DNA from: Saitoella complicata NRRL Y-17804
Lineage: Eukaryota; Ascomycota; Saitoellomycetes; Saitoellales; Saitoellaceae
Assembly (NCBI RefSeq): GCF_001661265.1
Contig: NW_017567011.1
Span: 1 to 64,000 of the forward strand
Direction: 5' to 3'
DNA: 64,000 nt
A program made the position numbers and the translations under genes. Under the pieces are notes generated by a model. That model had not been told where the DNA came from and did no database searches. It saw nothing but the letters and a program-made list of their open reading frames with translations. Shown piece after piece: positions 1 through 64,000 of this stretch; the first letter of the stretch is position 1, and each line of letters starts with the position of its first letter.

Positions 1-127
1 ACCCTAACCCTAACCCTAACCCTAACCCTAACCCTAACCCTAACCCTAACCCTAACCCTAACCCTAACCCTAACCCTAACCCTAACCCTAACCCTAACCC
101 TAACCCTAACCCTAACCCTAACCCTAA
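1..127. repeat. Telomere, (CCCTAA)n
   Basis: Uninterrupted CCCTAA hexamers, about 21 copies, from the first base to position 127, where unique sequence begins. Read outward this is (TTAGGG)n, the common telomere of filamentous fungi. It marks the left chromosome end; there is no degenerate telomere-associated repeat between it and the first gene. Confidence 0.98.
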
Positions 128-2911
128 GTCAAACTGATCCGGCAACCCCATCTCGTGCAGGAAGTCACCCGACCCGTCGGTGGGATGCACAACCCGCCAC
201 AGAAATTGGAGGTAGTCCGTCTCGAGGATATCCGCGCAGGTAAAGCGTTGCTGGTGCGGCGGCTGTTGCAGGATGATGCTCCGAATCTGATCTGGCTTGC
301 GGTCAAGCAGTACCATCAGGATTTCCCGGTCCAGATGCTTCTGGACCAGCACGGGAGCTCGACCAGCCTGATTGCTGGCAATTTCTGCAGCCGAGGCGCC
401 CGGATAGGGCACCTGGACGACAAGATCGGGAAAAACGCGCACAATGGCCGAGCGCAAGAGAAATCCCCAAGTGGGCACTTGGGGGAAGTGCGAGCTGCCG
501 TCCTTGGTCAAGATCGGGGTGTTGAAGGATTTGTTCAGCTCCAGCTTGATACTGTCACGAATTGCGTCGTCATCGCTGGCCATGTGGTTCACGACACTGA
601 GAGCACCGTCGATGAAACATTGCATCCAGGTTTGATCAATATGGAAGAACCGGATGCTCTCTGGAGGCAAGAAGCTGGGGTCGCCGACAAGATTGTGCGT
701 CGGGATGTCACTGAGATACAATTTGTCTAGAATCCAATTGTAGATGGTGGTCCAATCCGGAGAGTTTGCAACCAACAGATCACCCGCTGAAGTGCCATCG
801 CTCGCACCTTGAGCGGACGCGGCGCTGGCTGCCGCCTTCTGCACTCCAGCTGCGAATGATGCTTTCGTATCACGGTTCATGTTGGACTGAGCAGAAGAAC
901 TAGACGCATTGTGACTGAAGCGTTGCCTCAGGTCGGGTATACTCTCATGCGGACCGTCGGTAAAGGACGTAGTTTGATGGAGCACGGCAGCAACACTGTG
1001 CAAATTGGACATGAAATTCTTTGTCGACTTGGCACCAATCGTGGAGTCTGCCATGATCAGAGACACCGAAGACATTCCCTGCTGGTGCAAGTACTTCCGG
1101 TGCCGCAATAGAGCAGTAACGAAGTCCTGATCTGAGCCGCCCATGAGCTTGTCCGTTTGCCACGCACATGAATAAGTGAGGTCCATGAGGCCCGTGTTCA
1201 CATCGAAGATCTGATAATCTTGACCGCTATGGGACGATGCTGGCCACCCGCCCACAGCACCAGTTCGGGTTGACGTAGAGCCTGTAGGTGGGGGTGTTGC
1301 TTGAGTTGGCGACTTTGGCGTTGGAACCGGACTGAGAGGCCCACGATTCCAGGCAATAGAATTTTCGCCAGCTGGAGTGCGATAGCGTACCAACTGGTAC
1401 CCATTCTTGAGCCGGCCTAGTATACTTTCCTGAAGCATGGCAGCAAGATCGTCATCATATCCGCTTTCGATGTCTGTCGCTACCAGTCCGAGTTGCTTGC
1501 ATATACGTTGCTGGATTGTTTGAGGAGTGCGGAGTGAACACAATTGACCACCAATTTGCTTGTCTTTCTTGACCTGGTCGCCGATTGCCCGCATTGCTGT
1601 GTTGCTCCATAATCAGGATTTGACCATAACATAGGCGCGAGAGCGACTCACCATCCACAATGTTAACGATTTGTGGGGGTTGGCAAAGATATGTCCATCG
1701 AGTGAGCGATACAAAAGCGATTAACTCGTCGTCTGCAATTCCCGTCACTTCCAATTGGTCCACCAATTCCAAAGAAATTAGATGGACAGTCTGAGATCGA
1801 GGCTTGCTGCCTTGTCTAATGTCTGTGTTGTTCTTAGTTAACCATTGGTGCTATCGTTCATCTCGAGTGACATACCTGTTGGACCTGATCTCTTCGAGTG
1901 GACAACGCTGAATACACCAGTATCGCTGATTGCAGAAGCCGAGGTCGTCGCGATCCCTTGGGTGTTGACATCTCTCGTGTGGGCGAGAAACCTGAAGGAA
2001 GCAATGTCCGGAAACGACGAAGCTGCCGCACCGGAAGCACCCGGACTAGCAGTAGACGACGGAGCTGTCTTGATAGGAAACAGTTTCTTGAAGAGCGAAA
2101 ACTTCAAGAAGATAACTTGGACTGGGATGTTAGAATCCAGGCTCGGGTCCTCTGTCTCAGGATTCTTTGCCGGGTCCGTGTACGGCGGAATGTGCACTCT
2201 GGTCGAGCCCGGTGCACTTGTTGCACGATTCGGCAAATCAAGATACTCCCTAACAGTCATCGATACCGTGTATGTCGAACTCTGCTGGGTGGTCTGCAGT
2301 CTCGAAACGCCATCTTGGACAATTGAGTTTTGATAAATCGCCGTTGGTCCGTTGAGTTGATCGGCGGTCAAGCGAAGTTCGGGATCGGTTGGGTCATTGC
2401 AATCAAACGGAAACAGGGACAACCAGGGTATCATGTCTTCCTCATCGCTGTTTCGCTCCTGGATGTTGCGAGCCCATGGCAAATGCTCGTCATTGAATAT
2501 GATATGAGGAAGAACATTGGGCTGATCGACCTCCCCTTGCGGAGGATACGTACTGTGAATTTTGTTTGTATCAATTTGAAAGCGCGGCACCACGACTGTC
2601 ATGCGCTGTATCAGTGATGTTGTCGCGGTTCCGCTTCCGGGTAGGTCTAGCACTTGTGTGGGCACTGGAACTTCGGTACTCAGATCGTTGGTATCGGTGA
2701 GTTGGGTGAAGGTGGCGCTCTGGCTGACGGTTATGGTATAATCCCCTCCTTTCAGCGATGGTTCGTAGAATGAATAGAGCCTCATCCACCCTGGCTGGAG
2801 CTCGTCGACATGAGTGGGTGCCTCATTCTTGGAGCTCTCATCCGTTGGCTTGACAGCAACTTTCGCTAAGTTTCTGAGGACAAGTGCTCGTGGTCCGCTC
2901 ATGGTTGTCAT
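128..2911 (-). CDS. Large uncharacterised protein (LPW-motif family), 3' end lost at the telomere
   Basis: Three exons read toward the telomere: 2911-1876, 1810-1652 and 1596-128. The introns (65 and 54 nt) have GTATGT and GTGAGT donors and frame-consistent acceptors. Exon 1 encodes GWMRLYSFYEP, then VLPHIIFNDEHLPWAR and IPWLSLFPFD; exon 2 encodes LTRWTYLCQPP; exon 3 stays open for roughly 490 codons to EMGLPDQFDL and then reads TTA GGG as Leu-Gly. No stop is seen before the telomere, so the original 3' end is missing. From memory, fungal and bacterial proteins share the VLPH...LPW...PWL pattern and have no assigned function. It lies head-to-head with the gene at 3433, and a matched partner role is an inference. 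The start at 2911 is the first ATG of the open frame; nothing upstream looks coding. Confidence 0.75.
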
Positions 2912-3432
2912 ATCGTTGGTGATGTTTCCAGTGGGAGCAGGAGTTGGGCGTGGCCAGAGAGAACGCAGCAGCCTTGAACTGACGTGTATTTCTCAAAGGT
3001 GCGGACAGCAGTCCCGGCATAGGTCAGCCGCCCATCCCCACCAGCTGACTCTTCAGCTTTACCGCGGCTGGGGAATTGTGATCACTCTCGTAGAATCCGG
3101 CCGAGGTAGAAACAGCCATATGTCATGCTCATATGCATCCGGAGCCGCGGTTGCTTTGCGATGAAGGTATCGATCATGAGTCCATGTTTAAGAGGTTCCT
3201 CGCGGGCCGCCCGCCGCCGGCCGTACGTGCACGTCAAGTGTACATGCGGCGGGCCGCCGACATTGACCCTCATAACCTTAATGATCAATGAGGTAGGTGA
3301 GAAAGAGGTGGTGATCTCATGAAAGAGGTGGTGATGTTGTCCCGACGCAGTCGCAAAGGACTGTGCTGTTAAAGGGACGGTCTTGCGCCCGAAACCCATT
3401 GTGAGAGTCGCGATCGCCTTACCTCCATCATC
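2912..3432. promoter_or_regulatory. Shared divergent promoter with GC-rich inverted repeat
   Basis: This 521-bp gap separates two head-to-head genes and must hold both promoters. Positions 3205-3217 and 3246-3258 form a GC-rich inverted repeat (12 of 13 pairs) around a GTACGTGCAC-rich centre. A direct repeat GAAAGAGGTGGTGAT occurs near 3302 and 3320. No clear TATA box is seen. The inverted repeat could bind a zinc-cluster regulator, but that is only inferred from its shape. Confidence 0.5.
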
Positions 3433-6400
3433 ATGTCTGAGCAGACGGTTGCTGTGCCGATTGCACTGTCATGCTTTTGCTTGACCGAGAACAGCTGTGA
3501 CCTCGCGAATGGCTATCGGATTGCCCCAATAACACAGCCAGGGTAAGTCATCTCCATCTTCGCGCATTAGATCAACCTCTCTGACAGACAAAGTTACACA
3601 TTTCTGCGCTTGAGCGATGGTCTCATCGAGCCAGATATCCAGGATCCGGTTGACCTGCACTCAACACAGCCATGGAACATGAACTCGCGCATCGCCGACC
3701 TTGGGTCCGGCGCCTTGCTCGAGGACAGACTTGGCGTCTATGTTCACTGGACTTTGCCACAATTTTACCGGACAGGCTACTCTGCTGCTGGGGATGCAGC
3801 GTCTGATCTCGCCCAGCAGGCAGAGCGCCAGAGAAGGGTAATCGAGGAAATTGTTTCGTTTAGAGAACAGCATCACTGATCCTCCTTTCTGTGTGCAGGC
3901 CGGTTTTCCCCCACGTGCATCGCACGCAGCGCCGGGTGCGACCCCGGCAGGTATCACTGGGGCACCACAGTTCAGGCCAGTTCCGAACGTATGGATTGTG
4001 GTTCGAAGGCTTGATATTACGAGCGTCATCCCTTCCGGTGCACCCATTGAGCCCCTGAAGGCATGGGTTGTATTATCCGATGCATTGAGAAACATCAACG
4101 ATCTTCCAGATGACGTTGATCTCCAGGTAGACGTCTCACCATTCATCAACGTGAATCCAGACGATGTGGCCGGCAAGCCTGACCAGCTCATTGAAGGCCA
4201 GTCAGAGGTGTTTCTTGGAATGAAACTTGATATACACGAATGGGAAGAGCAACATTATGACAACGTCGCCTCTCTTCATCTTACGACGATGTGTGAGTTC
4301 TTCAGTCCTCGATCGACCCAATTTGTCACTAACTGGCGAGACAGCATCTGGAAATCCGCTGTTTGCGGATTTCACTCATCAGAATATGAATGTTTTCACC
4401 ATGTTGGACAATTTTGAATACCCAAATCCTACCTCGACAGACCCAAACCACAAATCTCACCTCACTCAAGCTCATGCGGACTATTTTGTCCTCGGCTATC
4501 ACAGTCAAAGTCAAGACGATCCACTTATCACCGCTGGCAAACCGGCAACGGTATCCGCAGCAGGTTCTGGGACATCAGTCCACGTCACTGAGCCAACAAA
4601 CTTGGACAGACTCAACACCTGTAACATGCAGCTCAAGGATCCAATTCTCAGAGATAGCAACGGCAATGCTGTTCAACGCGACGGCCAGGACGTCCAAATT
4701 CCCTGGCTGGCACAAGAGGCACAGGCCAGGCTGCTTTGCCACGCCGTCACATATGGCGTCAACTACAACAGGTCCACGCAACCGACGACCGTGCTCGCTC
4801 AACAGGCCGCGAGCGCCCTCCGTGCACAGCCTATATCTGTGGGCGTGACGCCGATTGACGCCTTGCTCGCATATAGTCGGTCGTTCCAGGACCGTGATAG
4901 CGGCCGAATGTCTGAAATGGAGAAAGACCTGCTGTTAATTTCCACGCTCTTACAAAACAACCAAGGCGACGACGATGTCGATGGACTGCAAGCAGCGGCG
5001 GATGAGCAACTCGAATTGGCATTTACAAAGGTCAACGCTGGCACGGAATGGAAATTGAAGCAGTTTCAAGATCCAAGGACAGGACCTGTACAAGCTACAC
5101 CTAGCGAGGTCGGCGATCTGATCCAGATCAATGCCGTTCAACGGGCAGTGGACTACATGACGCGTCGTCAATCGATCAACTCGTGGTATCTCTTTGCATC
5201 GTGGTGGAACTGGACTGCTGCATCGTTCATCGACGAAGATATTCCCACGTATGTTGACAACTTCCGCAAATTGGCTGATCAGGTCACGCAACTGCAAAGT
5301 TTGTGGGCTACGAACGGAACTACTCCTACCAAGACCATCATAGATACGAAAGCCAAGTGTCAGACTTCGACGTCTGATCGATTCTACCAGCGGAAAGACC
5401 CGACGCTTCTGTTTGGCAATATCAGCAAGGGCTGGGATGCCGATTTTATGTCGAAGATCCCTGTTCGTCTAGACAATCAGATCTTGACAGCAAGTACCGA
5501 GGAGGTGCGTGGCTGGAAAGGCGCCTCGCAGTTCTTCGACGGCATCGTTGCGAACAAAAGGATTCCGGCGGAGCTCAAGCAATCCATGCGCACATTGCTG
5601 TCCGAGTTCCTCCAATTGAGAGAGGACAACCAAAATGACCAACCTGCGCCAGGAAAGGTCGTACCGCTCTATCATGTGGAGCCATCAATCACAACGCCTT
5701 CGAGCTCAACCAACACTACGACACCTTCCCCTCCCTCCGGGAAACAAAGCCGGGATCGCTGGAGAAACACCCAACCATGGAGACCGCTCTTCGTGGAATG
5801 GGAGGCAAAGTATTACCATATCCCTTTTGACAAATGGATACTGGGAGAGCATCACCAGTACAGCAACTGGGGTGCCAAAGTCATGAAGTACGGCTTCGAC
5901 CAGGATAAAGCCATTGCACTAGGCCCAAACGAGAAACCTGACATTCGCACCGTTCGAGGACGGAATTATCTCATCCCGCAAGGAGCAAGCACTCTCAACA
6001 CTCTCGTGTCACAAATCTTTGAGAACACGAACCCGTCTGTGCTTGAGAACGATTACCATTTGTCCAAGGATGAGCAGGGTACACTCCTGGATATACTTTC
6101 CGATGTCGACATCGTGTCCTTTCCCTTGACTGGCCTTACTTCTCAGCTGCTCACTCAGTTCGAAGGAAGTCACGTTAACCCTCTGGTGAGGTTACCAGGT
6201 CTTGAAAGCCGTGTTATCGCGGAAGCCAAGGACGTGTACCAAAAGGCAGTCGATGCGGCATTCAAAAATCGATCTAGACCCCCACCCGCAGACCTGGACG
6301 TCGTGATGCGCCAGATGAACTCAAGCACGACAACAACTCCATATGGCGACCTTCCAGTCGGTGATAGCGATGACCCGATGAAGCCCGTGACGCATGGGCA

Positions 6401-8240
6401 ACTTGTCTTCACGCAGATCAACGTCATTGACAAATTTGGACAGGCCATCTCCATCGTCGACCCCGAGCCATGGCGCCTGGCGCAGAATCGGCCAATCACG
6501 CCTTGTATATCCGATACGTACTACCCAGGAATCGTGGATGACAAGAAGCCCAGTGATGCTGCTTCACAGCCAAACATTATTGTGCCGTTACCTAACAATA
6601 GTCACGCGTGTCCATTCATCTCTCTCACGCCGAGTATAAACCAACCGGCTCGATTGAACGCTCACTTTCTTTTGGACGATTCCATCACCCCGACTGCCGT
6701 TGGAGCAGGCACTGCAGGCGGTACAGCCATATCCCAAAGACCTGTCTATCGATCATGCACCGATTGGGACAATCCGGTCGTAGGATGGCTCGTCGTCAAC
6801 TACGCCGACCAAGGCATTCAAGTGTTTCTTGCTGATGGGACCTTCTACCGCGAACGCCGCCGTGGAGGTCGGACAAAGGGACAAACTGTCGCATCGCGAA
6901 AATGGCTGCCGTTCGAACCTCCTGCTACGTCCATGATAGCTGATGCCAAAACGAAACAGCTCGACTTTCTCATTGAGCAACTGAAGAATGACGACTACTT
7001 CGAAGGCATGATTGCGATGTTGAACCAGTCCATTGATATGAACCAGGGGGGTAAAACACTCCCACCTCCCCCAAGTTCATATGGCGCGTACACGTCAACT
7101 ATGGTTGGTAAACCTACTGTTCTCGTCAATGCTGGCTGGAGCCTCGAGCTATCGCAAGAAGCGAACAAGAGCTGGAGTACTTTGCAAAGTACAGCCGTTG
7201 AACCCAGCGCCCCTCCCGTTCCCGGGAAGCAGGCTCCAAGAACACTCCTGAAGCCCAATGGATCGTCGTGGGAATCGTGGCCAGATGCCACGCCTCGAAA
7301 TCCCGTTCCGGATGACACGCAGGCAGGCGGCTATCATTTCAAAGTGAAGATTGGCGATGGAGACCGGAATTACGACGGCTTACTAGGTTTCTTTGTGCCG
7401 CGGGATGATCACGATTTCGCAGCTCATCCCGAACTGGGCGATACTGACTTCTCACGCATCTACACGTACCTCACCGAAGGCATGCCTGCCACCATGCCTG
7501 CGCCGAATGCCGATCCCCGCATCGACCTCAACGGCAGTTCAACATATTATCCGACGCTTACGCCGTACTATCAAGACCTGCTCAGCACCTCCTTCACCTC
7601 CAGCGCTATGTCCACCCAACAAGATCACGACGCCCGTCTCCGCCGCCTCCTACTGATCATCGACCCCTTTCAGCCCCTGCACGCCTACACAGCCATACTT
7701 CCCAACAAGACGCTCCAACTCGGAAATTACATCATCGAACAGGCGCTGAGCCGCATCTCGGCCTTCTGGCGCATCGGCCCTGTGCTGGTCGCGGCAGACG
7801 TGCCGGCCTTCGAGCAGACAAAAGTGCTTAAGGGCGACGAGCTGGATGAGATTGCAAAGCAGGCAGCAGCGACGGCACAGGAATCGTTATCGACGGGACA
7901 ACCGCCGGCACCAAAAGTCGTGCTGCCTATATCTGCAGGCATGATGGCGCTGGCGGAGAAGCAAGGCGACAAGGCGGGACTGTGGTATCTGCAGCCGTAC
8001 TGGGCTGTGCTAGATAACACTTCAAGGAGCACGATGACCCCTGGTGATGGCGTTCCGGCAAGTCCGGCTTCTTCTTCAACTTCTGCTTTACCGAATACAC
8101 ATTTCAACGCTCTCGGTGTTGCTCCGTCAGCGACAGCGGGTGATGCAACAACGCTCAAGTTGCAGGACGGGCCCTACTCCATGGTTGAAGGCTTTTTACA
8201 GATTTCACGACCAATATCAAGCTTAACGACCGAAAGTTGA
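3433..8240 (+). CDS. Large uncharacterised protein (HWTLP-motif family), about 1,540 aa
   Basis: Four exons fit without a frame conflict: 3433-3542, 3615-3837, 3899-4292 and 4345-8240, with introns of 72, 61 and 52 nt. The N-terminus reads MSEQTVAVPIALSCF then YRIAPITQP; exon 2 holds SRIADLG and LGVYVHWTLPQFYRTG; exon 3 holds FRPVPNVWIVVRRLD and DVDLQVDVSPF; exon 4 opens with NPLFADFTHQNMNVFTMLDNF. No signal peptide or membrane segment is obvious. I recall similar large proteins in filamentous ascomycetes, and bacterial proteins with an HW-LP motif followed by PNRWLV, all of unknown function. The neighbour at 128-2911 is transcribed divergently from the same intergenic region, so the two are probably co-expressed. 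This copy looks intact. Function is unknown. Confidence 0.8.
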
Positions 8241-8538
8241 GGGTTGGAGACACGGTAATCGGAGATACTGTCAGGTGTATCGAACCCTTCACACGCGTAC
8301 GTGTTCACAGTAGCTGCAAGTTGTCGATTTATTGATCATACTGAGCTTGAAGTCTTCAGTTATGGAAAAATACCAGGGTATCGATAGCACTAAACATTCA
8401 CTGTACTAAACATCTCGTTCCTGCCATGTGAACCATCTTTCCCGCTGAGTGCAGACAAGATTGCAGTCGAGAGCGCGAAGGAAAAGATTGAGTTTTCCAA
8501 TGAACCACAGAAATCATGACGAGTAACAGGTAAGGAAA

Positions 8539-8910
8539 GTGCGGGACACCAAAACTACTGCTGATCATCGTGCGAACGTGCTTTCCAAGCTTGGCGTCGA
8601 TAACACCGAATATCTTTGGAGCCGAAACGTCGAAGCTGACTGTTTCAACGGTTTAGTGAACAAAGGCCTTGGCTGTAGTTTGTACTGGTGTGGCCCTGGG
8701 GATGATTTTTACTGCATGACTCAAAATGACGAAGTAAATAAGTTGTTGTCCAACGTCTCTGTAAACGACACAGACCGGCTTCTGTTCGACAATCACGTTG
8801 CCGCCGACCAACCTCCGCTGAGAATCATGGCTATTGTGTACCCCGCGCAGAATACTATTGGGTATAACTTTACGGCGCAAAATATTGGTATTGGTTGCTC
8901 TCATTCATAA
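8539..8910 (+). CDS. Possible small Cys-containing protein, unrecognised
   Basis: An open frame of about 120 codons without a convincing ATG (it opens on GTG). It contains CFNGLVNKGLGCSLYWCG and DFYCMTQNDEV, and ends in IGIGCSHS. The Cys spacing and composition look more protein-like than the other frames, but no start, splice site or family was recognised. It may be a terminal exon or a relic. Confidence 0.25.
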   Translation: MRDTKTTADHRANVLSKLGVDNTEYLWSRNVEADCFNGLVNKGLGCSLYWCGPGDDFYCMTQNDEVNKLLSNVSVNDTDRLLFDNHVAADQPPLRIMAIVYPAQNTIGYNFTAQNIGIGCSHS

Positions 8911-9519
8911 ATGAGATTGCGATTGGGTTATCGGTTGCATGTCGTATCTCCACTTCGGGGTACTTGACGTTCAAATGAAGCAGCATTCCCCGTTTGCAAC
9001 GACCACGAGTCAGGCCCAGCCAAGTAAAGCTCGACACCCCTACACGTACAACACGATAGAGCGAAGACACCAACATCGCAGGGAAACAGCGACAACTGTA
9101 TACGACACAAATATTGAAGTCGTTCACTTGGGCCAGTAACAGGAGGTCATGAAGACAACCACGTTGTCTGTATCTACGACAAGGCGCAACCGTTGAAGCA
9201 GCTTTTTGGGTATATAACGTTGGCGCTACCCCCGTACCTGCGGCCGCGGGGATCTGGAGCTGAATCCAGACATCGCAGTACGCCCGCATGACGAGTAGCG
9301 TCGGGCGTGAACCACAGTGACTAGTATGTTTGGCACGCGACATCACACCAGACGATCAGTTGCGAAGGACAACCCTCAACATTGGATGAGGGCATGTTGT
9401 ACTTGCGTACATGTGCCGAATCGTACGATACATATCCCTCAGTTGGTTATTCGCAACTGAGCTTCAGGCTTTTTCTGGCGAAGTCCCAGGCCTTTCGGAG
9501 TCAGTGGCTGAGTGTCTTA
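8911..9519. other. Intergenic, no gene seen
   Basis: Apart from the 85-bp repeat copy at 9215-9299, nothing here has coding character that I trust; the short open frames overlap on both strands. Confidence 0.5.
9215..9299 (+). repeat. 85-bp dispersed repeat, copy 1
   Basis: Identical base for base to 16838-16922. It starts TAACGTTGGCGCTACC, contains a GCGGCCGC site and ends GACGAGTAGC. The flanking bases differ from those of copy 2, so the shared unit is sharply bounded. No terminal inverted repeats or target-site duplication are evident. Its nature is unknown. Confidence 0.85.
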
Positions 9520-10400
9520 ATCGACTGGATGACCGAGGGCCTCTCGAAGCGGCAGAGTGGTCCTGACGTGCTTGATCAGGAGTTCATGGTGGCCACGCAG
9601 CATTTCGTCTTTGCGGGATAACCACCAATTCAGCTTGTGTCGATGTTCGGCTTCCTGCAAAACCGTGCCGGACATTCTGAGTGGGTAAGCCGCGCCCAAA
9701 ACCAGATCGCGATCCATGATGAGACGGACCCCCTGCTGGGTGCGATGGTACAATCGAGGGATCTGCTCCATGGAGGTGGTGGTGCCTTGGTAGCCGACTT
9801 CTGATCCCTCCAGACTCCGCGTGGTAGCCTTGCTCGAGACCTCCTTTTTGCCCAAGTTGAACAGCATCAATCGCCAGTTGTGGACGATGCCAGAGGTCGT
9901 GCTTCTCTCCTGCCTCTTCCATCGCCGACAGAGCCTGCGGAGAATTTCGTCCAGAGTGTTGGTGTTGCTGCTGCAAAGAATTCCCGTCGCGGAGCCGACA
10001 GGCCTCTCGGAACACCAGCAGCTGAGCGCAGTAGATCATACCCCACGGAGAACTACAGAGGACTGTTGAAGCTACCGGGCACCTTCCAGCCCATGGAAAT
10101 GCGGTTGACTGCCACCATGGCGCAGTACGACAGCAGGGGCGACTCGAAGCGGTACCCGGGTAGGTCCTGTCGGATCATCGTCATGCTCCATTTCAGCACG
10201 GCCGATCTCAGCCCTTCTTTGTCGTCCGCATCGGCCGCTGCTTTCAAGCATTCTTCGAAATCCATCCACTGCTCTTTCGTGCCGCTGAACAATGGGTTCT
10301 CTTCCCGTAACCCATCCTCGTCCTCTTCGTCGCTGCCGCCGCCTGTGGAAACGCATCCGATCTCACCAGCGTTGGGAGTAACTATAGCCGAAGCAAGCGC
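9520..10400 (-). pseudogene. Remnant of a subtelomeric protein gene, possibly of the helicase-associated family
   Basis: The minus strand carries protein-like stretches in more than one frame. Around 10053-10400 it reads SDEEDEDGLREENPLFSG then FESPLLSYCAMVAVNRISMG and VPGSFNSP. A second frame near 10039 continues IYCAQLLVFREACRLRDG, and a third (9517-9870) reads TSMEQIPRLYHRTQQGVRL. The order and wording resemble, from memory, the region that precedes RecQ/DEAD-type helicases in large fungal telomere-linked proteins. At least two frame changes separate the pieces, so it is not a working gene as assembled. The family call is tentative. Confidence 0.35.
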
Positions 10401-10404
10401 GTAA

Positions 10405-11075
10405 ACGGTCTTAAATATTTAAGAGACAGATCGGCTCCCTTATGTTGCAATTGTAAACTATATTGCAACTGAGAGTAGGACCTCAACCTCAAATCATGGG
10501 CTGAGGTTCCACCCCACGTATCCTCATAACGTTAACACCACACTTCATTCCGAGACACGTCTCTATGACTTCACACCTGTGTCGAATACGGCCGCGGCCC
10601 GCGGCCCGCACCCCTAACCCAGCTGCGCGGTTTTATCGATTTCTGGTGAGCGCGTCCCCGGCGGCCGATTGCGAGCGATGTGGTCTGTGCGCGGTCACTT
10701 GCTCGGTTATCAATGAATCCTATAGCCAGGGTACCATGCGTAAGATGAACGGGTCAAAGCTAGCTATAGTTAGGGAGGGCGACTGTAATCGCGATCATGA
10801 TCTAATCCTGCTCAAAATCTACAGAGGTTTGACTATCCCCAACATGTACGCTTGATTCCTTGATTCAAAATCCTTAACAATTATGCTCTGTGGCGCGGCA
10901 ACGTCCGTGCGTTCCCGTCCGGCGTGAAGTCTGAGCGTGCCGTGGGTCACAGCAGCCATCGACGCCGTGACCGAGCTCCAACATGCCGCTCTTAAAAGAC
11001 CCCCGAACTTCTCCGCCTCAGTTCCCCATCTTGTTTCACCCATTCCCGTCCGCTTCGAGCCCGCTCACTGCACCT
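10405..11075. other. Intergenic, nothing recognised
   Basis: No frame here is convincing. A single CCCCTAACCC near 10611 is too short to count as telomeric. The right end merges into the promoter of the gene at 11161. Confidence 0.5.
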
Positions 11076-11079
11076 TGGT

Positions 11080-11086
11080 TATAAAA
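11080..11086 (+). promoter_or_regulatory. TATA box of the secreted-protein gene
   Basis: TATAAAA lies 75 bp before the ATG at 11161, a usual fungal distance. The paralogue at 14479-15401 has a matching box. Confidence 0.65.
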
Positions 11087-11160
11087 GCCGTCTGCCTGGC
11101 AAACACCATGTTGTCAACGGTCCCAATCGCTCGTTATCACAACCTACTTGCTTCCTCGCT

Positions 11161-12439
11161 ATGAACACCAAAGCTTTCATCCTCGTGAACGCCATGGCCT
11201 TCCTCGGTAGGTACGCCGTCGAAGCAGCTTACTACCCTCGATTCAACACCACGCTCACCAACACGACTGCGACGTGCACCAGCGTTAGTCTTACTACGCA
11301 GAATGGGCAAGGCGGCGCTGTCGTTCTCCCTGTCTCTACCCCTAATGCGGGCGTCGGCTTCGGGTCTGTTGTTGTTGCGGAACAAACCAATATCGTTGTT
11401 GCTACATCCACTGTTACAGCAGTAGCAGCTACGACGGAGACGCTCTACGTTACCATCACCAACAGCCAAGCCAACTACATCCCTCCCAGCACTCCTGCCG
11501 GTCCTGCCTGTTACGCGCCCGTTGTAACTTATTGCGGGTCAGAGGTTACGCTCTCCCCCTCCACCACCCAGATCTCCGTGCCCTGGACTTCGTGCTCGGG
11601 CCAAAGTACCTGGGTGGGAGAGTATACGTTTGAGGCTGTCTATACCCCCACTACGTACCTCGTCGAAAACGTCGTTGCTGGAGTGACTGTGCAGGCTACC
11701 GTGGAGATCCCCTTGACCGGCACGCGTCCCGAGAACACGTTCGTCACGCCTGCAAGCCCTTCCAAAGCACCCTTTTCCAGTCGCTTCCCTGTCGGCAGTT
11801 ACGCTAATTCCTCCGCTCCCGCAACATCTCCCTCCGGAACCGCTCTCAGTCCTACACCTACCTCGACTACTTCGCAAGTTGCCTTGGTCGATGACGTTGG
11901 TTCAACAACCTTCACGCCTCCTACAAGCACTTATGAAACCGTGGTCGTTTACTCTGCCTCCGCTACCCAGAGTGCCGCCGCTGGGGAGCCGATCACCATC
12001 ATCATCGCCCCTAATATTGTGACCGCTGTGAACCTCGTGAGTCCTCGCATGACGTTCAGTGCTTCAGCCCGTCAGCTAACCAGTGGCCCGTGAACAGTGC
12101 GAACAGTTCGGCACTAGCCTCAACACTGAGCTTCAGCAATGCGTGATTCAGACGAACCAGCAAACCAACATCGGTACCGAGAACGGCGGGTCCCAGAGCA
12201 ATTCAAACAGTGGCATCGTCGTTAGGGATCTCGAGGCTGGGGCCGTCAAACGGAGCAGCGTGGCCTCCCATGGCCTCGTTGCGGTAGTCGTTGCTCCCAG
12301 CACAGCCAACATTGCCGATCTCGTGAGTACTCCGTACAGAGCGTGCTGAGTGGCCCTGCTGACCTTTGACATTTGACAGTGTGCTCGAGTCGGTGGAAAG
12401 TGGGACGCCCAGCGGTGTTTCGTTCCAACGAGTCAGTAG
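11161..12439 (+). CDS. Secreted Thr/Ser-rich protein with a C-terminal NQQ/NGG module, about 386 aa
   Basis: Three exons: 11161-12036, 12098-12322 and 12380-12439, with phase-0 introns of 61 and 57 nt that both start GTGAGT. The N-terminus has a likely signal peptide (MNTKAFILVNAMAFLG... then VEAAYY). Residues 20-290 are Thr/Ser/Val-rich with a few Cys, typical of cell-wall or secreted proteins. Exon 1 ends IIAPNIVTAVNL and exon 2 begins CEQFGTSLNTELQQCV then NQQTNIGTENGG, the same module that is repeated in the gene at 14479-15401. Exon 3 starts a further module (CARVGGKWDAQRC) but stops after 19 residues; module-like coding (NGGSHADSNSGS) persists past the stop near 12459-12494, so the last module has decayed. 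A role as a wall protein, adhesin or effector is not shown. Confidence 0.7.
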
Positions 12440-12494
12440 ACCACTGTGTAGGTAAAGGGAATGGCGGGTCCCATGCTGACTCGAATAGCGGTTC

Positions 12495-14478
12495 AGTCCG
12501 TGCAATGTTTCTTGCAATTGGTAAAAGATACAATTAAAGTCCTTCACGGAATTTACTTTAAATTATCGCCGCAATTCCCAGTTAGGGAGCTTCTTTGCAG
12601 CTGCAGTTCAGGTTCCCGCACTTTAAATTACGCGCATGTATGCAATGCGCTGCTGAACTGATCTGAAACAGAGAATAAGTCAGGCCGGGTGGATCGACCG
12701 ATGTACCCATTTCCCACGTAGGAGAAGAGACCTCAAGCACAGCACCGGTGAGCTCGAGAGTACATCCAGCCAAAGAGAGATCGGTTGTTTGAATAAGTTA
12801 CAAGTAAAAGGGTGTCTTTTTCTCTCGTTCTTGCCTCGCAGTACGGAGCGCTGTAGCTGCATCCCAACTCAATCACCGAGTGGGTGCCCGTAGTCGGATG
12901 CATATGCCCGGATCAATGAGACACTCAACTACCGTAGCACTGGCATTTTATACCACAGAAAAGGTCCCTTCTCTACATCACGTCTCGGACGAAGGAGAGT
13001 AAGGCGAGGAGGGACCATTCAGTCATTGCTCGCCGAAGGGATCAAGCGCAATGCGTGCATACACATCTGGAGACGGAGAATTCGACAAAGCATCGGAAGC
13101 CAGACCTTGTCAAGGCCGCTTAAGCCGACAAAGAAATGGAAAGCACAGGGAGGTGATAAGAGTGAACACGGACAACAACTTGGAGGAAGAGCGAAGGAGG
13201 AAGGACATTCTAGTTAACGCTTTCCTGACCGAAGAGTGCGCGGCCTAGTCCGGCAAATTCGTGGTATACCTTCTACTATGCCTCAAGTTCAGTTTGTCCT
13301 GAGTAAGGAGAGAGGGGGCAGCCCGATAGGCGGCGTGTGTGAAAAGACAGGCATGACTGGCAAAGGATGTGCTTCCTCGGTGATCCGCACTGGCTGCCGT
13401 GATCTCCTTCTCCTTCCTCATCGGCCTCCTCATCTTCGTCGACAGTATCCTCAACCCTGTTCTCACACCCTTTAGAGATGCAAACATCATGTGAGGCTTC
13501 ATCTTCACGGGTCTTTCCTCTCAGTGCAAACCGGTTTCCAGTTGTCGTACACTCCGTTCTGTGAGGGTCTTGGCTGTCGGTACACTCGGCATTGGATCCT
13601 GGCTTTTCTGGGGTAAAACGCTCAGGATCCTGAGGGTGGCTTTGTAATTCTCTGTGGTGTGGCGCTCATTGTGTCCGTCTTGGACGCGATAGTGCAAATG
13701 TGACGAATCCTCGCGGTGCTGGCCGTAGAATAAGGCGATCACAAAAGGCTCCTTTCACTGTGGGAGCAGATGCCCCTACCACCAAACCTCCTACCCGCTT
13801 CACCGATGACTCGTGAATCGGCACCGGAAAACCCAGTCAGAGCCTCACAACAGTCCCAAAATGTGTATGGAATCACGGAAGACCTATCCGTGCCCCTCCT
13901 ATACTCGCATCATGAAGATTTTAACGCCCAGTATGTTTTCACCCGGGAGCCGACGCACCGATACGCTGTTCCACCCACGGTCATTGACCCCCTCAAGCAC
14001 TGGGAGGAAATGGAGCCGGAAACTCACCGGCTAGCGGCCGGCGCGTTACGAAATGATTATGGAGGTATTCGACAAGATCACCAGAGACTCGATTCGGAGT
14101 TCCATGAGGTGGAGGGTGGTGCACGGAAAGACTCGTTACACGCTCTGGAACCGCCTACGCACAGGTGACCGGTGCTAACGAAGGCCCGTACGTCGTTGCT
14201 GGTGCTTCCCTGAAACACTTTGAGCCATTACTTGATCTGCTGAAGCTTTATTTACGTTGCTCGTAGGTCACTGGTTGTTTTTCGCATTTAGGAGATCTAC
14301 GCACGCATTGTCGAGGACAGTGCACTTGGTGGGTTGTAAGAAGATAAAATGATTGTACATAACACCGATACTAAAACCTCAACTCAGCACGTCGCTTCGC
14401 CTCGTTTCGTCACTCCGGGAAAGAACGAAAAAACAAATAGAAAGCCAGACCAAGAAGACGTGGAAGCCTTCATGTTTC
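12495..14478. other. Intergenic between two related secreted-protein genes
   Basis: The open frames here, including 13770-14168, overlap on both strands and carry no recognisable motif. The 3' ends of the two paralogues face each other across this gap. Confidence 0.45.
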
Positions 14479-15401
14479 TTACTCGAGGAAGATTCTGCCG
14501 ACCGAACCGCCGACCGAACCGCTGTTAGAGTTGCTCTGGTCCCCGCCGTTCTCGGAACCAAAGTTGCCCTGCTGGTTCTGCTGTGCGACACACTGCTGGA
14601 GCTGAGTGTTATACACTCCACCGATCTGAGCGCACTATCAGAGGGTCAATGGTTAGCAAGGACTGTTAACGAACATGATATCGCCCAAGAGCAAGAACTC
14701 ACGAGATTAGCGGCAGCGGCAGTGTTGGGAGCGGCAACGATCGTAACGGAGTTTGCGGAGGGAGCGTCATGGCGTCCAGGAGACCTGGCAACGATACCCC
14801 CGTTGGAATTGCTCTGAGACCCTCCGTTCGCGGTACCAAAGTTGCTCTGCTGGTTCTGCTGGGCGACACACTGCTGGAGCTGAGTGTTGAACTTTCCACC
14901 GATCTGAGCGCACTATCAGAGGGTCAAAGGTTAGCAAGGAACTGTTAACGAGCACGATATCGCCCAAGAGCAAGAACTCACGAGATCAGCGGCAGTGGCA
15001 GTGTTGGGAGCAACGACTACCGCAACGGGGCCTGCAGGGGGAGGAGCGTCATGGCGTCCAGGAGACCTGGCAACGATACCCCCGTTGGAGTTGGTCTGGT
15101 CCCCACCGTTATAGGTACCAACGTTGGTCTGCTGGTTCTGCTGGACGACGCACTGCTGGAGCTGAGTGTTGAACTTTCCACCGAGTTGGGCGCACTGGAT
15201 TTCATTTGTTAGAGGAACTGAACATCCGTCCACTCTCGTGTAAGAACTCACAAGGTTGATGCCAGTTGCGACGTTAGGAGCAACGATGATCGAAACAGAG
15301 CTACCAGCTTGATGCTTCGGTGCCCCAGCCTCCGGAACGGGAGTGGCGGAGACCAATGAAACGCCAGCGAGGAGGGCGGTGACGACGGTCGAAAGCTGCA
15401 T
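14479..15401 (-). CDS. Secreted protein of three tandem intron-separated NQQ/NGG modules, 242 aa
   Basis: Four exons: 15401-15252, 15194-14982, 14912-14703 and 14634-14479, totalling 243 codons. Exon 1 is a signal peptide (MQLSTVVTALLAGVSLVSA) followed by a linker ending in IIVAPNVATGINL. Exons 2, 3 and 4 each start CAQ(L/I)GG, run through NTQLQQCV-QQNQQ and then NGG-Q-NSN-G. Exons 2 and 3 end in an APNTA-AA-LV linker of 70-71 codons, while exon 4 ends in GGSVGGSVGRIFLE. All three introns are phase 0, sit at the same module boundary and start GTGAGTTCTT; introns 2 and 3 (69 and 68 nt) are almost identical. This is a tandem duplication of one exon plus its intron. The two module Cys per unit may form disulphides. 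Function is unknown; a small secreted effector or wall protein is possible. Confidence 0.8.
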
Positions 15402-15502
15402 ATCGAGTTGAGCGGTTGGTGTTGAAGTAAGTGGTGGTGATGTCTGTAGCGAACTGTGCTGCGAGAGGATGGTGAACCAACAACACGGAGAGGAGGCCGT
15501 CC

Positions 15503-15510
15503 TTTTATAG
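15503..15510 (-). promoter_or_regulatory. TATA box of the modular secreted-protein gene
   Basis: On the minus strand CTATAAAAGG lies about 100 bp before the ATG at 15401, mirroring the promoter of the paralogue. Confidence 0.6.
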
Positions 15511-17950
15511 ACTTTCCAAGAATGAGGGACGGGGTCGGTCAAACATGCTCAAGCAGGTCAGAGCGGACAACTGACCAACTGCAACAATGGTCTCGGAGGT
15601 CACGAGAGAAGTGAATTCCTTAAAATCCCACAACGATGAACTCCGTGAGCCGTGGACAAGGTCATGCTAGGTCTTCCGAGGTAACGTCTTTCACGGCCGA
15701 ACGGCCGAGGGAAGTCCTTGGGCCGGTCCCTCGTCGGGTCGAAAGCGTTTGGAAGCTCCTGGTGTAGTGTAGTGTTAAGAGCGGCTGATGTGAGCGGAAG
15801 TGTCGAGCAAAACCCTGACGGGCTGTATGTTTAAGAGAGGCGGTGCGGCTCATCTCATACCATCTCTTGTCAACCGCATCCCCAGCCACATGGGCCGTAA
15901 GAATAACCGTAATAACAATCACGGCCGAGATATGGGCCACGCCACGCAGGAAAGCCGAGGCAATGAAAAGCGGGGACGGATTCTGGAGGTGAGATCGTCC
16001 TTGCATATACAGCCTTCTGAAGCTTAGAGATGCCCTTCAATTCGTCGATTGCCTAATACGTCATGAAGCACGCTCCACTGGCCGGAGCTGTAACCACATG
16101 ATGTAAACACACAGAATGTCCAGACGGAAAGGTAGTAACTCGGTTGAGCGTTCGTTATGTGAGGAGTAGCATCGAGTCAACTCGAAGGATTGCTTGTCTT
16201 GCTCGGCTCGGCGTTGCCCTTCACGCTGACTCAAACGGGGTGACCTTAGAGACATACTGCGCCCGGTCTGGTCCTCCTCCGATACAATTACCTCTTAAAG
16301 GCCGACGACCACATGACGAACGGGTGTGGGCGTGGGCTGCCTTGCAGTTCGGGCGGTCTACGACAACGATCGAGATGTGGATTCGCTCCGCATCTAAATT
16401 TACTCGTAAGTAGCTGCAGCGGTTCCCTCCTTCTCGAGAAGTTTTCGTCATCGAGTAATGCGACGTACGCTGAGAACGTGCACGTGCTGTCACAATTAGC
16501 CGACGTCGTATGCAGACATACGCGGGCATAAAGCTCTGAAACATATGCGGTCTCGGAATTTTGTTCCCGCCCGCGCCGATTTCGATGCCCGTCGGCCATT
16601 GTTGCCATTGCCGCGACCTTAAGGGGAGTTTTGAAAGCCGTGGCCAGCTGCAGATGAGGGGCAAGAGTTATGTGCCGCCTCTTGAAACTTCAAAGAACGG
16701 CATACAAGTTGTACGAGAAGAAAGTGAATGACCGTGCCGACTGGAAAGGGAAAAAAAAACCGCCAAGACCAGAAATTACAGTGAATTTCGAGATGATCAA
16801 ATTCCAGTGCACGTGTATTTCATCGCTTTCCGCTCCTTAACGTTGGCGCTACCCCCGTACCTGCGGCCGCGGGGATCTGGAGCTGAATCCAGACATCGCA
16901 GTACGCCCGCATGACGAGTAGCCAAGGTGGAGGTACTGCGGCCGCGGAGTTCCTTACCCATCTACTTTGGTAATTCGTATAAAGGCCATTTGCAGCTGCA
17001 GATCAGAATCTACGCATGACTCATGGCATTGGCATGAGCTTTAAGGAAAACCTTTAAGGGAAGTAGGAGCGGGAACCACTGGAATGTGCGGGTGATATAT
17101 CGGAGACAGGCCACATTAGTTGTGAACCCGAAAGAGAAATGAGTTTCCCCACTTATGGAGGCGTCTGGACCGCACAAGTGGTTCAGTATGATACACGAGG
17201 GCCGAGGCCGGGCCCTTCTTCCACCTCAATGCGTCGGTAATTCTTGCTCGGTATCTTCACGTTGCGCTCTGGTCTGTCTCCACAAAACTTCACTCGTCTC
17301 TTCGAGGTAAATGCGGTACACGGGAATGGGAATGATCTCGGAGGGATCGTTCGTGGTGATACAGGCTAGGCACGACTGGATCTCGTTCAAGTCACAACTG
17401 GATTGGTTCGGGGAACGAGGTCGGCGACGGAAAGAATCTGGGAGACAGCATTTGGTATTGGTTGGAGTATCGTAGTTTCTGTAGTTTCCGTTTGAAACAT
17501 GACATCGATTTTGTGTCCGGGCAGGGCTTCTTCGCGATGACGAGCCCGATGACGTCCCATCTCCAAAGCGAGTACTTGTTCATGCCCGGGCCCGGTCGGG
17601 ATGTGAAGACGATCTAGCGAAAAGACAGCCTGTCTGTTCGGACGCCCGAGAAAGCCGCGATCGTGTTTTGTTGGTCAAACCTGCGTTGTGACTGTTGTTC
17701 TTCGTTAGGCGATCAGCTTCGGGTTTCCGAAGCTTGAGAAGCAGGGCGTCGGCAACACTGTTGGCGTATGATACGGTCAGAAACCACCCTCAGACAACCA
17801 AATGAATAGAGTGCCCTTTGGCAGACCAGCGCTAGACGAGGAGAGGCTTGCTGCCGAAAACGAGCATGCAGGACCTTTGAAGAAGCAATCCAGAGGGGGG
17901 AGGAGGTGTTGTTCGTGTGACTCTTCATGACAGTAGGAGTTGAGGGATGG
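15511..17950. other. Gene-poor subtelomeric stretch
   Basis: Apart from the second 85-bp repeat copy at 16838-16922, no frame can be supported. A short A-run lies at about 16750. Confidence 0.45.
16838..16922 (+). repeat. 85-bp dispersed repeat, copy 2
   Basis: Exact match to 9215-9299 in the same orientation. About 17 bp downstream a further ACTGCGGCCGCGG echoes the repeat's own CTGCGGCCGCGGGG core. Confidence 0.85.
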
Positions 17951-18226
17951 GCTACGGCTGTGCTTTTCTTTTGCTTAAGTAGAGCATCAAAGATGGCCTT
18001 GGATAGAGGCGAGGGGCATTGAAAGTTCTGTGAACTTTTTTCTTGGCTTTATCGGTGGAGGAGGTCGTATGACGAGGGCCCCTTGAGGGAGAAAGCACGA
18101 AACGAATGACGCTGCGTATGAATTGGGGGAGACAGCAGCGACCATGTGATAGGTGAATTTGACAATACCTGCCTGCAGACATTACCCAAAAAGTAATACC
18201 CAGAGGTTTCGACTCTGTGAAGAATT

Positions 18227-19310
18227 TCACTCCTCCATACAAGAACTCGCACGCTCTTCCTCGTCCCCGCCCTTTCCAGAGAGAGCCACCAGACCCTGTA
18301 GCACGGCTTCATCGGTTCTCGCTATGAGGGCCAAGAGAGCCGCCAAACTGTCACCGTGAGCGACAACGGCTGACGGAAGCAAAGCCAGTTGCTTCAATCC
18401 GATCTTGTCCAACCTCGTGACGCATATGTGCGGCACAACGAAGAGCACGCTGACCGGCAGCGCGGACGTGAGCGACCTGAACTTCCTCGCACGCTCGACG
18501 CGCTTTTTTAGCGCAGACACCCACCGGCCACCATGTTCGGGGGACGCGCGGACGGCCCAAGGCTCTTCGAGAAGTCGCCGAAGCACGTAACGCGAACGTG
18601 TTCTGTCGTCATTGAAATTTACACCTTGTGTCACGGAGTCGCGAACCTGTCGTAGGCCGCACCCAGAGTCCAATAGACGCAGTTCGTTCGGATGGACAGC
18701 GCATGGTCTACAGCCGCGAGCCGGTCCAGGCAACGAATATTGCTGCAATGCCACGAGTGTCTTCCAGTCCATCGACGTGCTCGCAAGAGATGCTGGGCAT
18801 GTCGCGAACGTCCAGCATCTGGAGGTCGGACATGCGTTTCGAGAATTCCCTTTCGTCGACTCCGCACAACGATTCGAGCAATTCCTCGATTGCTCGATTG
18901 GCGTGTCTCGTCTGTCCGCAGGCTGACCTATGCATCGTTCCCCTTCCTGAACTACCTTCATCCGTCGCCTTTGCATGATACCGCACGAGTGGGTCCGCCT
19001 CGTACCTCGACGATAGACTTATCTGACGACCGGGCTAGGCTTAGAAGTGCGATCTTTTACGATAAGGGTGAGCGATAACCAACCGTATACAGGCCGCTGC
19101 TGAACTTGATGAGCAGATCCGGCAAATATTTCAGGCTGAGAAGGTCGTAGCACTCGAATGCGCGAAAGACGGTGGCGATGATCGTGGCCACGCGCTCTGG
19201 AGCATCTTGATCAAGGTCCTCGTCCGAAGTAAGAGCTGTCACAACTTTGGTCAAGTCGGCCAGCTGGGGGGTTCCGACGACGTCAGCTAAACGCGGCCTG
19301 TTGTGGTGAA
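18227..19310 (-). CDS. Possible multi-exon or decaying gene, unrecognised
   Basis: Minus-strand stretches with good protein character: 19057-19300 reads VVGTPQLADLTKVVTAL, then DQDAPERVATIIATVFRAFE and YLPDLLIKFSSGL, followed by a possible GTATAC donor. Positions 18708-18986 read NRAIEELLESLCGVDEREF and MLDVRDMPSISCEHVDGLED. Positions 18227-18620 read LKQLALLPSAVVAHGDSLAA and ALLALIARTDEAVLQGLVAL. The pieces lie in order and would need introns or contain breaks. No start codon or family is recognised. The helical Leu/Ala pattern resembles the unnamed proteins often found in fungal subtelomeres. Confidence 0.35.
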
Positions 19311-20539
19311 GTCATGCATGGGTGACGTCGCTTAATAGGACGTTATGTGCAGCCATATAATTGATTAATTGCCCGACATAAAAGAATACTGCCGCCGCAC
19401 TTGCCGCACTTCGATACATAATCCGCTCCTATCACGGCGCATCATACCCGACTTTGGCACAAAAGGCTGCGTTCGCGAAAGGCGGCACCTAGCTGCTTGA
19501 TTGACGTTGACGGACGCTACAGAATACCAGAGAGTAGAATTAGGGTTAGGGTTACTAGAGATTTCATTTGTTCTCACTTGAACCGCATGCTAAGAGTCTT
19601 ACGCACTGAAGAAGTCTGTTGTGTTCCCTGGCATCCTACTCTCTGTGGGAAATTTGGTCATTGTTTCACAGTCGGGTCGATATGGCGACCGAATGCGTGG
19701 GAAAATGTTTCACCGAACACTTTGCGTACATGCTACGAACGTGGACTTGCGAGAGAGAATCGTCTTAAATGCGGCCATCGCTACAACCCGAAGCCACCAC
19801 CTTTCATGTACGTTCTCGGAAACAATACTTAGCTGACAGCAGCTCTTCCCTCCTGACCAACGCAAGCTTCTGCTCGTTGCCGTCCCGTCTCTCGTGCGGC
19901 GCGCGCTTCGAACTACCAACCGCGGCCTGAGTGCATGACTTTTCCAAAACGCCCGAACGGTCCGTTAGCCATTTAAGATGTCTGCATTCTCCCTGTTGAA
20001 CGTCTGGAGATCTTCAGTTATCGCCGGTGCCAATGTCTCATCTGGCCTGGCCTCCTCGTCAGTCCTCTGCTTCACCCGGAACCATTTCATAGACCTCTTG
20101 TCACGGAACAGTGTTTGAAGTAGACACGGTTGAAAGTCACTCCCTTCTTTACCGCCAAACACCTTATGTACCGTACCAAGGTGTCTCTTCACATTGCCTT
20201 GATTCTCGCTCAGACCTTAACCACAGTGCAAACAACTCCAACCATCATGAACACGAAGATATGCAAGAGCTTCAACGGGCTGGTCTTGCACAGGAGGATG
20301 CTGCACTTCATCCAACAACTTCCCATTCCGCAAAACGGTCTTGAATATTCTTGAGGGCAGGACCTTTCAGGTGATGAGGGGCAGAGCCGAAATGATTCTT
20401 TATTGAGTTTCCACTATTATAGCCAACACCAGACTGGCAACGGATGCCTATATCACAACTCCCAAGCCACGTTCAAGGTGTAAGGGCTCCATCCTTTGGT
20501 AACTAGATGACAATGGGCCTAAGGGACAGGAAAAGAACG
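19311..20539. other. Intergenic, with an internal telomere-like tract
   Basis: No supported gene. The only clear feature is the TTAGGG tract at 19540-19554. Confidence 0.45.
19540..19554 (+). repeat. Interstitial telomere-like tract
   Basis: TTAGGGTTAGGGTTA: two full repeats and a half unit, oriented opposite to the terminal CCCTAA strand. It may be a scar of break repair or of an older chromosome end, or a Tbf1/Rap1-type site. Confidence 0.7.
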
Positions 20540-20665
20540 AGGATGGAGTACGACGATGAGGGGGTACGGCGACGAGAGTACGACAACGAGGGAGTAGGCT
20601 GGAAGCTGTAGGCTGTAGGCTGAACGACGACGAGGGAGGACGACGACGAGGGAGTAGGCTGTAGG
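20540..20665 (+). repeat. Degenerate minisatellite (ACGACGAGGGAGTAGG-type units)
   Basis: Purine-rich units such as ACGACGAGGGAGTAGGCTG recur with varying spacing, interspersed with GTAGGCTGTAGGCTG. Units are irregular, so the edges are approximate. Confidence 0.6.
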
Positions 20666-20697
20666 AACTTAGCAGGTTAGTGCGCAGATCCCCGGAG

Positions 20698-20772
20698 GGC
20701 ATGGGCCGTCCCCGCATCCGCCGATCGTTCCCATAGACGGGTTTGCGGCGCCCCAAACGGACGGCCCATGCC
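20698..20772. repeat. 14-bp perfect inverted repeat
   Basis: Arm 20698-20711 (GGCATGGGCCGTCC) is the exact reverse complement of arm 20759-20772, with a 47-nt spacer. It directly follows the minisatellite. It could be the end structure of a small element or a transcript hairpin downstream of separase. Confidence 0.7.
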
Positions 20773-20986
20773 ATCGGCCGTCGATGTACTAGTAATAGGG
20801 CACAACAAGTAAGGTTGAGAAGCACGTAAGAAAGATCACAAACGTATCATAGTATCAGTTGTATCTATCAATGGCATTCTACGCCCATTATGACTGCTGT
20901 ACGGAATGACAAACGCCTAACCCAAGAAACGATGTCCGGTAATGCCCCCTTTGTAGTTCTCCATAACATACAAATGATTTCTCAAA

Positions 20987-23900
20987 TCACTTCAAATAAC
21001 ATGGAATGCCGTACACGACTGGCGCCGCTCCGTTCAAATACTTCAATGTACACTCATCCCTGGACAACGCCACCGCTCGCACCAAAGAAGTTTTCTCCTC
21101 CGCATCCGTCCTCTTGGAATGCTTCTTCGTCTCGTCCTCTTTCAGCAAACCCCATCTTTCGAGTACTTTAACACTGAAAAGGTCGATGTCTTTATCCGTA
21201 ACATCCCACAGATTGGCGACAAGCGTGGGACACCCGGCGATGACATAACTCAGCGCAGTTCCTGAAGGCTCGAAGTCACCAGCTTCTTTCAGTTCACCAC
21301 TGCTACAACCCATAAGTAAAGTAACGGCACATTTTTTCAGACGATTCAGGGCAGCTGATCGAAGGTACTGTTCGCCAGAGCCGTGTCCCATGTAAATAAA
21401 AATATCCGGAGATGTCAGCGCACGTCGGTACTCCTCTTCCATGGGTGTACGTCCGATGATTCCCGTCCATCCAGGAAGATTGGAAAACTTGTCAGCGAAG
21501 ACCTTCTGTGTGTTTACGAGGTCTCCTGAAGGGTTGAGAATGAAACTTCCACTTTCCTTGCGGACCACGACATCACCAGTCTGTCGGTCGCCATTGCAAG
21601 ATTCGTCGTCATCCGAATCTTCCTCTGGCCCAGAAAGACGCTGCAGTCGTTCGCGCAGAGCTGCCAAAGAGGGTAATCGCGAGACCGACTGACCTCGCAT
21701 GACTGGCAAAGACTCCCAAGGGAACATTTGCACTGACTTATCCAGGATCAGAATCAGGTGTGCCTCTTCGTGATCTTTCACCTTCCCGAGTGCTTCGTGA
21801 TATGAGCGAAGTGCTTCTTGGAGATCCACCACCATCTGGTCGATGTCGACTTCGTCGTAGGCGATGGGTTCGCCATGAAACTGGTAGATGTCGAGAACGA
21901 AATATATGATGTCTTCCAAAAGCTCCGCAGTTTTGTCCTCGTCATTTTCCACGTCACTTGCCGGCGGAGGGCCCAGCGCGATGAAGAGCTCTAGGAGGCG
22001 GGCGTCGATATCACCAACAGCCTTTGACTTCCGTCCGCGGCAGAAAGGAAGGTGTTTTGACATAATTTGCGCGAAGGATGCACGAAATCGGGCAAACAAC
22101 TTCGCATCGCTCTTGCGGTTGTTGAAAATGCCCTTGAACCCTCCCAGCCAACAGAGCTCGATGTTCTCCAACAACACCTTCAATCGTGCATCCAGAGCTA
22201 TACGCTCGTTCCACCAAGCCAACTTGGTTTCTCGATCTCTGATGTCCTTCGCTCTCTTCGTACTTGCGTTACTGGACGACAAGACATCCTTAAGCTCCTT
22301 GAGTGCTGTCTCGTACGAGAAGTCCATATCCTCGTCATCATTGCCAGCATGTCTGTTTAACGGAAGCCTCAGCACCAATGGAGCTTGCCCGGACTGAACA
22401 CTACCAATGTACAATTCCGTCAAGTCTTCGCTGAGCGTAACGGAAATCACCATCCAGTTGGATGGGATGATGTCGATGAAATCCTGCTGGAAGTGTGGAA
22501 CATCGCCGGGAGGAGGCCTTGTAGGAGTCCCATCCAGTGCGCGAGAGGAAGGAGCAGATGAGCGGAGCGGAGTAGTAGGGTCAACCGCAGCAAGCCTCAT
22601 GTGAGTTGGCCATCCCAGATCGAAGTCCTTCCCCCTTACGCTCTGCAACTGCTCACGTAATCTCTCTTCAGCTTCAAAGAACGCTCGTTCACGACCGAGT
22701 GTGATGCCTTTGGAACTGTCGAGGAAGTAATGCACAACACTCGGACGAGCCGGATGACCTTGAGAAGGCAAAGCGATCGCGTAATGGAGAACCATGATTG
22801 ACCCCAATAAGGACGACAACGCCTGCACGGTAGTAGCTGGACAGGTCTTGGTGGCGCTTTTGAACACCTCGACAAGGGCATCTCGAGACTTTGACAACAG
22901 TGAACCTATCTCAGACGGAGCCCCTAGTGATTTGCTCGCAGCAGTGCGACGACTCTTTGCAGGTGTCTTGGCGGCCTTGACCTTTGGTGATGACTTATCG
23001 CTTGTTGCGTGTTGAATGCTAGGCAACGAGATTGCGGCATCTTGAAGCACACAAAGTACGGGATCAGACCGCAGCAAATCTACAGCTTGCAGAAACATCA
23101 CCTTTGCTTCCGCCAGCCTTTGCAGCACGATGTCCTGGTCACCACCGGTCTGATGCAAGGCTTCTTGCAACTGCGTGTGTGCATCATCGAATTGCCCCTG
23201 TACCGCAAGCTTCAGACCTAGCGCGCGTAAGACTTCCGCCTTCATCTTAGAAAGCGTAGTGGATTCACTCATCAATGACGCGTCTTTGGCGGACCGCTTC
23301 TTTTTAGCAGGCGAGATCTGCATGTTGTTCATGGCACCCATGACAGCATCCAGCGGCTTCATCTCATCCATGCCCTGCACGAAACTCGAACTCATCAACT
23401 GCGTCAAGGTTTTGTCAGCAGCGAGGTAAGACGCGACCTGAGCATCCTCATTGCCCAGGCGGCCGTGGTAGCCGGCTATCGACATGGACAGCTGCACGCT
23501 CTCCTTCATGTTCTCCAGTTGGTGTCGCAAGTTGGACGCTTCCTCCAAGACCTGCTTAGCCATGTCGAGGTTTCCTGATCGCGCATGCAAGTCACCCAAA
23601 ACCGATAGGATACGTGCCACATCAACATTCGCATTGGCAAACCTAGCTGCTTCAAGAGCCACCTGGAAGTAATGTTGCGCTGCTTTGGGTGTTCCACGAT
23701 GGACGTACAGCTCGCCCATAAGTACATTGACGTTCAACCACGCACTCACAATCGGCCAATAAAACTGTGCCATCTGAGCATCCTCATCGAGATACCTCGA
23801 AGCGGATTTCGGCTTCTCCGACGCGTCCGACTTCGGCTCCGCAAAGGGATTATCCTCCATCGCATCCGAGGCCACAGTCTCAAGAAGTTTCTCCTTCCGC

Positions 23901-26900
23901 GACAACATCGCCGCATTTTTCAACGCCCTCTTCAATAACCTCATCGCATGATCCGCATGCAGCGTCGCCTCAACCGCACCCCCACTCTCAAACAATATTC
24001 TCGAAAGCGTATACGCCGCACTCGCAATCAAGTATATCCGCATCGTTTTTCTCTGCGCTTTGAGCTTTCCATGGACCCCCTCCTCAAGATCCGCCAGATT
24101 ATCGGCAAGAGCACCAGCGGCACGGTAATGCTCACGACTCTTATCCACGTTTCCTATGGAGACCAGGTATTCACAATACGCCAGTTCCCAGGCGATCATA
24201 GCCGACGCCGAGCACTTTGCTTCCTTCACGTACGACTGACTCTTAGCGAAGACCATCCCAGCTTTTCCGGTATACCCAACTCTGCAGTACTGCAATCCCA
24301 ACGCAGCACTCAACTCGACATAATCGCTCCTTGTTTCCGCAGTAGAAGCATTCTTCCGGATGTGTATCATGAGTTTCAAGACACTCAGCCGCTGAAACGG
24401 CAAAGACTTGAAACCACACAAATCTTTCAACATCCCCAGCTGCCCGAACAACGCTTCGGGATCTTCGACGTGCTCGGCGACGGTATCATGGATTTTCCTG
24501 GCTACAGCGTCCTCGGATGGAAGTAACGCATTCTTCCACACACGCAGAGCCGCGGTGAGACCTTCGACATCAGGTTCGTCTCGTAGATATCCAATCTGTA
24601 CGATCCAACCTTTCAGGGAGCCCAAGACGACCTGTGCATACCTTTTCAACCCCTCATCATCCCCCAACTCACCCTCCTCCAGCCTGTCAACAACCTTCCC
24701 CGCCACCGCAACGACATCAAACGGCACCGAAATCGGAACATCATCAGCGACGAACCGCAAGAGCTTACTCATCACCCTCCCCCTCCTAACCGGGCACTTC
24801 CCCACCTCATAACACTTCAACGCCTCATACGCCAACCCAACCGCATTTCTCATCATCCCCACATTCGTAACGGCAACACCACCACGATTAATAACCCTGA
24901 ACTGCCACTCCAACACCGCTCCTCTCATCCCCGTATCCAATTTATCCATCCCCGGCAACGCCAACGACGCGTCAGGAGAGATGTGAACGGAGATTTTGGT
25001 GGCTTCGCTAATGAAGCGGGCAAGCGTCTCCCTCTCCTTCCCACTCCACCCCTCAACCAACGCCACCCTCCCAAACACATCCCCATCCCCATCCCCCTCC
25101 ATCTCTCCCTTTCCCTCCCCTCTACCACCAACACCAGAGTCAAACAACATCCCCAACCCGTCCCACCTCGAAACCCTCGCCTCCTCCAAATTCCCAGCCG
25201 CATACAAACAATAACTCAACAACTCCAACTTCTTCGTCACCCTCCCCACATCCGTATCACCAACCACCCTCGCAACCTCGACGCTACTCCTCAGAAACGG
25301 GATCGCCTCTGCGCGTCTGTTGGCGTTGTGCAGTAGAACCGCAATATTGAAGAAGGTGTTCGAGAGGTACGTCCCTGTTGCTATTGGGAGAGTGGGAATG
25401 GTAGCGAGGGTCGTGCATCGCGTCAACATCTCATGCGCCTTGGTGTACGTCGTGGCATCCTCAACCTTAAACGCCGCCCGTGCAAGGGTGGACGCATACT
25501 CCAAAACCCACCCCCCAACCTTCCCAAACCACTCACCCCCACATCCTCCTTCCCCCACGTTCACCTCCCTATGCCTCTTCAAAAACTCGACCATTCCCCA
25601 CACCACTTCCCCCCACCTCGACGGCTGATCCTTCGTGTGACTTTTGGCAATCCGCGAACGTAAAAGTTCGATATTCTTCAACATCCTCTCCCACTCTTGC
25701 CCGCCCACCCCCTCCTCAACAACTTCATGCCTCAAAAACCCCTCCACAATCATCATCTTCTCCTCCACCCCCTCCACCCCCTCTCCACCCTTATCACCAC
25801 CACCACCACTCGATTCGAGCGCAAGACCAGCCTGATGCGCAGCCAACGCAATCCTTGTTGAGACACTTATCCCGGTCGTCCGACTCGCGCGCTCGGTCCA
25901 TATCTGTGCTTCCGAGACTTTGTTAGAGGAGCGTGCGATGAATGAGAGGGCTGCGCAGACTTCGACGCTTGGGGTCAACCCCAGCCCCCCGTCGTTACAC
26001 TCGAGGAGAGTTCCGAGGGCGCGGGTGATTGAGTCGTAGGGGGAGGTAGAGGCGCGCGTAAGGGCTTTTTCGAGGATGGCGTTGAGCATGGTCGAGTCTG
26101 GGTTCGGAAGGAGTAACGCAATCTCGATAGCGCGTGTGACGACTTCGACGCGATCCTCAGGCAACAACCCTCTCCCTTCGGCAATCCTAACAACAACACC
26201 CCACACCTGTCCCAACGCCTTGTCCCCCTGTCCCCCCTCCCCACTCCTCGCAAACTGCGCCCACGCAACGGGACCATGTGCATGACTAACCGATATCGCA
26301 GATGAAAGAGACGGCGTAAGTGACAACTTCGGAATCCGCGTAAGGAGACGGAGGGTGTTGAGTTGCGCGAGGAGGATGAGGGGGAGGATGGAGGGGGAGG
26401 GTGGGGTTAGTGGGGGGGGGAAGGGGTAGAGGAGGAGGGAGGCTGGGTCTGTTGTTGTTGTTGATGTTAATGGTATTGTTGTTGGGTCTTTGGTGGTTGT
26501 AGCGGTGGATTTGGTGGTGCTTGATCGGGATGTCGGGGTTTTGGTGCTCGTGGTGCGGGTTGAGCGGGTTGTTCGTGCGGGTGTTTTCGGTGCCGACGTG
26601 GTCTCCAGTACGGAGTCTGCCTCGTTCAGGTGTTCCAGTAAGTGTTTCTTCAGCACGAATAACTCTGACAGCGCTTCCTTGACCATATCCAGCTCGCGTA
26701 GCTTATTGATCAGGTTCGAGTGTAGTCTCTCTGCATCCAATGGCCCCCGTAGTGATGCCCGTTCCATTCGTAAGATGGGTAATGCCAGTTTAAATGCTTC
26801 GACGACGTATCCAACGCGTGCTGATTGTACCGAGTCGGGTTTCGCCGCGTCTCCCGAAGCTTTCCGCGCAGCGACGAGGTTCGTGAGCGTGGTCAAAGCC

Positions 26901-27136
26901 GTATTAGCTGTCTTTGCCGCCAACGCTATCCGCTCCCCCTTCTCAGTCATAGATACCGTAGACGCCCTCGCCGTCGACCGCGTACCCGACGCCGTCTTCT
27001 CCGGTACGAGCGCGTCCTTCAACACCTGTACCATCGCAGCCGAACACGTCTCCAACACCTCGAGCTGCTTAACGGCCTTACTTGCTGCCGCAGCAGACAT
27101 CGTCATTGTTGACGTCTTTGATGCTGCTACTGGCAT
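20987..27136 (-). CDS. ESP1: Separase (peptidase C50), about 2,049 aa
   Basis: Separase cleaves the Scc1/Rad21 cohesin subunit at anaphase onset. The single uninterrupted frame matches the size of filamentous-fungal BimB proteins. A long helical N-terminal region of TPR/superhelical type (many AEVLRALG-like segments) is followed by the C50 caspase-like domain in the last approximately 400 residues. The catalytic dyad is visible: His in IYMGHGSGEQY (codon 21383-21385) and Cys in LLMGCSSGELK (codon 21305-21307), about 25 residues apart as in the family, then SYVIAGCPTLVANLWDVTDKD. The start is taken at 27136 (MPVAASKTST); the frame stays open to 27268, but that ATG would overlap the divergent neighbour. 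A low-complexity Thr/Ser/Pro stretch lies near 26400-26600, a likely unstructured linker. Confidence 0.95.
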   Translation of the reverse strand: MPVAASKTSTMTMSAAAASKAVKQLEVLETCSAAMVQVLKDALVPEKTASGTRSTARASTVSMTEKGERIALAAKTANTALTTLTNLVAARKASGDAAKPDSVQSARVGYVVEAFKLALPILRMERASLRGPLDAERLHSNLINKLRELDMVKEALSELFVLKKHLLEHLNEADSVLETTSAPKTPARTTRSTRTTSTKTPTSRSSTTKSTATTTKDPTTIPLTSTTTTDPASLLLYPFPPPLTPPSPSILPLILLAQLNTLRLLTRIPKLSLTPSLSSAISVSHAHGPVAWAQFARSGEGGQGDKALGQVWGVVVRIAEGRGLLPEDRVEVVTRAIEIALLLPNPDSTMLNAILEKALTRASTSPYDSITRALGTLLECNDGGLGLTPSVEVCAALSFIARSSNKVSEAQIWTERASRTTGISVSTRIALAAHQAGLALESSGGGGDKGGEGVEGVEEKMMIVEGFLRHEVVEEGVGGQEWERMLKNIELLRSRIAKSHTKDQPSRWGEVVWGMVEFLKRHREVNVGEGGCGGEWFGKVGGWVLEYASTLARAAFKVEDATTYTKAHEMLTRCTTLATIPTLPIATGTYLSNTFFNIAVLLHNANRRAEAIPFLRSSVEVARVVGDTDVGRVTKKLELLSYCLYAAGNLEEARVSRWDGLGMLFDSGVGGRGEGKGEMEGDGDGDVFGRVALVEGWSGKERETLARFISEATKISVHISPDASLALPGMDKLDTGMRGAVLEWQFRVINRGGVAVTNVGMMRNAVGLAYEALKCYEVGKCPVRRGRVMSKLLRFVADDVPISVPFDVVAVAGKVVDRLEEGELGDDEGLKRYAQVVLGSLKGWIVQIGYLRDEPDVEGLTAALRVWKNALLPSEDAVARKIHDTVAEHVEDPEALFGQLGMLKDLCGFKSLPFQRLSVLKLMIHIRKNASTAETRSDYVELSAALGLQYCRVGYTGKAGMVFAKSQSYVKEAKCSASAMIAWELAYCEYLVSIGNVDKSREHYRAAGALADNLADLEEGVHGKLKAQRKTMRIYLIASAAYTLSRILFESGGAVEATLHADHAMRLLKRALKNAAMLSRKEKLLETVASDAMEDNPFAEPKSDASEKPKSASRYLDEDAQMAQFYWPIVSAWLNVNVLMGELYVHRGTPKAAQHYFQVALEAARFANANVDVARILSVLGDLHARSGNLDMAKQVLEEASNLRHQLENMKESVQLSMSIAGYHGRLGNEDAQVASYLAADKTLTQLMSSSFVQGMDEMKPLDAVMGAMNNMQISPAKKKRSAKDASLMSESTTLSKMKAEVLRALGLKLAVQGQFDDAHTQLQEALHQTGGDQDIVLQRLAEAKVMFLQAVDLLRSDPVLCVLQDAAISLPSIQHATSDKSSPKVKAAKTPAKSRRTAASKSLGAPSEIGSLLSKSRDALVEVFKSATKTCPATTVQALSSLLGSIMVLHYAIALPSQGHPARPSVVHYFLDSSKGITLGRERAFFEAEERLREQLQSVRGKDFDLGWPTHMRLAAVDPTTPLRSSAPSSRALDGTPTRPPPGDVPHFQQDFIDIIPSNWMVISVTLSEDLTELYIGSVQSGQAPLVLRLPLNRHAGNDDEDMDFSYETALKELKDVLSSSNASTKRAKDIRDRETKLAWWNERIALDARLKVLLENIELCWLGGFKGIFNNRKSDAKLFARFRASFAQIMSKHLPFCRGRKSKAVGDIDARLLELFIALGPPPASDVENDEDKTAELLEDIIYFVLDIYQFHGEPIAYDEVDIDQMVVDLQEALRSYHEALGKVKDHEEAHLILILDKSVQMFPWESLPVMRGQSVSRLPSLAALRERLQRLSGPEEDSDDDESCNGDRQTGDVVVRKESGSFILNPSGDLVNTQKVFADKFSNLPGWTGIIGRTPMEEEYRRALTSPDIFIYMGHGSGEQYLRSAALNRLKKCAVTLLMGCSSGELKEAGDFEPSGTALSYVIAGCPTLVANLWDVTDKDIDLFSVKVLERWGLLKEDETKKHSKRTDAEEKTSLVRAVALSRDECTLKYLNGAAPVVYGIPCYLK

Positions 27137-27254
27137 CTTATGGTATCTTGTAGCGACTGTCGAGATTTGTTTTGGTGGTGCGGTTGATGAGCATGCACGT
27201 CGTTGTTGGGGGCAACGCTCTCGGTTACCCCAGAAAGACGGTTGGAGCTGGGCA
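27137..27254. promoter_or_regulatory. Compact divergent promoter, separase / Afi1-type gene
   Basis: If the inner ATG of separase and the ATG at 27255 are used, only 118 bp separate the two divergent coding regions. A GAGCTGGGCAATG repeat occurs at 27245 and 27258. No TATA box is evident. Confidence 0.4.
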
Positions 27255-29298
27255 ATGGAGCTGGGCAATGGAGCGAATGTGAATGGAAACGGGATGGAAC
27301 AGGCGAACCATGTCAGTCATATCATCGTGGCAGAGTTCGATATCGATGCTGGGTCGACGGTGTCGCATCAGTACCCGGCGCCCGTAGGTTATGAGGATGG
27401 GTATGCCTTCTCTGCTCCTTCTTCGCATTTCGAGATCTAATGAGTCTGAGTAGACAACTGGCAGAACTCATGCTCCCCGACCAAGCCCACACCCGCTCCG
27501 AAGACTGGACAATCTTCTTCCTCCGCATCCCTCTCACATCCTCATCCTCCTCCTCTTCCCCACCACCAACCTCCCCCGACAACGAGAAAGAAACTCAATT
27601 ATACTACGTCCTCAACCTCGTCAACACAAAAACCATCCCCTCCGCCCGCCGCGGAGCAAAAACAATGGCGATAGCCCTCCTGACACCTCACCCATTCCTC
27701 CACATCTACAAACCTCTCCTCCTCCTCGCCTTATCAGACTACTTTTCCTCTCCCACCACCACGACCCTACAGACGCTTTATGAGGCGTGTAATCGGATGG
27801 ATGTTAAGGGGTGTCCGAGGTTGACTGGGGGGGAGAGGGTGTTGTTGGGGAGTACGGAGAGGAAGGATATGTTTGAGGAGAGGTTTGGAGGGGGAGAGGG
27901 GGCGCAAGGACCGAGAGGGGCGAAGGATACGCATTTTTGGCAGACGAGGGTGGACTACCGCGGCCATTCGGTCCCAATGTCGATCCCCCTCTCCACTCCC
28001 CCAGAAATCGTCGGTGACGTGAGTCACCCTTCCTCCTGACTACCCTCTCCCGTGCTAATCCTTATGTGTAGTTTTCATTGATCACGTTCCTCACAACATT
28101 CTCCCAACACCCACCCCCACCCAACCACCCCCATCCCCTAACAACCCTCCTCTCCGCCCTCCTCTCCAACCGCCGCATCCTCTTCCTCGGCCACGGTCTC
28201 CCATCCTCAACAGTCTCCTCCTACGTCCTCGCCGCCATCGCATTCGCCTCAGGCTGGGGCCTCCTCCGGGGCTTCGTCGATCGCGCATTTCCGTATACGA
28301 ACCTCTCACGTGTCGAGGACGTGGTGGGGAAAGAGGGGGAGAGGAGGAGGGGGTACATCGCTGGTGTCACGAATTTGGTTTGGGAGAGGCATGTGGAGTG
28401 GTGGGATCTCCTCTGTGATATTTCAACGGGTCGAATCACCGTATCACCCTCTGCCGCACCCCTAACGCCTACCATGTCCTGTCCCCCCATCTTGGCTCCA
28501 TACATCCGGGAATCTGGAGGAGGAACTGGGGGTGTGCAGGATCCGACGGACGCGACGGGAACGGTACAGGAGTTGTTGACGATGATTGCGGCGCATTATG
28601 GGGAACATGCTATTCGTCTCCGTTGGCGTGCGTTTTTGTCGAGGTTTGTCCGGATGTCGGCGACGTACTTCCAGCTCATCCACCACGATTCCTCACTTCT
28701 CGAGGTATCGGCCCCGGCGACGAGGGGTTCTGCTTCTGGGTTGGAGGGGAGTGGATGGGTTTGGAAGGATGAGGGTAGTAAGATGAGGGAGCTTGCGACG
28801 GGATGGCGACGGTTCGAAGCATGGCGCGGCACGGAGAGTTGGCGAAACTACCAGGCGGATGTAGCCAAGGCAAGACAGAGTGTACCGTTGCCGGGCATCG
28901 ACTTGGTGTACCAGGTCGATCGGTTGCGTGTCCCACGGAGTCTGGGTCCAGAAGAAAGCGCCGCAATCTACGCCGCGTTACACGACTTGACCATCCCAAA
29001 CGACGACTCAGACCTCACCAAAGACCGACTAACCCATCTCCTCACCGCATTCGCCTACCAAACAACCGACGGCACTCCCGGACAATCTCTCAGCCCCCTA
29101 GCAATGGGCCTCTTCCACCCCTTCCCGCACATCCGCGAAATGACTTCGAACCTACTTTTACAACTGGAGCAACACGAAGCGGGCCGGCATTTTGTGGATG
29201 GGTTGAATCGGTTTCAGAGGTTGGTGTGGATGAGGGAGTGTGGTGGTGAATTCAAGAGAAATGGGATGATGGGCGTGGATGGGTGTGTGAGGGTTTGA
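27255..29298 (+). CDS. AFI1: Afi1/Mesa-type DENN-domain polarity protein, 645 aa
   Basis: Afi1-family proteins bind Arf3-type GTPases and support polarity and vesicle traffic; the family carries an N-terminal docking region and a DENN/SPA module. Exons 27255-27400, 27454-28018 and 28072-29298 join in frame through two 53-nt introns (GTATGC...TAG and GTGAGT...TAG, the second with GCTAAT as branch site). The short first exon supplies the conserved start HIIVAEFDIDAGSTVSHQYP; exon 2 gives LAELMLPDQAHTRSEDWTIF; exon 3 gives RILFLGHGLPSSTVSSYVLA, FPYTNLSRVEDV and YIAGVTNLVWERHVEWWDLL, all typical of the family. Two in-frame ATGs, 27255 and 27294, are possible. The C-terminus lacks long disordered tails, so the length is somewhat short. 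Confidence 0.85.
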
Positions 29299-29419
29299 AT
29301 GGATGTTCGGTCGGTGTGGAATGATGCTGAATCGGTAGGAATTGCTTGAGTATATTTGACCGGAATGGAAGATGGCTGATAACTTTTTTTCATAGTCCGA
29401 TCATGCTATGTTGCTGATA

Positions 29420-30285
29420 CCTGAGCCGCTGCATAAAGGAGTTATGTCGTACCACTTCCATCAGGATCGGTAACATGCACTTGCGTCCGCTCTGCTACAA
29501 CATTACTTCCTTGCAGCACAGTACAATATCCCCGTCTCACAAAATTAGGATGGCCCGTGATGTGGGAGGACGGCCATCTATTGACCTGTACAGAAGCGGA
29601 CTGTATGCAAGAGAGGTGAAGGCAGTGGATTACAACGTCTCGCACCAAGGCGGATATGGCGCATTGGTGGGTGATACAAAGGGCAGCAGGCGCGTCGGCG
29701 TGGACATTGTCATCTCGCAGTTTTCTCCAGGACTCAAGGATATCCCAAAAGACGAGTCATGGCTCGATGATTTCGATGAGGTGTTCTCCCAGGATGAGTT
29801 CAACAACAGCAAGGCAATCAAGAACACAAATAAAAACTAAAAGTATTTTACTGGCATTGGGCGCTAAAGGAGTCATATGTCAAAGCAACTGGAACAAGCC
29901 TCGTCCCAGACCTTCCAGCCATCAACTTCATCAATGTCGGAGCGCGGGCATGAAAGTTCAGGTTCATGGTCAAGTCGAACCGTGGTCATTTGGGTTGGAG
30001 GAAGTTGATGAGCATGTGTGGATTGCAACGTGTGTACCGCGCTCAGCCTCCAACACACCCCTGGTGAACAGTGCTGGAACGAAGGGTAAGTGGAGGGAGG
30101 TCACTTGGGAGGACGTTGTTCGAGGTGAAGCATTGGCGTTGGATATTAAAAGGGTCAGTGTTAGGGTTGAATTATGTAGGTCATTCGTCACTATCCCACG
30201 GGGTCCGGTCGGAAGAGCGCAGGAGTTCCATGATGCCACGGCATTGGTAGTAGGGTTCCCCGAAATTCAGATAAGAGTATACTAG
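29420..30285 (+). pseudogene. Decayed 4'-phosphopantetheinyl transferase gene
   Basis: Family motifs appear in the right order but in different frames: LASALLQHYFLAAQYNIPVS near 29490-29545; then, from about 29550, KIRMARDVGGRPSI, VDYNVSHQGGYGALVG and VGVDIV (the metal-binding Asp region); then FYWHWALKESYVKATG near 29845-29895 (the WxxKE(A/S)xxK signature); then MKVQVHGQVEPWSFGLEEVD from about 29950. These enzymes load the phosphopantetheine arm onto carrier proteins of fatty-acid, polyketide and peptide synthases. At least three or four frame changes plus an early stop separate the blocks, and no plausible introns bridge them all. Either the gene is dead or this stretch carries assembly indels. 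A functional copy would then be expected elsewhere, since fungi need one. Confidence 0.7.
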
Positions 30286-30352
30286 ACTTCATATACGATA
30301 AACAATGTATCGTGTGTGGTCCCTACCTTCGTCCCTAGACCTATCGACTCCA

Positions 30353-31737
30353 TCACTGATTCCTCGTGCTCCTGGATCTCGTCTCCCGTACCGTCCTTTC
30401 CCTTACAGAAGCTTTCTCGACAACCTCCTGCTTGACCTTCACCCCATCGACCGCATCCGTTTCCTTGCCGTTTATCCCCGTATAATCGTCCTCCTCATTC
30501 CTCCTCGCATCTCCTGATCTTATAGTCCGAGCTCTGCTTCTGGCGAATGGAGCTGGGAATTCGTCCACTGGCTCTTCTTTAATGACCACACCGGGTTTCT
30601 GTTGAGAAACAGGTTTCTCCTGTTTAACACTGGAAGCGGAGATGATGTTCCCTACCCCATCGTCAAGCACTGCTTTCTTGCGCGTACGGCGCGTGGCGAT
30701 GGGGACAGGTGCAGGAGCCGTGATGCGCAGCTTCTCGATCTTCTGAGTGACATTTTCGAAATCTGCTTCTGTCAGTTTGCAGATGCTGTTCTCCTTGTCC
30801 ATGTCGATATCCTGAGTCGTATCGTCCGAAACGACTTTTCGGGGTCTGGCACTGCGTCGAGTCGTTTGTGTCGGTGCGGTAACGGCAGCTGGTGCAGATA
30901 TTTCTGTCTCGCCCAGGATGTCCATCGTCAAAATCTTGTTGTTCCTTTCCGTAACCGAGACTTGAGATGCAGCGGCGACCTTGCTGGCGAAGGCAATCTG
31001 ATCCTTCGACGCATCGAACGTCCCGGTACTCCCCGCATCGTTAACCACCATCGCACCAGTCTTAACGTCGTCTTTAACCTCCTCACTCAGTCTCTCAAAC
31101 TTATCCAATGTCTTCTCACTCCTCTTGAATCTGGATATCAAGATATGCCCAGTCTTCGGATCAATCGCCACCTCCTTCCTCTCTTTCTTCGACGCGATGA
31201 CAGTGCTCGCGTCCAAAAGCGGCGCATTCATCCCTGTTTCTTGGACAGAAAGCACTTGGCGTAGGGCTGTGACGAGATCCCTATGGTACTCTGCTTCTGG
31301 ATTTTGGAGAGTTTCGATCAGAACCTTGACAGGATTGTTGGGGGTGAGCTCAACAGGTGCCGGAAGGGTGTTGACTCCTGGGTGCGGCATTTCCGGAGTC
31401 GGTTCCATATGCTGAGGGTGAAGATGAAATTGTTCCTGCTCATGTCGATTTTGAGGCTCAGGTATCTATAGGCCGATGTCAGCTCTACAACACTTTGAAC
31501 AACCGCGTCGCATATCTTGACCTTCTCCTGAATGTATGCATCCGCACTCCGCTCCTCCACCATTGGCAGCTCTTCCACTGGCTCCTCCTTCACAACAATA
31601 TTCTCCTGTTCCTTAAGCACATCCTTCAATCTCTCCACCAAATCCTTCTTCAACCCACGGGTCGACCAGCCAAGCTCACTCAAGCGTTCGCGAAGGACAG
31701 CGACGGTCAGGGAAGAAAAATCCTCTGTCGTATCCAT
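30353..31737 (-). CDS. SAP-domain protein, 442 aa, otherwise unrecognised
   Basis: Exons 31737-31522 and 31465-30353 join in frame across a 56-nt intron (GTCAAG donor, CTATAG acceptor). Residues 6-42 form a SAP motif (FSSLTVAVLRERLSELGW then GLKKDLVERL), a DNA/chromatin-binding fold. The rest is charged and low-complexity: repeated VKEEPV(E/D)E(L/F)P acidic peptides near both ends, a conserved-looking block NPVKVLIETLQNPEAEYHRD, and basic RRSARPRK and ATRRTRKK patches that suit a nuclear localisation. Most likely a nuclear chromatin-associated protein. The unusual donor lowers confidence in the exact junction. Confidence 0.65.
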
Positions 31738-32278
31738 GGCGGTGACTTTGACCTCGACTACTGAATTGAATTGAACTGCTTCACAATAATATTCTCCTGT
31801 TCCTCAAGCACTCACAACGTCGCACGGGCCGTTACTAAGAATAGCTACTGTGGCGGTGCAGTATCCGCCACGCAACCCGTACATCGTTGGAATCGCCTTG
31901 GATTAGGAGAGCTTACCATATGAAGATACCTGAGGTATATGAGGTTCGTGGCGATCAGGATGGCCTGCTCATGTAGTGAGACGACGCACATCGACATAGC
32001 TCAACCGTACGACAAAGGTATTCATGGGTAGCGAAATGATCATAGGCCGAATGCAAAACCCTTTGAACCATTGATATGGACCAACCCTACCTTCATTACT
32101 CGCATCGCAACCAGCACTATTTTTTCGGCCCGGCGGACAGTCGTATGAATTGGGGCCTGCGTAATATGACCTCAGCTCAAAAACCTAGGCAGACATCTAA
32201 CACACAGCCTCCACTTAGATCTTTCGACCTCAGGAACTCGCTTTCAAGGCTGTCAAGGCCGCTTTTTCGACTCGGATC
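31738..32278. other. Intergenic
   Basis: Divergent upstream region of the SAP-domain gene and the zinc-cluster gene. A frame at 32076-32648 overlaps the next gene in another register and has no motif. AACAATATTCTCCTGTTCCT recurs at about 31598 inside the SAP gene and at about 31784 here, a short duplication. Confidence 0.4.
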
Positions 32279-33472
32279 ATGTCGTACAATCGCGTCTCCT
32301 CCCTCCTCGCCTCCTGCGCGGCAAGACCAACAGGCGTCACGGGTGTCGAGGACTCGTGTCCCTCAGAGCCGAACGAGGATCAGCATGGCAACAGATCACA
32401 TCTCGATGCTCCTACGTTGCCATCTCTTCGGGATATGCTCCATACGCCTGATCCATTGCTTCCAACCGGCAGATGGGAAGAACCTCGCTTCACGCCTCCC
32501 ATCGGCATCTCTTCACATACGGACTTCATCCACCATCTTGATCAGCGTGATCACCACTCCAGATGCTGTCACTCGGTTCCTGAGGGTTGGCGAGGGGTGG
32601 AGGATAAAGATAATCGGACACCGCGGCTCTTACGGCAAGTCAGTGTGAAGCTACACGTTTTGCAGGACTCGTATTATTTCCCTCGTCAACGTCATGTTAT
32701 GCTGCCCCTTGAAAGGTTGGATACGCGAGACAAGGCGGATGTGATGGATGTTGATTCACCTGAACGCGATGGTGAGGTTGTGAAGGGGCTGGCAGACCGC
32801 GCTGCTTTTCTGGAAAACGAGGTGCAGGAGGCGAAGTTACAGAAAGTCAAGGAGATTACTTCAGAGGCTGCTTCATCCAACACCTTCAGACCTCGACAAG
32901 ACTATAAATCTTCACCCGCATCCTCCTCCCGACTCTCTGACAGCGGTTCAAGTTGCTCGCCTGCCCCCCTTTCCGAAAGCGGGCTATGGGATTCGACCGA
33001 TAAGATCAAGCGTCACCGCAAATCCTCCTCAAAGTCGTCCAGTCTTGCATCCGTTTCATTCCAAGAATTCGTATCACCCTCAATACCACCTTCCGGATTC
33101 GCAACTCCAAACTCGAAATCCACACCTACTCGCCGCGTGGCCCGTGTCGCTTGCCTCCCCTGCCGTTACCGAAAAGTCAAGTGTGACGCAAAACTTCCCG
33201 TATGTAGAACATGCGAGGCGAGGAGTGCCCCGGACCAGTGTGAGTGGAAAAAGAGTGCGAGGGGCGGGGCGAGAGTACCGAGGAGGAAGGTGCAACATAT
33301 GCAAGACGCGGAGCGTGCGCCTCATGAGAGACGTTTACCTTACGAGAGGGGATGGACAAGCGATGACGGGCATACGATGGAAGGAGGACGGGTAATGAGC
33401 CGACTAGACGGCCGTGAAGACGAACGTGTGGCAGGCGGGTCCCCGTGGGTATTGGGTAAAAGGGGCATGTGA
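32279..33472 (+). CDS. Zn(II)2Cys6 zinc-cluster protein, 397 aa
   Basis: A fungal binuclear zinc cluster is clear at residues about 291-318: CLPCRYRKVKCDAKLPVCRTC followed by the sixth Cys in DQCEW. The cluster lies near the C-terminus, whereas most fungal family members carry it near the N-terminus followed by a large regulatory domain; here only about 80 basic residues follow. A short potential coiled coil (LADRAAFLENEVQEAKLQ) lies near residue 175, and the rest is Ser/Pro-rich. It is probably a DNA-binding regulator. The start is the first ATG of the frame and could lie further in. Confidence 0.65.
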   Translation: MSYNRVSSLLASCAARPTGVTGVEDSCPSEPNEDQHGNRSHLDAPTLPSLRDMLHTPDPLLPTGRWEEPRFTPPIGISSHTDFIHHLDQRDHHSRCCHSVPEGWRGVEDKDNRTPRLLRQVSVKLHVLQDSYYFPRQRHVMLPLERLDTRDKADVMDVDSPERDGEVVKGLADRAAFLENEVQEAKLQKVKEITSEAASSNTFRPRQDYKSSPASSSRLSDSGSSCSPAPLSESGLWDSTDKIKRHRKSSSKSSSLASVSFQEFVSPSIPPSGFATPNSKSTPTRRVARVACLPCRYRKVKCDAKLPVCRTCEARSAPDQCEWKKSARGGARVPRRKVQHMQDAERAPHERRLPYERGWTSDDGHTMEGGRVMSRLDGREDERVAGGSPWVLGKRGM

Positions 33473-35002
33473 ACGCAGTGTAGCATCGGGTATGTACATA
33501 TCCCACGTACTATCACCAGGCGTGCATACCGAAGATATCGTTATCACATTTGCATTCTGCTATATATGGTTGCAACTGAGCGAATGCAGCAGTTCAATCT
33601 TACCCCGGAGTGTTTGTGAGCATTGTGGAGCAAATTACGAGAATTTCTGGGAACGGACTGATACTCGTTGCCGGGGTTAAACCATCTCGTTTGTTAACTG
33701 ACAACTGTACTTACGGAGATGTCAGGACATTTTCTTGCCGGGTAACGGGTAACGGGTCGCAGGGTGTACGTATACGTATGGCTGGCGATCATGAGCGTGG
33801 GAGTAATTGTGAAAGGCCTATGTCCAGACGGAATGACTCATTGAGTATCGGTAGCTATTAAAATTTGATTACGACAGTGAAAATATTCAAATCACAATTG
33901 CATTGTTTCACGAAATCACTCTGGGTCTTCCATCCCCCGAGCACGGCTGCGCTCACGCGACTTGCCAAGGTCAGACTTCATTGAAATAAGGACACCTGGC
34001 AAGATCGCAATGGCGAATTGGCTATGCTGACAGCTGTGTGGATCACAGCGACTACGGAGAGTGAGGAAAGCGCGACCTTGGGTCTCAAGAAAGCATTCAC
34101 GAAAGGCCACGTTCTTCAGTTCACGAAGGAGTTGATGAGTGCGAAGAAAGTTGGGACGGAGGAGGGTATGGCGATCGACGAAATGATTGTCGAGTGCGGT
34201 TGATTGTGAACGAGTAGTGGTATGAGTAGTTGCTGGAAGGGTTTGATGAGCATAGTATGGATATTTCGGGATGGAGGATCTCTCGAATCGCCGTTATCCT
34301 AGCGGGCCGTATGATGATCATGTATGTGTAAGTGTAATGTAGCTGGAGATTGCCCTAAGCAGACCCTATAGCGTATCATATGGATGCCATTGTATTTTCA
34401 AATCCTCATTCATGATATTACAATCCTCATCAGTTACGCTGCCTGGCGAGCCCTCAATGTCCCTCGGCAATTCGATGTTCGGTGCTCGGACCTCCTCATA
34501 CTCGCCACACGTGCACTCACAACCGTGCAAAGAGTGTGCGTAGGTATACAACACAAACAATTAGCTATACGCAGCGGAGGACTATCAGGGTGACAAGTGA
34601 GAGGACAGACACCTGTGGGTAGTGAGGAGGAAGGTGTATCTCCGGAAACCTTCGGAACTCAAGCGTCGGGGAAGTTTGTTTGAAACCGGGGAATTTTAGA
34701 CACAAGACTACAGCAGGTGAGAACAACCTGTCCAGGGCATCGCGGAAATGGATTTGAGTTTGATAAACATAACCTGAATCTTATTTTCCTACATAGCAAA
34801 AAGTAGATCTAACTGCCTAAATATGACGTGGAATATCCTTCTCAGCAGCGCTGCGCGCAGCCGTGTCGGAGCATCATTCCCTGTAGAACGTACCATACTG
34901 TAACTCGATGTCATCCAAGCATGTCATGACCAGGTTCCATCACAGTCTCTTGCATCGAAGATGTCTTCGAACAAACATTCCTTCCTCCGCTGCTCCCTCG
35001 TC
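33473..35002. other. Intergenic, nothing firm
   Basis: A 1.5-kb stretch with only short overlapping frames. A small CGGGTAACGGGTAACGGGT tandem lies at about 33738-33757. Confidence 0.45.
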
Positions 35003-35183
35003 TCAGATCAACCTTACTCGTGACGTATGATCAATGCGACTACCAAGCTGTAACAAAGCGGCGATAGCATCATCTTCTGGGCTGCCTTCACCTCTTTCAA
35101 GAGAAGGATTTCTACCGTGCGGACAAATAGGCGCTTGAGGAAGACTTGAATTCGTCATAGACGGTCCAGCTTCACGTATCTTT

Positions 35184-35757
35184 TCACGTGGAGCCCAAGA
35201 AGTCAAATCCGCAACGCGTTGCCAAGTCAACGGCCGACTTCTTGTTTAAACCGGCGTTGCCTCGGCACTTGACCGATAACCGATGTGCCGTGTACAAACC
35301 CAGATCAAAGAAGTGCAATTTACACTCATAACAGACCTTCGGCCTCTTCCCAAGATGCTCTCGTCTGTGAAGATGCGGGATCAGATCTTCGACTTTCGAC
35401 GTTAGGAGCTCGCAACAAGGGATCGGGCACTTATACCTCGGCTGCCCCGCATGATCTTTGACCAAGTGCTGGACAATTCTCATCTCATCTGGAAAAGTCT
35501 TACCACAGCTACAGTTGAAGGACTTCAAATTCCAACCCCCAACCATCACGCCATCAACAACTTCCATCTTATGCACCTTCCTGGCATGTGAATTCAGAAC
35601 ATTTTGCGTAGCAAAGGTGTGGTAACGTGCCATGCTTGGACAAGCGATGCTGGTCTCATGCTTAGCGTATTTTCGAACACAATGTTCAGTCACATATGAT
35701 ATGTTCGTCCATTTTCTTCCACATGTGGCGACTGGACATTGGAATAACCATTGGCGG
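35184..35757 (-). CDS. C2H2-type zinc-finger protein, partly resolved
   Basis: The frame carries several Cys/His pairs: FQCPVATCGRKWTNISYVTE near 35740, FNCSCGKTFPDEMRIVQHLV with DH after it, YKCPIPCCELLTS...HLHRREH, and VCYECKLHFFDLGLYTAH. The frame extends upstream past the ATG at 35693 to about 35757 without a start, so a 5' exon is missing from this model. It ends in FDFLGST at 35184; an alternative frame continues to about 35003. Spacing is irregular, as in the fungal C2H2 proteins that bind nucleic acid loosely. The gene at 50293-51429 has the same style of fingers. Confidence 0.55.
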
Positions 35758-35826
35758 TCATGAGCAACTCTGTAATGCTACAGTGCATGTTGGGGTGAAG
35801 GGAACTATCTATCGCAACTACGGCAG

Positions 35827-37680
35827 ATGTTGACAGCTTTCTCGAATGCCGCCGGGGTTGGCTCTACCGAACTGCTCGTTTTTTCGGTTGACTCTTCTTC
35901 TGCTGTGCTCTTATTCGACGAAGACGCTGCCTTCTCGTATTGTGCTAGCACTCCTGCGCTGACCCGAAGTGTCACGATCCGAGACTTTGGCGCGCCAGCA
36001 GAGGTCTCATCGGGGCAAAGAAGTGACGAATTATTTTCAGTCTTTCGAGCTTTGCTGAGAGGACTGTTCGGTCGCTCTTTTCTGAATCCACGCAGCTACT
36101 CTCTGATTCGTGGCCGAGTTCACCGGGATAACCGGCTCCGCCCACGAAGTGGATTGGTCGTCTTCGGCAGACGTAGACTCGGCGGTAGTCTGTATGACCG
36201 CTTTAGCAGCCTCCTTAGCCGCTGTGTTGATCCAGTTGCCACTGCGTTTTTGTTGCTCGTGGAAGGCAAGCTGTGCGATGGAATGTGCTGCACCGGCCAT
36301 CCAACCCAAAGTTCGTGCCTTGTGTCGAAGTATCTGCTCCATAAGATATCTGTTGGAGAGATCTTCTTGCATTGCTTCCTCGTCCACGATCTTATCAACG
36401 TGCCTTCAACGATTTCTTCCACGATCTCCTCGACCTCCGGGATTAGAGACCCTTCCTCGGGCTTCGGGGCATCCAAGACTGTCTCCGGTGCAGACGTTGT
36501 GTCATGTGCAGCAAGTTGCTTGCTGGACACCTTATCCTCGGCGTTCCCGACACTTGGCATGACATCTTCGCGGCTTCTGTCGGGAGTCTTGAGGGTTGAA
36601 GGTTGAAGGGCAGGGCACAGTACCTGGGATCTGAGCCGGCACATGTTCCTGCGATGAGCTATTCCTGGATGGATTCAAACACCACGTCTTCCATCGCGTC
36701 GCCATCTGTAAGCCGATCAACCTGCTCCCCCGCTCCTTGAATTGAGCTGGGCTGAGATGGGTGAGAATTGATTTTTGGAGGCGTAATTGGACGCTCGATC
36801 GAGGTGGAATTCGTCTCCTCCTCGCGCTGGGGTGGGACAATCATTGCTGCAGACGGAGACTCGGGGTGGTCGCTGGCCTTCACTCCACCGGCGTCTTCAG
36901 CCGTGTGAAGACTGAGAGAATGACTTGTGTCGATGCTCTTATGGCATTGTGTTGTAGTCGACGTAGCAGGACTTTCGAAGGTCTGGGCTACATCATCTGT
37001 ATTCTTGACCATGTCGACTGCTTGCGCCATGGCTATACTCGCGAACGTGGAAGGCAACACATCATCAGTGCCGACAACGTCCATTGGCGAGCGCGATGGT
37101 AGTTCTTTCGGCACGGTGCTTGTTGTTTCTTGCTGCTCGGTATGCAGATCATCTTCTGCTGCCGGAACAAGAGGGTGCGTGAAAGCAGCCGCACCGCAAG
37201 CCTCCTCTCCAACCTTCGCCGCGTGAGCGGTGTCCGTCACGATAACGGCGTTAGGGACGGGCAGCGAAGGAGGTTGCTCATAGTCTTCGTGAATTGGGAA
37301 GACAAAGGTTGAGTTGCAGATGTTGGAAGTGCCACATCTTGCTCCTTATCGGCTGCGTCCAACTCCATGGTGACTGAGGTCGACGATCCCTCTTCGTTCA
37401 CCAAAGGCGTTGGAGAAGTTGGAGGCGAAGATATGGGTATGTAGGCATCTATCTCTGACTCGTAATCTGGCGACAAGGACGTCAAGCACTCCAAGATCTC
37501 CTCGCGACTCCGAATCTGCATGGTGGCGCGATTATGGGCATTGGGATCGATATAGTTGACATTCGGAGGATGATGCGAGAACATGGAGGGAGGCGCAGCT
37601 GCTCTGGTGGGACTTATACTTCGATTTGTATCACAAACGATCGGTTCGGGTCTTAGCACAAGAATTAGCAATTGGATCAT
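35827..37680 (-). CDS. Possible multi-exon Ser/Pro/Glu-rich protein gene, unrecognised
   Basis: Three minus-strand blocks look coding: 37680-37240 (NVNYIDPNAHNRATMQIRSR, SREEILECLTSLSPDYESEI), 37240-36659 (disordered, SIERPITPPKINSH) and 36644-36037 (PEVEEIVEEIVEGTLI in one frame, LMEQILRHKARTLGWMAGAA and NWINTAAKEAAKAVIQTT in another). Introns would be needed to join them, and I could not fix the splice sites. No known domain. It could share a transcript with the C2H2 frame just downstream. Confidence 0.35.
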
Positions 37681-37699
37681 CTCATGCGCTGGCTCGACT

Positions 37700-39426
37700 T
37701 ACTCTGTATCCTTCTTCACTTGATCGGCGGTATTGACAGCCTCCTGAACACCGATGACTCCGCCACGTAAAGGATTATGAATATCTGCTGGAATATAATT
37801 GGCATCTGAAGGGCGGAACGGCGACGCAAGCTTGAGGGTAGCGGTTTGGTTGGTTTTTGACACCTGACCAGGCTTAAGCTTCCAAGCCGGAGTTCCATAT
37901 CTAAGAATAGAATGTTAGCGATGAAATCGTCATGGTCCACGATTAGCCATACTCATGAACTTAATTCTTCTTCTGTAAGAAGCTCATGCTGACGGGTCGT
38001 CATACAAGGATGACAATATCACCACTTGATCGAATTCCCAGGCTGACACAAGTACGTATGACAAGATCTCAGATGTCGAAACCACCACGAAGCTCGCTGA
38101 TCCGCACAGGTGATTGGCGTATGGTTGAGCAGGAGAGTTTGGAAGGTTTTGTTGAAAAATTGAAGAGATATTTTTTGTCGGCGTATCGTACATCATATGG
38201 CTGCACCGACATGCTGAGCGATGCGTCGACGTTGCAGGCCCAAACCTGGGGTTACGAGGTAGTAGGACAGAGAAAAGGATGACCTTTCACGACTCGATTT
38301 CTCCTGAAAGTAAACATAGGGAGTGGCACCGTAAGAACATATAGTGGGCAAATCCTGGGTGGTGGAAGTTTGTCACAATGGCAATTGCCATGCCTCCGAA
38401 TTCATCGATATCCTTAAGCTTAACACGTATGTGCGTCGGGGGCAGGTTCTGATCATAGAAACTGAAGACATTTCGGTTGAGGGTCTACTCAGATGTCAAA
38501 TTTTTACATGTATTCACTTACGTTTGTCTTACAATTGCCCTCTGCACTTACGGCCGTCCTCGTTGCAATCGATCGAACAACTCGACTACCCAGAACTTCG
38601 GCGCGGGCTGGGAACTTGTGGAGGTTCTCATCGACAGATAAAAGACTCTTACACAATCTGAGCAAAATATGACCATCCTTGGCATCTTCTCCAGATCACT
38701 CGCGGCTGGCAGTACGCCTTCCTCGGTATTCAAGACAGACCCTACGATGACCCACCCTACGGGGCCCTAGCTTCCAGTCGCCGAGTATGCTGGTACCACT
38801 TCACAAATCTTCCCTGAGTTCGGCCGGGTGTCTACCGTTCATAGCCCCGCTGAGCTCCACGCTGTAACTAACGGGACTTTCCCCCTAGTTGACAACACCT
38901 GGTACCCCACCCGTGGTTAGGATGGGAGACCAAGTGCGCCCTTAGGGTAATCGGACCGAGCGGTTCCTCTGCGGTAGCATGGCCGGAGGTCGGGATGCAA
39001 ACTTCAAATATTTGACATAAGAAATGACATAGTCTTCTTTTCTACGGCTCTCCTAATCGCCACTCTTATTCATCTCTTACATCTTCACACCCCGTTCATG
39101 CTCACTACGGGCCGTCTCCTTAAGAACTCTTCCTAATTATCCTCTTCATATATGTCTCCTAACTTCTTCACGACTTGTTGGACTCCTCCTTAAGCTTGTC
39201 GATCTCGCCCTGTTGTACGTGGGAATAGCTTCAATTAGATAGACCAACACTGGACGAGGCTCACAAATCTTTCCGGCATGTAGAAAGAACGTACAGTAGT
39301 GAGGTTACCTAACTCTGTCCTACATAGCACACGCAGGCGGCTGGTGAAGTGAGCGCCAGCGGATGTCGATTGGGTGGACCCACGACTCTCGGAGCAGAGA
39401 CCCGTTGGGCCGAGTGATATCTGTTG
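37700..39426. other. Intergenic, no supported gene
   Basis: No convincing frame. Near 38930 a stretch GTTAGGATGGGAGACCAAG resembles the 3' part of 5S rRNA, but the rest of a 5S gene is absent. Confidence 0.4.
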
Positions 39427-39490
39427 TGCGCCGCAGCACAGTCGCTGCCGTAGCGCTACGGCGTGGGCACCTTTGCGCCGCAGCACAGTC
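39427..39490. repeat. Direct repeat around a 16-bp palindrome
   Basis: TGCGCCGCAGCACAGTC occurs at 39427-39443 and again at 39474-39490. Between them lies the perfect palindrome GCCGTAGCGCTACGGC (39447-39462). It lies just outside the integrase fossil. Confidence 0.65.
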
Positions 39491-39575
39491 CATGCCAGAG
39501 CACAGCAGCCATAATTAATACCTTAAAATGGAGCAACCGTGGGAAGGCGTAGTCTAATTGTCTCGCGCTTAAAGC

Positions 39576-41154
39576 TCAAGTGCTACAAACTATCTCTAAT
39601 GCCAAGCAATGCTGGCAGGGTCTATACTTATCGCAGTTCTTCCTCTGACCTCTACAACGGGCACAACTCCTCTTACTCTTCCTTGGCACTCGTCGCTGCT
39701 GCTCTATAGTCCTCCGGCTTTGTACATGTTCCCTGGATCGCAAAATCATTTTCTTTAGTGTAGGGGTTCTCACGCCGCTCTCTTCGTCGCTGCTTCCGGT
39801 GCTGTTCCTTTCGTCGCTGCTCTCGTTGCTGATCCTCCCGTTGACTCTCTCATCGTTGTCGCTCTGGCTTCCCCTACAGCTCAACCTACTTTTACCCGCA
39901 AGATCTCCCTGATGACAATGATTGGTACAAGACACCTTCGCCTTTCTGAATCGGCAATTGGATGTGCAGCGCGTTCGGCAACCACATTTGATTCTGCCAG
40001 CAGTTGCAGTACTGATGAGTCGGGCTGCTGTACGCAATGTTATCCATTCGGATTTTGGAGGCATCTCGAAATTCCTCTGCTCAACAACCTGCTGCAATGC
40101 CAAAAGGTAAGGGGTAGGTACTGGGTAATAGCAACACGGAATTTGTAGGATACCATCGATCGAACTCTCCATGCTCTGAGAGAAGGAAATGGGCATCCCC
40201 ATGCTTCTTTCGGAGAGCAACGCAATCGATTCTGAGCACATCCGTACCATGGAATCTGTCCTGAGGAGGTACAAATAGCGAAACCTGATCAAAAGGTTCA
40301 AACACTTCGACTGTCCTGGAGGATTTATGGTACTTCACCATTTTCGCCCTTGAAATCGTTGACCGACGCTTTGCTTCGCTGATAATTGCCCCATGCCTCC
40401 CAGTATACTCAGGGACGATGTTTTCCAGATCTAATCGACGACGCTTTTGTAAAGTTTCTCCTGAGACAGGCTCCGACTCTCTCGTTCGTACCATGGTCTG
40501 GTGCGGTGAAGATGGCTGAGTCGAACTTGTTAGCGCAGTCGAAACGATTTGAGGAGGCGTTCTTTGAGTGATACTCGATTCTCTGAGCCTGTTGCCAAAC
40601 AACAGTCGTACAAAGGTACGAGTGGTGGCAAGCAGGCCTCTGCTTTCGTTCTCGTCGACGGTGCCCGAGCCGGTAAAGACCTCAGAATGATGTTCTTCTG
40701 GTGCAGCTGTGATCCCATGATCATCGTCAGGAGATTCGTCCAGCTCAGTAATCCCTAAAACCGACGGGCACGGCGAGTCCCCCTCAGGCTGAAGGACAGT
40801 TTCGTATTCAAAGTCCGAGCCGCTTGATCCTCCACCATGCTCTTCTTGATATGCACTGCCGACCAAATGTCCAACTCGTCGTACATGCTGCTCCTGACAT
40901 TGTGATTCATCCTCCCGTCGTACAAGTGATGCTCCTCCATCCTCCTCAAGTCGTAGCATCACTCGTTGTGATCCGGCTACCTCGGTCCCGCCTTCGAGGT
41001 CATTCTCAACAGCTAGCATTATCTCGTCGCACTCTGGTGTGTCCACAGCAGGTGAATCCGAAGGGCAGACCTGAGGCCTGGGAATGAGGGTCAAATCGCG
41101 GCAATGCCATTGAAATTGTTCTCCCCCTTTCCTTATTTGCAAGATTACGACCAC
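39576..41154 (-). mobile_element. Fossil of an integrase-bearing element (C-terminal part)
   Basis: The minus strand keeps the tail of an integrase-type protein similar, from memory, to the KRBA2/Gypsy- and Ginger-like integrase group. There is a charged region, a small beta-rich domain (around 40090-40350) and a Cys-rich tail (GRIKCGCRTRCTSNCRF) near 39900-39990, followed by a zinc-cluster-like stretch. The catalytic core is not seen here. The element is broken, with at least one break inside the visible part; its ends are not found and no LTRs are recognised. It looks old. Confidence 0.4.
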
Positions 41155-44040
41155 CCTGGCTCGTTTTGCATTTCAGCGTCCCACGTTCTCGAGAGTGATG
41201 AAAACAGCTGAATCGACTGGATTTGGGCACGACATAGAGCATTCTCCGCCTGTGAAAATGATCGCCATATTTCCCACAGCTTGCCACGTCACTGGAGTCT
41301 CACGTCGCAAGCCCCAAGAGAATATTGCACCTCTTGCGGAGAACTACAAAGTCTGCCTTTTTCCCTAACTCCTCTGCTCTCTTTCTGTCGTCTCCAGCCA
41401 AAGATTGAACCCACCTACGATACTGAAACTCTGCCCCACTACTCTCAACGTCAGGATCGCTAGAATCGCCTTCCCCCCAAGTTTTGCCGTTGCTGTCATG
41501 CTGTGGACTCTCCTCACGATGTGATATCAATTCCTCTACGCTCCCCTCTTGCGCTGAACCGTCTTTCGAGATGCTGGGCCCTCTTTGGTCTCCTCACTAC
41601 GTATGCCTTCCTCTGGTTGGATCCTGAAGTCTTCCACGCTTTTTGATCGTCGTGTGCTTCCTTGTAATGGTACCGGTGATCCTCCTCCGGCCTCTTCTCG
41701 TTGTGATCTCTCTTCGTTGTCTTTGCCGTTCGTCTTAGACGTTGAACTTTAGTCTCCAGCTGCAGCGCGCAATTTTAGGTTTAATTCAAGTGCTGTGCTC
41801 TGTCGCGGCTATTTTTAATATCGATCGATCATGGGGGGCGAGGCTACAATACAAGACTTGCAAGAGGCGGCAAGATCTAGAGTTGTGCACGCAAACATAT
41901 GATTTGCAAAGATACGTGGACGGCTACGATTGGATTGGAACATATGGAGGATAGATATGCAAAAGAATAGGACATTCTTTTTCCCAATTGGGTGTACCGT
42001 GGCATGGCAGGACGCCTACGCTAGGACCCAGAACGGGTCCCGACTGTAACACCTCTTCCCAGGGGGCCCTTCGCCGTTCAGTTTCCTGACTCGGCTGCAC
42101 CCACGCAAACTCTTATTGGCTCTCTTACCGGTTCCATAGCGACTTGATCCCAGAGGTGGGCTCTTTGATCTTTCGAACTTTAGCCACCCCCAAATCATTC
42201 CTTGCTGCAGACCGGTCCCCCACCCATGTAGTGGGTGGGGGGGACTGGGTGCGCGCAGAATTCATCGAAGACCTCTACCCCATGTTGCACTATTTCCCCG
42301 AGGGATGGTAGGCAACTTTGCTGGGTCGTCATATTCTTTGGGAGGGACGGACTTAGCCAATTGCAATTAGGATCGAACAAATGAAAAGCGCTGACCAAGC
42401 ATGTTCATCCATACACACGAGCTGTACCAGAAGAGCAGCCACGGGTTCTTCAATTGATGCAAACGATCAGAGTTGCTATCGCTCGTTGCTCATGGGAGCA
42501 CGGAATCACCATCACGTACAATACATGATATCGATCATGAATACAATCGCCGCAATGCTTGAGCTGTCTAATATACCCCCCATGGGCCTCGAACCATCGC
42601 AACCCTTGCGATCTTGGCCGCCGAGGCACTGTGTTGGAGGTTCTGTACATGTCATGTCATGGACGAGAAAGCACCTTCAGCGACGTTCTTCCTCCTTTGT
42701 GTCGTTCTACTGAGATGGGCTATGCACGAGGGTTTTCGAGATGTACATATGAGTTTAGCTAGACACTGAGCATGATCAAGGCGCTCGTCTTTACGTAAAC
42801 TCGAATGCGTTGAGTTACAAGCAAATTTTATTCAGAATGGCTATCACGAACAACCTGACTTCCTTTATCTCCAAACGACTTCACCAGCTCCAATCATTTC
42901 TATTTCCAGACCAATACCAAGTCCGCCTAATTACCGTCCTTCCCCTTCTCGAAACCCCGGAACTCCGTAGTTCCTTGCTTCACCATGGTACAGCCAGTCC
43001 TCCTTCTCCCGCTCCCGACAGCGATGACTGTGGTCTGCGGGAGAGCCACCCATTCATCCCAGCTCTTGCGCTTTTCGGCAGGTGGCTTCTTTCAGTGAGC
43101 CATGGAAAGTTTCTCACAACGCACCCACGATGCGGGCTAGCGCGCATGCCTCGACCGGGAAAGCCGGTAACGGGTGATAGCAATATAACAACACGTTGCA
43201 AGATAAAACGTAGTGCGTAATGACAAGGCTGAGTACGGAATTGGTAATTTTGGATGTCGTGATTGGGGCTTTGTCAGCAGATGTCCTTCTCCGTCAAAAG
43301 TTGTATGAAACGGTGCGCGCCGTAGTATCCGTACCCGTGTGAATCGGTGGCGAATCGCGAATGGATGGGAGATAGTGATATTCGACTTTGTGCTGGAACT
43401 GAACGATTCGTGTCGTCTTCCTTGGTTCGTTCTGCTGTGATTCTTCGTCCGAATCGTCGATGATCGATAACCAGTGCGCGGAAGTTCAACGGACAGTCTC
43501 GACGGTCACGATGAATTCGACAGAGGCAACAACACCATATGGCAGTTCGAGAGCTCAAATCATCGTGCAAAGAGCGACAACCAAGAGAAACCAAGTCCTC
43601 GTTTCAACTTCTGCTGCTTTGTGGTCAGTCTCGGTTTAATCACACCTGGAGCACACGGTACGCACACCGCGGCCAGTACACAACAAGACACACCCCGGGA
43701 GACCCTCAAGCAACAACAATCCAGACACAACACATTGATCGTGGACAACCGACCATTCCCTCTTCGAAGAACGCTCGACGCAGCGATTGAATCCAGATAT
43801 ACTGCCGACTTGAGCCCGTCGAAGTTCAGCGTTTCCGAGTGAAGATACGATTGGAGTGGGAGGTTCGGTGATCAGCGACGTTGCTTGATATTCCGTCTCG
43901 ATTTCAATTCGATGAGTTTGTCTTCCAGAGGGTTGCTGGTGGGATGGATCGTGTTCGACGTACAGATGAGGAACAGAACGGGCGATGACGATGAACTCGA
44001 AGACGACCCGTACCGAGACGACAAGAACCGACTAATCGTC
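41155..44040. other. Gene-poor stretch flanking the fossil
   Basis: Short frames only. It may include more of the decayed element on its left side. The hairpin at 42217-42241 is the clearest feature. The right end holds the promoter of the gene at 44195. Confidence 0.4.
42217..42241. repeat. 10-bp hairpin CCCCCACCCA / TGGGTGGGGG
   Basis: Perfect stem with a 5-nt loop. The G-rich arm could also stack as a G-quadruplex half. It may be a relic of an element end or a terminator-like structure. Confidence 0.6.
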
Positions 44041-44048
44041 TATAAATA
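44041..44048 (+). promoter_or_regulatory. TATA box upstream of the ErdS gene
   Basis: TATAAATA lies about 154 bp before the ATG at 44195, the only good TATA match in this upstream region. Confidence 0.45.
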
Positions 44049-44194
44049 TCACAAGTCCTGAACTTTTGCGTGGTTCATACTTTGTCTTGATCGATGACAG
44101 CGAATCGCGGGTATGACGTCACCTCCTCCGTCCTCCGCGCACTCCTCCAAAGCTCACCACCACGGAGATCTCACACAACGACAAAGAAGACAGG

Positions 44195-47100
44195 ATGCCG
44201 CTCCTCTCAAAAACCCTCCAAAAACTCCACCTCAAACACTCGCCCTCACCTTCTCAATCCTCGGGGACGCATTACGACGATTCATCCGACGACGATACGC
44301 CTGAGGGTAGCGCTTGGATCGGAGGCGGAAAGTCCAAACAGAAGCGCCTCGAGCGAAAGAGAGAGAAGAAAAGACAGGCACACCACCGCGCCCTCGACCT
44401 CCAGACCCGCCGTCAACGCGAAGACGCCCACGCCGCCAAAGTTGAGCCAGCATCAGTCCGCGCACTCTACGGTCGCCTCCCTTTCCCTGTGCCCGAAAAT
44501 GTTCCGGCGGCGCCCGTCCAGGAGTGGACCAGTGTTGGCGCGATCGAAGAGGGAGATGTGGGGGAGGGTGATGAGGTTACGTTTAGGGCGAGGGTGCATG
44601 CGAGACGGGTGTTGAATGGTAAGGGTTTGGTTTTCTTCGTGGTTAGGGAGGGGTTGGGGAGGGTTCAGGCGGTGTTGAAGGTTGAGAGGGAGGGGGGGGT
44701 GGAGCCGGTCAACGGTGTCGGTGGCTCTATTGGCTACGGAAACGGGGTCGAGGGGTTGGTGACATTGGCTGAACCAATCCCGCTCCCGCTCCCGCTCTCC
44801 GGTCACGCATTCGGCTCCGCAGTCCCGTCTAATCCTACCTCTATCACCGCCCCTACCCACCACTCCCCGCTGACCCCGCAGACTTCTTTGCCGACGTCCA
44901 CCACCAGCTCGGGCCTGAACACGAATACAACGCAAATGACACCCGCAGCCTCCACCTCCGGCTCAGGAGAAGCGAAACCCTCCCCCCACATGCTCTCCAC
45001 ACTATCCCATCTATCCCCCGAATCAATCGTCCTCATCACCGGCACTCTGCAAAAACCACCTCACGGCGACATGATCAAGTCTTGCACGATCCAACATTTG
45101 GAAGTCAAGGTGCGTGGGATGTGGGTGTTGGCCGAAGCCCGTGGTGTACCCGTCCGCGTTCGGGATCTCGAGCGTCCTCGGAAGGGAGCGCCCGGTGAGG
45201 AAGAAGTGCCGTTACGCACCAGAATGGCAAACCGCGTCTTAGACCTGCGTACACCCTCTTCCCTGGCAATCTTCCGCATCCAAAGCGGTATCTGCAACCT
45301 CTTCCGCACTCACCTAACCTCCCTCTCCTTCACTGAAATCCACACCCCAAAACTCCAACACTCCGCAACCGAATCCGGTGCCTCGGTTTTCTCCGTCCCT
45401 TACTTTGGGCGTCGCGCATTCCTCGCACAATCCCCACAATTGGCGAAACAAATGAGTATCAGTGCGGGGATGGGAAGAGTTTTTGAAGTTGGACCTGTGT
45501 TTCGGGCGGAGGAGTCGAATACGAGACGGCATTTGACGGAGTATGTTGGGTTGGATTTGGAGATGGAGGTGAGGGGGGGGTATGAAGAGATGCTCGGGGT
45601 TGTGGATGGGGTGTTTAAGAAAGTCTTTGCTGGTGTATACGAGAAGTTTGCACGGGAGGTCGAGGTTGTAAGAGAGGTTTTTGGGGGTGAAAGACTGGTG
45701 TGGGCTGAGGAGACTGTTGTCTTACCGTTCCGCGAGGGCGTGCGGATGTTGAATGAGAGTGGGTGGCGGGATGAGTCGGGGAAGGAGTTATCCGACAAAG
45801 AGGATTTAGGAACGAGAGATGAGATTAGGTTGGGGGCGTTAGTCAAAGAACGCTACGGTACGGATTACTTCGTCCTCGACAAATTCCCGAAAGCAGTACG
45901 GCCGTTTTACACGATGCCCGATCCCGAAAACGGCGAGTACACAAACTCCTTCGACATCTTTCTGCGCGGACAGGAGATCCTCACCGGAGGCCAACGAATC
46001 CATGATCCGGATATGTTGGAGGAAGCAATGCGCGCCAACCGGATTCGTCCCGATTCGATGCGAGAGTATCTTGATGCGTTTCGGTGGGGTGTTGCGCCGC
46101 ATGCGGGGGCGGGGATCGGGTTGGAGAGGTTGGTGATGTTGTTTCTGGGGTTGGGGAATATTCGCTATGCGTCGCTTTTTCCGCGGGATCCGAAGAGTTT
46201 GCAGGAGGTTGGGCGGGGAGGGGGGTTGAGGTATCCCGAGGTGAGTACGGTTGAGCCGCCGTGGGAGGCGAACCCGGAGAAGGAGGAGGGGGAGGAGAAG
46301 TTTGGGGCGATGCCGTTGGAGAAGTTGATTGGAAATTATGGGGATGCATCGAATACTTCCTGGCTCGAACCCAGATTCGAGGTATGGCGACACCAACGCT
46401 CCGGCGCCGCGGTCGGGTTCGTCGAGGTCGAGGGACATGCGATGGTTGTGGGTAACCCACTCTGCGATGAACGACAATACGGGGAAGTCATCGGCGCTTT
46501 CCTGACATGGTTGGGAAGGGATGGGAGGGCGTTGAAGCCGATTTGGTTACTTGTTTCCAAAGAGGTCGAGGAGATTTTGGGGGGTAGGGGGGGGTGGAGG
46601 ACATTGAGTTGTGTTGCGGAGGAGAGGGTGAAGGATCCGGCTGAGAATGTGAATAAGATTAAGGAAGGGGAGGTTGGGAGGAAGTTGAGGCATGCGAAGC
46701 AAGCTGGGATTAAAATCACCGATTTGCCTGCTGGAGAGCCGGTACCGGAGGAGTGGAGGAAGAGGTGTGATCAGCGGATTCAGGATTGGATCGATAATCG
46801 GAAGGGGAAGAAACAGGTTCATTTGACGGACGTACATCCATGGCAGGATATGGAGCATCGGAGGTATTTCGTTGCGGAGACGGCGGAGGGGGAGATTTGT
46901 GCCATGGTCGTTCTTGCCGAATTGAGTTTGAAGTATGGGTACCAAGTCAAGTGGTCTCTCGACTTCCCTGGTGCACCGAGCGGTGCAATCGAGTACATCA
47001 CCCTCCACGCCCTCACCGAAGCCTCATCCTCCGGCGCAAGGTCCGTAACGTTCGGCGCAACCGCGACGAATCATTTCGTCGTCGGTTCGAACCTCAGTGG

Positions 47101-47299
47101 ACTCCGTGCCAAGTTTCTGAGTAAGACTTATCATGGGATCGCGACGCAGTTTAATTTGGCGGGGAAGGGTGAGTTTAGGGCAAAGTTGGGGGCGGAGGAG
47201 GATCCGTTGTGGGTTTGTTATCCGAAGCATGGGATGGGGCCGGGTGGGGTAAAGGCTGTGATGAAGTTTGTTGGGGGGGAGGAGCATTTGGATGGATGA
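44195..47299 (+). CDS. erdS: Ergosteryl-3beta-O-L-aspartate synthase (AspRS-DUF2156 fusion), 1,034 aa
   Basis: ErdS charges tRNA-Asp and then moves the aspartate onto the 3-OH of ergosterol at membranes; the fungal enzyme is an aspartyl-tRNA synthetase fused to a DUF2156 (GNAT-type transferase) domain. Residues 20-75 are Lys/Arg-rich, as in eukaryotic AspRS extensions. An OB-fold follows, with a low-complexity insert near 200-265. Class II motif 2 is FRAEESNTRRHLTEY (about residue 435) and motif 3 is GAGIGLERLVMLFLG (about 636). The DUF2156 half begins at about 700 (FEVWRHQRSGAAVGFVEVEG) and contains LRHAKQAGIKITDLPAG, VHPWQDMEHRRYFVAE and SGAIEYITLHALTEA, ending near GPGGVKAVMKFV. One exon. 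This is not the housekeeping AspRS, which should be encoded elsewhere. Confidence 0.92.
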   Translation: MPLLSKTLQKLHLKHSPSPSQSSGTHYDDSSDDDTPEGSAWIGGGKSKQKRLERKREKKRQAHHRALDLQTRRQREDAHAAKVEPASVRALYGRLPFPVPENVPAAPVQEWTSVGAIEEGDVGEGDEVTFRARVHARRVLNGKGLVFFVVREGLGRVQAVLKVEREGGVEPVNGVGGSIGYGNGVEGLVTLAEPIPLPLPLSGHAFGSAVPSNPTSITAPTHHSPLTPQTSLPTSTTSSGLNTNTTQMTPAASTSGSGEAKPSPHMLSTLSHLSPESIVLITGTLQKPPHGDMIKSCTIQHLEVKVRGMWVLAEARGVPVRVRDLERPRKGAPGEEEVPLRTRMANRVLDLRTPSSLAIFRIQSGICNLFRTHLTSLSFTEIHTPKLQHSATESGASVFSVPYFGRRAFLAQSPQLAKQMSISAGMGRVFEVGPVFRAEESNTRRHLTEYVGLDLEMEVRGGYEEMLGVVDGVFKKVFAGVYEKFAREVEVVREVFGGERLVWAEETVVLPFREGVRMLNESGWRDESGKELSDKEDLGTRDEIRLGALVKERYGTDYFVLDKFPKAVRPFYTMPDPENGEYTNSFDIFLRGQEILTGGQRIHDPDMLEEAMRANRIRPDSMREYLDAFRWGVAPHAGAGIGLERLVMLFLGLGNIRYASLFPRDPKSLQEVGRGGGLRYPEVSTVEPPWEANPEKEEGEEKFGAMPLEKLIGNYGDASNTSWLEPRFEVWRHQRSGAAVGFVEVEGHAMVVGNPLCDERQYGEVIGAFLTWLGRDGRALKPIWLLVSKEVEEILGGRGGWRTLSCVAEERVKDPAENVNKIKEGEVGRKLRHAKQAGIKITDLPAGEPVPEEWRKRCDQRIQDWIDNRKGKKQVHLTDVHPWQDMEHRRYFVAETAEGEICAMVVLAELSLKYGYQVKWSLDFPGAPSGAIEYITLHALTEASSSGARSVTFGATATNHFVVGSNLSGLRAKFLSKTYHGIATQFNLAGKGEFRAKLGAEEDPLWVCYPKHGMGPGGVKAVMKFVGGEEHLDG

Positions 47300-48046
47300 G
47301 CATGGTTGGGGTATACAGTAGGAGATGGATACACACGTACACGATATGGGAGAGGTGAGATCGAGACATGAGATTTTATGTGTATGATTAGGTGGGTAGA
47401 TGTTGGTTTGATTATGGCTTCGTGAGAGTGAGTTTCTGGTAGATCTTGTTGCACGTTTAATATCCTTATTTCTTATGCCTGCTTGCCGGTCATCGTCCTT
47501 CCTCTACTTCACGGAACCTCGTTACCGTATGGTGTAGCACTCCACTGCGCCACGCCGTCCCGCTGCGCAGCCGAGGAATAAAGTTGGAGCTACGTCGATA
47601 AGCACCAGCGTCCAGGTTCACGACCATGTGCGAACCAGCTTTCTCTTCTGCTATTCTTCTTGGCTAAACCACTTGCTGTTCTTCGCCTTCGGTGTTTGAA
47701 GCATCATGAACATCCGGAAAGAAGTGGTTATCTGTCGGATTCTGCCTTGCTGGTGGAGAATACCTCTCGAGAGGGCTCAGCTACGACGGCAGAGACTATG
47801 CGAACGAAGTGTGATCCCGGATTGAGGAGCGCGGGAATGGGGGAGAGAATGGGAGGCGACAGAATATGGGAATCGAAAGTATGGTGTTAGATTCGCGTTT
47901 GCTGTTTATCGATATCACTTACGCGAATCACTGTTGAGCACGGTTCAGGCATTGTGCATTTTGTCATATACTTTCAACCACTTGAGCATTGCTCTGGACG
48001 CTTCGGTTATGATGGGTTGCATGACCTGAAACCAAAAAAGAAGAAG
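47300..48046. other. Intergenic
   Basis: Carries the 3' UTR of the ErdS gene and the downstream flank of the tRNA gene. No coding frame is supported. Confidence 0.45.
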
Positions 48047-48053
48047 AAAAAAA
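48047..48053 (-). terminator. Pol III T-run after tRNA-Thr
   Basis: Seven T in the transcript sense, five bases after the tRNA 3' end, followed by further T-rich sequence. Confidence 0.75.
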
Positions 48054-48057
48054 TGAT

Positions 48058-48129
48058 TCCCCCGGCCGGATTTGAACCAGCGATCACCCCCTTACTAGGG
48101 GGGCATCATAACCACTAGACCACGGGGGA
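48058..48129 (-). tRNA. tRNA-Thr (AGT)
   Basis: 72-nt cloverleaf: acceptor TCCCCCG/CGGGGGA, A-box TGGTCTAGTGG, anticodon stem CCCCC/GGGGG with loop CTAGTAA giving anticodon AGT, and B-box GGTTCAAATCC. No intron. A T-run follows. It ends one base before a spurious upstream extension of the permease frame, which argues for the inner start of that gene. Confidence 0.93.
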
Positions 48130-48324
48130 TTGTATGATGTCATGTTGACCAAACTATGTGCACTTATCGTGTCGGTGTCGGCTAAAGAATCCTATAAGGT
48201 AGATAAGGTCGACATCGACAGGCGGGTCGTCCCAAGCCGCTGCAATTGTAAGAATGATAAGGATGATAAGGGATGCTATATCTTCTCGTCTGTTCCAGTC
48301 ACGGATCAAGCAAGCGTAACAATC

Positions 48325-50037
48325 ATGTCCTACAAAAATAGCGACACAGAAGCGTCGGCCGGCGGTACCTCCATGATGAACCTCCCCTCCCCCTCCCTCC
48401 ACGCTCCTCACCCCAAGAAACCAAACTTCTCCCTCCACGTCTCCCAACCCAAATCCGCCTTCGCCGCCGGCTCCGCCCGCTGGACAAACCTCGACCTCGA
48501 TCCCGTCCCTCCCCACCTCCGGAAATGGGGCCTATGGTCTTTCGTCGCATACTGGATATCCGACGCCTTTAACGCTGCGACATGGGAGTTTGCTAGTAGT
48601 ATCTTGGCGATCGGGTTGACGTGGAAAGATTCTTTGGGGATCGTGGCGACGGGGTTCACGATTGTGAGTTTCGTTATTGCTGCGAATGGTGCCATTGGGG
48701 CGATTTATCATGCCCCGTTCCCGGTGTTGGCACGTGCGAGTTGGGGATTTTGGGGATCCTATGTCGCGATTATCTCTCGTGTCATCCTCGCCATCTTTTG
48801 GTTCGCGATTCAAACCATGAACGGCGCAAACACCATCCGTGTCATGCTCGGCGCTATCTGGCCTTCCTTCCTCACCCTCCACAACTCGATCCCGGAATCG
48901 GAGGGAATAGCGACGAATACCATGATCTCCTTCGTGCTCTTCTGGTTGCTCCAGCTTCCGTTTTTATGGATGCACCCAAACAACCTCCGGTTCCTCTTCC
49001 TCGCAAAATCAATCATCGTCCCAATCGCCTGGATCGCGATCCTCATCTGGGCATTCAAGTCCACCTCAGGAGGCGGCACCCTCTTTTCCCAATCCGCCCC
49101 CTCGGTTCACGGCTCCGCATACGCCTGGGGCTGGCTCTCGAGCTTGACCTCCGTGATCGGAAACTATGCAACCCTCAGCGTCAACATGCCAGATTTCTCC
49201 CGTTACAGTCGTATCTCGTGGAAATGGCAAATCATCTACATCCCCGCCCTCCCCCTCGTCTTCACCTTCATCTCCTTTATCGGAATCGCCGCATCCTCCG
49301 CCGGTGAAGCAAAGTACGGCACACTCCAATGGGATCCCATGGCACTCATCGCTCAATGGGACTCCCGAGCCTGCCGATTCTTCGCGGCCTTTTCGTTCGC
49401 ATTGGCGGCGTTAGGTGTGAACATCTCCGCAAACTCCTTGAGCGCAGCAAACGACCTCACAGCCCTCTTCCCCCGCTACGTCAACATTCGCCGCGGTCAA
49501 CTCCTCTGCGCCGTACTCTCGTGGGCTCTCGTACCCTGGAAAATCCTCGCGAGCGCTGGTAATTTTTTGAATTTCATGAGTGCGTATGCTGTTTTCCTCG
49601 GTCCCATCGCTGCTATCCTCGTCTCGGATTTCTGGATCGTGCATCGTGGGAAATATGATTCGTTGGCGCTCTATAATCCGACATCCAGATACCGGTATAC
49701 CCATGGTCTAAACTGGCGCGCCATAACCGCCTTCCTCGTCGGCGTGATCCCGAACCTCCCCGGGTTCATCAACTCCATCAACTCCAAAATTCACGTCGGT
49801 GTTGGTGTTCACCCATATCAGTTCGGGTGGTTATTGGGTTTCGTGGGGACGTTTGCCGTTTATGTTTTGTTGAGTTTGGTGTGGAGGGCTGAGGAGACGT
49901 TTATGGAGAGAGCGGTGTTGCCGGATGAGATTTATGGGAGGGGGCAGGAGGTGGAGTTGGAGGGGGTGCCGGTTGAGGGGGAGATGGAGATTAGGGCTGG
50001 GGGGGAGAAGGGGAAGTGGGTTGATAAGTTCTTGTGA
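48325..50037 (+). CDS. NCS1-family permease (uracil/allantoin/purine-related type), 570 aa
   Basis: NCS1 transporters carry nucleobases, allantoin or related compounds with H+ or Na+ across the plasma membrane. The frame shows the family landmarks: SARWTNLDLDPVPPHLRKWG before TM1, then SDAFNAATWEFASSILAIGL, PVLARASWGFWGSYVAI, NYATLSVNMPDFSRYSR (the conserved N-PDFSR(F/Y) loop) and ANSLSAANDLTALFPRYVNI, with about 12 hydrophobic segments and a charged tail. It is closest in wording to the Fur-type uracil/allantoin subfamily; the exact substrate cannot be read. The start is placed at ATG 48325 (MSYKNSDTEAS), which gives the usual length; the open frame begins earlier next to the tRNA gene. No intron. 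Confidence 0.88.
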   Translation: MSYKNSDTEASAGGTSMMNLPSPSLHAPHPKKPNFSLHVSQPKSAFAAGSARWTNLDLDPVPPHLRKWGLWSFVAYWISDAFNAATWEFASSILAIGLTWKDSLGIVATGFTIVSFVIAANGAIGAIYHAPFPVLARASWGFWGSYVAIISRVILAIFWFAIQTMNGANTIRVMLGAIWPSFLTLHNSIPESEGIATNTMISFVLFWLLQLPFLWMHPNNLRFLFLAKSIIVPIAWIAILIWAFKSTSGGGTLFSQSAPSVHGSAYAWGWLSSLTSVIGNYATLSVNMPDFSRYSRISWKWQIIYIPALPLVFTFISFIGIAASSAGEAKYGTLQWDPMALIAQWDSRACRFFAAFSFALAALGVNISANSLSAANDLTALFPRYVNIRRGQLLCAVLSWALVPWKILASAGNFLNFMSAYAVFLGPIAAILVSDFWIVHRGKYDSLALYNPTSRYRYTHGLNWRAITAFLVGVIPNLPGFINSINSKIHVGVGVHPYQFGWLLGFVGTFAVYVLLSLVWRAEETFMERAVLPDEIYGRGQEVELEGVPVEGEMEIRAGGEKGKWVDKFL

Positions 50038-50292
50038 GGGCGCACGTTAGGAGGGATAAGTCTTCTGTGGTAGCTTTTTGGAGTGGTCTTTTCTATACAT
50101 ATGAATATCTGATTATGCCCTCATACCTCTTGCGCAAAGGCTTTTCCGTCTTCATCTCTTTCCCTTCCCTCCCATGGTAGACTCCTCCTCATGAACGCCG
50201 AACCTTGTGTTCTCCGTCAAGATTCATTCATCTAAGGTCACACCCAAATCTGTCTCATATTTTTCCAGCACTATGCCCAGCCTTGTAACCGC

Positions 50293-51429
50293 CTATGCCA
50301 ACCTCAGAACATACTTCCGAGGCAACCTCGACGCAGCAATGGCATTCCATGTAGAATGAAGTTCCGAACGCTCCTTCTCGGCTTGTACAACGGCGTAGTA
50401 CTCCCTCGCGGCCCGGACGATGTTGATATCGATATCCTTGAGCTGCGCATACTCCTCCGCCGCCTTGGTATTATGATGATAACTAACGATATGTTCCACA
50501 ACAGCGTCGTCACTCGTCGATGCCTTCCAAGCGCATGACGGCATGGGACACACGTACCCGAGCCTGCTGTAGTGATGGTCATTGCTCTGAACATGGTTCC
50601 TCAGAGATTCGTCCTTTTGGAAATACTTCACACATCCTGGCTCCGGACACGGTGTCCTCGTGTCGCTGTACGCCTTGTGCGCATTCCGAGCATGTCCCAG
50701 AAATCCCTGGACTGTTCGGAACTTCTTCTTGCAACGGTCAATTTTGCAAAGGAAGTGTTCCTCGCCTTCGATTTCGGATTCAGGTACTCTGTAGGTGTCG
50801 ATTTGTCGTTCGAGGTATCTTTTGACTTTGTAATACTTAATACAGGAATAGGAAGGCAAGTTCGCGAGTTTCCACAGTTCCTCCTCAACCTCCATCTTTG
50901 AAGGCATCCCAGCCAGAAAAGCAACGGGACGAGGCCCTCCATATTTGGCGACAAGTTCAGCAAGATTCTGTCGCAGTTTCCTGATCTTGAGGAGCATGCG
51001 AAACTGTGCGTCCGGGTCGGCGACATAGGGGTGTTTTTGGCTCGGACGCGTTTTGGTTTGCCAGGAGGAATGAGAGGCGGTAGTCATACAATTCATCCAG
51101 TGCCCACCCAATACATATTTCCCATATCTAAACCTAGGCATTTCCAAAACCGTTCGCTCCCACTGGCTTTCGGGCATCTTGGGTTCCAGAAGAGCCTCTT
51201 CATACGGCGTCTGCTCCATCTTCTTGTTAGGAATCCTGATAGGAGGCATGCTGGCAAATGATGGTCGTGGTTGCGATTGACGTTGGTGGATGGCGATACT
51301 CCCGCAGTTCTTGAAGGCTTCTTCAGGAAACTTTCGCCACAACGGGTCCATGGTGGGACAGATTACAAGGGTGGACCCATGTCGATTCATTTCGCACAGG
51401 CGGTCCGAGCGGGAACGTCTCCGAAGCAA
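50293..51429 (-). CDS. Triple C2H2-type zinc-finger protein, 378 aa
   Basis: Three widely spaced fingers in the last third: residues 228-251 (CKIDRCKKKFRTV...HARNAH), 261-286 (CPEPGCVKYFQKDESLRNHV, then HH) and 294-319 (CPMPSCAWKASTSD...HIVSYHH). Upstream is a helical region (MLLKIRKLRQNLAELVAKYG) and no other known domain. The fingers are not of the tight tandem DNA-reading kind, so RNA, DNA or protein binding are all possible. The true start may be MDPLWRKFPEEAF, 26 residues in. Confidence 0.7.
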   Translation of the reverse strand: MLRRRSRSDRLCEMNRHGSTLVICPTMDPLWRKFPEEAFKNCGSIAIHQRQSQPRPSFASMPPIRIPNKKMEQTPYEEALLEPKMPESQWERTVLEMPRFRYGKYVLGGHWMNCMTTASHSSWQTKTRPSQKHPYVADPDAQFRMLLKIRKLRQNLAELVAKYGGPRPVAFLAGMPSKMEVEEELWKLANLPSYSCIKYYKVKRYLERQIDTYRVPESEIEGEEHFLCKIDRCKKKFRTVQGFLGHARNAHKAYSDTRTPCPEPGCVKYFQKDESLRNHVQSNDHHYSRLGYVCPMPSCAWKASTSDDAVVEHIVSYHHNTKAAEEYAQLKDIDINIVRAAREYYAVVQAEKERSELHSTWNAIAASRLPRKYVLRLA

Positions 51430-51769
51430 TTGCGATGAGATGTGGGAGGCTCATTCGCCAAAGCAGGCGCTGCTTTCAATTCATTAGGTCGGAGATGTTA
51501 TGGGCCATGCGTAGCTTTCTTGCTGATACGGGCTGCTCTCTGTGAATCTGCGAACCGTTGGGGTTTCGTTCACTGTCGTAGAGTGCACCCGGACATCACG
51601 CCGACAACCTCCTCTTTTCTCCACGTCGAGCAGCAATTACAATTGTGGAAGGACAGGGTTGTATTATACTGATCTGAGATTAATTCTGCCATGTTTGCAG
51701 GTGCTGAACCATTATGCTAACTTACGTATATAGTTCCTCCCACGCCTCCTCCGCTATCACACGCTCTCC
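51430..51769. other. Intergenic, 340 bp
   Basis: Lies between two minus-strand genes, so it holds the 3' flank of the NADH dehydrogenase gene and the promoter of the zinc-finger gene. Nothing distinctive seen. Confidence 0.4.
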
Positions 51770-54700
51770 TCAAAACCTAGTGATATCCCTCCCAAAGACA
51801 AAGTTCAACAACCAATACGTAGGAATCAAAATCTTGTTCCTCAAACTTACACTCATCGACAAGTACGCAGTCCTCCACAATATCCACGCAGCACGACCCG
51901 AAAGCCCACCAGACTTCGCAGGCTGGACGATGGCTTTCCAACCGCCGATGTAAGCCATCGCTCCACGGTTGAGGAACTTGAACGGTTCAGGTTCGTAAGA
52001 GGGTGTACCGGAACGAGCGATGGCGTTGAGGGAGTTGCCGAGGTAGATGGCTTTCTGGTTGGCGACTTGTGCGGTGGCAGGAAGGATCTCGCCATCCTTA
52101 ATCGCAGCGCAATCGCCAATAGCGTAGACACCATCAACAGGCTGGCCCTTCTCGTCGACGACACGGAGGCGGCCGTCAGTTAGGACACTGCCGGTCCTCT
52201 TGTCCTTGAGCACGCCCTTCATCTCCTCGACGAGGGGGTTGGCGTGGAGTCCAGTCGCCCAGACCATCATTCCGAACCTCTCCATACCACTCTCCTTGGT
52301 GTAGACCTTGCCCTCCTCAATCTTCGTCACATGAGTTCCAGTCCTGATCCGAATCCCACTTCTAGCAAACTTCGCCCTCGCATACTCTCCCAAGTTCTCG
52401 TCAAAACTTCCAAGGATCCTTGGGGCAACGTCGAACAAGGAGATGCTTGCCAGATGATACAGCTCGGGGTAAAGCAAGGCCAAATCATCATGAATCAGAT
52501 CATGGAGCTCAGCGGCGAACTCAACACCAGTAGGCCCACCACCCACGCAAACGAAGTGGAGAAGCTGCCTCCTCTCCTCCTCGGTGGTAGAGGGGCACGC
52601 AGCCAACTCGAAGCAATGCAAGATTCTCGCACGAATCCTCCTCGCATCACCAACATCCTTCAAGAAATATGCATGCTCCTTCACCCCCGGCGTTCCAAAA
52701 GTCTGACTGTACGCACCGACAGCAATGACAAGATCATCATACTCAACCTCAAACTTCCTCCTCCCATCCTTCATGCGTCCATTGATAGACATCTCGCCAG
52801 GACACTCGTCCTCAGCAGCACTCCTATCCAATGTAGTCTCCTCCTTCACCGGAGTAAACTGCGTCACACACTCAACCTTCTTCCTCGCGAAATCAATATT
52901 ATCCGCAAAGGCCTCGATCAAGTTCACACCCTCGCCCTTCTTACTCATCCACCGGAAAATACCACGGTAACGAGACCTCACGGGCTCCATCGCACAACGG
53001 AACTCCAAGGTCCCGACAGCAGTGGATGCGAGGAGAGGAGTAAAGACAAAGTACGTGCGAGGAGAGATGACGGTAACCTGGTGATACTTGGTTGATACCT
53101 GGTTGAGGAGCTTATACCCGCCCCACCCAGAACCAAGAATAACGAGGTGCTTCCTCCCGTTCTTTTCCCTCGGCTTGACGACGGCACCAGTTGTCGGAGC
53201 AGCGGCGGCCTGCACCGCCAGTGAAGCGTGGTATTCACGACGGCTCAAGATGCTCTTCTCTCCCTCAAACGAAGGCCTACAGCCACTGGTGCTGAAACTT
53301 CTCGTCTGAGACCTCAGCTTACCCTTTGTCAGGGCAGCCAAAGTCGCCGGCGAAACATTCACGACCGTCTCATGGGAAACGGTTGAGACATGATCAGCTT
53401 CCGTGATAGGAGCCACTGAACCCTCGGGGAGGTGCGAGTTAACGAGGGGTTTCTCAAAGTCCAAGGGTTCATCCTGAATCTCGTGACGGCGAACAGGACT
53501 GGAGTGGAACTCCCTCCTCCCCGATGGGACCTTCCCCGCCTGTCCCTTTGCACCACCAGACCCGAAACTCATAAACGGCACCTCAAAAGCATCAACCTCC
53601 GTAATCTGACTAACACTCCCCTCCGGCAACACCGTCTCCACCATCACCCTATCAAAATCCAAAACACCCTCCACCTCCCTCTCCTGCTCCCCCCTCCTCC
53701 CACTCAAAGTCCCAAACCCCCTCCGCCCCAACGTCATAACACCCGGCTTAGAAGAAGCCGCGCCATTTAACCCGCTCACTCTCGGCGCAAAACGAGTGAG
53801 CGAAGGAAAACCCTCCTCGGATTCGGTAATGGTCGATACCGTGCCTTCGGGGAGTTGGTGGTTAACCAACGGGGCATCAAAGTCTAGGACATCGTCCTTC
53901 AACTTGCCCGAACGCACGGTCCGAGAAGAGTGGAACGCCCTTCGTCCACTCGGAATTTTGGCGGAGGTTGTGGACGAGCCTGCGGAAGGTGTGGCAGGAT
54001 GGAAGTCTGTTTCCGTGATAGTAGAGACCGTTCCCTCAGGAAGCTGGTGGTTGACGAGGGGGGTGTCGAAATCCAGTAACTCGTCCAACTTGTCCGAACG
54101 CAGAAACCGAGTCGTGTGAAACTGTCTGCGTCCAGTCGGAACCTTAGCTGAACCCCCGGTGGAGGCAGCGGGGGTAGGAGCAGATGGCGACGCAATAGAG
54201 GATGTGAAATCCGCCTCAGTGATAGTAGAGACCGTGCCCTCGGGCAGTTGATGATTAACCAACGGCCTCTTGAAATCCAACACATCATCCACCATCTCCG
54301 ACCTCACAACCCTAGTCGTGTGAAACCCCCTTCGTCCACTCGGCACCTTCGCACCCTGAACCTCACCGGTTCTCGGCGCGCCCATAGGTTTAGCGAATTC
54401 GAAAACATCAGCCTCAGAGATGGTGGATACCATCCCATCGGGAAGTTGGTGGTTGACAAGTGGACTATCGAAATCCGAAACCTCTTCCACCTCCCTCGCT
54501 CTTGTGTGAAGCCCTCTTCGTCCACTCGGCCCCCACGCCCCCTCACTCAACCTCCCCTCCCCCGGCCTGAGCCTCGCAACAAGTACAGGCTCATCCCACG
54601 CCTGATCATAATCCGTGCTTGTCGGATTCACTGTGGTGTCGGGGCTTTTTGCGTGGAGGTGTGGTTTGTCAAAATCAATGTATTCCTCTCCGTCTTTCAC

Positions 54701-55066
54701 CTCAACTGTGGTTTTCGTCGAGGAGAGGTGGGGAGGGGAGGAGGTGGAGTGGAGGTGTCGGCGTTGGGAGAAGATTGTGGATCGGAGTTGGTGCTGGAGG
54801 GGTTCGGACATACTCGTTCTCTGCTTACACACCAGCGTCCCATTCGAATCATGACTCTCCCCAACAACGGGGGCCGTGCCATCCAAGGAAGCGTAGTTTG
54901 GTGCGGAGATGGTGTCGTCGGAGCGGTCGGAGCCGGTGGAGATGAGGGGTTTGTCGAAGTCGAGTTTGAGGTTGGTGATGGTGCGTTTTGAGAGCGTCAG
55001 GCTCGAGGAGGGGAGGGTAATATGGAGACGGGGGAGGGTGCGGCTTGTTCGGAGGAGTGCTGACAT
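51770..55066 (-). CDS. Type II NADH:ubiquinone oxidoreductase with a 635-residue repeated N-terminal extension, 1,098 aa
   Basis: The last approximately 460 residues are a complete rotenone-insensitive NADH dehydrogenase (NDE/NDI type): FAD motif HLVILGSGWGGYKLL at about 640, NADH motif VCVGGGPTGVEFAAEL at about 838, AIGDCA near 982, LPATAQVANQKAIYLG, and a C-terminal YWLLNFVFGRDITRF. The ordinary enzyme is about 500-580 residues with a short presequence. Here a true-looking presequence (MSALLRTSRTLPRLHI) is followed by about eight units of a peptide with core (L)DFD-P(L)VNHQLPEGTVSTIT, beginning at residues 35, 130, 197, 263, 331, 394, 469 and 535. Between units lie (K)(V/I)PSGRR-FH(S/T)(S/T)R elements at about 181, 243, 311, 373 and 515, plus weaker ones at 101, 447, 588 and 608. 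These look like fungal matrix-processing sites. One exon, with no frame break across the repeats. The extension is probably removed during import; whether its pieces are functional is unknown. Confidence 0.85.
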   Translation of the reverse strand: MSALLRTSRTLPRLHITLPSSSLTLSKRTITNLKLDFDKPLISTGSDRSDDTISAPNYASLDGTAPVVGESHDSNGTLVCKQRTSMSEPLQHQLRSTIFSQRRHLHSTSSPPHLSSTKTTVEVKDGEEYIDFDKPHLHAKSPDTTVNPTSTDYDQAWDEPVLVARLRPGEGRLSEGAWGPSGRRGLHTRAREVEEVSDFDSPLVNHQLPDGMVSTISEADVFEFAKPMGAPRTGEVQGAKVPSGRRGFHTTRVVRSEMVDDVLDFKRPLVNHQLPEGTVSTITEADFTSSIASPSAPTPAASTGGSAKVPTGRRQFHTTRFLRSDKLDELLDFDTPLVNHQLPEGTVSTITETDFHPATPSAGSSTTSAKIPSGRRAFHSSRTVRSGKLKDDVLDFDAPLVNHQLPEGTVSTITESEEGFPSLTRFAPRVSGLNGAASSKPGVMTLGRRGFGTLSGRRGEQEREVEGVLDFDRVMVETVLPEGSVSQITEVDAFEVPFMSFGSGGAKGQAGKVPSGRREFHSSPVRRHEIQDEPLDFEKPLVNSHLPEGSVAPITEADHVSTVSHETVVNVSPATLAALTKGKLRSQTRSFSTSGCRPSFEGEKSILSRREYHASLAVQAAAAPTTGAVVKPREKNGRKHLVILGSGWGGYKLLNQVSTKYHQVTVISPRTYFVFTPLLASTAVGTLEFRCAMEPVRSRYRGIFRWMSKKGEGVNLIEAFADNIDFARKKVECVTQFTPVKEETTLDRSAAEDECPGEMSINGRMKDGRRKFEVEYDDLVIAVGAYSQTFGTPGVKEHAYFLKDVGDARRIRARILHCFELAACPSTTEEERRQLLHFVCVGGGPTGVEFAAELHDLIHDDLALLYPELYHLASISLFDVAPRILGSFDENLGEYARAKFARSGIRIRTGTHVTKIEEGKVYTKESGMERFGMMVWATGLHANPLVEEMKGVLKDKRTGSVLTDGRLRVVDEKGQPVDGVYAIGDCAAIKDGEILPATAQVANQKAIYLGNSLNAIARSGTPSYEPEPFKFLNRGAMAYIGGWKAIVQPAKSGGLSGRAAWILWRTAYLSMSVSLRNKILIPTYWLLNFVFGRDITRF
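53387..54478 (-). repeat. Coding tandem repeat in the NADH dehydrogenase extension
   Basis: Six well-kept units of about 62-75 codons (residues 197-560) plus two worn ones upstream. The peptide core is better conserved than the Ser/Pro/Gly linkers, and linker lengths vary, so selection rather than very recent amplification is likely to hold the core. Confidence 0.8.
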
Positions 55067-55552
55067 GGTAACCGTGGGGGTGTATGCTGTCGAATAGGTG
55101 GAAAAAAGGTCAATTGAAGGTCGCGGAAGGGATGTATGCTGTATGTATGCTGGTTGACCGAGGCCGTGTTCCCCTTCTCGTGTCGTTCTACGCGTACAGC
55201 TCGACCGTGAGAGTAACTTTCCACGACGTTCGCAACTGTCTTCCTCGTACGCGTACGCGCTGTTGTCGACTCCAACTGCTCTGACTATATGCTGCTCTCC
55301 TTATACCCTCCGCCTAGAATGCCGGCTTCGAGTCATCCCCATCAATCCGAAGCACACCAATTACCAGCGCTTCCGAGATTGCATCAGCGCGCTGCGTTGG
55401 GTCCGCTGTGCCGGATAGGCGATAAGGGGTTACCGGAGTCGGGTTAGTGCGCATGTGTGGGGGTGGACCAATCGATAGGCGAGGCCGTGACACCCCACGC
55501 AAAAGGTGAAGCAGGTGTGCCTTGACCCTGTAAATCAACAGGAAAAACCCAC
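55067..55552. other. Intergenic
   Basis: Upstream flank of the NADH dehydrogenase gene and downstream flank of the tRNA gene. No supported coding frame. Confidence 0.4.
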
Positions 55553-55558
55553 AAAAAA
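55553..55558 (-). terminator. Pol III T-run after tRNA-Asn
   Basis: Six T in transcript sense, one base beyond the tRNA 3' end. Confidence 0.7.
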
Positions 55559-55559
55559 C

Positions 55560-55632
55560 GGTCTCGGTGAGGCTTGAACTCACAACCTCTCGATTAACAG
55601 TCGAACGCGCTAGCCAATTGCGCCACGAAACC
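55560..55632 (-). tRNA. tRNA-Asn (GTT)
   Basis: 73-nt cloverleaf: acceptor GGTTTCG/CGAGACC, A-box TGGCGCAATTGG, anticodon loop CTGTTAA giving GTT, and B-box AGTTCAAGCCT. No intron. Confidence 0.93.
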
Positions 55633-55829
55633 ATTCGATGAGGAAAATATCACCCATGTCAATCATATCCCATTACCAAAATCTCCCGTATTCAGGCTGT
55701 CTACGTTACATGCGACCCCCGACATCATAACATAACAAACGGCAATCATCAAACAGCACTGCCCAATACCGACGGAACCACAGCATTGCGCACTCACCCA
55801 AGGCTCTATCGAAAGTCCGAGGTTAACCC

Positions 55830-58513
55830 ATGCCCCTCGCTGACCCCCGCGGCTGGCGACGTCCACTCCCAACCACAACAACCCACCACCCACCCCCCAC
55901 CGGCGACGAAACCTTCCTCACAGAAGCAACCCGCGATGCCACCATCCGCATCAGCGACCTCCGTCTCGGCAAACTACTGGGAAGAGGGCGGAGCAGTGAG
56001 GTGTATGAAGCGTGGTGGAGGGATACAGGGGAGAGGGTTGCGGTCAAGATGGTATGTCGCCGTTGCCTGCGTTGGTGTTTGGATGTGGAGGGCTGTGCTA
56101 ATGGAGTGGGGATTAGATAGCAAAGTCGAAACTCACGACACTCCCCGCCCGCCGCGACCTCGCCAAACGCGTCGAGCTCCACCACGAATTATCCACCCAC
56201 CCACATATTCTTCCACTCCACTACTCCTTCGAAGACGCGCAGAACGTCTACCTCATCCTCGACCACGCACCCGAAACCCTCGCCTCGACATCTTCCTCCT
56301 CCACCACGCTGGATATCAGCGTAATCCTCCGACACCTCGCTGAAGTTTTGGCGTATATGCACGAACAAGGCCACGTACACGGCTACTTGTGCGCCGAGAA
56401 TGTAGCTCTCGTCAATGGTGATGTCCGGGTACGCCTCCGCGGAATCAGCAAAACACCAACACCCGGTACGGTGGAGGACGATGTAGAAGCGTTGGGGAGG
56501 TTGGGGTGGTGGATGTATATGGGACCTGGTCGACGGGGGTGTGTCAACCACGGCGATGCAGGGTTGCTGGAGAGGTTGTTGGAACGGATGTCGAACAACA
56601 CGACGGTTAAGGGGATGTCGGCGAGGGATGTATTGAGGGATGAGTATTTCGTGCAGAAGGCGGCGCCGGTGAAGGAGACGGTGGTGATTGGTGATGAGAG
56701 GAGGAGAAAACCGACGATTTTGTCGAGTCAGTATTCGCCGCTGAGTTTGGCGTCGTCGGTCGGGAGTGGAGTCAAACGAACAACCTATGTGGAAGAACCG
56801 CATGTCAAACTCCCGCAAGCCCGTGGACGGTTCGGTGGGGTGTCGAAAAAGCACGAGGAGGTGTCTGAGCAGATACTGCCTACACCAAAGTTACCGCCGT
56901 TACCGACGGCGCTGAATCGGTCGCGTGCGGGGACGGTGAGGGGGTTGGCGGAGGATCGGATACGGGCTTGGATGCGGGAGGAGGAAGATGGTGGTGAGGA
57001 TGTGTCAGAGTTGGGGAATGACTACGGGAAGGATGCACCTCTGCGTAGTAGACGGCACCAGGACGACGAGGATGAGGACGAGGATTTCTATCCTCCGTTA
57101 CGCGCATCCAGATATGACGCTCCACGTCCTCGTCCCGTGGTACGAGAAGACTTCCCATCACCGCCTCAACAAGCACCGTACGACGACGCGTTTACCTCAC
57201 CACCCACAGCCCCACCCAGCAAAACCGCAATGGAAATCCTCTTCCCAAAAGCCCGACCCCTTCCACCCTCCGCAATGAAAGCCAAACCAACACAATCCTT
57301 CCCCTTCGGCTCATCACCACCTGAAACATTCCCCACTAACGCTGCGCGACGATCTGTATTGAATGAGTTACGACAGGCGGAAGAGAATGCGAGGAGGAGA
57401 GAGAGGCCGAGGGTTGGGTTTGTCAGGGAGGAGTTGAAGGCGAGTAGTGGAAGTCGCGATTCGGCATTAGGGTTGAGCACGTTTATGCCGGTACAGTCCA
57501 GCGCTGCAGCTGCATTCTCTAACGAGATCATCACACCAAGACCACGAGCCAGAAGAGCTGCAGTTCAGTCTACGAGGTTTTTACCGCATACGACACCACT
57601 GCGGACGCTCTTTGCCTCGGCGAGCGCTGCGCTCACAAAGGTCGTCTCGCCGAAGAGTGAGTTCGCAACAAAATACCGATTCCAGACAACGGGTTTAAAG
57701 GGGTTCAAACAACACACAAAACACGGCCTCGTTGAAATCCTCGGGAACGACAAAGGCGTCATCCTCGACCTCCTCACGGATCCGGAAAATACGGTACACA
57801 TCGACGCCTCAGGTACGCAAGTCTCCATCATCCCTCGTCATGGAGGCGGAATGGTCAGGTATGTCCTTGATGATTTACCCCTGAGGTATCTACCCGTGTA
57901 CCGCTACGCTAGCCGCTTCGTCGGTATCGTGAGGTCGAAGAGCGTCAAGCTTGCTTTGGAGATGCCGAGGGGTCGGGGTAGACTCTTCCTGAATGGTGAT
58001 TTTGAGGGGAAGATAAGGAGGAAGAGTGGGGAGGTTGTATATGTTCGAATCTTGGAGGGGAAAGACGTTGTGGTTGAGGATGCAGAGGATAGGGTGATGT
58101 GGAAAGGAAGCGTTGATGGGAGCGTACCAACGAAGTGGAGGGATTATCTTGATACTGTGAAGAGTTGGTGGAGGAAGAGTAAGGAAATGCAGGAGGAAGA
58201 GGAACCTGAGTCCGACGAAGAAGATGACGGTGATGAAGATACTGGTGAAGAGCGCGACATGGATGCTGCGGATTCTACTGCGCGATTCGTGGATGGAATT
58301 GGGTGGTGCGCCAAACTTGGAAGGAAGTGGAGTATGTTGTTCGAGGATGGAGTACGGATAGATATCACGCCGCCAGGTCGAGGAGGTGAAGACACGAAGG
58401 TTTTGGTGGTCGATGGTGGTGTTAGGAGGGAGTCGGTGGTGAAGAGCGGGCTAGAGTTGCCGGAGTGTGTTAGGGAGCGGTTGGGCAGGTTTGATGGGTT
58501 GGTTATGGTATGA
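55830..58513 (+). CDS. PLK4/SAK-like pseudokinase with three polo boxes, about 872 aa
   Basis: Exon 1 (55830-56051) and exon 2 (56117-58513) join at phase 0 over a 65-nt intron. PLK4 drives centriole duplication in animals and flagellate fungi. The N-lobe looks normal: LLGRGRSSEVYEAWW (about 49-63), VAVKM with Lys73, and FEDAQNVYLILDHA. The catalytic loop reads HVHGYLCAEN (about 160-169) where HRDLxxxN is expected, and the DFG position reads RGI (about 182-184), so phosphotransfer is unlikely. A disordered linker of about 300 residues follows. The C-terminus has the PLK4-type cryptic polo box (about 590-760), with YRYASRFVGIVRSKSVKL matching PLK4's YASRFVQLVRSK, then a third polo box from FVDGIGWCAKLGRKWSMLFE (about 799) to the end. 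It is probably a scaffold at the spindle pole body, by inference from the boxes. Confidence 0.82.
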
Positions 58514-58691
58514 CCGGACGGTTACAGGCGTTTTCACATATATCAATGCTATACCTTATCGGATACATCTAGAGAACTACATCGTGATTTCTCTCACGGA
58601 TTATACGAGGCCTCCTTAGCTCCCGCAACCGACCTCCCCACAATTTCCAAGACCGTGCTTACCCTGGATACTATAATATATCTTAACGTCC

Positions 58692-60314
58692 TTAGTAGTC
58701 ACTCAACAGCCCAGCAACCTTGCACGCAAGCTCATCCGCCTCACTCCTGGTTCCAGCCTCAGCATACACACGGACCGCATCCTCCGTTCCAGAGGCACGG
58801 ACAAAGGCACGACCACCCTTGTACTTGGCGACAAGGGCATCGACACGATCTTGGATGCCGGCGGGAGAGACGAGTCTTCGCTCAGCGTCGGTGGTGGTGA
58901 AGGCATGTCTATCCTTGACAACAACACGGACGAGTCGGTTTGGGAGGTCGGTGTAAGCACCATCCCATTCCTTGGGTCCCCAGCCCTTGTGCGCGAGGAT
59001 CGCCTCGACCATGAGGAGATCGGAAAGAGCATCACCGACAGTCTGGTTGATCAAATCGGACAACGCGCGCAAGCTCTGCAACGCTGTGTGCTGAGCAGGA
59101 CTCTGAGGTTTAGCAGCCTCGATGATGCTGAGAGAAGTGGGGGAGAAAAGGACGGTGCCATGTCCGTTTGCCTCAAAGTAGACACCGACATCGTAGCGCT
59201 GGGCAGCGTGGTGGAGGTGCTTGACACCAGTAGGTGTGCAGGTCACAGGGACACCGAGAACCTTTTGCAAGTAAACCGTAGATGCACCATTCGCATAAGC
59301 GGTCTGCACAACACCGACCTTGATCTCCTCTTCCAGACCTGCGGACTTGACGAGATCCTGGATGAACATGGCGGCGAGTGAAGCGATCTTGTCACCGTCG
59401 AGGAGGTGAAAGGTGGAGTCTTGGTCAAGGTAGTAGTAGACAACTCGGTCGGCGTCACCATCGAGGGAGGCACAGCGGTCCTGAGGGGCGATGTGAGAAC
59501 CGGGGGGCAGCTTCTGGTTGGTCTTGACAAAGTCGGCACCGCACTGGGAGTTGAGCTTTGATGGGGTTTCGATGTCGTCGTTGATGATTCGTACGTCCAA
59601 GATGTCCTCGCCGACAATCCTTCTCAAGTTTCTCAACTTCGGTGCACCGACACCGTTCGCGCAATCCACAAACACGGCGCTAGGACGGGTCTTTCCGTCC
59701 ATCAGGGTCCTGAAGGCCTTACCCAACTTCTCGTAGTAACCCAGCTCGGTAGGAGCACCGTATTCAGCCGGAGTACCAGCGGTGTTGATGCAGCGGACAA
59801 GGTAGTGAAGCTGAGGAGTGGTCAAGATCTCATAGTCCTTATACTCAGAGCTCATGGCGGTAAGACCAGCCTGGAGTGCGGCAACGAGACTGGGACCAGA
59901 GGATCGAGTGTCCTTGGCAAAGATCACGTTGGCCTTGATGCCCATGTCGGTCTTGGTGGTCGCAACAACCTTCTTCAAGGCTTCGACAAGCTCAGTGTCG
60001 GTTTGGGCATTGGCGAGGAGAGTAGCATATGCTTCCCAGCTTCCCTCCAACATCTCGCCCTGGGGATCAACGAGCTTGACACCATTGTCCTCCTCGGGGT
60101 TGTGAGAAGCAGTGATCATCACACCGATTGTCTGGCCATTCAGCTTCTTGGAGCGGACAGCAGCGAGCAGTCCAACGCGGAAAACAACTGAGGCGAGGAG
60201 GTTGGCCTTGAGACGGAAACCAGCGGTACCATAACCGTAGATGAGACCCTGAGGCTTAGCAAAGCCGGAGGAAGCCTCAGCGACGGCAGTATAGATGTTG
60301 TCGAAGGTGGACAT
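58692..60314 (-). CDS. PCM1: Phosphoacetylglucosamine mutase, 540 aa
   Basis: Converts GlcNAc-6-P to GlcNAc-1-P in the cytosol on the way to UDP-GlcNAc, which feeds chitin, N-glycans and GPI anchors. A full-length alpha-D-phosphohexomutase: the phosphoserine loop is GVMITASHNPEEDNGVK (Ser at about 70), the metal loop CASLDGDADRVVYYY (about 286), the sugar-binding loop VYFEANGHGTVLFS (about 380) and the phosphate loop FVRASGTEDAVRVY (about 511). The start MSTFDNIYTAVAEASSGF and a length close to that of yeast Pcm1 support the model. One exon; it lies tail-to-tail with the pseudokinase gene, about 180 bp apart. Confidence 0.95.
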   Translation of the reverse strand: MSTFDNIYTAVAEASSGFAKPQGLIYGYGTAGFRLKANLLASVVFRVGLLAAVRSKKLNGQTIGVMITASHNPEEDNGVKLVDPQGEMLEGSWEAYATLLANAQTDTELVEALKKVVATTKTDMGIKANVIFAKDTRSSGPSLVAALQAGLTAMSSEYKDYEILTTPQLHYLVRCINTAGTPAEYGAPTELGYYEKLGKAFRTLMDGKTRPSAVFVDCANGVGAPKLRNLRRIVGEDILDVRIINDDIETPSKLNSQCGADFVKTNQKLPPGSHIAPQDRCASLDGDADRVVYYYLDQDSTFHLLDGDKIASLAAMFIQDLVKSAGLEEEIKVGVVQTAYANGASTVYLQKVLGVPVTCTPTGVKHLHHAAQRYDVGVYFEANGHGTVLFSPTSLSIIEAAKPQSPAQHTALQSLRALSDLINQTVGDALSDLLMVEAILAHKGWGPKEWDGAYTDLPNRLVRVVVKDRHAFTTTDAERRLVSPAGIQDRVDALVAKYKGGRAFVRASGTEDAVRVYAEAGTRSEADELACKVAGLLSDY

Positions 60315-60604
60315 TGTTGATCTGATCCGTTGTCCTTGTTGGTGATTCGAGGGAGTCTCGTATACGACGTGAATCGTACGTGCGGTTGCCCTGACCCCGG
60401 ACCGAGCTGCTGCGCCACACTCCTCCTCAAATCCCTACGAGACGTAAACACCTAAACCCTTACGACTCTACGAAGATGGCTCGTGGAAGGTCGAAAGCGA
60501 CAGTATCCTGATCCTCTCAACATAGGGCATCCCCTCGTGCCACCAGGCCTCTGCCTCGATTTACCGTAGGCGTCCGCAACCTTAACCCCTTGTAATCAGC
60601 CACC

Positions 60605-60933
60605 ATGACGCTCGGGCCGCAAGTTCGGGGTATGCCATTACACGTCAACAAGATGCCGCAGAAGAATACCGTTACTGCACAGCCTTCCGCAGTCGTGTCG
60701 CCAGATCAATCGCCGCAAGTTCCGCCGGCAGATCAGGATCACGGCGAGTCTCAACCGGTTCAACTCGCGACCTTGGGGTATGGGCATAGTCCGTTGAGCG
60801 TGTTTCGGTGTTGCGCACCGTTTGAGTGGTGTTTTGGAAATTGGTAAGCGGGGTAAAAGTCTCGGGTAGCAGACGAGATTGATATCCCTCTTACAGGCCA
60901 CCATTGTGTTGGACCAGGCATTGCTCGTCATGA
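60605..60933 (+). CDS. Possible small protein with a Cys/Trp-rich C-terminus, 91 aa
   Basis: Two exons, 60605-60843 and 60897-60933, are separated by a 53-nt GTAAGC...TTACAG intron, the same length as the Afi1-gene introns. The protein is polar and Pro/Gln-rich, then ends in HSPLSVFRCCAPFEWCFGN, PPLCWTRHCSS. No signal peptide and no family recognised. It diverges from the phosphoacetylglucosamine mutase gene 290 bp away. It could instead be a non-coding transcript. Confidence 0.35.
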
Positions 60934-61243
60934 TCACGGGAACACAGGCACTCTCTAATCTGCGATCCTAGAAACCAAGAACAATAAGATTAGGACACAC
61001 ATTATTATACCCACAATACCATATACCTCACTACACGGCGTATGCTGGGCGGTAAGACTTCTCCTACAATGTACAGTATGCATAATGGCAATGAGCGCGC
61101 ACGAGTCTATACAGTCGAAGAAGGACACTCAAGAACATGACAATAGGTACAGAAAGCATGGTGAAAAGCGTTCGAGTCTGGTGCAATGCGGTGCCATTGA
61201 GCAGAGACCATGAAGCATGGGAAATCAAAAAAGCGAAAACGAA

Positions 61244-61331
61244 TCCCTCGAACCGGAGTCGAGCCGGTGACCTTCGCTTGACGATGTTACCATTACAGAG
61301 CGACGTGATGAACCAACTACACCATCGAGGG
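61244..61331 (-). tRNA. tRNA-Tyr (GTA) with a 13-nt intron
   Basis: Acceptor CCCTCGA/TCGAGGG starts with C1-G72, as eukaryotic tRNA-Tyr requires. The anticodon stem is TCGCT/AGCGA; the loop CTGTAA gives GTA and is followed by an insert TGGTAACATCGTC one base after the anticodon, the standard intron site. T-arm ACCGG/CCGGT. T-rich sequence follows. Confidence 0.88.
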
Positions 61332-61971
61332 GTTACATGTGATGTTTTCCTGCTGGGTAAAGTATGTAATGCGTTGTGTGAGTTTTAACGATTCCCACGA
61401 CCATGAACTACCTTTTACTCGTATCAGACGGCGATCTGCTGATAAACTATAATGTTGCTGGCGGTCCAACTCGTGAGTGAGGTGTATCCAAGAAGACAGG
61501 TGTGTTGATGTTATCTCAGGTGAATAAAGCCGGTTATATCACAACTAACCTACTTAGCTATAGTCCGCTGAAGTCGGACCCATAGAATCAGTAATGCTGT
61601 GTTGCTTCACTGCTCGGACAGGATCGAGTAAGGATGCACCCTCAAGACCGGGTGTCCAGAATATACCAGACGTTGAGACTGGTCACTTACTCAGGTAACT
61701 ATGCATTTTCAGACTGTTTGGGTTCAGACATTGGTAGCGTGCAAATACCGAACTTGTTTGAGCGTTCAAATGTTTATCCTGATGATCAAGGCCCCAGCCC
61801 GTACATGTACAAGAAACCGAACAGCACCAACAGACTGTCTACGCTTCGGAAGCTCTCTTCAAGTGGGACTGCTTATCAAGGCCTGTCATCGGTCAAGTAT
61901 TGCATGGTATGCGTGTACGTACATGTACCTAACAGTCAATCCCATCATAAGGCAGCCAACCTTACTTCACG
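61332..61971. other. Intergenic
   Basis: No supported gene; the plus-strand frames that extend from here overlap the next gene antisense. Confidence 0.4.
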
Positions 61972-63321
61972 TCATACAGATAGCCAAGCGCTTTTGATAT
62001 CTGCACTTAACGACTCTTCCCATCCCTTCTCAAACTCCTCCAATACCTCCGCCTCCTCCATCCCAGCCCGTAACGCTTCAAACTCCCTGTCCAACTCCAT
62101 CACCGTAATCTCAACCCTCAATAGTTCCTTCATCCCCTCAACAACATCTCTCAACCTCCCAGGTCCAGTTTGTACCCTCCCCAACCCCTGTTTCGCATGT
62201 CGTAGTCTGCTGATTCCGGCTTCGCGTGGTGCGGCGAGGACGCGTTCGGCGCGGCGGATGGCGTCTGCGATTTCGACTGTTGTGCCGAGGGTGAGGACTT
62301 CCTCGAGGGATCGGATTTCTTTTTGAAAGACGTTTCCGAGCTGGCGTTTGTGGAGGGCTTGTTCCTTCTCCTGCAGCGCTTTGTATCGTTCCTTCAGGGA
62401 GGCGACGGTGGAGGGATGGTGTGCAGGTGGAAAATTCTTGATCTCGTACAGCAGTTGGTACAGCTTCGTTCTGTAATGTCTTTGTTGCCGTTCTTTCTCA
62501 ATCGACGTACTCGTAAGGTCTTGCTGTGTCAAAGACGAAGCTGGTCGTCGAGGTGGAGTTTCGGGTTGAACGGCTTGGCGTCGGCTGGGCTGTAGATACC
62601 TGGCTGGGACGTACTTTCCTTCTGCCGTAACTCTGGGTGATGCAGGCGGTGGGGTTGAGATTGTTGGCGTGATTTTCCGGGGTGCCGATGTTGATGTAAG
62701 CGCCGTTCGTCGTAGGGTGGAGGACGTACCAGCCGTAGTAACTGTACGGGTTGATGATTTGATTGGAGACGGTATCGAAGTCATCCCTGCTCTTGTCCTT
62801 ATTACCGGAGATGACGGCAGGGCTGATTGTGTTTTCGTGATTCTTGTTGACGACCGAAGAGTTGATGTTGAAGATGAAGTTCCCGGCGAGGACGACATGC
62901 GTGACGTGGCGAGTCGCGAAACCGTGGTCCTTGACGACGTAGACAGCGCGGGTGAGGTTGGTATCGCGGATGTTCTGGTGCTTGTGGTCATCGCTGCGCT
63001 GCCTGGTATTACTGAACCCAGACTATTCCGTGCACTCGCACTCCCCCGCGAAACTCCATTCCCACCAAGCTGAACCTCGCCGGCATCATCTCCATTACCA
63101 TCAACCAAAGCAGCCTTGCTTTTCGGTTTCACGGGTGATAACTGCGGTATCCACGACGTTCTCACACTCCTAGTTGCGTCCGTCGGCCGCACAACACGCG
63201 ACGAGCTCGTAACCGAAGCTGGACGCGTAGAGCCTGTACTTGCAATGCCTGACGCAGATCTTGTTGAGCCATCAGGCCTGATGGTGGTACTTGCAGCCCT
63301 TCGTGGAGGAGCGAAAGCCAT
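61972..63321 (-). CDS. Ser/Thr-rich protein with C-terminal coiled coil, 449 aa
   Basis: Residues 1-260 are basic and Ser/Thr/Arg/Pro-rich (many SSxRT-type repeats), as in microtubule- or DNA-associated tails. Residues about 275-445 are helical with heptad-like spacing: HYRTKLYQLLYEIKNFPPAH, SLKERYKALQEKEQALHKRQ, FQKEIRSLEEVLTLGTTVE, LDREFEALRAGMEEAEVLEE. The layout resembles spindle or kinetochore components but no family is recognised. A GTATGA after the last Ser could be a donor, so a short extra exon is possible. Confidence 0.6.
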   Translation of the reverse strand: MAFAPPRRAASTTIRPDGSTRSASGIASTGSTRPASVTSSSRVVRPTDATRSVRTSWIPQLSPVKPKSKAALVDGNGDDAGEVQLGGNGVSRGSASARNSLGSVIPGSAAMTTSTRTSAIPTSPALSTSSRTTVSRLATSRMSSSPGTSSSTSTLRSSTRITKTQSALPSSPVIRTRAGMTSIPSPIKSSTRTVTTAGTSSTLRRTALTSTSAPRKITPTISTPPPASPRVTAEGKYVPARYLQPSRRQAVQPETPPRRPASSLTQQDLTSTSIEKERQQRHYRTKLYQLLYEIKNFPPAHHPSTVASLKERYKALQEKEQALHKRQLGNVFQKEIRSLEEVLTLGTTVEIADAIRRAERVLAAPREAGISRLRHAKQGLGRVQTGPGRLRDVVEGMKELLRVEITVMELDREFEALRAGMEEAEVLEEFEKGWEESLSADIKSAWLSV

Positions 63322-63681
63322 CGCTGGTCGGTAAAGTTGACTTGGAGGTTTGCCGTGGTCGAGGAGCTCGTATGACTGACTGTCTACGTTACTAGAGCGA
63401 TGCCATACAAAATGCCGAGATAGGCAATCATCCGGGACTGTTGAGTAACCTGGCCTTGGGCATCAGAACGTGCTGATTCGACCTTTTGGTTGAGATTTCG
63501 ACATTTTGAATATTGCTCCTATAAAGTGTCACGGCGGGCATTGACAGTGCAGGCGGCCTTGCATTCATATTCTCGGCCGGCACAACACAAGCGACAACGG
63601 AGATACAATAAGAAAGATGTTCACTAAGAAATATTATTCAGAGTACCAACCTACCATAACGCTCTTCTCACTTGTCCAAAC
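63322..63681. other. Intergenic
   Basis: Holds the promoter of the coiled-coil gene. The missing end of the cupin gene is not found here. Confidence 0.4.
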
Positions 63682-64000
63682 TTAGGAAGAAGTACTCATC
63701 TGCCCATTACTCTGCGGAATATACCCAACATCCCCCGCATGATAATCAAACGTCCTCGCATTCCCACGGGCAGCAAAAACCGTGATGCGTGCGAAGCCCG
63801 AGATGAAGTAGTTCCATTCGGCGGAGTTTGGGTGCCAGTGAAGTTCGCGCATGGCGCTGGGTTGGATGATCACTTCGGCCATTGCGATGGTTTTTGCGAC
63901 GGGGAAGGAGTGGGAGTCAATGATTTTGACTTGGCCGCCGGCGAGGTTGGTGTAGGGGACCTGGGAGGCGTGTAAGGAAAAGCCCGGGTTGATCAAACCG
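63682..64000 (-). CDS. Oxalate decarboxylase-type bicupin, C-terminal cupin fragment, cut by the window edge
   Basis: The frame matches the second cupin of fungal oxalate decarboxylases: [60 protein letters not shown] and [17 protein letters not shown]. The metal ligands HxH and Glu of the first cupin motif are visible in [11 protein letters not shown]. The 5' part lies beyond position 64000. The frame ends early, at [13 protein letters not shown]; the second cupin motif with its His and the final approximately 60 residues are absent, and I find no matching exon downstream. The enzyme is normally secreted and turns oxalate into formate and CO2. Confidence 0.7.

What the first reader, a model, noticed from the sequence alone, without database searches (positions are those of the whole stretch)
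51770..55066. NADH dehydrogenase with a tandem array of presequence-like sites: a possible mitochondrial polyprotein
Seen: one unbroken frame in which about eight copies of a peptide with core LVNHQLPEGTVSTIT are separated by PSGRR-FHSSR-type elements, ahead of a full type II NADH dehydrogenase. Known: Arg-rich ...R-FHSS... stretches are common at matrix-processing sites of fungal presequences, and yeast Arg5,6 is a precursor cut internally by MPP. Inferred: import may cut the extension several times and release multiple copies of a roughly 45-60 residue peptide with the enzyme. I know of no described NDH-2 of this kind. Alternatives are a disposable long leader or a fused repeat protein that stays attached.
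Basis: partly seen in the sequence, partly recalled or inferred. Interest (0 to 1): 0.9.

Follow-up and report, generated by a model that had tools for sequence, protein, structure and literature searches.

The report
Mitochondrial enzyme fused to repeated peptides
In the yeast Saitoella complicata, one gene seems to encode a mitochondrial NADH dehydrogenase behind a string of six clear and two faded copies of a conserved peptide, most preceded by what looks like a cleavage site for the mitochondrial import protease, so import may release several peptides along with the enzyme.

Summary
An open 1098-codon frame (55066..51770, minus strand) encodes a presequence-like N-terminus, a repeat array and an apparently complete type II NADH dehydrogenase from about residue 612-620. 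Six core copies are clear, two vestigial. Cores of units 1-6 differ at 18-35 of 66 bases yet keep 11-20 of 22 residues; in 13 of 15 pairs none of 2000 neutral simulations kept as many, so the core is under purifying selection. Four separators nearly match RGGGRRAFHT, an engineered internal site cut by yeast mitochondrial processing peptidase (MPP; PMC10450427), for example KIPSGRRA|FHSS. A DNA pattern for this element has four matches in the 14.1-Mb genome, all in this gene (reversed control: four). Protein searches found the core nowhere else in the genome. The organism is Saitoella complicata (exact match of a published primer). Best reading: MPP, often followed by Oct1, cuts the array on import, releasing mature enzyme and about six disordered peptides of 54-65 residues. 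Internal MPP cuts are known; I found no described multi-copy peptide array. Cleavage, peptide fate and function are unproven; no fungal relative could be searched.

The parts
51770..55066 (-). whole open frame, 1098 aa, repeat array plus NDH-2
54965..55066 (-). N-terminal presequence-like segment, aa 1-34 (aa 1-23 amphipathic, net +3 per 18 residues, no acidic residue)
54896..54961 (-). vestigial unit A, aa 36-57, only DFDKPL kept
54743..54763 (-). site B, aa 102-108 RRH|LHST
54611..54676 (-). vestigial unit B, aa 131-152, only DFDKP kept
54494..54529 (-). unit 1 separator, aa 180-191 PSGRRG|LHTRAR (weaker site)
54410..54475 (-). unit 1 core, aa 198-219
54308..54343 (-). unit 2 separator, aa 242-253 PSGRRG|FHTTRV
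54212..54277 (-). unit 2 core, aa 264-285
54104..54139 (-). unit 3 separator, aa 310-321 PTGRRQ|FHTTRF
54008..54073 (-). unit 3 core, aa 332-353
53918..53953 (-). unit 4 separator, aa 372-383 PSGRRA|FHSSRT
53819..53884 (-). unit 4 core, aa 395-416
53699..53734 (-). unit 5 separator, aa 445-456 TLGRRG|FGTLSG (weaker site)
53594..53659 (-). unit 5 core, aa 470-491 (most diverged of the six)
53492..53527 (-). unit 6 separator, aa 514-525 PSGRRE|FHSSPV
53396..53461 (-). unit 6 core, aa 536-557
53273..53308 (-). site at aa 589 (aa 587-598), TRS|FSTSGCRP|S (FST at P1'-P3')
53210..53242 (-). last site, aa 609-619 RRE|YHASLAVQ, predicted to free the enzyme
51773..53209 (-). predicted mature type II NADH dehydrogenase, aa 620-1098

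Best explanation
The gene encodes a mitochondrial polyprotein. The N-terminal presequence brings the 1098-residue precursor into the matrix. MPP then cuts not only there but at most of the internal G-R-R-x|F-H-[T/S] elements, and Oct1 probably trims eight residues at several of them. This releases one mature Ndi1-like NADH dehydrogenase (about 479-487 residues) and about six disordered, roughly neutral or mildly acidic peptides (54-65 residues after trimming), each carrying one copy of the core DFDxPLVNHQLPEGTVSTITE. The core binds some matrix or inner-membrane partner, and the array fixes the peptide-to-enzyme ratio. Shown: array, enzyme homology, near match of four separators to a proven internal MPP site, purifying selection on the core. 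Inferred: import, each cut, trimming, peptide survival and any function.
For: Separators: PMC10450427 (passages) reports RGGGRRAFHT as a minimal internal site cut completely by yeast MPP in E. coli and chosen, as a double copy, for yeast mitochondria. It cites FHT or FST as the best P1'-P3' and uses Ala in place of the -2 and -3 Arg as the non-cleavable control. Units 2 and 3 have GRRx|FHT, unit 4 GRRA|FHS, unit 6 GRRE|FHS (one, one, one and two differences over P4-P3'), with Lys at -8 where the engineered site has Arg at -7; aa 589 has RS|FST. A pattern for G-R-R-x-F-H plus two WSN codons (Ser, Thr, also Cys, Trp, Arg) has 4 matches in 14.1 Mb, 4 of 4 here (reversed control 4). RRx[FLIY]H is 7 against a shuffle mean of 0.024. 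Seven of nine candidate sites have the form R-x-[FLIY]-x-x-[STG]; after octapeptide removal 5 of these 7 would expose Ser or Ala and 2 His. Two full-length M3 peptidases are in the genome, one on C8 with a presequence-like start and Oct1-like by recall. Core selection: in 13 of 15 unit pairs 0 of 2000 neutral simulations, one pair 1, one 25; dS above 1 or saturated in all 15 pairs, dN 0.06-0.61. The linkers show no invariant column. Precedent: Arg5,6 is cut internally by MPP (review PMC8847149, passages), and a rice ribosomal protein S14 fusion too (PMC10450427).
Against: No expression, proteomic or processing data. MPP and Icp55 genes were not searched for. Internal sites are not preceded by a positively charged amphipathic helix; only aa 1-23 passes a crude criterion. 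Units 1 (LHT, acidic neighbourhood) and 5 (FGT) depart from the site. In units 1-4 the first eight separator codons differ at only 2-6 of 24 bases, so their residue conservation is no test of selection: of 15 pairs the four of units 1-4 with unit 6 clearly exceed neutral (0-1 of 2000), pairs 2-5 and 3-5 weakly (56, 50), the other nine do not. Genome-wide the elements are not enriched: RRxFH plus a WSN codon 98 against 124 reversed; with a second WSN and Arg 6 (3 here) against 9. Of the nine loci of such sites elsewhere that I looked at (eight places) only one lies within 10 residues of a Met start, in a 43-aa frame, so they do not show that this is the fungus's usual presequence site. The loose motif alone is only moderately unusual. 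The enzyme is divergent: a paralog on C4 scores 369 bits to Ndi1 against 206 here, so its matrix side is inferred. Candidate introns in units 4-6 are not excluded. Small matrix peptides may simply be degraded.
Confidence: 0.6

Rival explanations
1. Leader with a job before or during import: the cores bind cytosolic chaperones, TOM receptors or mtHsp70, and after processing the array is degraded. The peptides have no function of their own.
For: Presequences can carry chaperone-binding and degradation signals (PMC12895284, abstract; one section). Units 3-4 get no predicted structure (mean pLDDT 53.5, 5-row alignment). It also explains core conservation.
Against: Does not need a near-optimal MPP site before the cores. 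The conserved letters (NHQLPEGTVSTIT) look more specific than a generic chaperone site (inference).
Confidence: 0.2
2. Uncut fused repeat protein: only the first presequence is removed and the array stays on the enzyme as a disordered multivalent tether.
For: Conserved short motifs in disordered linkers are typical of multivalent binding (general knowledge). Units 1 and 5 have weak sites; no internal amphipathic helices by a crude score.
Against: Four separators differ from the proven internal MPP site by one or two residues in P4-P3'; this element is concentrated in this gene.
Confidence: 0.13
3. Alternative transcripts or starts: the enzyme is mostly made from a shorter mRNA, a spliced form or a downstream ATG, and the array is rarely translated.
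For: In-frame Met 86 and later Met residues exist, and three consensus intron candidates lie in units 4-6, two of them frame-keeping. No RNA data available here.
Against: A frame open over 1098 codons with selection on the core suggests that the array is translated often enough to be selected. No candidate intron removes the whole array.
Confidence: 0.05
4. Secreted Kex2-processed repeat protein: the RR pairs are Kex2 sites.
For: Dibasic RR before each of the six units; such repeat proteins are widespread in fungi (PMC6339444, PMC7329392: starts of abstracts in a listing).
Against: N-terminus is Arg-rich and amphipathic without a hydrophobic core by a crude hydropathy scan, and the cargo is a mitochondrial-type enzyme.
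Confidence: 0.02

Closest known systems
Internally MPP-cut composite precursors (yeast Arg5,6; rice S14 fusion; by in-silico motifs also Atp25, S. pombe Etp1 and Rsm22-Cox11)
   Same: Matrix-targeted precursor with internal MPP-type sites that would release more than one product (PMC8847149, PMC10450427, passages; the primary paper Friedl 2020 is not held)
   Different: Those carry two different proteins; here six near-copies of a short disordered peptide precede one enzyme
Engineered MPP polyproteins with the S10 site RGGGRRAFHT (PMC10450427)
   Same: GRR-x-FH[T/S] separators in an N-terminally targeted polyprotein
   Different: Natural, with KxP[S/T] before the GRR (Lys at -8 for Arg at -7), and repeated conserved peptides as cargo
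Kex2-processed repeat proteins and alpha-factor type precursors
   Same: Multi-copy conserved peptide separated by protease sites, with variable spacers (abstracts)
   Different: Secretory pathway and Kex2 there; mitochondrial import here
Yeast Ndi1 and other type II NADH dehydrogenases
   Same: Catalytic domain aligns over its length
   Different: About 600 extra N-terminal residues; the frames of the other two NDH-2 genes found in this genome show no such array

Membership tests
Type II NADH dehydrogenase | FAD/NADH-binding two-Rossmann fold and NDH2 C-terminal domain | tested here: met
   Pfam Pyr_redox_2 4.6e-42, NDH2_C 5.7e-13; Ndi1 7.4e-60; by sequence only, the single-sequence model failed
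Type II NADH dehydrogenase | NADH:quinone oxidoreductase activity | not testable with these tools
   no assay
MPP-cut composite precursor | N-terminal presequence | tested here: met
   aa 1-23 amphipathic, positive, no acidic residue, by a crude hydrophobic-moment score; TargetP or MitoFates not available
MPP-cut composite precursor | internal consensus MPP sites | tested here: met
   nine candidate sites, seven of form R-x-[FLIY]-x-x-[STG]; four GRRx|FH[T/S]
MPP-cut composite precursor | internal matrix-targeting-like (iMTS-L) segments | tested here: inconclusive
   no positive amphipathic helix inside by a crude score; TargetP profile not available
MPP-cut composite precursor | cleavage shown, products functional | not testable with these tools
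   no biochemistry
Oct1 substrate | R-10 type motif and stabilising residue after octapeptide removal | tested here: inconclusive
   motif (recalled form, Tyr added by me) at 7 of 9 sites; Ser or Ala at 5 of these 7, His at 2
Kex2-processed repeat protein | secretory signal peptide | tested here: not met
   highest 19-residue hydropathy in aa 1-640 is 0.88, at aa 612, so no hydrophobic core at the N-terminus; crude test
Kex2-processed repeat protein | repeats separated by dibasic sites | tested here: met
   GRR before each of six units
Known repeat or peptide family | match of the array to a curated family | tested here: not met
   no Pfam family reaches its cut-off for aa 1-640 or 178-575 (best DUF7601, 20.1 bits, cut-off 27), no NCBIfam family for aa 1-640; best PDB profile hit E 0.013, RcaE

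The most novel reading that the evidence does not exclude
A mitochondrial counterpart of pheromone-type precursors: one import event delivers an NADH dehydrogenase together with a fixed multiple of a conserved peptide cut out by the import peptidase, the peptide being a stable regulator (of this enzyme, another respiratory complex, or, if exported, a retrograde signal).
Probability: 0.33. Interest if true: 0.93.

Novelty: new variant of a known kind. Interest (0 to 1): 0.74.

Why it matters
If true, MPP, normally thought of as removing address labels and known to cut a few fused enzymes internally, would also act as the maturation protease of a multi-copy peptide precursor inside mitochondria. 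That would be a natural example of the polyprotein trick that engineers built with almost the same site, and it would point to an undescribed conserved mitochondrial peptide linked to NADH oxidation. It is directly testable in a soil yeast.

Tried and rejected
Assembly artefact or recent tandem duplication: rejected, as core copies differ at 18-35 of 66 bases and TRF finds no array. Rare-codon pauses at the separators: no clear trend (0.74-0.93 for separators, 0.80-0.88 for cores, codon table from 15 other long frames of the window). Presence of the core elsewhere: none in the own genome beyond the six copies (6 of 6 matches in this gene; lower bounds, no introns modelled), in genome contigs (23 pattern matches, 0 confirmed), in viral contigs (36 pattern matches, 0 confirmed) or in plasmids. 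These collections are prokaryotic, viral or plasmid, so absence there says little. A folded repeat domain: AlphaFold2 on units 3-4 gives pLDDT 53.5 and no secondary structure; the full-length single-sequence model failed even for the enzyme (mean 31.9) and carries no weight. Array in the other NDH-2 paralogs: none seen in the frames of the C4 and C8 loci. Loss of complex I as context: the 49-kDa subunit is present (other subunits not searched). RRxFH sites elsewhere as presequence sites: inconclusive. Literature: 'mitochondrial processing peptidase' plus 'polyprotein' gives 16 papers, none titled on a peptide array or NDH-2; five terms on tandem repeats and presequences 2 papers, not relevant by title; alternative NADH dehydrogenase plus N-terminal extension plus repeats plus fungi 2 papers on plant complexes; at least two of Saitoella / two NDH-2 names / mitochondrial polyprotein 32 papers, 10 listed, none on an array by title; searches likewise gave no such title among 15 of 241, 2 of 2, 9 of 9 and 10 of 80 listed. 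Only open-licence papers are held, so this is no proof of novelty. PMC6339444: a term search for Saitoella, mitochondri and two phrases found nothing. PMC7403612 and PMC6134880: passages seen, not used.
Full report
What is there. The frame 55066..51770 on the minus strand is open for 1098 codons from an ATG with the context TTACCATGTCA; the next in-frame stop upstream is 237 nt away. Pfam finds Pyr_redox_2 at aa 640-1005 and NDH2_C at 1034-1094, and yeast Ndi1 aligns to aa 621-1095 at 7.4e-60. Everything before about aa 612-620 is extra. A simple consensus scan finds three intron candidates inside the array, all ending at coding nt 1761 and starting at 1149, 1287 or 1363; the first two keep frame. 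They would remove parts of units 4-6 and cannot be excluded without RNA.

Organism. G000 has 14,122,262 bases in 34 contigs, and the window is 53.1% GC. A 20-base primer printed for Saitoella complicata in PMC6605012 (first of two parts of the text read) matches once and its reversed control not at all. The genome announcement gives 14.1 Mb, in an assembly of 104 contigs, so not this one (PMC4447899, whole text). I take the organism as this Taphrinomycotina yeast isolated from soil.

The array. Six units are clear: a separator, in four of them P-[ST]-G-R-R-x-F-H-[ST]-[ST], a short charged spacer, a 22-residue core close to DFDxPLVNHQLPEGTVSTITE(x), and a linker of variable length. Invariant across the six are G, R, R of the separator, one further Arg, and D, F, V, L, P, G, V, I, E of the core; the linkers have no invariant column. 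Two N-terminal elements keep only DFDKP. RRx[FLIY]H occurs 7 times against a shuffle mean of 0.024, none of 2000 shuffles reaching it; the looser Rx[FLIY]xx[STG] (7 times) is reached by 9 of 2000, and by 38 of 2000 if Tyr is left out (6 times).

Selection on the core. Over the 15 pairs of units 1-6, the 66-base cores differ at 18-35 bases, yet 11-20 of 22 residues agree. In simulations with the same number of random base changes, 0 of 2000 kept as many residues in 13 pairs, 1 in pair 1-5 and 25 in pair 3-6. Synonymous distance is above 1 or saturated in all 15 pairs. The pairs are not independent, but the extreme one (3 and 4: 20 base changes, 20 of 22 residues kept) stands alone. Cores are therefore neither recent copies nor recently homogenised; they are kept. 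The two vestigial copies are not kept in this way. The separators cannot be judged as well: among units 1-4 their first eight codons differ at only 2-6 of 24 bases, and of 15 pairs only the four with unit 6 (units 1-4) clearly exceed neutral (0-1 of 2000), two weakly (50 and 56) and nine not.

The separators as MPP sites. Passages of PMC10450427 describe a screen for a short internal site cut by yeast MPP. FHT or FST at P1'-P3' were taken as best from earlier work; in the short glycine-linked forms Arg rather than Lys was needed at -3; RGGGRRAFHT was cut completely in E. coli and a double copy of it was chosen for yeast mitochondria; the RR-to-AA form was the non-cleavable control. The window has KVPSGRRG|FHTT, KVPTGRRQ|FHTT, KIPSGRRA|FHSS and KVPSGRRE|FHSS, and TRS|FST at aa 589. 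A DNA pattern for G-R-R-x-F-H and two WSN codons (Ser, Thr, also Cys, Trp, Arg) has 4 matches in the genome, all four here; the reversed control has 4 matches as well, so the point is the concentration in one gene rather than genome-wide excess. With RRxFH, two WSN and an Arg-type codon there are 6 matches, 3 here, against 9 in the control. RRxFH and one WSN has 98 matches against 124 in the control, and in that list no other place holds more than two within 1 kb. The sites elsewhere that I translated (nine loci, eight places) do not show a clear presequence setting. Also against: by a crude hydrophobic-moment scan only aa 1-23 looks like a presequence helix, though the engineered site works as an internal linker.

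Predicted products. Cutting after R-x at nine candidate sites and removing octapeptides would give peptides starting at aa 113 (73 residues, vestigial core), 194, 256, 324, 386, 459 and 528 (54-65 residues, one core each), a short piece from 599 (13 residues), and the enzyme from aa 620 (479 residues). New N-termini are H, E, S, S, S, G, H, S, A in order; five of the seven sites with the full motif give Ser or Ala. Three M3-peptidase matches are in the genome, two of them full-length. The one on C8 has a presequence-like start and resembles Oct1 by recall; the other has a weak TOP_N match. MPP subunits and Icp55 were not searched for.

Context. Two other NDH-2 genes lie on C4 and C8. Their frames begin with ordinary presequence-like starts, that of C4 followed by a hydrophobic stretch and that of C8 carrying an EF-hand-like insert (my reading), and neither shows the array. 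C4 is much closer to Ndi1 (369 bits) than the window enzyme (206 bits), and the two share 34% identity. The window enzyme is thus a divergent paralog; that it faces the matrix rests on the lack of a hydrophobic segment before it. The 49-kDa subunit of complex I is present, so the enzyme is probably not the only entry point for matrix NADH.

What the core might be. It was found nowhere else in the genome at E up to 10 (6 of 6 matches in this gene). No library family reaches its cut-off on the array. The best hit of its profile in solved structures is RcaE at E 0.013, a strand-turn-strand segment of a GAF domain by recall, which I treat as chance, although it suggests that the core could form a hairpin on binding. 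AlphaFold2 with a five-row alignment gives no structure for units 3-4. A disordered short binding motif is the most economical reading.

Verdict. The anatomy is real, old and its core selected. A multiply cut mitochondrial precursor is the best explanation (0.6); release of functional peptides is the boldest reading not excluded (0.33). An internal MPP cut has been shown for yeast Arg5,6 and is proposed from motifs for S. pombe proteins of the same subphylum (review passages), so I file it as a new variant of a known kind; if peptides are shown, it would be a new kind. No search here could reach fungal relatives, and I know of no experiment on this gene.

Noticed in passing
window 44195-47299 (+): Class II aminoacyl-tRNA synthetase (tRNA-synt_2) fused to a phosphatidylglycerol-lysyltransferase-like domain; by recall this is the fungal ErdS-type aspartyl-tRNA synthetase/DUF2156 fusion that aminoacylates ergosterol.
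   Followed up: no
window 56357-58513 (+): Weak Plk4 polo-box match (25.3 bits, cut-off 26.4) behind a kinase-like segment that reads HGYLCAEN where HRDLKPEN is expected (my reading): possibly a degenerate Plk4/polo-like kinase.
   Followed up: no
window 20987-27136 (-): Separase (Peptidase_C50) with TPR matches as a single 2049-codon frame.
   Followed up: no
window 53918-54529 (-): The separator DNA of units 1-4 is better conserved at synonymous sites than the cores beside it (dS 0.32-0.85 over 12 codons against 2.35 or saturated; 2-6 of 24 bases differ); small-tract gene conversion or constraint on the DNA/RNA is possible.
   Followed up: partly
window 50293-51390 (-): Neighbouring gene with a sub-threshold zf-C2H2_aberr match (25.7 bits, cut-off 27).
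   Followed up: no
window 55558-55633, 61244-61331, 48057-48129 (-): tRNA genes Asn, Tyr and Thr; the tRNA-Tyr (88 nt, perhaps intron-bearing) is seen by ARAGORN but not by Rfam at gathering score.
   Followed up: no
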